Below are positions 1 to 32,246 of a DNA stretch of 32,246 bases, piece after piece. Each line of letters begins with the position of its first letter. Within the stretch, counting starts at the first letter, position 1. The notes below the pieces were generated by a model. That model saw only the letters and a program-made list of their open reading frames with translations, made no database searches and was not told the origin of the DNA. Made by a program: the position numbers and the translations under genes. Origin of the DNA: Polaromonas sp. (lineage in GTDB: Bacteria; Pseudomonadota; Gammaproteobacteria; Burkholderiales; Burkholderiaceae_C). The stretch lies in contig JAUSDK010000203.1 in assembly GCA_030650875.1 (NCBI GenBank), positions 1 through 32,246 on the forward strand, written 5' to 3'.

Positions 1-757
1 CTATGAGTTTTCGGGTGTAGGCATGCTGCGGGTTGGCAAAGACGTCCGCGACCGGCCCCTGTTCCACGATATGCCCGTTTTCCATGACGGCAACGCGGTC
101 GGCGAAGCGGCGCACCAGGTTCAGGTCGTGCGTGATCATCAGCACGGCCATGCCGTTTTTGCGTTGCAAGTCGCTGAGCAGGTCCAGAATCTGGCTCCGC
201 AGGGTCACATCGAGCGCCGTGGTGGGCTCGTCGGCCAGCAGCAGCCGCGGCTGGCAGGCCAGCGCCATGGCAATCATCGCGCGCTGGCGCTGGCCGCCCG
301 ATAGCTGGTGGGGAAATGATCGCGCCCGCCTTGGCGCCTCCGGGATACCCGTATCTACCAGTAATTTAATAGCTTCTTGCGCTGATTCTGATTGGGACAG
401 ACCGCGTTTTAGCTGCAAAACTTCGGCAATCTGGTCTCCCACGCTGAACAAAGGATTCAGCGCCGTCATGGGTTCCTGGAAAATCATGGCAATGTCACGG
501 CCGCGAATCCCGCGCAGCGGCCCTTCGGGCAGGGACAACAAGTCGACGGCGCTGCCGTTTGGCGAAGAAAACAAGGCTTGCCCGCTGATTTCGGCGTTTT
601 GAACCAGCCGCAGCAGGCTCAAGGCCGTCACCGTCTTGCCTGAACCCGACTCCCCGACCAGCGCAAGCTTTTCCCCGGGTGCGATGGAAAAATCAATGCC
701 GCGAACGACTTCCTTGCCGGCAAACGCAACCTTCAGTTTTTTTACTTCCAGCAGCAT
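1..757 (-). CDS. yejF: YejF-type peptide ABC transporter ATP-binding protein (partial, N-terminal part)
   Basis: Cytoplasmic ATPase that would power the YejABEF oligopeptide importer. The window holds only its first half (about 252 codons); the rest runs off the left edge. The first ABC cassette is complete: Walker A GESGSGKT, Q-loop MIFQEPMTALNP, signature QLSGGQRQR, Walker B LLLADEPTTALD and the switch His in MITHDLN. YejF homologues carry two such cassettes, so a second is expected beyond the edge. I chose the ATG at 757 because the protein from there (MLLEVKKLKVAF) matches the usual family start. An in-frame ATG at 850 overlaps the yejE stop as ATGA, but the 31 residues it would add are mostly translated dispersed repeat (801-850). 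It is the last gene of a minus-strand operon, yejA-B-E-F. Confidence 0.93.
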   Translation of the reverse strand, partial: MLLEVKKLKVAFAGKEVVRGIDFSIAPGEKLALVGESGSGKTVTALSLLRLVQNAEISGQALFSSPNGSAVDLLSLPEGPLRGIRGRDIAMIFQEPMTALNPLFSVGDQIAEVLQLKRGLSQSESAQEAIKLLVDTGIPEAPRRARSFPHQLSGGQRQRAMIAMALACQPRLLLADEPTTALDVTLRSQILDLLSDLQRKNGMAVLMITHDLNLVRRFADRVAVMENGHIVEQGPVADVFANPQHAYTRKLI

Positions 758-800
758 CGGGAATGAGCGTTCCGCCGACAGGCCGCCCTTAGGTGGAACA

Positions 801-850
801 GCCCCCTCGGGGGGCAGCGTAGTACGCGAAGCGACAAGCGTGGGGGTCAT
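801..850 (-). repeat. Dispersed GC-rich spacer repeat, copy 1 (yejE/yejF junction)
   Basis: On the minus strand this reads ATGACCCCCACGCTTG at one end and CCCCCCGAGGGGGC at the other, the latter a short hairpin. It matches 46 of 50 bases with 3131-3180 in the same orientation and 40 of 46 with 1871-1917 in the opposite orientation (counted by eye). The TGA at its edge is the stop codon of yejE, and the ATG on the same bases is a spurious-looking upstream start for yejF. Very similar repeats are common in Comamonadaceae genomes, as far as I remember. Confidence 0.85.
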
Positions 851-1878
851 ACCTCTGCCTTTCGCGGATCCAGCGCATCGCGCAGGGCGTCGCCCATGAA
901 GGTCAACAGCAGCAGCGTGATGACCAGCACCGCAAACGTCGACAGCGAAATCCACCAGGCGTCGATATTGGCTTTGCCCTGATTGAGCAGTTCCCCCAAG
1001 GAGGGCGTTCCCGGCGGCACGCCCAGGCCGAGGAAATCGAGCGAGGTCAGCGCCAAAATCGCGGCACTCATGCGAAAAGGCAAGAAGGTCACGACGGGCG
1101 TCAGGCTGTTGGGCAAAATGTGGCGCCACATGATCTGCAGGTTGCCGACGCCCAAGGCGCGAGCGGCCCGCACATAGTCCATCTGGCGGTTGCGCAAGAA
1201 CTCTGCGCGCACATAGTCTGAAAGCCCCATCCAGCCAAACAGGCTGAGGAGCAACAGCAGCAAGGCCACGCTGGGCGCAAACATGGCGCTGAAAATAATC
1301 AGGATGTAGAGTTCCGGCATGGAGCCCCAGATTTCCATGAAACGCTGAAACACCAGGTCGGTCTTGCCGCCCACGTAGCCCTGAATGGCGCCGGTGATGA
1401 CGCCGATCACCACGCCGATGACGGTCAGCGCCAGCCCAAACAGCACGCTGAGGCGAAAGCCGTAAATCAGTTGCGTCAGCAGGTCGCGACCCCGGTCGTC
1501 GGTGCCCAGCAGGTTGTCGCGTGATGGGGCCGACGGGTTCGGCTCTTTCGCAAAATAGTTGATGGTGCGCGGCCCATAGGGATTGAGCGGGTAGATCGCC
1601 CAGTTGCCGTCCTGGCTCAGTTTCTCGCGAATGAAGGGGTCGAGGTAGTCGGCGGGTGTGTCGAAGTCGCCGTCGAAGGTCTTTTCCGAATAGTCCTTGA
1701 ACAGCGGAAAGTAGAGCTCGCCCTGGTAACGCGCGACCAGCGGCTTGTCGTTGGACAGCACCTCTGCAAACAGGCTGAGCACGACCAGCGCGCTAAAAAG
1801 CAAGAGGCTCCAGTACCCCAGCCGGTTGCGCCTGAAGCGCTGCCAGGCGCGGCGTGACGGTGAGATTGAAGCCCCCAC
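847..1878 (-). CDS. yejE: YejE-type peptide ABC transporter permease
   Basis: Inner-membrane permease of the YejABEF peptide importer (343 aa from the chosen start; the E. coli protein is about 341). It has a first membrane helix after GYWSLLLFS, a periplasmic region with LLGTDDRGRDLL, and a C-terminal five-helix permease core. The EAA loop (ARALGVGNLQIMWRHILPN) couples to the ATPase. The start is chosen at GTG 1878: the product then begins MGASISPSRRAWQRFRRNR, which aligns without a gap to the remembered E. coli start through GYWS. Longer in-frame starts exist (GTG 1989, ATG 2064, ATG 2100), but they run through the inverted repeat at 1871-1917 and the last two also overlap yejB. The stop overlaps ATG 850 as ATGA. 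Confidence 0.92.
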   Translation of the reverse strand: MGASISPSRRAWQRFRRNRLGYWSLLLFSALVVLSLFAEVLSNDKPLVARYQGELYFPLFKDYSEKTFDGDFDTPADYLDPFIREKLSQDGNWAIYPLNPYGPRTINYFAKEPNPSAPSRDNLLGTDDRGRDLLTQLIYGFRLSVLFGLALTVIGVVIGVITGAIQGYVGGKTDLVFQRFMEIWGSMPELYILIIFSAMFAPSVALLLLLLSLFGWMGLSDYVRAEFLRNRQMDYVRAARALGVGNLQIMWRHILPNSLTPVVTFLPFRMSAAILALTSLDFLGLGVPPGTPSLGELLNQGKANIDAWWISLSTFAVLVITLLLLTFMGDALRDALDPRKAEV

Positions 1879-1917
1879 GCTTCCCGCTTCGCGTGGTGCG
1901 CTGCCCCCCAAGGGGGC
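1871..1917 (+). repeat. Dispersed GC-rich spacer repeat, copy 2 (yejB/yejE junction, inverted)
   Basis: This is the same family as the copies at 801-850 and 3131-3180, but read on the plus strand: GCCCCCACGCTT at its left end and CCCCCCAAGGGGGC at its right. Read in yejE's frame it would encode an Ala/Gly/Pro-rich stretch (APLGGSAPREAGSVGA), which homologues lack. The neighbouring bases up to about 1980 are also GC-rich, low-complexity and poorly protein-like, and may belong to a longer form of the element. Confidence 0.8.
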
Positions 1918-2029
1918 CGCTGCGCCTGCGGCCCGGCTAAGCCGGTTCCGCGGCCCTGGCTGGGTTGGGACGGGGCCAGTGCCACCCACACCTCCCTCGC
2001 CTGCCGTGCTGCTCGAAACGCTGGCTACA

Positions 2030-3064
2030 TCAATCGAATTTGACACGAGGATCCACCCACACATAGCAAAGATCGCTGATGAGCTTGGTGACCAGGCCAA
2101 TCAACGTGAAAAAGTAAAGCGTTCCCAGCACGACAGGGTAATCGCGCCGGATCACGCTTTCATAGCTGAGCAAGCCCAGGCCGTCGAGCGAAAAAAGAGT
2201 TTCAATCAACAGGGAGCCGGTAAAAAAAGCACCGATGAATGCAGCCGGGAAACCGGTGATGATGGGGATCAACGCGTTGCGAAACACATGTTTCCAGAGT
2301 ACCTGGCGTTCGGAAAGCCCCTTGGCCCGGGCCGTTGTCACGTATTGCTTGCGGATTTCTTCGAGAAACGAGTTTTTGGTCAGTACCGCCGTCACGGCAA
2401 AGCTGCCCAGCACCATGGAGATGACCGGCAGCGTGATGTGCCAGAGGTAGTCGGTGATGCGCGCCCCCCAACTGAGGGTGTCCCAGTTGGCCGACGTCAG
2501 CCCGCGCAGCGGAAACAGCTGCAGTTGCCCGCCAAACACCACCAGCAGCGCCACGCCCAGCACAAAGCCCGGAATCGCATAGCCGACCAGCACCACCAGC
2601 GTGGTGAAAAAGTCAAAACGCGTGCCCGCCCGCACCGCCTTGGCCACGCCCAGCGGCACGGCAATCAGGTAGCTGATGAAAAATGTCCAGAGCCCCAGGC
2701 TGGCCGAGACCGGCAGCTTTTCCTTGATCAGTTGCCAGACATCCTTGTGCTGGTAAAAGCTGTTGCCCAGGTCAAAGCGGGCAAAGCGCCCCAGCATCTG
2801 CACAAAACGCTCATGCACCGGTTTGTCAAAGCCGTAAAGTGCCTTGATTTCCTTGATGCGCTCAGCGTCCACGCCCTGCCGGCCGCGGTACCCGGCACCG
2901 GCGACGGCAGCCCGCTCGCCCCCGGAATCACGCCCCTGCAGCTGCGCCACCATTTGCTCGACCGGCCCGCCCGGCACAAACTGCACCATGGCAAAAGTCA
3001 GCAGCAGCACCCCGAACAAGGTCGGGATCATCAGCAGCAGGCGCTTGAGGATGTAGCTGGCCAT
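2030..3064 (-). CDS. yejB: YejB-type peptide ABC transporter permease
   Basis: First inner-membrane permease subunit of the peptide importer, pairing with YejE to form the translocation pore (344 aa; usual family size about 360). It shows the N-terminal helix typical of DppB/YejB permeases (ASYILKRLLLMIPTLFGVLL) followed by FVPGGPVEQMVAQ. Further helices follow, and the EAA loop (ARAKGLSERQVLWKHVFRNA) contacts the ATPase. The ending DPRVKFD is typical of this permease family. ATG 3064 has GGA 7 bases upstream. It sits 112 bases after yejA, and that gap contains a copy of the dispersed repeat. Confidence 0.95.
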   Translation of the reverse strand: MASYILKRLLLMIPTLFGVLLLTFAMVQFVPGGPVEQMVAQLQGRDSGGERAAVAGAGYRGRQGVDAERIKEIKALYGFDKPVHERFVQMLGRFARFDLGNSFYQHKDVWQLIKEKLPVSASLGLWTFFISYLIAVPLGVAKAVRAGTRFDFFTTLVVLVGYAIPGFVLGVALLVVFGGQLQLFPLRGLTSANWDTLSWGARITDYLWHITLPVISMVLGSFAVTAVLTKNSFLEEIRKQYVTTARAKGLSERQVLWKHVFRNALIPIITGFPAAFIGAFFTGSLLIETLFSLDGLGLLSYESVIRRDYPVVLGTLYFFTLIGLVTKLISDLCYVWVDPRVKFD

Positions 3065-3130
3065 GATTAATCCATTCGTTCCTGCGGATGGGACATCGGC
3101 CGCCGCGCGGGGCCGTCCCCAGCAAGGCCA

Positions 3131-3180
3131 GCCCCCTTGAGAGGCAGCGCAGTACGCGAAGCGACAAGCGTGGGGGTCAT
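3131..3180 (-). repeat. Dispersed GC-rich spacer repeat, copy 3 (yejA/yejB junction)
   Basis: Same orientation as copy 1 and 46 of 50 bases identical to it. As with copy 1, the edge of the element supplies the TGA stop of the preceding gene (yejA, stop at 3177-3179). The CTCAAGGGGG end is a less perfect hairpin than in copy 1. Confidence 0.85.
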
Positions 3181-4991
3181 CTAGCCCACCAGGTGCTCAT
3201 GGCCCAGGTGTCAGGCTGGTAATACGGCGGAATGACCGGCGGCAGCACAAAACGGCCGGGGCGGTAGCCGATCAGGAAAGCGTCGCCGTAGTACTGCGGC
3301 ACTGAGTAGAAGCCGTGGGTCAGCACGCGGTCCAGCGCGCGTATGGCGGCGCTCAGTTCAGGCCGGGTTTTGGCCGTCACCACCTTTTGCAGCAGCGCAT
3401 CCACCGCGGGATCGGCAATGCCCCAGACATTGGACGAGCCGGGTGTGGCAGCCGCCCGGGACCCAAACAACTCCAGCAACTCGCCGCCCGGCGCGGTACT
3501 GCCAGGCAAGCGCAGCGTGGTGATTTCAAAATCAAACGCATCCATTTTTTGCTTGGCCAGGGAAAAATCGACCACGCGGTAGGTCATGGTGATGCCCAGC
3601 TTTTCCAGCGCCTTCTGGAACGGCCCGACGATGCGCGCCAGCGAAGGCTGGTCGTTCAAAAACTCCAGCGTGAAGGCCTCGCCCTGGGCATTGCGCAGCG
3701 CGCCGTCGCGGTAGGTCCAGCCCGCCTCGCGCAGCAGCGCCTGCGCTTGCCGCAAATTCTCACGCAGGCTACCGGGGGGCGTTGTGCTGGGCGATACAGG
3801 CACCGGGCCAAACACCTCGGGCTTGAGCTGCCCGCGCAAGGGCGCCAGCAAGGCCAGTTCATCGGGCCGGGGCAGGCCTTCGGCGTGGAATTCACTGTTG
3901 GGAAAGTAGCCGTTGACGCGTTTGTAGAGGCCGTAAAACAACTGGCGGTTCATCCATTCGAAATCCATCGCCAGGCCGATGGCGCGCCGCACCCGTACAT
4001 CCTGGAACTTGGGGTTGCGCAGGTTGAACACGTAGCCCTGAAAATCCCCGGGATTGCGGTTTTCAAACGCGCGCTTGACCAGTTCGCCCGAGGTGAAGGG
4101 CTTGCCGGTGTACTGGCGTGCCCAGTTGCGCGAGATGAATTCACGCAAGAAATCGAACTCACCGGCTTTCAGGCCCTCAAAGCGCGAGGTTTCGTCCAGG
4201 TAAATCTTGAAGCTGATGCGGTCAAAGTTGAACTGACCCTTGCGGCTGGGCAGATCAGCGCCCCAATAGGTTGGGTCGCGCACGTAGGTAATGTCGCGGC
4301 CCATTGATGGGTGGGCGATTTTGTAAGGTCCCGAGCCGATGGGCACTTCTGACACGATCTGGTCAAACGGTTTGGCGGTACCCGCCACCTTGCCCCACGA
4401 GCGGCTGAACACCGGCATGCCGCCCACCACCAGTGGTAGTTCGGGGTTGGGCGTTAAAAAATCAAAGCGCACGATGCGCTCGGACAGCACCGTCACGCCC
4501 TTGACTTCGGCGTAAATGGTGCGGTACTGCGGGGCGGCGAGTTTGCCCGTGAGCTGGGTGTAGGCGTGCAGCACATCGGCCGCCAGCACCGGCTCGCCGT
4601 TGTGAAAGCGCGCCTTGGGGTGGATGCGAAAAGTCGCTGAAAGATTGTCGGCGCTGACGGTCACATCGTCGGCCAGCAGTCCGTAGGCAGTGGTCGGCTC
4701 TTCCGAATTGCCGGTCAGCAGGCTTTCAATCAGCAAAATGCCGATGCCATAAGGGGCGGTGCCGCGCAGCGTGAAGGGGTTGAATTTGTCAAAGTTGGTG
4801 GGGCGCGTGGGCGGCACCATGCGGATTTCACCGCCTTTGGGCGCCGAGGGGTTCACATAATCAAAATGGCTGAAGCCGGCCGGGTATTTAATGTCGCCAA
4901 ACTGCGCATAAGCATGCGCGGCCCAGGCTGCCGGGGCAAGGCATGCCAGTAAAGCCAGCATCAAGGCCTGTAAAAAAGACAAATCCCGCAT
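3177..4991 (-). CDS. yejA: YejA-type periplasmic peptide-binding protein (SBP family 5)
   Basis: Periplasmic receptor that would capture oligopeptides (microcin C-type peptides in E. coli) and deliver them to YejBEF. The ATG at 4991 begins a classic signal peptide: MRDLS, a hydrophobic stretch (LQALMLALLACLAP), then AAWAAHA as the likely cleavage region. The start of the mature protein (YAQFGDIKYPAGFSHFDYVN) and the SBP_bac_5 core (LADDVTVSADNLSATFRIHP, FHNGEPVLAADVLHAY) are typical. The length of 604 aa matches E. coli YejA (about 604). A GTG at 5006 would add five residues (MQNCR) and is less likely. It is the first gene of the operon; the 109 bases between it and divergent fabI should hold promoters for both directions. 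Confidence 0.94.
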   Translation of the reverse strand: MRDLSFLQALMLALLACLAPAAWAAHAYAQFGDIKYPAGFSHFDYVNPSAPKGGEIRMVPPTRPTNFDKFNPFTLRGTAPYGIGILLIESLLTGNSEEPTTAYGLLADDVTVSADNLSATFRIHPKARFHNGEPVLAADVLHAYTQLTGKLAAPQYRTIYAEVKGVTVLSERIVRFDFLTPNPELPLVVGGMPVFSRSWGKVAGTAKPFDQIVSEVPIGSGPYKIAHPSMGRDITYVRDPTYWGADLPSRKGQFNFDRISFKIYLDETSRFEGLKAGEFDFLREFISRNWARQYTGKPFTSGELVKRAFENRNPGDFQGYVFNLRNPKFQDVRVRRAIGLAMDFEWMNRQLFYGLYKRVNGYFPNSEFHAEGLPRPDELALLAPLRGQLKPEVFGPVPVSPSTTPPGSLRENLRQAQALLREAGWTYRDGALRNAQGEAFTLEFLNDQPSLARIVGPFQKALEKLGITMTYRVVDFSLAKQKMDAFDFEITTLRLPGSTAPGGELLELFGSRAAATPGSSNVWGIADPAVDALLQKVVTAKTRPELSAAIRALDRVLTHGFYSVPQYYGDAFLIGYRPGRFVLPPVIPPYYQPDTWAMSTWWAR

Positions 4992-5100
4992 GCGACAATT
5001 CTGCACTAATTAAGTCGGCGAAATTTGGAGCCTCGGGAGGCAAGCCCTGCAGTGCCCAATTCACATTCGCCGTTTCATTCGCACACACTGGAGCATACGC

Positions 5101-5886
5101 ATGGGTTTTCTCGCTGGCAAAAAAATACTGGTCACGGGCGTGTTGTCCAACCGATCCATTGCCTATGGCATTGCCAAGGCCTGCCATGCCCAAGGCGCCG
5201 AGCTGGCTTTCAGCTATGTTGGTGAGCGTTTCAAGGAGCGCATCACCGAATTTGCCGCCGACTTTGACTCCAGCCTGATTTTCGACTGCGACGTCGGCGA
5301 TGACGCGCAGATCGAGCGCCTGTTTGCGGACTTGTCCAAAACCTGGCCCACCTTTGACGGCTTTGTGCACAGCATTGGTTACGCCCCGCGCGAAGCCATT
5401 GCCGGTGACTTCCTGGAAGGCCTGTCGCGCGAGGGCTTCAAGATCGCCCACGACATCAGCGCCTACAGCTTTCCGGCCATGGCCAAGGCTGCCCTGCCCT
5501 ACCTCAACGACAAGTCGGCGCTGCTGACGCTGACCTACCTCGGCTCACAGCGCACTGTCCCCAACTACAACACCATGGGATTGGCCAAGGCCAGTCTGGA
5601 AGCCAGCGTGCGTTACCTTGCTGAATCGCTGGGCCCCAAGGGCATGCGCGTGAACGGCATCAGCGCCGGGCCGATCAAGACGCTCGCGGCCAGCGGCATC
5701 AAGGACTTCGGCAAGTTACTCGGTATGGTGGCGGCAGCCTCCCCGCTGCGTCGCAATGTGACCATCGAAGATGTGGGCAACGTGGCGGCCTTCATGTTGT
5801 CGGACCTGGCTGGCGGCGTCACCGCCGAGATCACCTACGTGGACTGCGGCTTTAGCCATACAGCCGGCGTGAGCCGCGACAGTTGA
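5101..5886 (+). CDS. fabI: Enoyl-[acyl-carrier-protein] reductase (NADH), FabI
   Basis: Catalyses the last reductive step of each fatty-acid elongation cycle, reducing trans-2-enoyl-ACP with NAD(P)H. It is a 261-residue short-chain dehydrogenase fold. The nucleotide-binding N-terminus is [20 protein letters not shown]. The catalytic set falls at the E. coli numbers: Tyr146 (TLTYLG), Tyr156 (PNYNTMG) and Lys163 (LAKAS). Gly93 and Met159, which line the triclosan pocket in E. coli FabI, are also present, so a sensitive-type enzyme is inferred. The SD-like GGAG lies about 8 bases before ATG 5101. It is divergent from yejA. Confidence 0.97.
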
Positions 5887-5993
5887 GCGCACCCCGGGTG
5901 GATTTGAGGTCGTTATTTGCTATGCTATAAGTAGCAAGTAATACCTGCAGATATGGGATAAAAGGCACTTTTTCTAAAAATCCGGAGAGACCT

Positions 5994-6914
5994 ATGCCCC
6001 TACATGCCAAGCAGACCGGTGAGCCCACCAGCGTCAAGCGGTTTAGGTCCCGGACGCTCCATTGGCTGCTGGCGCTTTCTGGCTTGTTAGCCCCTGCTCT
6101 GCCGTTGTGGGCGGTAGAAGCCGCTCCGCCGCTGATGCTGGCCAAGGTCTACCACGCAGGCATTTCCCTGCCCGACTACTGGGTCAGTGAAAAGTTTGAT
6201 GGGGTGCGCGGTTACTGGGATGGTGAAAAGCTGCTGACCCGTGGTGGAGAGCGCATCGCCGCACCCGCCTGGTTTACCGCAGGCTGGCCCCGCGTCCCGA
6301 TGGATGGTGAGTTGTGGGCGGGACGCGGGCAGTTTTCAAAAGCCGTTTCAACCGTGCGTCAACAAACGCCCGACGACGAGGCCTGGCGCACCCTGCGTTT
6401 CATGGTGTTTGACTTGCCCGCTCAGGGTGGTCCGTTCAGTGAACGGCTTGTGGCGCTGAACAGCTTGGTAACGGACTTGGCCATTCCCTGGGTTCAGCCT
6501 GTGGCCCAAAGTAAAGTTGCCAGCCATGCGGCGCTGCAGGAGCGGCTGCGCAAGACTGTCAAACTTGGCGGCGAAGGCCTGATGCTGCATCGAGGCGCAT
6601 CGCTCTACAAAGCGCAGCGCAACGACGATCTGCTCAAGGTCAAAACCCATGACGACAGCGAAGCGCGCGTGGTGGCGCATATTCCGGGTAAAGGAAAGCA
6701 CGCCGGCCAGATGGGCGCGCTGCTGGTCGAAATGCCCGCAACGGGTGCACAGCCTGCGCAGCGCTTCAAACTGGGCACGGGTTTCAGTGACGCGCAGCGG
6801 CAGAACCCGCCCGCCTTGGGGTCGCTGGTCACTTACCGCTTCAGGGGCTTGAATGACAGCGGCATTCCACGTTTTGCCAGCTTCATGCGCGTACGCGAAG
6901 AACTGCCGCGCTGA
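5994..6914 (+). CDS. Exported minimal ATP-dependent DNA ligase (LigE-type)
   Basis: Single-domain-plus-OB DNA ligase of the small ATP-dependent group found in some proteobacteria, which would seal nicks using ATP (306 aa). After a basic N-terminus, residues 22-44 form a signal peptide (LHWLLALSGLLAPALPLWAV, then EAA), so the mature enzyme is probably periplasmic. Motif I is SEKFDGVR with Lys67 as the adenylated residue. Later motifs are visible: MDGELW, FMVFDLP (motif III), GEGLMLH (motif IV) and LLKVKTHDD (motif V), followed by a C-terminal OB-fold region (GALLVEMP, FKLGTGFSD, VTYRFRGLNDSGIPRF). The start ATG is preceded by GGAGAG. Lig E enzymes have been linked to extracellular DNA or competence; here that is inference from the signal peptide only. 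No competence gene lies next to it. Confidence 0.88.
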   Translation: MPLHAKQTGEPTSVKRFRSRTLHWLLALSGLLAPALPLWAVEAAPPLMLAKVYHAGISLPDYWVSEKFDGVRGYWDGEKLLTRGGERIAAPAWFTAGWPRVPMDGELWAGRGQFSKAVSTVRQQTPDDEAWRTLRFMVFDLPAQGGPFSERLVALNSLVTDLAIPWVQPVAQSKVASHAALQERLRKTVKLGGEGLMLHRGASLYKAQRNDDLLKVKTHDDSEARVVAHIPGKGKHAGQMGALLVEMPATGAQPAQRFKLGTGFSDAQRQNPPALGSLVTYRFRGLNDSGIPRFASFMRVREELPR

Positions 6915-6931
6915 GGCCGCCCACGAATTTC

Positions 6932-6956
6932 AGTCGGCGCGTGCATCGCGCCGACT
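6932..6956. terminator. Perfect hairpin between convergent genes (possible terminator)
   Basis: A 10-bp perfect stem (AGTCGGCGCG / CGCGCCGACT) with a 5-base loop lies between the ligase stop (6914) and the decarboxylase stop (6971), which face each other. There is no clean U-run on either strand (GGTTTTGC follows on the plus strand), so its strength as an intrinsic terminator is uncertain. Confidence 0.5.
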
Positions 6957-6970
6957 TGATGCCGGTTTTG

Positions 6971-9259
6971 CTATTTTCGGACGCAGTCCGCGTAATAGCG
7001 GACCTTGCCCTTGGCATCGACCTGCTCGACCAGCCCATGGATGTCGGTCTCAAAACCCGGGCACTGCGCGTTGAACTCGCGGGCGAACTTGAGATAGTCC
7101 ACAATTTTCTTGTTGAACACCTCGCCTGGAATCAGCAGCGGAATACCGGGCGGGTAAGGTGTCACCAGCCCGACGGTCACGCGCCCTTCCAGGTGATCAA
7201 TTTCGACGCGCTCGGTCGTGCGGTGGGCAATATGGGCGTAGGCGTCGCTGGGCTTCATCGCGGGCTTCAGGTCGCTCAAGTAGACCTCTGTCGTCAGCCG
7301 GGCAATGTCGTACTTGGCATACATGGCGTGAATATGCTGGCACAAGTCGGCCAGTCCCATGCGCTCGTACCTCGGGAACTTCTGGCAGAACTCGGGCAGG
7401 ATGCGCCACATCGGCTGGTTCTTGTCGTAATCGTCCTTGAACTGCTGCAGCGCGGTCAGCAGCGTGTTCCAGCGGCCCTTGGTGATGCCAATGGTGAACA
7501 GGATAAAGAAGCTGTAGAGCCCGGTTTTCTCCACGATCACACCATGCTCGGCCAAAAACTTGGTCACGATGCTGGCCGGAATACCTGTTTTTGCGAATTT
7601 TCCATTGAGGTCCAGACCTGGCGTGACAATCGTGGACTTGATCGGGTCCAGCATGTTGAAGCCTGTGGCCATCTGGCCAAAGCCATGCCAATTGTTGGCA
7701 CCGTTCTTGGCCGTCTTGGCACTGCGCGACTCGCCCTTGATGATCCAGTCTTCAGCACGGCCAATACCTTCTTCGGCCAGCTTGTCCGGTCCCCAGACCT
7801 TGAACCACCAGTCAGTGCCGTATTCGTCGTCGATCTTGCGCATGGCGCGGCGAAAATCGAGTGCTTCGGCGATGCTTTCTTCCACCAGCGCCGTGCCGCC
7901 AGGGGGCTCCATCATGGCCGCAGCCACGTCGCAGCTGGCGATGATGCTGTATTGCGGCGAGGTGGAGGTGTGCATCAGATAGGCCTCGTTGAAGAGGGGT
8001 CTGTCGAGCTTGACGTTTTGCGAGTCCTGCACCAGCACATGGCTGGCCTGGCTGATGCCGGCCAGCAGCTTGTGGATGGACTGCGTGGCGTACACGACCG
8101 CATTCTTGGGCCGGATGCGGTTCTTGCCCATCGAATGGTAGGTGCCGTAAAACGGATGGAAGGCGGCGTGCGGCAGCCAGGCTTCGTCAAAATGCAGGTT
8201 GTCGATGTAGCCGTCCAGCATGCCCTTGATGGTTTCGGTGTTGTACAGAACGCCGTCGTAGGTGGACTGGGTCAGCGTCAGCACACGCGGCTTGACGGTG
8301 GCAGCATCAACGCCCTGGAGCAGCGGATTTGCAGCGATTTTGGAGCGGATCGCTTCGGGCTCGAATTCACTCTGCGGAATCGGGCCGATGATGCCAAAGT
8401 GATTGCGCGTCGGCTTCAGGAACACCGGGATCGAGCCCGTCATGATGATGGCGTGAAGGATCGATTTGTGGCAATTGCGGTCCACCACCACCACATCGCC
8501 CGGCGCCACGGTGTGGTGCCACACCATTTTGTTGGAGGTTGAGGTGCCGTTGGTCACAAAAAAGCAGTGGTCAGCATTGAAGATGCGCGCCGCATTGCGC
8601 TCACTGGCGCCGATGGCGCCGTTGTGGTCCAGCAACTGTCCCAGTTCCTCCACCGCATTGCAGACGTCAGAGCGCAGCATGTTTTCGCCGTAAAACTGGT
8701 GATACATCTGCCCGACCGGGCTCTTCAGGAACGCCACGCCACCTGAATGGCCGGGGCAATGCCATGAATAGGAGCCGTCTTCCGCATAGTCCAGCAGGGC
8801 CTTGAAGAACGGCGGCTGCACGCCTTCGAGGTAACTTTTGGCCTCGCGGATGATGTGGCGCGCCACGAACTCGGGCGTGTCTTCAAACATGTGGATAAAA
8901 CCGTGCAGTTCGCGCAGGATATCGTTGGGAATGTGGCGCGAGGTTTTTGTCTCGCCATAGACATAAATCGGCACATCAAGATTTTTTCGGCGCACTTCTT
9001 CAATGAAGTGGCGCAGGTTCAGAACTGCCGGATCCAGGTCGGGGCCGGGCGTGAACTCTTCATCATCAATGGACAGGATGAACGCACTGGCGCGGCTTTG
9101 CTGCTGCGCAAATTGCGACAGATCCCCATAACCGGTGACGCCTAGTACCTCAAAGCCTTCGCTTTCAATGGCTTGCGCGAGTGCACGAATGCCCAAGCCT
9201 GAAGTATTTTCTGAACGGAAGTCCTCGTCAATGATGACAATCGGGAAGCGAAATTTCAT
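6971..9259 (-). CDS. Orn/Lys/Arg decarboxylase, AdiA/LdcC-like (PLP-dependent)
   Basis: Large fold-type I PLP decarboxylase (762 aa; the family is typically 710-760) that removes CO2 from a basic amino acid to give a diamine or agmatine. Residues 1-130 form the receiver-like wing domain (FPIVIIDEDFRSENTSGLGI). The core starts at SYSWHCPGHSGGVAFLKSP (about 164-182) and continues through FFVTNGTSTSNK, which binds PLP phosphate, and NLHFDEAW with Asp358. Lys397 in ATQSIHKLLAG is the Schiff-base lysine. The C-terminal domain contains VTPYPPGIPLLIPGE. The motifs cannot decide between arginine, lysine and ornithine. It stands alone, with no antiporter gene (AdiC/CadB-like) beside it, which argues against a simple acid-resistance cassette and leaves polyamine supply as an alternative. 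Confidence 0.92.
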   Translation of the reverse strand: MKFRFPIVIIDEDFRSENTSGLGIRALAQAIESEGFEVLGVTGYGDLSQFAQQQSRASAFILSIDDEEFTPGPDLDPAVLNLRHFIEEVRRKNLDVPIYVYGETKTSRHIPNDILRELHGFIHMFEDTPEFVARHIIREAKSYLEGVQPPFFKALLDYAEDGSYSWHCPGHSGGVAFLKSPVGQMYHQFYGENMLRSDVCNAVEELGQLLDHNGAIGASERNAARIFNADHCFFVTNGTSTSNKMVWHHTVAPGDVVVVDRNCHKSILHAIIMTGSIPVFLKPTRNHFGIIGPIPQSEFEPEAIRSKIAANPLLQGVDAATVKPRVLTLTQSTYDGVLYNTETIKGMLDGYIDNLHFDEAWLPHAAFHPFYGTYHSMGKNRIRPKNAVVYATQSIHKLLAGISQASHVLVQDSQNVKLDRPLFNEAYLMHTSTSPQYSIIASCDVAAAMMEPPGGTALVEESIAEALDFRRAMRKIDDEYGTDWWFKVWGPDKLAEEGIGRAEDWIIKGESRSAKTAKNGANNWHGFGQMATGFNMLDPIKSTIVTPGLDLNGKFAKTGIPASIVTKFLAEHGVIVEKTGLYSFFILFTIGITKGRWNTLLTALQQFKDDYDKNQPMWRILPEFCQKFPRYERMGLADLCQHIHAMYAKYDIARLTTEVYLSDLKPAMKPSDAYAHIAHRTTERVEIDHLEGRVTVGLVTPYPPGIPLLIPGEVFNKKIVDYLKFAREFNAQCPGFETDIHGLVEQVDAKGKVRYYADCVRK

Positions 9260-9394
9260 GGTGTATGCGGGGTAGCAGGCTAACCTGGCGGTTGTAACGG
9301 CGATAAATAACAGGGAAGTGTACGGAAATAATGGCGGGTGTCATCGACGGGTGCATCATTTGCGTCAAAATGACTCTAATCTTACAAAAGGTAC

Positions 9395-9826
9395 ATGCGC
9401 ATGAGCGAAGCAACAATTTGGTGGCTGCTTGCAGGCGGTGCTGTCGCCGCCGAACTGCTCACAGGTACTTTCTTTTTACTGATGATCGCCTCTGGAATGG
9501 CCGCCGGGGCGCTGGCAGCGTACGCTGGCGCTGGCACCGTGGTGCAGTTGGTGGTGGCCGCAGTCGTAGGCGGAGGTGCCGTGGTCGCCTGCTACTTCTT
9601 CAAGCGCAGGCGTCCGTCCGACAAGCCCGCACGCGCTGACCGCAGCGTCAACCTGGACGTAGGGGAGACGGTTTTCGTCGAGGAGTGGAATTCTGACGGT
9701 ACAGCCACAGTGAAATACCGCGGCGCGAACTGGACGGTTATCCTGCGGCCAGGCAACCCGCCATCAGCAGGGCTTCACCGGGTCGCAGAGCTGGTCGGAA
9801 GCCGGTTGCTGGTCGACAAACTTTAA
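9395..9826 (+). CDS. NfeD-like membrane protein (short form)
   Basis: Membrane protein of the NfeD family, commonly encoded with an SPFH/stomatin protein, probably acting in membrane microdomain organisation or quality control. It has 143 aa, with hydrophobic segments at about 8-25, 25-45 and 48-68 (WWLLAGGAVAAELLTGTFF, VVQLVVAAVVGGGAVVACYF). A basic linker (KRRRPSDKP) leads into a C-terminal OB-like domain (NLDVGETVFVEEW, ATVKYRGANWTVIL, VGSRLLVDKL). It lacks the ClpP-like protease domain of long NfeD proteins. There are two in-frame ATGs (9395 and 9401). The next gene follows after 24 bases, so the pair is probably co-transcribed. Confidence 0.88.
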   Translation: MRMSEATIWWLLAGGAVAAELLTGTFFLLMIASGMAAGALAAYAGAGTVVQLVVAAVVGGGAVVACYFFKRRRPSDKPARADRSVNLDVGETVFVEEWNSDGTATVKYRGANWTVILRPGNPPSAGLHRVAELVGSRLLVDKL

Positions 9827-9850
9827 TACTCTAAAAAAGAAAGTTTCCCA

Positions 9851-10762
9851 ATGGAAGTCGCAATCGTTTTCCTGGTCATTGCAATCATCTTCATCACACG
9901 TTCGATCAAGGTGGTGCCCCAGCAAAACTCCTGGGTCATAGAACGCCTGGGAAAATACCACGGTTCACTGACGCCGGGGTTGAATTTTCTCATTCCCTTT
10001 ATCGACCGGGTTGCCTACAAGCACAGCCTCAAGGAAATTCCGCTTGATGTGCCCAGCCAGATTTGCATTACCCGGGACAACACCCAGCTGCAAGTCGATG
10101 GCATTTTGTACTTCCAGGTCACCGATCCGATGCGCGCCAGCTACGGTTCTTCCAACTACCTGATGGCCGTGACGCAGTTGTCCCAAACTTCACTGCGATC
10201 CGTGATCGGCAAGCTGGAACTCGACAAAACCTTTGAAGAGCGCGAAATCATCAACGCGCAAGTCGTTGCGGCCATTGATGAAGCTGCGCTGAACTGGGGT
10301 GTGAAGGTACTGCGCTATGAAATCAAGGATTTGACGCCACCGAAAGAGATTTTGCATGCCATGCAGTCGCAAATTACCGCTGAGCGTGAAAAGCGGGCCC
10401 TGATCGCAGCCTCCGAGGGCCGCAAGCAGGAGCAAATCAATATTGCGACGGGCGAGCGCGAAGCCTTTATTGCGCGATCGGAGGGCGAAAAACAGGCCGC
10501 GATCAACAATGCGCAAGGTGAAGCGTCGGCCATCATGGCGGTGGCCGAAGCCAACGCAAAAGCCATCGAGGTAGTCGCTGCGGCGATCAGCCAGCCGGGC
10601 GGCATGCAAGCGGTGCAACTCAAGGTTGCCGAAAAAGCCGTCGAGGCCTATTCAAGTGTCGCGAACAAGGCGACCACTACGTTGATCGTGCCCAGCAATA
10701 TGACCGAGGTGTCGGCCCTGATTACGTCCGCCATGAAAATGGTGCAGTCCAATCAGGCTTGA
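9851..10762 (+). CDS. SPFH/band 7 (stomatin/prohibitin-like) membrane protein, QmcA-like
   Basis: Membrane-anchored SPFH-domain protein (303 aa) expected to form large homo-oligomeric rings, and a partner of the NfeD protein just upstream. An N-terminal helix at residues 2-16 (EVAIVFLVIAIIFIT) anchors it. The band 7 domain follows (VVPQQNSWVIERLGKYHG, LTPGLNFLIPFIDRVAYKHS, CITRDNTQLQVDGILYFQV). A charged helical region comes next (ITAEREKRALIAASEGRKQ, SEGEKQAAINNAQGEA), then a C-terminus with TTTLIVPSNM. E. coli QmcA (YbbK) and its NfeD-like partner YbbJ show the same pairing. Exact function is inferred from family and context. Confidence 0.93.
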   Translation: MEVAIVFLVIAIIFITRSIKVVPQQNSWVIERLGKYHGSLTPGLNFLIPFIDRVAYKHSLKEIPLDVPSQICITRDNTQLQVDGILYFQVTDPMRASYGSSNYLMAVTQLSQTSLRSVIGKLELDKTFEEREIINAQVVAAIDEAALNWGVKVLRYEIKDLTPPKEILHAMQSQITAEREKRALIAASEGRKQEQINIATGEREAFIARSEGEKQAAINNAQGEASAIMAVAEANAKAIEVVAAAISQPGGMQAVQLKVAEKAVEAYSSVANKATTTLIVPSNMTEVSALITSAMKMVQSNQA

Positions 10763-10798
10763 TGCATCGCCACCACAACTCAGAACACAGGGCTAGCC

Positions 10799-11176
10799 AT
10801 GACTACACCTAAAAATGTCCTGGGTACCGCACTGGAGGCGTGCTCTTACGATCCGGTCACCGGCTATTTTCGGGATGGCTGCTGCAATACTGATGCGTCT
10901 GATGTGGGGTCCCACCTGGTGTGTGTGCGTGTGACAGAGGCGTTCTTGCTATTTTCTCGTTCGCGCGGAAATGACCTGATGACGCCCAAGCCAGCGTATC
11001 GATTTGCCGGACTGAAAGCGGGCCAGCGCTGGTGCCTGTGCGCGAACCGTTGGCGCGAAGCGCTGGAGGCCGGCTGCCCGCCGCCTGTGATTCTGGCCGC
11101 GACCCATGCGAAGGCACTGGAATTTGTCAGCATGGCACAGCTGGAAAAGCACCGGTTTCAAGCCGCCGAACACTAA
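10799..11176 (+). CDS. DUF2237 family protein
   Basis: Small soluble protein (125 aa) of the widespread DUF2237 family, whose function is unknown to me. The characteristic pattern is clear: NVLGTALEACSYDPVTGYFR, DGCCNTDASDVGSHLVCVRV, FLLFSRSRGNDL and FAGLKAGQRWCLCANRWREA. The five conserved cysteines (the CC pair and the CLC motif included) suggest metal binding or redox activity, which is inference. It lies 36 bases after the SPFH gene and before tRNA-Ser, and may be read through from the nfeD-SPFH unit. Confidence 0.85.
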   Translation: MTTPKNVLGTALEACSYDPVTGYFRDGCCNTDASDVGSHLVCVRVTEAFLLFSRSRGNDLMTPKPAYRFAGLKAGQRWCLCANRWREALEAGCPPPVILAATHAKALEFVSMAQLEKHRFQAAEH

Positions 11177-11224
11177 CCGGCCGTATTTCGTCCAATTTTG
11201 CGCTCGGCTGCGGCTCAGCACTGC

Positions 11225-11230
11225 TACAAT
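11225..11230 (+). promoter_or_regulatory. Probable -10 box of the tRNA-Ser promoter
   Basis: TACAAT lies 12 bases before the mature 5' end of tRNA-Ser, a suitable distance for a short 5' leader removed by RNase P. I do not see a good -35 box at 16-18 bases; TTGCGC at 11198 is 21 bases away. Confidence 0.45.
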
Positions 11231-11242
11231 CAGAGGCTTAGC

Positions 11243-11332
11243 GGAAGGGTGGATGAGCGGTTTAAGTCACACGCCTGGAAAGCGTGCGTGGGGTTATACC
11301 CACCGCGGGTTCGAATCCCGCCTCTTCCGCCA
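11243..11332 (+). tRNA. tRNA-Ser (anticodon GGA), CCA encoded
   Basis: The acceptor stem GGAAGGG pairs with CTCTTCC (one G-U), the discriminator is G11329 and the CCA end is encoded. The anticodon stem-loop has loop CTGGAAA with anticodon GGA, reading UCC/UCU codons. The long variable arm of class II tRNAs and a T arm (GCGGG TTCGAAT CCCGC) are present. At 90 nt including CCA, the size fits tRNA-Ser. Confidence 0.96.
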
Positions 11333-11977
11333 ATTAGTGAGTATTCCAGCGGGTTTCCAAAGGTTTTCCAGAACCTGCCCACGTTTTGACCCATGTCACG
11401 AACGTCAAACAAATACACACGTAGAGATTAGACAAAGCCCGGACTTGTTCCGGGCTTTCGTTTTTCTGGCCGACCTAGGAGGTTGTAGCCGTCACCCTCA
11501 TCACCTCCCTTGCCCTGCCCCGATACAGGCTCAAGTCCAGCCCCTGCAGCGCCGGCACCTTTTTGTAGTCACCATTCCCAGCCCTCCGGGACCGTCTCAC
11601 TGCGCACCCTGCGCCCTCGGTTGGCATGCAGTTCGTCACGCGCCTTAGCCAGCCCGCATCTGCCACGTCAGCTGCCCGTTTGGCCTCAGTAAATGCCCCG
11701 CGGCCTTCGTCCACTGGGCATCCTCTCATAAGCGCTGCGTTCGCGTCGGCGACCGGCTCCGGGGGATACGAAAAAGGGACAAATTCCAAATAGAGTCTTT
11801 ACTTGAAAAATGTTCCTTGCACATTGTGGCTGGGTTTATGCCTGTGCCAATCTGGCTGACCGAGGTCAATTTTTTGCAGCCTGTCATAGTCATTTCCTTG
11901 ATCGACGGGATTGAGCGAAACCGGACATTATGTCGGCCACGACAGGCAGCAGGACTCAGATCACATGCGACGCGTCT
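11333..11977. other. Gene-poor stretch downstream of tRNA-Ser
   Basis: Apart from the terminator at 11434-11465, I find no convincing gene in these 645 bases. Short open frames on both strands (for example about 105 codons on the minus strand ending at 11475) show no recognisable domain and no good start signal. A GGGACAAATTCC sequence near 11776 and a small palindrome GACATTATGTC near 11925 are present without clear meaning. The position between a tRNA gene and an accessory-looking operon fits the decayed edge of an integrated element, but no integrase or duplicated tRNA end was found. Confidence 0.6.
11434..11465 (+). terminator. Rho-independent terminator after tRNA-Ser
   Basis: A perfect 10-bp stem (AAAGCCCGGA / TCCGGGCTTT) with loop CTTGT is followed by CGTTTTT. 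It would end the tRNA-Ser transcript about 100 bases after the mature 3' end. Confidence 0.93.
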
Positions 11978-12745
11978 TCATTTTTTTTGCCGGCCTGGAC
12001 GCGCCGGTTTCGCCTTCACCGGCGTGGATTTCTGACTCGCCTGATCGAGCCACAGCAAGGTATCCACATGCGACAAAAAGCGTTGCAGGTAGTCGGGTGA
12101 CAGCTTGCGCATCAACGCAAGGGAACGAAGCACGAGCATGTGCGAATTCAGCGGGCCGGCGTTGAGAGGTCCTCGGCCGACGGCCTGCTCCACCTGGTCT
12201 TCGGCCGCCATCCTGGACCACGTCTGCCTGAAGCGGCGAACGCTCGCCATTTCAGAACTGGCTGCCATGTCGCTAGCCAGACTGCCCCCAGGATCACTAC
12301 CCAGGCGATGCTCGATGCTGTCCCGCTTCACGTTCTGGATGTACTGGTTCAGCTGGATCAACGGCCCGCAGGGTCTGTTGAACGCCGATTGCGCGCCCAG
12401 CCGGCGCATGCCCCCGTAATCGCCTGCAGCGAAAAGCCGGTGCAGTTCACGGGCCAGGTCCGGATGCCGGGCTGACAGGCTCGCCAGCTCATCGCTGGCC
12501 GCCTGCTGCGCCAGCTTGAAGCGTTCGCCGTAGTCCGACAGTGCCACTTTGAACTTGCCCTCCAGGATGCGCCGCACTTCGGCTGGCGCTGTGACCATGC
12601 GCTGCGACAGCACTTCCAGGTAATGAAAGCGCGCGGGGTCAAGGTGCTGGGCGCCTTCGTTTCGCAGGGACGCATGCCATGGCAGAAGAGGCTGTTCTCC
12701 ATCCCGTTGCGAATGCGGTATTTCGGCCAGGCCCGACGCGCTCAT
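11978..12745 (-). CDS. DUF2894 domain-containing protein (last gene of the motor-like operon)
   Basis: Soluble 255-residue protein of unknown function, recognised as DUF2894 from its central pattern (LDPARFHYLEVLSQRM, FKVALSDYGERF) and its gene neighbourhood. No catalytic motif or membrane helix is visible. It looks mostly helical, with a strongly basic Lys/Pro tail (VKAKPARPGRQKK) that could bind nucleic acid or an acidic partner; that is inference. Its ATG overlaps the stop of the OmpA/MotB-like gene as ATGA (12742-12745), so it is translationally coupled to a membrane motor-like pair. In that setting it is a candidate cytoplasmic partner or effector. Confidence 0.75.
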   Translation of the reverse strand: MSASGLAEIPHSQRDGEQPLLPWHASLRNEGAQHLDPARFHYLEVLSQRMVTAPAEVRRILEGKFKVALSDYGERFKLAQQAASDELASLSARHPDLARELHRLFAAGDYGGMRRLGAQSAFNRPCGPLIQLNQYIQNVKRDSIEHRLGSDPGGSLASDMAASSEMASVRRFRQTWSRMAAEDQVEQAVGRGPLNAGPLNSHMLVLRSLALMRKLSPDYLQRFLSHVDTLLWLDQASQKSTPVKAKPARPGRQKK

Positions 12746-13392
12746 GGGGTGGCGGGTTTTAGATTAGCGGACTTGGGCACCGGCGCCATTTCCACGCGCC
12801 GGTTCAACGCACGCCCCTTTTCATCCGCGTTGGAGGCTACCGGCTGCTCTGCGCCAAAGGCCGCGGCAAAGGCCAGTGACGACGGCATGCCTTCGTCGAT
12901 CAGGGCACGGGTCACCGTCAGGGCGCGCTGGGCCGACAGCGCAAGGTTGTCCGAAAAGCGCGGGTTGCCTTCCTGGATGGGCTTGTCGTCGGTAAAACCG
13001 CTCACCATCAGCAACTCATCGCGCTCACCCAGGTACACCGTCAACGGCGGCACGAGGCTTTTCAACAGCAAGCGGCCGTCGGGACGCAACTGGTCCGAGT
13101 TCAGGGGAAACAACACGCTGCCACTGATGCCAATGCGCCCGTTGTTCAGCGTGACCCGGCCCGTTGCCAGCGGAATGGCCAGGGCCTTTTCCAGGGCCAT
13201 GCGGCGCTGCTCTTCCACCCTGCGCTTTTGCACCTCCGACTCCAGGTTGGCCATCAGGTCCATCTGGACCACCAGCACCCCGACCAGGATCAGCACAAAC
13301 GCGCCCAGCAAACCCGACATCAGGTCCCCGAAAACGGCCCAGACCGGCGCGGTCTGCTCCATGCCGTCGCCCCTTTCGTCAAGGTCGGTCAT
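12742..13392 (-). CDS. OmpA/MotB-like peptidoglycan-binding stator protein (ZorB-like architecture)
   Basis: A 216-residue protein with one membrane helix at about 17-42 (VWAVFGDLMSGLLGAFVLIL onward). Asp23 sits at the start of that helix, where MotB and ZorB keep their ion-carrying aspartate. A short charged linker (SEVQKRRVEEQRR) follows, then an OmpA-type peptidoglycan-binding domain: SGSVLFPLNSDQLRPDG, VSGFTDDKP, NLALSAQRALTVTRALIDEG and NRRVEM. This fits the B subunit of an ion-driven 5:2-type motor, anchored to the cell wall, with the DUF802 protein upstream as the A subunit. Both neighbours overlap it by 4 bases. Family assignment is strong; motor function is inferred. Confidence 0.88.
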   Translation of the reverse strand: MTDLDERGDGMEQTAPVWAVFGDLMSGLLGAFVLILVGVLVVQMDLMANLESEVQKRRVEEQRRMALEKALAIPLATGRVTLNNGRIGISGSVLFPLNSDQLRPDGRLLLKSLVPPLTVYLGERDELLMVSGFTDDKPIQEGNPRFSDNLALSAQRALTVTRALIDEGMPSSLAFAAAFGAEQPVASNADEKGRALNRRVEMAPVPKSANLKPATP

Positions 13393-15560
13393 CCCGCGAC
13401 TCCCTCGGACAGCAAGGCTTGCCTGGTGTGGAGCTGGCGCAGGTCTTCGACAATGCCCTGCTGCGACGTGATGCTGAGGTCGATGACCTCGCGCGCCTGC
13501 GCCACGTAGTAGGCGAGCTGTTCGTCACTGCGCGCCATCGACTGGCGCATGGTGCCGTCCATGCGCTGCAGGCTTTCCATCAGCTTCTCGTTGCTGGCGT
13601 TGAAAAGCTGCACGCCATGGTTGAACGATTCGCCCAGGCTGGCCAGCTCGACCGCGCTGCCGGCCACCTGCGCCGTCACTTCTGCGGACTGGCCCGCCTG
13701 CGCCCCCAGCGTGTCGGCAAACTGCTGGCTGGCCTGGTCCATCACGGCAGCCGCAGAAGCGGCCAGTGACTCAATGGCCGCCCGCTGTTCGCCCGAGGAC
13801 TGGTTGATGGTCTGGAGCAGCGCATTGATCTTGCCCATCACGGCGGTGCGCTCCTGCAGCGCAAGGTTGTCCCGCTCGGTGAGCCGGCTCATTTCCTGGC
13901 GCAGTTGCGCGATCACGCCGGCCGCCGCCTGGGGCACCTCGGAGGCTGTTTGCATGAGGCGGGTCATAGGTGCTTCCAGCGCCGCGCCCAGCGCGGCCAG
14001 ATGCGTGGCCATGGACGCCTGCAGCGCGCCCAGCCGCTCGACAGCGGCGTTGCCGCGCGTGGCCTCGTCGTCCCTGAGCGCGCCGAGTTCCGTCTGCAGC
14101 ACGCCGGCCAGCTGGTCCATGCGGTCGCCGTGCTGCTTGAGCCACTGGGCTTCGGAGTCGATACGGGCGTGCGTCAGCTCCTCGGACTGCGCCAGCAGCC
14201 GCGTCATGCCATCCAGGGTCTGGCTGGCATGATGGCTGGCGCGCGCGTTGATCTCGCCAGCGGTTTTCTCCAGCGTCTCGCACACAGCCTGCTGCTGGGC
14301 CAGGGTCTGTGTCCCGACGCTGTGCCATTCGCTCTGGAGCGTGGCCGCCATGGATTCCAGCGCAAGCGTCCAGGCCGCCAGCCGCTGCCGGTCCGCCAAG
14401 GCCTGGTCCGATTGCGACCGGAATGCGGCCTCGTTGACCGTGGACAGCAACGTACTGGCGCGTTGCTCAAAGCTGTCCGTGAAGGTGGCCAGTGCCCGGT
14501 CCAGGCCCTGGACCTGGTGTTCGCTGGTGCGGGCATGGGTTTGCAGCGCCGTCGTCCAGGTCTCTGAGACCGTCCGGGCGGTAGCGCTGAACGCGCTGGC
14601 CAGGCCGTTCAACTGTGTCTGCGCTGCGCCGCTCACACGCTCGTGCAGGCGCTTCGATTCCTGCGCAATTTCTGTCATCGCCGCTTCGACCACCGGCTTG
14701 AGGCTCTCGCCCGCTACCCTGGCGCTGGCCGTCAGGCTGTCTTTCAGGGACTGCCCGACGGTGTCGGCCAGACCGGTGTAGGCGACGGTCACCTCACGAT
14801 GGAACTGCGCCTGACTGCCCAGCAATTGCTCGTTCAACTGCTGGCTCCGGCGCTCGATTCCTTCTATCATGGCCTGCAACTTGTCGACCACGTCGGGCAA
14901 GGCGTGCGCCTGCAGCTGCAGCACCTTGAAGGTTTCCTGACGCTGGTGGGCGAGCGACAAGGGCCGAAAGACGGTCGCAATACGGGAATCCAGCTGCCGC
15001 GCGACGTCTACCCTCTCGCGGCGGCTGATGGTCGACAGCAGGCCCAGCATGGCCGACGCGGCCACCCCGGCCACCGAGGTGCCAAATGCAAGTCCCAGGC
15101 CCTTGATAGGTGCAGCCAGCGCCGAGCGGATGGCATGAAGATCCGTCGAGCCCTCAAGCGCGAACACGGCCCCCTTGAAGGTCACGACCATGCCCAGGAA
15201 GGTGCCCAGCATCCCCAGCATGACCAGCAGCCCGACCAGGTAGGGTGTCAGCGCGGGGCCCGGCAATGCGACCCGTTCACCCTCGATGCGCAAACGCACG
15301 GCGTTTTGCAGGGACGGGTGTACGCCGCCAAGCCAGACGCCGATGTCCGGCAGCGGCTGCGCAATGCCGGCAAGCGCCGCCGCCAGCGAGGCTGTGGCCG
15401 CGCGAAACTGCTTGAGTTCGAACGCGCCCAGCAAATAAACTCCGGCGATCACCGCCGTCATGACGAGTGCCATCCAGCTTGTGCCGACAAACCCCAAGCC
15501 CACCCAGGTCACGGTCATCAGACCGATGGCAAAGGCGACTGCAAAAAAAATCCTGTTCAT
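13389..15560 (-). CDS. DUF802 protein: MotA/TolQ/ExbB-like channel with long cytoplasmic tail (ZorA-like architecture)
   Basis: Inner-membrane protein of 723 aa. Hydrophobic segments lie at about 4-24, 29-47, 107-128 and 152-176. The third contains LGMLGTFLGMVVTF, the signature of MotA/TolQ/ExbB proton-channel proteins, and the fourth (GLGLAFGTSVAGVAASAMLG) is the matching helix. From about 177 to the end, some 550 residues are Ala/Gln/Ser/Thr-rich, nearly proline-free and heptad-like, so a long helical cytoplasmic tail is expected. Parts recall methyl-accepting proteins, but there is no HAMP or clear signalling tip. Together with the downstream MotB-like protein it has the layout of ZorA/ZorB. 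It overlaps both neighbours by ATGA. I recognise the DUF802 family from memory of similar loci. Confidence 0.85.
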   Translation of the reverse strand: MNRIFFAVAFAIGLMTVTWVGLGFVGTSWMALVMTAVIAGVYLLGAFELKQFRAATASLAAALAGIAQPLPDIGVWLGGVHPSLQNAVRLRIEGERVALPGPALTPYLVGLLVMLGMLGTFLGMVVTFKGAVFALEGSTDLHAIRSALAAPIKGLGLAFGTSVAGVAASAMLGLLSTISRRERVDVARQLDSRIATVFRPLSLAHQRQETFKVLQLQAHALPDVVDKLQAMIEGIERRSQQLNEQLLGSQAQFHREVTVAYTGLADTVGQSLKDSLTASARVAGESLKPVVEAAMTEIAQESKRLHERVSGAAQTQLNGLASAFSATARTVSETWTTALQTHARTSEHQVQGLDRALATFTDSFEQRASTLLSTVNEAAFRSQSDQALADRQRLAAWTLALESMAATLQSEWHSVGTQTLAQQQAVCETLEKTAGEINARASHHASQTLDGMTRLLAQSEELTHARIDSEAQWLKQHGDRMDQLAGVLQTELGALRDDEATRGNAAVERLGALQASMATHLAALGAALEAPMTRLMQTASEVPQAAAGVIAQLRQEMSRLTERDNLALQERTAVMGKINALLQTINQSSGEQRAAIESLAASAAAVMDQASQQFADTLGAQAGQSAEVTAQVAGSAVELASLGESFNHGVQLFNASNEKLMESLQRMDGTMRQSMARSDEQLAYYVAQAREVIDLSITSQQGIVEDLRQLHTRQALLSEGVAG

Positions 15561-16297
15561 TGGTACTTCTTAACCTCGTTGCTGAATGCTTCAATCAATC
15601 CCACGACCGGCTGGAGCCGGAACTCCAGTTCCGCCAGCAAGACCTCTTCCAGTTCCTTGCCGAAGACATCCAGCCACCCGCCCGCTTGTGGCCACAAGGC
15701 CGGATCGTCCTGCCGCTGCGCAGTGCGCAGGTGCTCGAAACGCCGCTCAAGCAGCACGGGCACGGTTGACAGCAGTTTTTGCTCCCGACCACCGAGCATC
15801 TGCTCCATCACGGTATCGAAGCCCGCCAGTTGCCCGAGTTGTGGAGAAACCTTTGTGATAGCTTGCCGGATATAGGCCCGTAGGGCATCAATCCTCAATG
15901 CCATCTGGCGTTGCTGATCGAGATAACGCTGATGATACGGTGCATAGCCAGCGTCCGTCTCCGTCGCGGCTCCTGGGTGGCGTACGGGGTTACTGAGTTG
16001 TTTTGAGCTGGCAGGGGATGCACCGCTTGCCGTGATGGACTTCACCAGGGCCGTTCGCACCCGATGGAATTCCTCTTCCGGGTCAAAGGGTCTGCCTGGC
16101 AGCACATCCAGTTGTTTTTTTTCGTCAACCGTATTGATCGACTGGTGCGCCGCATGGAGTGTGATGGCGTCGAAAACGCCAAGCCATCCGCCCAGTCGTT
16201 CCGCAACATCCTGCTTCGACGTCTCAACATCCACGGAGGCCAAATCACTGAGCAGGCGAACGAGTCTTGAACTGCTGAAAATCCTGTGCAAATACAT
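15557..16297 (-). CDS. DUF3348 family protein (first gene of the motor-like operon)
   Basis: Soluble protein of unknown function (246 aa from ATG 16297), assigned to DUF3348 from its N-terminal pattern (FSSSRLVRLLSDLASVDV, ERLGGWLGVFDAITLH) and C-terminal pattern (YLDQQRQMALRIDALRAYIR, TVPVLLERRFEHLR). No catalytic motif or membrane helix is visible; most of it should be helical. The ATG start is preferred over TTG 16324 because homologues begin just before FSSSRLVRLL. TTG 16291 has a better-spaced AAGGA and is a second option. The stop overlaps the DUF802 start as ATGA. Its constant placement ahead of a channel-type gene suggests that it works with that complex. Confidence 0.78.
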   Translation of the reverse strand: MYLHRIFSSSRLVRLLSDLASVDVETSKQDVAERLGGWLGVFDAITLHAAHQSINTVDEKKQLDVLPGRPFDPEEEFHRVRTALVKSITASGASPASSKQLSNPVRHPGAATETDAGYAPYHQRYLDQQRQMALRIDALRAYIRQAITKVSPQLGQLAGFDTVMEQMLGGREQKLLSTVPVLLERRFEHLRTAQRQDDPALWPQAGGWLDVFGKELEEVLLAELEFRLQPVVGLIEAFSNEVKKYQ

Positions 16298-16538
16298 TCC
16301 TTTGACAACGAAATAGGGGAGCAAGGTCCGTCAGAACCTGAACCGAACCATCCCCATGACCAGAAACGGCCTACAGTCGATCGGGGCAACCGCATGACAG
16401 CTTACAGGTCTACAGTTGTCACTAGGCGGTTCCGACGTCACAAACCACAGATGGCTCGACGCCAAAGTGGCACCGGCAGCGTTCCCTGTCCTTCATGGCA
16501 TGGTAGTTTCAGTTGTCCCCGCCGCCTGTGGTCTACGC

Positions 16539-16559
16539 TGTTGATAACTTTCTGGATAA
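16539..16559 (-). other. Pair of DnaA-box-like 9-mers
   Basis: On the minus strand, TTATCCAGA (16559-16551) and TTATCAACA (16547-16539) lie in tandem, 12 bases apart start to start. Each matches the DnaA box TTATNCACA at 8 of 9 positions. They are in non-coding DNA. There are too few boxes to call an origin, and chance or a decayed replicon are both possible. Confidence 0.3.
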
Positions 16560-16778
16560 GTCACCAAAGAGGCGCCAGCACTGGGCTGCCAGATCGTGCT
16601 TAAAAATAAGGCAATACGGATGACCCGCCAACTCATGGTCAAATTCACCCGGGTGTTCTTCGTGTGGGTTCCGGGTATTGAGGTTGACTACCTCCCGGTT
16701 TGCTTCAGGTCTGCCGAACCACCATCACGCCTAAAATGCTTGTGCATGCCCTGTTGCGCCAAGAGGGTTTCCAGGCTG

Positions 16779-16810
16779 TAAAAAAGCCAGCCAGCTTTTA
16801 GCTGACTGGC
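16779..16810 (-). terminator. Rho-independent terminator of the binding-protein gene
   Basis: On the minus strand, an 11-bp stem (GCCAGTCAGCT / AGCTGGCTGGC, one G-U) with loop AAA is followed by a run of six T. It lies 38 bases after the stop codon of the gene at 16848. Confidence 0.92.
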
Positions 16811-16847
16811 CTCACACCTCGCGGTGGGGATCTCTTTGGTGAATGTC

Positions 16848-17978
16848 TTAGTTCAGGGCTGATTTTTTGCCGTCTTTGTACACGTACAAAGTGATGGCCG
16901 GATTTTTCAACTCGCCATTGGGCTCGAAAGCAATCGTCGTGGTCACGCCTTTGAAGTTGGCTTTGATCAACTCTGCGTTGTAGACCTTTGGATCGGTGGA
17001 GTTGGCGCGCTTCATGGCGTCAACCAGCAAAAGCGTCGCGTCATAGGTGTAAGGGCTGTAAACCTGGAACTGAGCGGGGTACTTGGCGTCATAGCGCTTT
17101 TTCCAGGCTTCGCCGCCTGGCATTTTGGCGAGCGATGCTCCGCCTTCAGCGCACACCACATTGCCGATGGTCTTGGCGCCTGCAGCCAGTTTGGCCAGTT
17201 CAGCGGTGCAGATGCCGTCGCCGCCAAAGTATTTGACGTTGCTCATGCCAAGTTGCTCCATCTGGCGCAACATGGGGCCGCCCTGAGGGTCCATGCCGCC
17301 GAAGAAAACCGCATCGGGGTTTTTGGATTTCACTGCGGTGAGGATGGCCATAAAGTCTGTGGCCTTGTCAGTCGTGAACTGCTCGTCCACCACCGTCATG
17401 CCTTTTGCAATGGCTGTCTTCTTGAAAACTTCTGCAACGCCTTGCCCATACGCTGTACGGTCATCAATGATGGCCACTCTTTTCAGCTTCAATGCATCCG
17501 CTGCGTAAAAAGCCAGACCGGCGCCCAGAGCGTTGTCGTTGGCAATGATGCGGTATGTGGTTTTGTAGCCAGGCTTGGTCAGATTGGGGTTGGTTGCCGC
17601 GCCCGTCACCATCGGGATGCCGCAGTCGTTATAGACCTTGGATGCGGGAATTGTTGTTCCTGAATTCAGGTGGCCCACCACGCCAGCGACTTTGGTGTCG
17701 CACAGTTTTTGTGCGGCCGCGGTGCCCTGTTTTGGATCAGCGGCATCATCTTCAGCGACCAATTCAAATTTGATTTTTTTGCCGCCAATGACGATATTTT
17801 GAGTGTTCAGGTCATCTATCGCCAGGCGCGCGCCATTTTCATTGTCTTTGCCATAGTGGGCTTGTGCTCCAGACATTGGTGCGACGTGACCAATTTTCAC
17901 CACTGCATCTTGTGCGGAGGCAATACCTGCAACCATTGCAAGACTAGCCACTACCGTCAGCTTTAATTTCGTTTGCAT
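16848..17978 (-). CDS. Branched-chain amino-acid-type ABC transporter substrate-binding protein (LivK/LivJ-like)
   Basis: Periplasmic type I binding protein (376 aa) of the Liv/hydrophobic amino acid family. ATG 17978 has GGAG about 8 bases upstream and begins a clear signal peptide (MQTKLKLTVVASLAMVAGIA, cleaved near ASAQ). The mature domain shows VVKIGHVAPMSGAQAHYGKD, NGARLAIDDLN, VVGHLNSGTTIPAS and FGGMDPQGGPMLRQ. The exact ligand cannot be read from sequence. A longer frame from 18029 would add 17 non-signal-like residues and is unlikely. It is monocistronic, with its own terminator; no permease or ATPase gene is nearby, so the rest of the transporter must be encoded elsewhere. Confidence 0.94.
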   Translation of the reverse strand: MQTKLKLTVVASLAMVAGIASAQDAVVKIGHVAPMSGAQAHYGKDNENGARLAIDDLNTQNIVIGGKKIKFELVAEDDAADPKQGTAAAQKLCDTKVAGVVGHLNSGTTIPASKVYNDCGIPMVTGAATNPNLTKPGYKTTYRIIANDNALGAGLAFYAADALKLKRVAIIDDRTAYGQGVAEVFKKTAIAKGMTVVDEQFTTDKATDFMAILTAVKSKNPDAVFFGGMDPQGGPMLRQMEQLGMSNVKYFGGDGICTAELAKLAAGAKTIGNVVCAEGGASLAKMPGGEAWKKRYDAKYPAQFQVYSPYTYDATLLLVDAMKRANSTDPKVYNAELIKANFKGVTTTIAFEPNGELKNPAITLYVYKDGKKSALN

Positions 17979-18215
17979 AAACACTCCGATTTGAATTACC
18001 GTTTGAAGTTGAGACTGTTTTTTACTCAACGGAGCCGAACATAACGCAATTTTCGGGCCCGTGCCATAGCAACCTACCCTAGGTTGTTCTGGATAGGATG
18101 TTTACCCTCGGCGAACGATGGACTCGCAGCATGCGCTGGCCTGGCGACGCCGCCAAGCGCGTTCCAAACGGTGAAATCAGGCGGCCTGACGGATCAACGC
18201 ATATCTTGCAGTGAC

Positions 18216-18545
18216 TCAAGGCTGGAACGGCAGCTGAGTGACTTCCTGGTCAAACGCGTGGTTTACGGATTGGCGTACTACACGCTCGATCTCATCCCTG
18301 AGATGGGGCACCAGCGCTTCCGTGTGCTCCTGAATCAATTGCCCGACGGCCTCGTGCAAGCGCCGCTCCAGCGTCATGTCTATGCGCTGCAAGACGCGCA
18401 TGATCATTTGCTCTTGCTGCTCTGGAGACAGCGTCCCAGGCGCTGCGGCTTCGCCCGACGCCAGTGTCGGCAACGTTGCAGGCGCAGGCTGGAAGACCTC
18501 TGTCAGCGTGGGAACGAAACGCGGTGGAACCGGGGCATGGCTCAT
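18216..18545 (-). CDS. Small conserved-looking hypothetical protein in the pepA-holC operon
   Basis: A 109-residue protein that I cannot assign to a named family. A Pro/Ala-rich N-terminal third (VPPRFVPTLTEVFQPAPATL) is followed by an amphipathic helical part (QMIMRVLQRIDMTLERRLHE, LVPHLRDEIERVVRQSVNHA). It has no signal peptide or membrane helix. Its ATG overlaps the holC stop as ATGA (18542-18545), so it is almost certainly translated with holC. The helical part could be an oligomerisation or partner-binding segment; a role near the replisome is only suggested by position. Confidence 0.72.
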   Translation of the reverse strand: MSHAPVPPRFVPTLTEVFQPAPATLPTLASGEAAAPGTLSPEQQEQMIMRVLQRIDMTLERRLHEAVGQLIQEHTEALVPHLRDEIERVVRQSVNHAFDQEVTQLPFQP

Positions 18546-18979
18546 GCACCCTCCCCGGCCGTCGCAAGGTCATGTCGTTTCATGGCGTAGCCTCTGTCGG
18601 TGTAATGTTTCCAGCGGCTGCGCGCAGCAAGGCGGTCTTCCTCGCCCTGCGCGACCACCTCAATAAAACGTTCAAACCGTTCAAACTCAGGCGGAACGGT
18701 CTGGCCGAGGTTCACCAGAATGCTGTAGCCCGCGCACGCCTTGAGCGACTCGGCCAGCAGCACGGGTGCCTCTGCCGGGCTGGATTCGCCTGCGCCAAGT
18801 CTGCCATGCGGCACAAAGTCGGTGGCGGAAAAGCTCCACAGCAACTGATCGAGTTCAGTCAGCAACCCGGGCTCTGCCGTCACCACCACGCTGGCGCCGC
18901 TGCTGTAGACCTTGCGCAGCAAGCGGCAGCCGTACAACAGCTTGTTGGCCACATTGAAGTGAAAGGCTATTTCAGTCAT
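18542..18979 (-). CDS. holC: DNA polymerase III subunit chi
   Basis: Chi subunit of the clamp-loader part of DNA polymerase III, which links the replisome to SSB (145 aa, usual length). Typical features are the N-terminus (TEIAFHFNVANKLLYGCRLL), VVVTAEPGLLTELDQLLWSF, DFVPH, LAESLKACAGYSILVNLGQT, VPPEFERFERFIEVVAQGEE and the C-terminal ARSRWKHYTDRGY. It overlaps pepA by ATGA (18976-18979). A pepA-holC order is common in proteobacteria, which supports the call. Confidence 0.93.
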   Translation of the reverse strand: MTEIAFHFNVANKLLYGCRLLRKVYSSGASVVVTAEPGLLTELDQLLWSFSATDFVPHGRLGAGESSPAEAPVLLAESLKACAGYSILVNLGQTVPPEFERFERFIEVVAQGEEDRLAARSRWKHYTDRGYAMKRHDLATAGEGA

Positions 18980-20496
18980 ACCCCGGTTTTGGGCAGCAGC
19001 ACGCGCCGTTTGACGGGCTTGGCTTTGGCAGGCGCTTTTTCGGCCTTGGCCAGAGAGACCTGACCAAGCAAATAGTCCAGCAACAGGGGAACAGGGCGAC
19101 CGGTCGCACCTTTCGCGGCCCCGCCTTTCCAGGCCGTGCCGGCAATGTCCAGGTGCGCCCAGGCAAAGCGGGTGGCAAAGCGCTGCAAAAACTTGGCAGC
19201 GGTCACCACGCCTGCAGCTCTGCCGGCAATGTTGGCGACATCCGCAAAGTTTGTTTTGAGCCCCTCCGCGTATTCCTCATCCAGCGGCATTCTCCAGCAC
19301 AAGTCCAGCGAGCTCTCGCCCGCCTGGGTCAGCGCCTGGGCCAGTGCCTCGTCGGTCGAGAAAAGTGCGCTGCGCACGCTACCGAGCGCGATCACGCAGG
19401 CGCCCGTCAGCGTGGCGATGTCGATCACGGCCTTGGGCTTGAATCGTTCTGCATATGTCAACGCATCGCACAGCACCAGGCGCCCTTCCGCATCGGTGTT
19501 CAGGATTTCGATGGTTTGCCCGCTCATGCTGGTGACGACATCACCGGGCTTGACCGCGCTGCCGCCCGTCATGTTTTCACTCGCCGGGATCAGGCCCACC
19601 ACGTTCAGCGCGGGCTGCAATTCGGCCAGCGCCCGGAAGGTGCCCAGCACGCTCGTGGCGCCGCACATGTCGAATTTCATCTCGTCCATTTCCGCAGCAG
19701 GCTTGATCGAGATACCGCCTGAATCAAAGGTGATGCCCTTGCCGACCAGTACCACGGGCGCCTCGGCCTTGGCCGCGCCCTCGTAGTGCAGCACGATGAA
19801 ACGCAGCGGCTCGTCGGAGCCTTGCGCCACCGCCATGAACGAGCCCATGCCCAGCTTGGCGACTTCCTTGGGACCCAGCACCTCGACCTTGATATTGGGG
19901 AATTTACCCAGCTCCCTGGCGGCGCCCGCCAGCATGGTGGGGGTTGCGTGGTTGGCCGGCCGGTTGCCCCACTCCCTGGCAAAGTCCATACCTTTGGCCA
20001 GTGCGATCCCTTTGTCGAATCCCGCCTGTGCGTCAGCAAGACTGCTTACGCCGATCACCACGCGCTGCAATTTTGCAGGGCTGGCCTTGGACTTGGTGGC
20101 GGTGTAGCTGTACAGCGCATCGCTGCAGGCCACAACGGCGGCGCGCACCACATCGGCCTGCTGGCTGTTCAGCACGCTAAGGCACACCACCACGCGTTGC
20201 GCGTTGCTGGCCTTCAGGGCGCCCAGCGCCGCATTCACGGCCGTCCGGATCTGTTTGGGGCTTCCATCACCCGCCCCCACCAGCACGGTTCGCGTTGCCG
20301 CAATGCCCAGTGTGCGGTAGGCACTCAGCAGTTTTCCCGGTTTGGCTTCAAAGTCACCGGATTTGAGCGCAAGCGCCACCAGCACTGACACAGGATCGGC
20401 TGTGGAGCTGAAATCCTGAGGGACGAGCACCACAAGCGCGTCACATTTTTCATTGCATATACGGGCGCGGGTCAGTGTTTTGAGTTCAAAGTCCAT
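18976..20496 (-). CDS. pepA: Cytosol aminopeptidase (leucyl aminopeptidase, M17)
   Basis: Di-metal M17 aminopeptidase that removes N-terminal residues from peptides (506 aa). The catalytic domain shows WGNRPANHATPTML, VGKGITFDSGGISIKP (metal and catalytic Lys), MKFDMCGATSVLG, the NTDAEGRL signature and DIATLTGACVIALG. After the normal end (GRPVPLLLDYLLGQ), a basic tail (KAEKAPAKAKPVKRRVLLPK) extends the protein by about 25 residues. Some PepA proteins bind DNA; whether the tail contributes here is unknown. It is divergent from lptF, with 59 bases between the start codons. Confidence 0.96.
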   Translation of the reverse strand: MDFELKTLTRARICNEKCDALVVLVPQDFSSTADPVSVLVALALKSGDFEAKPGKLLSAYRTLGIAATRTVLVGAGDGSPKQIRTAVNAALGALKASNAQRVVVCLSVLNSQQADVVRAAVVACSDALYSYTATKSKASPAKLQRVVIGVSSLADAQAGFDKGIALAKGMDFAREWGNRPANHATPTMLAGAARELGKFPNIKVEVLGPKEVAKLGMGSFMAVAQGSDEPLRFIVLHYEGAAKAEAPVVLVGKGITFDSGGISIKPAAEMDEMKFDMCGATSVLGTFRALAELQPALNVVGLIPASENMTGGSAVKPGDVVTSMSGQTIEILNTDAEGRLVLCDALTYAERFKPKAVIDIATLTGACVIALGSVRSALFSTDEALAQALTQAGESSLDLCWRMPLDEEYAEGLKTNFADVANIAGRAAGVVTAAKFLQRFATRFAWAHLDIAGTAWKGGAAKGATGRPVPLLLDYLLGQVSLAKAEKAPAKAKPVKRRVLLPKTGV

Positions 20497-20555
20497 AATT
20501 CAGGGTCGGGTAGGTAAACAAAAAAATAAAACAACGCAAAGCGGCTAACCAGTCA

Positions 20556-21680
20556 ATGTTATTCCAAACTTCAATTCGCAATGAGCTGGCGCGCAGTTTC
20601 GGCGCAACCCTCGTGGTGATCGTCACGATCGTCATGACCATCGTGCTGATTCGCACGCTGGGCCAGGCTTCGCGCGGGTTCATCAATCCCGAGGATGTCA
20701 TGCTCTTCATGGCCTATTCGGCTTTGGGCCGTCTTCCCACGATCTTGACGCTGTCGCTTTTTATCGCCATGGTCAGCACCCTGTCCCGCATGTACCGGGA
20801 CAGTGAAATGGTGGTCTGGTTCACCAGCGGCCAGGGGTTAGTGGGCTTTTTGAAGCCGCTGTTTCGCTTTGCCTGGCCGGTGCTGCTGGTGGTCACGCTG
20901 CTGTCGCTTTTTGTATGGCCATGGACCAACCAGCAAACCCGGGACATGCAAACGCGCTATGAGCAGCGCAGCGACCTGGACCGCATTGCGCCCGGACAGT
21001 TTCAGGAGTCCTCCAGCGGCAACCGCGTATTTTTTATCGACCGTGATCAGCCAGGCGCGCAAGCCAGCAACAACGTATTTATTGCGGCCACCGAAAAAGG
21101 AAAAAGCTCCGTCACCACGGCCCGCTCAGGCCGGCTTGAAACCAGGGACGACGGCCAGTTCCTGATCCTCGAAAACGGCCAGCGGCTGGAAAACGTGATT
21201 GGCCAAACAGCCCTGAAAGTCAGCAACTTTGAAGAGTACGGCACCAAAACGGGCGGCTCGAGTGCCTTTAGCCAGGACACGCCGGCCGCCAAGCTGTTGT
21301 CCACGCGCGACCTCATCAAGGCGCCCACGCCGGGCAACCTCAGTGAGTTGGCGTGGCGTTTCGGGCTGGCACTGTCGGCCATTAATTTTGTAATTCTGGC
21401 CTTGGCGCTGGCCAGCGGAAATCCACGCAGCGGGCGCAGTGGCAGCATGATTTTTGTGTTGCTGTCGTTTGTGGTCTACAACAACCTGATCAGCCTTGGC
21501 CAAGGCTGGATCGTTGCCGGCCTCATCGGTTTTGGCAACTTGCTGCTGCTGCTGCATGGGGGCGTATTTTTGATGGGTCTGGGCTGGCTGGCCAAGCGGC
21601 ATTCCAACTGGGTGCTCAGGCTGGTGCCGCGCCTGCGTCGCCCGGCGCAGCTTGCGCGCGCTGAAAGGGGTCGCTTATGA
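20556..21680 (+). CDS. lptF: LPS export ABC transporter permease LptF
   Basis: Inner-membrane permease of the LptB2FGC complex, which extracts lipopolysaccharide from the inner membrane and passes it to the Lpt bridge (374 aa). It has the usual layout: two N-terminal helices around ATLVVIVTIVMTIVLIRTLG, a third after FRFAWPVLLVVTLLSLFVWP, a periplasmic beta-jellyroll domain (about 125-260, with RVFFIDRD and FLILENGQRLENV) and three C-terminal helices. The coupling-helix region includes LSRMYRDSEMVVWFTSG. It overlaps lptG by ATGA (21677-21680). Confidence 0.95.
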   Translation: MLFQTSIRNELARSFGATLVVIVTIVMTIVLIRTLGQASRGFINPEDVMLFMAYSALGRLPTILTLSLFIAMVSTLSRMYRDSEMVVWFTSGQGLVGFLKPLFRFAWPVLLVVTLLSLFVWPWTNQQTRDMQTRYEQRSDLDRIAPGQFQESSSGNRVFFIDRDQPGAQASNNVFIAATEKGKSSVTTARSGRLETRDDGQFLILENGQRLENVIGQTALKVSNFEEYGTKTGGSSAFSQDTPAAKLLSTRDLIKAPTPGNLSELAWRFGLALSAINFVILALALASGNPRSGRSGSMIFVLLSFVVYNNLISLGQGWIVAGLIGFGNLLLLLHGGVFLMGLGWLAKRHSNWVLRLVPRLRRPAQLARAERGRL

Positions 21681-22822
21681 AAACCATACGCCGCCTGATT
21701 TACGGTGAAGTGCTGACCGCCATTGCGCTGGTGGCGATGGGGTTTTTGTCGCTGTTTTTCTTTTTTGACCTGGTCGATGAGTTGCAGTACCTGGGTAAAA
21801 GCAGCGGCCTTGGCAGCGCCGACAACATTTACCAGATCAGGCACGCGCTGCTTTATGTGGCGCTGCTGATCCCGAACCATCTTTACGAGCTCCTGCCCAT
21901 TTCGGTGCTGATCGGCACCATTTTTGTCATGGCGCGGCTGGCCCAGAGTTCCGAGTTCACCATTTTGCGTACCAGCGGACTGGACCCCTGGCGCGCGCTC
22001 AGGCTGCTGCTGGCGCTTGGGGCCTTTTTTGTGGTGCTGAGTTTTGTGGTGGGCGACTACGTAGCGCCCGCCAGCGAGCGCGCTGCGCAACTGCTCAAGG
22101 CGCGCTACCAGGGCCAGATCACCATCGGGCAGACCGGGGCGTGGCTCAAGGAGAAGCAGGCCTACAACAACTACGTGGTCAACGTTAAAACGCTGTCGCC
22201 TGACAACGAAATGAAGGGCGTGCAGATCTTTGAGTTCAACAACAAAGGCTTGATTATCTCGACCCTGCAGGCGCCCCTGGCGGTATTCACGGCCGAATCG
22301 GCCTGGCAGTTGTCGCAGGCCAACCGCGTGGAGTTTGAAGTCCCTGATACCGCTACCCCGGCCGAGAAAGCCCTGCAAGGGGCAAAAGTCACCCGAAGTA
22401 CCGTGGAAAGCTTTCGATGGCCGACCGGGCTTAACGCGGAAATGGTGTCTGTGGCGCTGCTTAAGCCCGACCGCATGGGAACCGTGGATCTTTTCAACTA
22501 CGTCCGTCACCTGGAAGCCAACAGCCAGACGGCCCAGCGTTACGAGATCGAATTCTGGCGAAAGGTTTTCTACCCGCTCAGCTGCCTTGTCATGGTGATG
22601 CTGGCCCTGCCTTTTGCTTATCTTCATTTCCGCTCCGGCGGCATCACCGGTTATGTTTTTGCCGGCGTCATGATCGGCATCAGTTTTTTCCTGCTCAACA
22701 ACGTGTTTGGCTACGTTGGCAACCTGCGCAACTGGCAACCCTGGCTGGCGGCGGCGACACCCGGGCTGCTGTACATGGCGGTGTCGCTGGGTGCGTTTGG
22801 CTGGCTGGTTTTAAAGCGCTAG
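21677..22822 (+). CDS. lptG: LPS export ABC transporter permease LptG
   Basis: Second permease of the LPS export machine (381 aa), paired with LptF. The N-terminal helix (LIYGEVLTAIALVAMGFLSL) is followed by LLIPNHLYELLPISVLIGTI and the coupling motif LAQSSEFTILRTSGLDPWR. A periplasmic domain comes next (YVVNVKTLSPDNEMKGVQIF), then C-terminal helices with PLSCLVMVMLALPFAYLHFR and GISFFLLNNVFGYVG. Co-translated with lptF. Confidence 0.96.
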   Translation: MKTIRRLIYGEVLTAIALVAMGFLSLFFFFDLVDELQYLGKSSGLGSADNIYQIRHALLYVALLIPNHLYELLPISVLIGTIFVMARLAQSSEFTILRTSGLDPWRALRLLLALGAFFVVLSFVVGDYVAPASERAAQLLKARYQGQITIGQTGAWLKEKQAYNNYVVNVKTLSPDNEMKGVQIFEFNNKGLIISTLQAPLAVFTAESAWQLSQANRVEFEVPDTATPAEKALQGAKVTRSTVESFRWPTGLNAEMVSVALLKPDRMGTVDLFNYVRHLEANSQTAQRYEIEFWRKVFYPLSCLVMVMLALPFAYLHFRSGGITGYVFAGVMIGISFFLLNNVFGYVGNLRNWQPWLAAATPGLLYMAVSLGAFGWLVLKR

Positions 22823-22853
22823 CGCAGCGCGACAGATTTTTTACGCCCTCCCT

Positions 22854-23243
22854 ATGACCTTATTTTCCTCCGCACCGGCACAGGCCGGCACCGCTATCGT
22901 TCTGTTTGCCCACGGCTCGCGCGACCCGCTGTGGCGCGCACCGATTGAAGCCGTCGCCGCGCAGATACGCGTTCGCCAGCCCGATGCGCAGGTTTGCTGC
23001 GCCTATCTGGAGCTCTGCGCGCCTTCGCTCCCCGAAGCCGCCCTTGAACTGGCCGCCGCTGGCGCGCGCCGCATCAAGGTATTTCCCCTATTTTTCGGGG
23101 TGGGCAAGCACGCGCGTGAAGACCTTCCGCTGCTGATCGAACAGTTACGCGCTGCGCATCCTGATGTGGTGATTGACCTGCTTCCCGCCGCAGGCGAGTA
23201 CGCGCAATTGACGGCGCTGATGGCCGACATCGCCCTCGCCTGA
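22854..23243 (+). CDS. CbiX/SirB-type sirohydrochlorin chelatase
   Basis: Short single-domain chelatase (129 aa) of the CbiX family, which inserts Fe or Co into sirohydrochlorin for siroheme or cobalamin synthesis. The metal-binding histidines are in VLFAHGSRDPLWRAPIEAV (near the N-terminus) and VFPLFFGVGKHAREDLP. In small CbiX proteins two such chains form the active unit. Its position just upstream of cysB suggests siroheme supply for sulfite reductase, which is inference from context. The start has no good SD match. Confidence 0.88.
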   Translation: MTLFSSAPAQAGTAIVLFAHGSRDPLWRAPIEAVAAQIRVRQPDAQVCCAYLELCAPSLPEAALELAAAGARRIKVFPLFFGVGKHAREDLPLLIEQLRAAHPDVVIDLLPAAGEYAQLTALMADIALA

Positions 23244-23270
23244 AAAAGGATTTCATTAGTAAAATATGGA

Positions 23271-23297
23271 CATAATAAAATCAGCTATTAGCCAATA
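23271..23297 (+). promoter_or_regulatory. AT-rich region before cysB with -10-like and inverted-repeat sequences
   Basis: CATAAT (23271-23276) resembles a -10 box, and CTATT-AGCC-AATAG just downstream is an inverted repeat of the kind LysR-type proteins can bind. It is clearly more AT-rich than its surroundings. CysB autoregulation is known in enterics; here the site is only suggested, and I see no well-spaced -35 box. Confidence 0.35.
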
Positions 23298-23303
23298 GTT
23301 CAT

Positions 23304-24248
23304 ATGAATCTTCACCAATTCCGCTTCGTCCAGGAGGCCGTTCGGCGCAACCTGAACCTCACCGAAACCGCCAAGGCGCTGCATACCTCGCAGCCGGGCG
23401 TCTCCAAGGCGATCATTGAGCTTGAAGAAGAACTGGGCGTGGAGATTTTTGCGCGGCATGGCAAGCGGCTCAAACGTGTCACCGAGCCCGGCGACCATGT
23501 GCTTAAAAGCATAGAAATCATCATGCGCGAAGTGGGCAACCTGCGGCGCATTGGCGAGCAGTTTTCGGCCCAGGACAGCGGCACCTTGTCGATTGCCACC
23601 ACCCACACCCAGGCCCGCTATGTGCTGCCGCACTCGGTAGCCCGGCTGCGCGAGGCGTTCCCCAAGGTCAATGTCAGCCTGCACCAGGGCTCGCCCGACC
23701 AGGTGGCGCGCATGGTGCTGGATGAAGTGGCCGAAATCGGCATTGCCACGGAGTCGCTGAGCCAGTACGACGACCTGGTGACCCTGCCCTGCTACGAATG
23801 GCAGCACATGCTGGTGATGCCGCTGGACCATCCGCTGGCCAAAAACGAGCACATCACGCTGGAAGACCTGGCCCAGGAACCCCTGATCACCTACCACCCC
23901 TCGTTCACGGGACGCACCAAGATCGACCAGGCGTTTGCCGCCAAGCACCTGCATCCGCGCATTGCCCTGGAGGCGATTGACTCCGACGTGATCAAGACCT
24001 ATGTGCGGCTGGGGTTGGGCGTGGGGATTGTGGCGGAGATGGCGCTCAAGGACGACGGCACCAACACCGACCTGCTGGCCCTGCCGGCGGGCGCGCTGTT
24101 TGGTGTGAACGTGGCCCGCGTGGCCTTCAAGCGCAGCGCCTACCTGCGCAATTTTGTGTACAAGTTTGCCGAGCTGCTCAGTGACAAGCTGAACCGCGAT
24201 CTGATCATCAAGGCCATGTCCGGCCGCATCAACGACTACGAAGTATGA
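23304..24248 (+). CDS. cysB: LysR-family transcriptional regulator CysB
   Basis: Master regulator of sulfur assimilation in the LysR family (314 aa; E. coli CysB has 324). The N-terminus (MNLHQFRFVQEAVRRNLNLT) and the winged HTH (ETAKALHTSQPGVSKAIIEL) are very CysB-like. The effector domain contains GTLSIATTHTQARYVLP, VSLHQGSP, LVMPLDHPL and GLGVGIVAEMA, which line the N-acetylserine/sulfate pocket in CysB. The C-terminus SGRINDYEV overlaps the next gene's start by ATGA. Upstream lies a chelatase gene that fits siroheme-dependent sulfite reduction. Confidence 0.94.
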   Translation: MNLHQFRFVQEAVRRNLNLTETAKALHTSQPGVSKAIIELEEELGVEIFARHGKRLKRVTEPGDHVLKSIEIIMREVGNLRRIGEQFSAQDSGTLSIATTHTQARYVLPHSVARLREAFPKVNVSLHQGSPDQVARMVLDEVAEIGIATESLSQYDDLVTLPCYEWQHMLVMPLDHPLAKNEHITLEDLAQEPLITYHPSFTGRTKIDQAFAAKHLHPRIALEAIDSDVIKTYVRLGLGVGIVAEMALKDDGTNTDLLALPAGALFGVNVARVAFKRSAYLRNFVYKFAELLSDKLNRDLIIKAMSGRINDYEV

Positions 24249-25420
24249 CCCTCTCCATGCAAGACATCCCGCACACCCCGCTGCTGCACAGCAAGCTGCC
24301 CAAAGTGGGCACCACCATTTTTACCGTCATGTCAGGGCTGGCCGCTGAAAAAGGAGCGGTGAACCTGGGCCAGGGTTTTCCAGACTTTGACTGCGACCCC
24401 GCGCTGGTCAACGCCGTCACGGACGCGATGCAGCGCGGACTGAACCAGTACCCGCCCATGCCCGGCGTGCCGGTGCTGCGCGAGGCGGTGGCCGCCAAGC
24501 TGGCCAAACTGCATGGCCGCCAGTACAACGCCAACACCGAGATCACCATCACGGCGGGCGCCACGCAGGCCATCATCACCATCATCCTGGCCGTGGTCCA
24601 CCCGGGCGACGAAGTGATTGTGCTGGAGCCCTGCTACGACAGCTATGTGCCCAACATTGAGCTGGCTGGCGGCACGGCGGTGCCCGTGCCTTTGACGCCA
24701 GGCACGTTTCGTCCGGATTTTGAGAAGATCGCAGCAGCCATCACGCCCAGGACCCGCGCCATCGTGGTCAATTCGCCGCACAACCCGAGTGCGACCGTGT
24801 GGACCGAAGCCGAGATGCTCAAGCTGCAGGACATTCTGGCGCCTACCGACGTGCTGCTGATCAGCGACGAGGTCTATGAACACATGGTGTTTGACGGCAA
24901 GCAGCATTACAGCGCGGCGCGCTTTGCCGGCCTGGCGGCGCGCGCCTTCATTGTCAGCAGCTTTGGCAAAACCTACCACGTCACGGGCTGGAAGGTGGGC
25001 TTTGTTGCAGCGCCCGCAGCCCTGAGCGCCGAGTTCCGCAAGGTGCACCAGTTCAACGTGTTCACTGTCAACACGCCCATGCAATACGGCTTGGCCAGCT
25101 ACATGGCCGATGACCGGCCCTACCTCGATTTACCGGCTTTTTACCAGCGCAAGCGCGAGCTGTTTCGCAGCGGCCTGGCGGCAACGCGCTTCAAGCTGCT
25201 GCCCAGCGAAGGCACCTATTTCCAGTGCGTGGACATTTCGCCCGTCAGCGACTTGAATGAAGCTGATTTTTGCAAATGGCTGACCACAGAGATCGGCGTG
25301 GCGGCGATTCCGCTCTCGGCGTTTTACGGCGATGGGTTTGACCAGCGCGTGGTGCGCTTTTGCTTCGCCAAAAAGGATGAGACCCTGGTTGCTGCGCTGC
25401 AGCGGCTGGCCAAACTGTAG
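24245..25420 (+). CDS. PLP-dependent aminotransferase, YbdL-like (methionine aminotransferase)
   Basis: Fold-type I aminotransferase (391 aa), closest by pattern to YbdL methionine aminotransferases and kynurenine/glutamine transaminase relatives. Key parts are VNLGQGFPDFDCDPALVNAV, the PLP-stacking region TAGATQAI, Asn180 in NSPHNPS, Asp208/Tyr211 in ISDEVYEHMVFD and the Schiff-base Lys242 in SSFGKTYHVTGWKVG. A C-terminal Arg lies in QRVVRFCFAK. Its overlap with cysB suggests a role in sulfur amino acid metabolism, such as methionine salvage from 2-keto-4-methylthiobutyrate. The amino donor cannot be read from sequence. Confidence 0.9.
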   Translation: MTLSMQDIPHTPLLHSKLPKVGTTIFTVMSGLAAEKGAVNLGQGFPDFDCDPALVNAVTDAMQRGLNQYPPMPGVPVLREAVAAKLAKLHGRQYNANTEITITAGATQAIITIILAVVHPGDEVIVLEPCYDSYVPNIELAGGTAVPVPLTPGTFRPDFEKIAAAITPRTRAIVVNSPHNPSATVWTEAEMLKLQDILAPTDVLLISDEVYEHMVFDGKQHYSAARFAGLAARAFIVSSFGKTYHVTGWKVGFVAAPAALSAEFRKVHQFNVFTVNTPMQYGLASYMADDRPYLDLPAFYQRKRELFRSGLAATRFKLLPSEGTYFQCVDISPVSDLNEADFCKWLTTEIGVAAIPLSAFYGDGFDQRVVRFCFAKKDETLVAALQRLAKL

Positions 25421-25509
25421 GAAGCCCCTGACGGCTGTAGGCGAATCCCGCCTGCCTGAATGGGCCGGGAGCCGGGCAACAATCAGCACACATTACAAGG
25501 AATAACTCA

Positions 25510-25662
25510 ATGTCGATGATCTTACTTATTATTCTTATTTTGATTCTGGTTGGCGCATTGCCAACGTGGGGCCACAGCCGCAACTGGGGTTACGGTCCCA
25601 GCGGTGGTTTGGGTCTGATTGTCATCATCCTGATCGTGCTGCTGCTGATGGGACGAATTTAA
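25510..25662 (+). CDS. DUF3309 family small membrane protein
   Basis: A 50-residue protein made of two hydrophobic helices joined by a short Gly/Trp-rich loop: MSMILLIILILILVGALPTW, then HSRNWGYGPSGGLGL, then IVIILIVLLLMGRI. This is the DUF3309 pattern, a tiny membrane protein common in proteobacteria and of unknown function. The SD-like AAGGA lies about 11 bases before ATG 25510. It has its own terminator at 25686-25718 and lies 89 bases after the aminotransferase. Confidence 0.88.
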   Translation: MSMILLIILILILVGALPTWGHSRNWGYGPSGGLGLIVIILIVLLLMGRI

Positions 25663-25685
25663 CCTTCGGGTTTCGTCTTCCCTGA

Positions 25686-25718
25686 AAAGGATCTTGCACG
25701 GCGCAAGGTCCTTTTTTT
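25686..25718 (+). terminator. Rho-independent terminator after the DUF3309 gene
   Basis: A 12-bp stem (AAAGGATCTTGC / GCAAGGTCCTTT, one U-G) with loop ACGGC is followed by four further T, so the descending arm ends in a seven-T run. It also separates this gene from the convergent hrpA stop at 25737. Confidence 0.93.
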
Positions 25719-25736
25719 ACGCCCGCAGTTCGGACA

Positions 25737-28700
25737 TCAGCTGTTCAACTGCGCCCAGGCCTTGTCCAGCCGCTTCACGCTGACCGGCTGCGGCGTGCGC
25801 AACTCTTGCGCAAAAAAGCTCACCCGCAGCTCCTCCAGCAGCCAGCGGTATTCCTGCATGCGGGCATCCACCGCGCCCTTGCGGTCGGCCACCAGGCGCC
25901 AATAGCGCTGTTCCTGCGGCCGCAGTTCGGCCATTTTGGCGGCATCGCGGGCCGGGTCGGCACGCCACTTTTCCAGCCGTAACGTAATGGCCTTGAGGTA
26001 GCGCGGAAAATGCTGCAGCTGCCCGTACGGTGTGCTGGTCAAAAACCGTTTGGGCACCAGGCGCTGCAGCTGCTGGGCCGCGTCCAGCGCCGCTTCTGCT
26101 GCATTTTTGGTGTCCTTGATCTTGCGCTGGGCCACGGCAAACTCGGTCAGGATGCCTGCCGCCAGCCGCGCCACTTCGCTGGCAATCAGCGTCAGCCGGC
26201 CGCGCCCGTCGTCAATGCGCTTTTTGAAGTCCGCCTCGCAGGTGGGCAGCGGATCGAGCAAAAACGCCCGGTCCAGCGCCACTTCAATGATCTGCTGGCG
26301 CAGCTCTTCGAGCGTGCCGCCGCCCGAGTTGTCGGCGGCCCGGCCCACCAGCATGTAGGCGGTGGCGGTTTTTTGCAGGTCGGGCAGGTTTTTTTCGAGG
26401 TATTTCAGCGCGTCCTTGATCTGCAGCGAAAACAAGCGGCGCAGGCCGGCTCGGTGCTTGGCTGCGGCCGCGTCGGGCTCGTCAAACACCTCGATCGTCA
26501 CCGCGTCACCCAGGTCGATCAGCGCCGGAAAACCAATCAGCGTTTGCGCGCCTTTGCGAATTTCCATCAGTTCCGGCAATTCGCCAAAACTCCAGCTGGT
26601 GTAGCGCTCCGGCGTCTTGATGGCCAATTTTTCAGGCGCGGCTTGTCCGCATCCCGCTTGCGCTTGAGGTCTGTTTGATGCTGAATTTGGCAGCGGCGCG
26701 GCGTTTTGGGGCGTAGCGGGCGCGGTTGCCAGGTTCTTGAGCCCGGCCAGCGCCTGAAACGCCCCCCTCGCCTGTGAACCCAGCTCGCCTTTCAGCGCGC
26801 CCAGGTTGCGCCCCGCGCCCAACTGCCGGCCGTGCTCGTCCACCACCCGAAAGTTCATGAACAGGTGGGGCTGCAGCATGTCGAGCTTCAGGTCGGCGCG
26901 CTTGATGTCCAGCGACGTGGCGTCGCGCACCCACTTCAGCACCGCATCCGTCAGCGAGCCGCTGCCAAACAGCTGCGGCTCGTTCAGTTGCTCCGCCATG
27001 CGCGCGGCGGTGTCGGGCAGCGGCACCAGCCGCGAGCGCGGGCGCTGGTGCAGGGTTTTGATCAAGGCCTGGATCTTGTCCTTGAGCATGCCGGGCACCA
27101 GCCACTCGCAGCGCTCCTCGTTCACCTGGTTCAGCGCAAACAGCGGCACCTCCACCGTCACGCCGTCCTTGACGTCACCCGGTTCGTGCAGGTAGGTGGC
27201 CAGGCAGTCCACGCCGCCCAGGCGCAGGGTTTTGGGGAAAGACTGGGTGGTGATGCCGGCCGCTTCATGGCGCATCAATTCATCGCGCGTGAGCATCATC
27301 AGCGTGGGCTGCCGCTTGATCTCGTCCTTGTACCAGCGCTCGCAACTGGCGCCGGTGCAGATGTCGGCCGGCAACTGCTGGTCGTAAAAGGCGTAAATTA
27401 GCTCTTCGTCCACCAGCACGTCCTGGCGCCGCGCCTTGTGCTCCAGGTCTTGCACCTGTTCAATCAACTTCAGGTTGGCGGCCAGAAACGGCAGCTTGGT
27501 GTCCCAGTTGCCTGCCACCAGCGCTTCGCGGATGAAAATTTCCCGCGCCGTGACCGGGTCTACCCGGCCAAAATTGACGCGCCGGCCGTTGTACACCACC
27601 AGGCCATACAGCGTGGCCCGCTCCAGGGCGGTGACCTGCGCCGCCTTTTTCTCCCAGTGCGGGTCCAGCAGCTGCTTGTTTAAAAGGTGGGCCGCCACCT
27701 GCTCAATCCAGAGCGGCTCGATGTTGGCAATGCCCCGGCCAAACAGCCGCGTGGTTTCCACCAGTTCCGCCGCCACAATCCAGCGGCCCGGCTTCTTGCT
27801 GAGCTTGGCGCCCGGGTGGCGGTAAAACTTGATGCCGCGCGCGCCCAGATACCAGTCTTCGTCCTCGCTCTTGCAGCCAATATTGCCCAGCAAGCCGCAC
27901 AGCATCGACAGGTGCAGCTGCTCGTAGCTGGCCGGCTTGTCGTTCAAATGCCAGCCCTGCTCGCCCACCACGCTGTGCAGCTGGGAATGGATGTCGCGCC
28001 ACTCGCGCACGCGGCGGATGTTGACGAAGTTCTCGCGCAGCAGGGTTTCGTACTGCCGATTCGTCAGTTTATGAATCGCGTCATGGCCGCCGCGCGCGTC
28101 GCCCAGCCATTTCCAAAGCCGCAGGTAACCGACGAATTCGCTTTTCTCGTCGTCGAACTTGGCATGCGCCTGGTCGGCCTGTGCCTGCTTGTCCATGGGG
28201 CGGTCGCGCACGTCCTGCACGCTGAGCGCGCTGGCAATCACCAGTACCTCGTCCAGCGCCTGCCGGTCCTTGGCTTCCAGGATCATGCGGCCCACGCGCG
28301 GGTCCAGCGGCAGCTTGGCCAGCGTGCGGCCGACCGGCGTCAGCTCGTTGTCGTCATCCACCGCGCCCAGTTCTGCCAGCAGCTGGTAGCCGTCGGCAAT
28401 GGCGCGGCGCTGCGGCGGCTCGATGAAGGCAAAGTCCTCGATGGTGCCCAGGTGCAGCGCCTTCATGCGCAAGATCACCGAGGCCAGCGAGCTGCGCAAG
28501 ATCTCGGGGTCGGTAAAGCGCGGACGGCCGGCAAAGTCCTGCGCGTCATAAAGCCGGATGCAGATGCCGTCGGCCACCCGGCCGCAGCGGCCGGCGCGCT
28601 GGTTGGCTGATGACTGGCTCACTGGCTCCACCATCAGCTGCTCGACCTTGTTCCTGAAACTGTAGCGTTTCACGCGCGCCGTGCCGGTGTCGATCACGTA

Positions 28701-29660
28701 GCGGATGCCCGGCACCGTGAGCGAGGTTTCGGCCACGTTGGTGGCCAGCACGATGCGACGTCCGCTGTGGCCGTCAAAAATCCGGTCCTGCTCAGCCTGG
28801 CTCAGGCGCGCAAACAGCGGCAGCACCTCGGCATTGCGCGTCAGCGGCTGGTGCGCCAGGTGCTTGCGCAGATGGTCGGCCGCTTCGCGAATCTCGCGCT
28901 CGCCGGGCAAAAAGATCAGGATGTCGCCCGCGCTGTGCGGGCTTTGCCACAACTCGTCCACCGCGTCGGCAATCGCGTTGTTCATGTCGTAGTCGCGCGA
29001 CTCCTCAAACGGGCGGTAACGCTGCTCGACCGGAAACATCCGGCCCGACACCATGATCACTGGCGCTGGGCCTTTGGTTGACGCAAAGTAATCAGCGAAA
29101 CGCTGCGCATCAATTGTGGCCGAGGTGATGATGACCTTCAAGTCAGGCCGGCGCGGTAGCAACTGGCGCAGGTAGCCCAGCAAAAAGTCGATGTTCAGGC
29201 TGCGCTCGTGCGCCTCGTCGATGATGATGGTGTCGTAGGCGCGCAGCAGCGGGTCGGTCTGCGTTTCGGCCAGCAAGATGCCGTCGGTCATCAGCTTGAC
29301 GGACGCATCGCGGCTCAGCCGGTCCTGGAACCGCACCTTGTAGCCCACCACGTCGCCGAGCGGTGTTTTAAGCTCTTCGGCAATCCGTTTGGCCACGCTG
29401 GAAGCCGCAATCCGGCGCGGCTGGGTGTGGCCGATCAGCTTGCCCTGGCCCGGCGGGTAGTTGAGCTTGCCGCGCCCCATGGCCAGCACAATTTTGGGCA
29501 GTTGCGTGGTTTTTCCCGAGCCGGTTTCGCCGCAGACGATGATGACCTGGTGGGCGCTGAGCGCGGCAGTGATGTCCTCGCGTTTGCCCGATACGGGCAG
29601 TGACTCGGGAAAGGTGATGGCCAAAGGGGACAAGGAGGACAAGGCGGTATGCGCAGTCAA
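25737..29660 (-). CDS. hrpA: ATP-dependent RNA helicase HrpA
   Basis: Large DEAH-box RNA helicase (1307 aa, the usual HrpA length) that unwinds RNA and is linked in E. coli to rescue of stalled or collided ribosomes. Motif I is GETGSGKT (44-51), motif Ia is TQPRRIAA, motif II is DEAH (148-151), motif III is SATIDAQRF and motif VI is QRAGRCGR. Then come the winged-helix/ratchet region, an OB domain and the long HrpA-specific C-terminal part (GVTVEVPLFALNQV, RWYKDEIKR). The start must be non-ATG: an in-frame TAA lies four codons above TTG 29660 and the first Met (VLAMGRGK) lies after motif I. TTG 29660 and further TTGs at 29642, 29633 and 29624 are the options. Confidence 0.95.
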   Translation of the reverse strand: MTAHTALSSLSPLAITFPESLPVSGKREDITAALSAHQVIIVCGETGSGKTTQLPKIVLAMGRGKLNYPPGQGKLIGHTQPRRIAASSVAKRIAEELKTPLGDVVGYKVRFQDRLSRDASVKLMTDGILLAETQTDPLLRAYDTIIIDEAHERSLNIDFLLGYLRQLLPRRPDLKVIITSATIDAQRFADYFASTKGPAPVIMVSGRMFPVEQRYRPFEESRDYDMNNAIADAVDELWQSPHSAGDILIFLPGEREIREAADHLRKHLAHQPLTRNAEVLPLFARLSQAEQDRIFDGHSGRRIVLATNVAETSLTVPGIRYVIDTGTARVKRYSFRNKVEQLMVEPVSQSSANQRAGRCGRVADGICIRLYDAQDFAGRPRFTDPEILRSSLASVILRMKALHLGTIEDFAFIEPPQRRAIADGYQLLAELGAVDDDNELTPVGRTLAKLPLDPRVGRMILEAKDRQALDEVLVIASALSVQDVRDRPMDKQAQADQAHAKFDDEKSEFVGYLRLWKWLGDARGGHDAIHKLTNRQYETLLRENFVNIRRVREWRDIHSQLHSVVGEQGWHLNDKPASYEQLHLSMLCGLLGNIGCKSEDEDWYLGARGIKFYRHPGAKLSKKPGRWIVAAELVETTRLFGRGIANIEPLWIEQVAAHLLNKQLLDPHWEKKAAQVTALERATLYGLVVYNGRRVNFGRVDPVTAREIFIREALVAGNWDTKLPFLAANLKLIEQVQDLEHKARRQDVLVDEELIYAFYDQQLPADICTGASCERWYKDEIKRQPTLMMLTRDELMRHEAAGITTQSFPKTLRLGGVDCLATYLHEPGDVKDGVTVEVPLFALNQVNEERCEWLVPGMLKDKIQALIKTLHQRPRSRLVPLPDTAARMAEQLNEPQLFGSGSLTDAVLKWVRDATSLDIKRADLKLDMLQPHLFMNFRVVDEHGRQLGAGRNLGALKGELGSQARGAFQALAGLKNLATAPATPQNAAPLPNSASNRPQAQAGCGQAAPEKLAIKTPERYTSWSFGELPELMEIRKGAQTLIGFPALIDLGDAVTIEVFDEPDAAAAKHRAGLRRLFSLQIKDALKYLEKNLPDLQKTATAYMLVGRAADNSGGGTLEELRQQIIEVALDRAFLLDPLPTCEADFKKRIDDGRGRLTLIASEVARLAAGILTEFAVAQRKIKDTKNAAEAALDAAQQLQRLVPKRFLTSTPYGQLQHFPRYLKAITLRLEKWRADPARDAAKMAELRPQEQRYWRLVADRKGAVDARMQEYRWLLEELRVSFFAQELRTPQPVSVKRLDKAWAQLNS

Positions 29661-29735
29661 AGCTGGGGATTATCGGCGTTCTGGCCCGGGGCCGCCCTCC
29701 CTTACACTCAAGCCAATTTTATTTTTGGCCCGGAA

Positions 29736-29766
29736 CAGCCCCAACACCAGGGCTGGCGCATTTTTT
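29736..29766 (+). terminator. Weak hairpin plus T-run in the argA leader
   Basis: CAGCCC (29736-29741) and GGGCTG (29750-29755) form a 6-bp stem with an 8-base loop; a run of six T starts 6 bases later, 44 bases before argA. It could be a leaky leader terminator, but the gap to the T-run weakens the case. Confidence 0.3.
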
Positions 29767-29809
29767 CCCGGCTGATTTCCCCTTGCCTCCTGAACCCGAA
29801 AGCGCGCCC

Positions 29810-31159
29810 ATGTCTGCGGTCTTTAATTTCACCTTTGTGCCCTGGTTTCGCTCGGTAGCGCCCTATATCCACAAATTTCGCAACCAGTCCTTTGTGGTGG
29901 GCGTCTGCGGCGAAGCCATTGCGGCGGGCAAGCTGCAGCACCTGGCCACCGACCTGGCGCTGATCCAGAGCATGGGCGTCAAAATCGTGCTGGTGCACGG
30001 TTTCAGGCCGCAGGTCAATGAACAGCTGCGGGCCAAGGGCCATGCGGCCAAATACTCGCACGGCATGCGCATCACCGACGAGGTGGCGCTGGACTGCGCG
30101 CAGGAAGCTGCCGGCCAGCTACGCTATGAAATAGAGGCCGCTTTCAGCCAAGGCCTGCCCAACACCCCCATGGCCGACTCCACGGTGCGCGTCATTTCGG
30201 GCAACTTCATCACGGCGCGGCCAGTTGGCATTCTGGACGGCGTGGACTTCAAGCACTCCGGGCTGGTGCGCAAGGTGGATACCCTCGCCCTGGGCCGGGT
30301 GTTGGACTTTGGCGCCATGGTGCTGCTGTCGCCGATTGGCTTTTCGCCCACCGGCGAGGCCTTCAACCTGACCATGGAAGAAGTCGCCACCTCGGTGGCC
30401 ATTGCCATACAGGCCGACAAGCTGATCTTTGTCAGCGAAATCCCGGGCATCCGGATCAACCCCGAGCTGCCTGCCAGCGACGACAACCCGATTGATACCG
30501 AGTTGCCCTTGGCCGCCGCTGAAAAGCTGCTGGCCAGCCTGCCCGCCAGCGAGCGTCCCACCGACACTGCCTTTTACCTGCAGCATTGCGTCAAGGCCTG
30601 CAAGGCGGGCGTGGAGCGCAGCCACATCGTGCCTTTCGCCACCGACGGCTCGCTGCTGCTGGAGATTTATGTGCACGACGGCATAGGCACCATGGTGGTC
30701 GACGAAAAGCTGGAATCCCTGCGCGAAGCCACCAGCGACGACGTGGGCGGCATTTTGCAGTTGATTGAGCCGTTTGAGAACGACGGCACGCTGGTCAAGC
30801 GCGACCGCACTGAAATTGAGCGCGACGCCGACCACTACACCATCGTCGAGCATGACGGCGTGATCTTTGCCTGCGCCGCGCTCTATCCCTACCCCGAGGC
30901 CAAGACCGCCGAAATGGCCGCGCTGACCGTGTCGCCGCAAAGCCAGGGCCAGGGCGACGGCGAAAAAATTCTCAAACGCATCGAGCAGCGGGCCCGCGCC
31001 GCCGGCCTGCAAAGCATTTTTGTGCTTACCACGCGCACCATGCACTGGTTTATCAAGCGCGGGTTTGTGGCGGTAGACCCCGACTGGCTGCCCGAAGCGC
31101 GCAAACGCAAGTACAACTGGGACCGAAAAAGCCAGGTGCTGGTGAAAAAGCTGGGCTAA
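29810..31159 (+). CDS. argA: Amino-acid N-acetyltransferase (N-acetylglutamate synthase)
   Basis: Makes N-acetylglutamate from glutamate and acetyl-CoA, the first step of arginine synthesis (449 aa from ATG 29810). The N-terminal amino-acid-kinase-like domain (about 10-280) binds the arginine feedback signal: FRNQSFVVGVCGEAIAAGKL, KIVLVHGFRPQVNE, IRINPELPAS. The C-terminal GNAT domain (about 300-449) shows IFACAALYPY, AEMAALTVSPQSQGQGDGEK for acetyl-CoA binding and WFIKRGFVAVDPDWLPEARK. A TTG at 29783 in the same frame would add nine residues and is less likely. It is divergent from hrpA, so the shared 149-bp gap holds both promoters. Confidence 0.96.
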   Translation: MSAVFNFTFVPWFRSVAPYIHKFRNQSFVVGVCGEAIAAGKLQHLATDLALIQSMGVKIVLVHGFRPQVNEQLRAKGHAAKYSHGMRITDEVALDCAQEAAGQLRYEIEAAFSQGLPNTPMADSTVRVISGNFITARPVGILDGVDFKHSGLVRKVDTLALGRVLDFGAMVLLSPIGFSPTGEAFNLTMEEVATSVAIAIQADKLIFVSEIPGIRINPELPASDDNPIDTELPLAAAEKLLASLPASERPTDTAFYLQHCVKACKAGVERSHIVPFATDGSLLLEIYVHDGIGTMVVDEKLESLREATSDDVGGILQLIEPFENDGTLVKRDRTEIERDADHYTIVEHDGVIFACAALYPYPEAKTAEMAALTVSPQSQGQGDGEKILKRIEQRARAAGLQSIFVLTTRTMHWFIKRGFVAVDPDWLPEARKRKYNWDRKSQVLVKKLG

Positions 31160-31265
31160 GCGAAGGCCTGGCCCGGCGGCCGGATTCTTACCCGGGAACA
31201 AGAAAAGTCTGATGGCGCCTTGCGCTGGCTTTGCCTAAGCTGGGGCATTCGCAGGAGGCTTTTTC

Positions 31266-31979
31266 ATGACCTATCCGACGCAACCCCCTTTGGCCCGTGA
31301 AGTTCGCTTGGCCTGCGGCGATGCCTCCCTTTATGGCGACCTGGTGTTGCCCGCGGACTTCTGCGGCCTGGTGCTGTTTGCCCACCGAAGCGGCAGCGGC
31401 CGGCACAGCGCGCGCAACCGGCAGGTCGCGCAAAAGCTGCAGCAGGCCGGTGTTGGCACGCTGCTGTTTGACCTGCTCACGGCGCAAGAGGAGCAAGTCG
31501 ACATGCACACCCGTGAACACCGCTTTGATATTTCGCTGCTGACGCGCCGGATGCAGGACGCCACGCTGTGGGTGCTGGCGCAAGAGGACTTCAAGCAGGT
31601 GCCCATCGGCTACTTTGGCGCTAGCACCGGCAGCGCTGCGGCGCTGATTGCCGCGGCCCGGCTGGGCGACCGGATTTCAGCCGTGGTGTCGCGCGGCGGC
31701 CGACCCGACCTGGCCGGCCCGGTGGCGCTGGCGGCGGTCACGGCGCCTACGCTGCTGATTGTGGGCGGCGACGACCACGGGGTGATTGAGCTCAATGAGC
31801 AAGCCTTCGAACATCTGCAGTGCGAAAGGCGCCTGGCCATCGTTCCGGGCGCTACGCATCTGTTTGAGGAACGCGGCACGCTGGAGCAAGTCGCCGAATT
31901 GGCGGCCGACTGGTTTGTCGCCCACCTCCAGCCCAAGGCCGACGCGAAGCGGGCGGAAAAATCGGAGCAAACATCATGA
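31266..31979 (+). CDS. Dienelactone-hydrolase-like alpha/beta hydrolase
   Basis: A 237-residue alpha/beta hydrolase. The probable catalytic triad is Ser120 in [13 protein letters not shown], Asp169 or 170 in [11 protein letters not shown] and His198 in [29 protein letters not shown] is the oxyanion-loop region seen in this group. The substrate is unknown. A strong SD (AGGAGG) lies before ATG 31266. Its stop overlaps the start of a phosphoribosyltransferase as ATGA, and in many bacteria these two activities are encoded together or fused, so the pair probably acts as one module. Confidence 0.88.
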
Positions 31980-32246
31980 TGGACGTCAGGCTACCCTTTG
32001 AGGACCGCCACCATGCCGGGCGCGTGCTGGCTGAAAGACTCGCCCATTACCGTGGCCGGCCCAACCTGGTGGTGCTGGCCCTGCCACGCGGCGGCGTGGC
32101 CGTGGGGTTTGAGGTGGCGCGCGCGCTGCAGGCGCCGCTGGACGTCTTTGTGGTGCGCAAACTGGGCTTTCCGGGCCACGAGGAATACGCCATGGGCGCT
32201 ATTGCCAGTGGCGGCGTGCGTGTGATGTCTCCCCTGCCCGGCCTGG
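31976..32246 (+). CDS. Phosphoribosyltransferase-family protein (partial, N-terminal part)
   Basis: The first 90 codons of a protein that runs off the right edge. It begins with two ATGs (31976, 31979), of which the first overlaps the hydrolase stop as ATGA. The visible part ([60 protein letters not shown]) is typical of the type I PRTase-like proteins found next to dienelactone-hydrolase-like enzymes. The PRPP-binding motif would lie beyond the edge. The substrate is unknown. Confidence 0.87.

What the first reader, a model, noticed from the sequence alone, without database searches (positions are those of the whole stretch)
11978..16297. Four-gene operon with a ZorA/ZorB-like motor but unknown partners (DUF3348-DUF802-OmpA-DUF2894)
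Seen: four minus-strand genes, each overlapping the next by ATGA, encode (i) a soluble helical protein, (ii) a four-helix channel protein with the TolQ/ExbB/MotA signature LGMLGTFLGMVVTF and a ~550-residue helical cytoplasmic tail, (iii) a one-helix MotB-like protein with Asp23 at the helix start and an OmpA peptidoglycan-binding domain, and (iv) a soluble protein with a basic tail. Known: ion-driven 5:2 motors (MotAB, TolQR, ExbBD) and Zorya anti-phage systems, whose ZorA carries a long intracellular tail and works with ZorB plus ZorC/ZorD or ZorE effectors. Inference: this is a stator-type motor with a long tail that passes an envelope signal to two uncharacterised cytoplasmic partners. Defence, envelope stress or a structural role are all possible; the wide presence of these DUFs in Burkholderiales, as I remember it, argues that it may not be a classical defence island.
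Basis: partly seen in the sequence, partly recalled or inferred. Interest (0 to 1): 0.88.

Follow-up and report, generated by a model that had tools for sequence, protein, structure and literature searches.

The report
Zorya type III anti-phage motor operon
Four overlapping genes in a Polaromonas genome encode a type III Zorya system, a known membrane-motor defence against bacterial viruses; this copy sits at a site that lacks it in several close relatives, and how its two helper proteins act is still unknown.

Summary
All four genes match PADLOC models of Zorya type III (E 2e-268 to 2e-58). That type was defined in 2021, and a Stenotrophomonas representative lowered phage plating in E. coli (PMC8565338, passages). 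The partners are therefore named, but their biochemistry is unknown.

The cassette is accessory. DUF3348 occurs in 5 of 61 genus genomes, this one included. Here it separates tRNA-Ser(GGA)/DUF2237 from a livK-like gene; DUF2237 and livK lie under 1 kb apart in 7 of 18 genus genomes checked. P. jejuensis and probably Polaromonas sp. JS666 carry it elsewhere.

Motor residues are invariant: ZorB Asp23 in 70 of 70 rows, ZorA Thr120 and Ser162 in 51 of 51.

Not found in the held papers: ZorA3 varies from 530 to 1088 aa, yet one motif lies 34-48 residues from its C-terminus in 51 of 51. DUF2894 has a basic C-terminus in 70 of 70. Both partners are predicted all-helical, with no nuclease match among those listed.

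Verdict: known system; the effector step is the open question.

The parts
15557..16297 (-). DUF3348 protein, 246 aa (ZorF in the two papers, ZorG3 in PADLOC-DB)
   Evidence: Pfam PF11828 4.4e-76; PADLOC PDLC00658 9e-76; AlphaFold2 model all-helical, pLDDT 83.1, pTM 0.80
13389..15560 (-). ZorA3, 723 aa: channel part plus about 540-residue cytoplasmic tail
   Evidence: PADLOC PDLC00648 2e-268; profile of 51 ZorA3 matches type I ZorA of PDB 8VVN chain C, E 5.6e-6, best single stretch i-E 0.0036
15201..15203 (-). ZorA Thr120, predicted ion-path residue
   Evidence: Thr in 51 of 51; by hand count opposite Thr158 of 8VVN chain C in the alignment
15075..15077 (-). ZorA Ser162, predicted ion-path residue
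   Evidence: Ser in 51 of 51; by hand count opposite Ser198 of 8VVN chain C in the alignment
13461..13520 (-). ZorA tail tip, residues 681-700
   Evidence: mean conservation 0.93 in 51 rows; motif 34-48 residues from the C-terminus in 51 of 51 proteins of 530-1088 aa
12742..13392 (-). ZorB3, 216 aa: one transmembrane helix and an OmpA-type domain
   Evidence: PADLOC PDLC00651 4.1e-107; NCBIfam PRK09040.1 356 bits, cut-off 194
13324..13326 (-). ZorB Asp23
   Evidence: Asp in 70 of 70 rows
11978..12745 (-). DUF2894 protein, 255 aa (ZorG in the two papers, ZorF3 in PADLOC-DB)
   Evidence: Pfam PF11445 2.3e-61; PADLOC PDLC00652 2.1e-58; model all-helical, pLDDT 79.8, pTM 0.48
11981..12040 (-). basic C-terminal 20 residues of the DUF2894 protein
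   Evidence: net charge +7 here; +3 or more in 70 of 70 rows
11243..11332 (+). tRNA-Ser(GGA) beside which the cassette lies
   Evidence: ARAGORN; the same tRNA at all 9 homologous sites fetched from other genomes of the genus
11333..11977 (.). left junction between the tRNA and the cassette, no convincing gene
   Evidence: homology to relatives ends at 11333-11346; one 104-aa ORF on the minus strand without Pfam match
16298..16847 (.). right junction between the cassette and the livK-like gene
   Evidence: homology to four sites without the cassette resumes at 16847-16850

Best explanation
The operon is a Zorya type III anti-phage system. Supported here: ZorA/ZorB motor proteins with an invariant ion-path aspartate, an OmpA-type domain, a long cytoplasmic tail and the two type III partners in fixed order, on an accessory cassette that this genome has and several close relatives lack at the same site. 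Inferred by homology to types I and II: ZorB grips peptidoglycan disturbed by phage entry, ions pass Asp23, ZorA turns, and its rod carries the signal into the cytoplasm. Inferred here and weaker (about 0.35): the constant rod tip docks or releases the basic DUF2894 protein, which then acts near the injection site by binding nucleic acid or membrane, while DUF3348 controls the motor or rod base. As no nuclease or helicase match was found for either partner, binding, recruitment of host enzymes or motor gating is more likely than cutting by these proteins.
For: PADLOC type III models for all four proteins. Fixed order in 72 of 80 relatives, the other 8 cut by contig ends. Published defence by a type III representative (PMC8565338, passages) and published need for the ZorB Asp, wall binding and the ZorA tail in types I and II (PMC11890865, sections 6 and 10). 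Asp23 70 of 70; Thr120 and Ser162 51 of 51. Sporadic presence and a site without the cassette in relatives. Partners diverge fastest: median pairwise identity 0.40 and 0.39 against 0.745 for ZorB and 0.58 for ZorA. Fixed tip and basic DUF2894 tail. DUF2894 distances go best with the ZorA tip, partial rank correlation 0.39.
Against: No test of this copy. The published test used another genus, and the sequences could not be compared here. The distance correlation is not specific: ZorB, which cannot touch the cytoplasmic tip, also gives 0.30 with it, and the DUF2894-over-DUF3348 order for the tip failed in 47 of 300 half-samples. Phe133 is invariant in type III ZorB (70 of 70) where, by my reading of the motif, types I and II have a His needed for wall binding (H186, H141), so wall binding may differ. 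The absence of a fold match proves nothing for helical models. Genus-wise clustering of the ZorB tree shows long residence in some lineages, which a non-defence role would also give.
Confidence: 0.8

Rival explanations
1. Same family, other outcome: the two partners only regulate the motor, and defence comes from ion leakage and depolarisation of the infected cell (abortive infection), with no action on DNA.
For: Payne et al. propose that ZorF and ZorG regulate ZorAB activity (PMC8565338, passage). Neither partner gave a nuclease or helicase match in the searches run.
Against: In types I and II the extra components act on DNA (PMC11890865, section 10). The basic tail of DUF2894 (70 of 70) suggests binding of nucleic acid or membrane.
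Confidence: 0.4
2. A housekeeping envelope motor of the Tol-Pal kind, or an envelope-stress device, unrelated to phages.
For: MotB/OmpA-type domain; the nearest neighbours of relatives are mostly metabolic or regulatory by Pfam and at least 76 of 104 lack a PADLOC match at 1e-15; the ZorB tree clusters by genus.
Against: Sporadic even within the genus, 5 of 61; site without the cassette in relatives; published defence by a type III representative.
Confidence: 0.07
3. A spare flagellar-type stator.
For: The best PDB sequence matches of ZorB are MotB proteins, over the wall-binding domain.
Against: The full-length family matches are ZorB3 and PRK09040, not MotB; no Pfam MotA match at E 1 or better for the channel protein; long tail and two partners.
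Confidence: 0.02

Closest known systems
Zorya type III (Payne et al. 2021, PMC8565338; PADLOC-DB ZorA3, ZorB3, ZorF3, ZorG3)
   Same: All four components, their order, and domain content
   Different: No difference found. The labels ZorF and ZorG are swapped between the papers (ZorF = DUF3348) and PADLOC-DB 2.0.0 (ZorG3 = DUF3348).
Zorya types I and II (PMC11890865; PDB 8VVN, 8VVI)
   Same: ZorA/ZorB motor with tail, catalytic Asp, OmpA-type domain; profile match to 8VVN chain C
   Different: No ZorC, ZorD or ZorE in the operon. ZorA3 length varies from 530 to 1088 aa in 51 proteins, whereas that paper calls component size well conserved within each family for types I and II. Phe133 in place of the wall-binding His (my reading of the motif).
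MotAB flagellar stator; TolQR and ExbBD
   Same: Expected 5:2 ion-driven plan and, for MotB, the OmpA-type domain
   Different: Long cytoplasmic tail and two cytoplasmic partners; no Pfam MotA match

Membership tests
Zorya type III | ZorA3 motor protein with long tail | tested here: met
   PDLC00648 2e-268 over three stretches
Zorya type III | ZorB3 with OmpA-type domain and helix Asp | tested here: met
   PDLC00651 4.1e-107; Asp23 70 of 70
Zorya type III | DUF3348 protein | tested here: met
   PF11828 4.4e-76, PDLC00658 9e-76
Zorya type III | DUF2894 protein | tested here: met
   PF11445 2.3e-61, PDLC00652 2.1e-58
Zorya type III | motor genes flanked by the DUF3348 and DUF2894 genes | tested here: met
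   same order in 72 of 80 relatives, 8 cut by contig ends
Zorya type III | protection against phage by this copy | not testable with these tools
   published only for a Stenotrophomonas operon
Zorya type I | ZorC and ZorD genes | tested here: not met
   not among the four operon proteins; the 20 neighbouring ORFs scanned with Pfam only show one DEAD helicase, an HrpA-like protein with DUF3418 at 25737-29660, over 9 kb away
Zorya type II | ZorE with HNH domain | tested here: not met
   no HNH domain in the operon or the 20 neighbouring ORFs scanned with Pfam
MotAB stator | MotA-family channel protein by Pfam | tested here: not met
   no MotA/ExbB family match at E 1 or better for the 723-aa protein
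Zorya (any type) | 5:2 ZorA:ZorB assembly | not tested
   no complex prediction was available; inferred from 8VVN and 8VVI

The most novel reading that the evidence does not exclude
Type III is a nuclease-free branch of Zorya: a motor whose rod varies twofold in length but ends in a constant docking tip that delivers a basic, all-helical DNA- or membrane-binding protein (DUF2894), so that phage entry is stopped by binding, compaction or recruitment of host enzymes, not by an enzyme of its own.
Probability: 0.3. Interest if true: 0.6.

Novelty: already known. Interest (0 to 1): 0.33.

Why it matters
As a locus it is one more Zorya type III. It makes one open question testable: types I and II end in proteins that act on DNA, whereas type III showed no such protein in the searches run here. 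The constant tip on a rod of variable length and the basic end of DUF2894 give precise places to cut, and genomes of the same genus with the site lacking the cassette, or with the cassette elsewhere, give natural comparisons.

Tried and rejected
Defence island: the nearest ORF on each side (120-900 aa, picked by a simple GC3-filtered script that can skip true genes or pick false ones) was taken for 52 of the 80 named loci, those with all four genes and enough flank, giving 104 proteins. PADLOC at 1e-15 matched 27 families (25 shown), none in more than 2 of 104 proteins; at most 28 proteins can be involved, so at least 76 have no match. The matches include some strong ones (SoFic 5.7e-117, PDC-S01 2.9e-102, a RecD-type protein 3.4e-78), so a few cassettes do sit beside defence-like genes. 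Control: 1 of 83 proteins from nine loci of the genus without the cassette (DrmD); 13 of the 96 ORFs found for the control were left out when I passed them on, and the control differs in genus and position, so the two rates are not strictly comparable.

Integrase-type insertion: searching the tRNA 3' end through the window gave only one 16-mer with 2 mismatches, at 20015, outside the cassette, and no 11-mer is shared by the two junctions in either orientation. How the cassette was inserted is unresolved.

A fifth linked gene: clustering of neighbour ORFs found groups shared within a genus (such as Hydrogenophaga and Acidovorax) and generic ABC-type ATPase relatives in 20 loci, but no gene placed constantly beside the cassette across genera (the 45 largest groups were viewed).

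L102 looked like a fusion and L116 like a truncation; both are runs of N in the records. P0080 looked like a sensor protein fused to the ZorA tip; one member on one 2.7-kb contig, probably an assembly chimera.

Papers: PMC11890865, passages, outline, sections 6 and 10; PMC8565338, passages; PMC12204202, passages; all others only as search listings. The Nature 2025 Zorya paper is not held; I saw only its citation. That the tip and tail features are unreported rests on the searches in the held library and on nothing more.

Full report
Observation. The four overlapping genes are real and as described. The proteins have 246, 723, 216 and 255 aa, and the three junctions overlap by four bases and read ATGA. 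One correction: Pfam DUF802 is a 53-residue stretch in the tail (320-372), not the channel.

Identity. PADLOC-DB assigns all four proteins to Zorya type III: DUF3348 9e-76, ZorA3 2e-268, ZorB3 4.1e-107, DUF2894 2.1e-58; weaker matches to ZorA1 (7.1e-10), ZorA2 (1.7e-5), ZorB1 (1.8e-17) and ZorB2 (4.5e-6) place the motor in the wider family. NCBIfam calls the ZorB family only 'hypothetical protein' (PRK09040). Payne et al. [quoted passage not shown] coli BL21-AI. Mariano et al. (PMC11890865, sections 6 and 10) solved type I and II ZorAB as 5:2 complexes and showed need for the ZorB Asp, wall binding and the ZorA tail. [quoted passage not shown] The two papers use ZorF for DUF3348 and ZorG for DUF2894; PADLOC-DB 2.0.0 has the labels the other way round.

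Conservation. A scan of genome contigs for ZorB confirmed 303 relatives, of which the best 80 were kept. All four genes in the same order were found in 72 of 80; the other 8 are cut by contig ends and keep the order as far as they reach. Of 41 loci fetched through DUF3348, 39 have ZorA next to it; the two without (L007, L008) are weak DUF3348 matches of 26.7 and 23.6 bits. Median pairwise identity is 0.745 for ZorB and 0.58 for ZorA, but 0.40 for DUF3348 and 0.39 for DUF2894. Asp23, Phe133, Thr134, Asp135, Arg156 and Arg194 are invariant in 70 of 70 ZorB rows, Thr120 and Ser162 in 51 of 51 ZorA rows. That the ZorB positions from 133 on correspond to the wall-binding residues of types I and II is my reading of the motif, not a computed alignment; on that reading type III has Phe where types I and II have a needed His.

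Distribution. DUF3348 over its cut-off occurs in 12 of 299 genomes of the phylum sample, 7 of 200 of the order sample, 42 of 150 of the family sample and 5 of 61 of the genus sample; each count includes this genome, and the order count includes the weak match without ZorA. Matches covering at least 80% of ZorB were found in 27 of 72,556 plasmid records and in none of 50,697 phage records.

Site. The genus is Polaromonas: contig lengths identify G685 as P. jejuensis (537,680 bases) and G667 probably as Polaromonas sp. JS666 (5,200,264 bases), and the nearest ZorB is 98% identical in a Polaromonas bin. In the window the cassette lies between tRNA-Ser(GGA) with DUF2237 and a livK-like gene. By match coordinates in 18 other genomes of the genus, DUF2237 and the closest livK lie under 1 kb apart in 7, 21-152 kb apart on the downstream side in 5, on the opposite side in 1, and on different contigs or without a close livK in 5. 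In the four close sites fetched, similarity to the window stops at 11333-11343 and resumes at 16847-16850, leaving 210-715 bp where the window has 5.5 kb; tRNA-Ser(GGA) stands at all 9 sites fetched. One of the four is the probable JS666, which has the cassette elsewhere, beside a tRNA-Met and ribosomal-protein-like ORFs (by my reading of the translations). In JS666 and P. jejuensis, within the stretch compared (window 10700-18100), similarity of 87-89% covers 11914 or 11948 to 16335, essentially the cassette alone, plus one 61-base piece in JS666. None of the 80 named loci has the window's livK, pepA, holC, lptF, nfeD, SPFH, DUF2237, decarboxylase or ligase genes in the flanks fetched (up to 10 kb, often less); two have a distant SDR relative. 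The ZorB tree groups mostly by genus, with Rhodoferax forced into at least two changes. So the cassette is inherited within lineages and also relocated or gained; direction and mechanism were not shown.

Neighbours. At least 76 of 104 nearest-neighbour proteins have no PADLOC match at 1e-15, against 82 of 83 in an imperfect control. A few relatives do have defence-like neighbours. It is not a classical defence island, in the window or as a rule.

Tail. In 51 ZorA proteins of 530-1088 aa, residues 1-320 and 541-720 of the window's protein are occupied in 97% or more of rows, and the middle falls to 65-90%; residues 681-700 average 0.93 conservation, as high as the channel. A motif there lies 34-48 residues from the C-terminus in 51 of 51. 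For types I and II, component size is described as well conserved. A protein search with residues 541-720 gave 5,381 proteins at E 0.001 or better among the 7,996 candidates scored; 120 were listed, and those with a Pfam domain bear DUF802, except one probable chimera.

Partners. Both are predicted all-helical (DUF2894 with pTM 0.48, so its domain arrangement is unsure). No nuclease or helicase match was found by Pfam, PADLOC, NCBIfam, PDB sequence profiles or the folds shown. DUF2894 has a median pI of 10.3 and a net charge of +3 or more in its last 20 residues in 70 of 70 rows; for DUF3348 it is 1 of 70. In partial rank correlations of distances, DUF2894 goes best with the ZorA tip (0.39) and DUF3348 with the base (0.26); DUF2894 exceeded DUF3348 for the tip in 253 of 300 half-samples. 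ZorB also gives 0.30 with the tip, which cannot be contact, so this is a lead only.

Mechanism. The motor steps follow by homology; the effector step is inference. I rate identity as Zorya III at 0.95, anti-phage function of this copy at 0.85, tip docking of DUF2894 at 0.35, and pure motor regulation with ion leak at 0.4.

Verdict.

Noticed in passing
   Followed up: partly
   Followed up: partly
window 5994-6914: ATP-dependent DNA ligase-type protein (DNA_ligase_OB_2 1.1e-27) beside a lysine/arginine-type decarboxylase gene; not linked to the operon.
   Followed up: no
window 11346-11977: About 630 bases between tRNA-Ser and the cassette without a convincing gene and without similarity to the relatives' sites; a strong terminator-like hairpin at 11434-11458 on the plus strand.
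   Followed up: partly
names ZorF and ZorG: Both papers call DUF3348 ZorF and DUF2894 ZorG; PADLOC-DB 2.0.0 labels them the other way round.
   Followed up: yes
protein P0080: PilJ, HAMP and GAF domains followed by a ZorA tail tip 70% identical to this one over 190 residues, on one 2.7-kb metagenome contig; probably an assembly chimera.
   Followed up: partly
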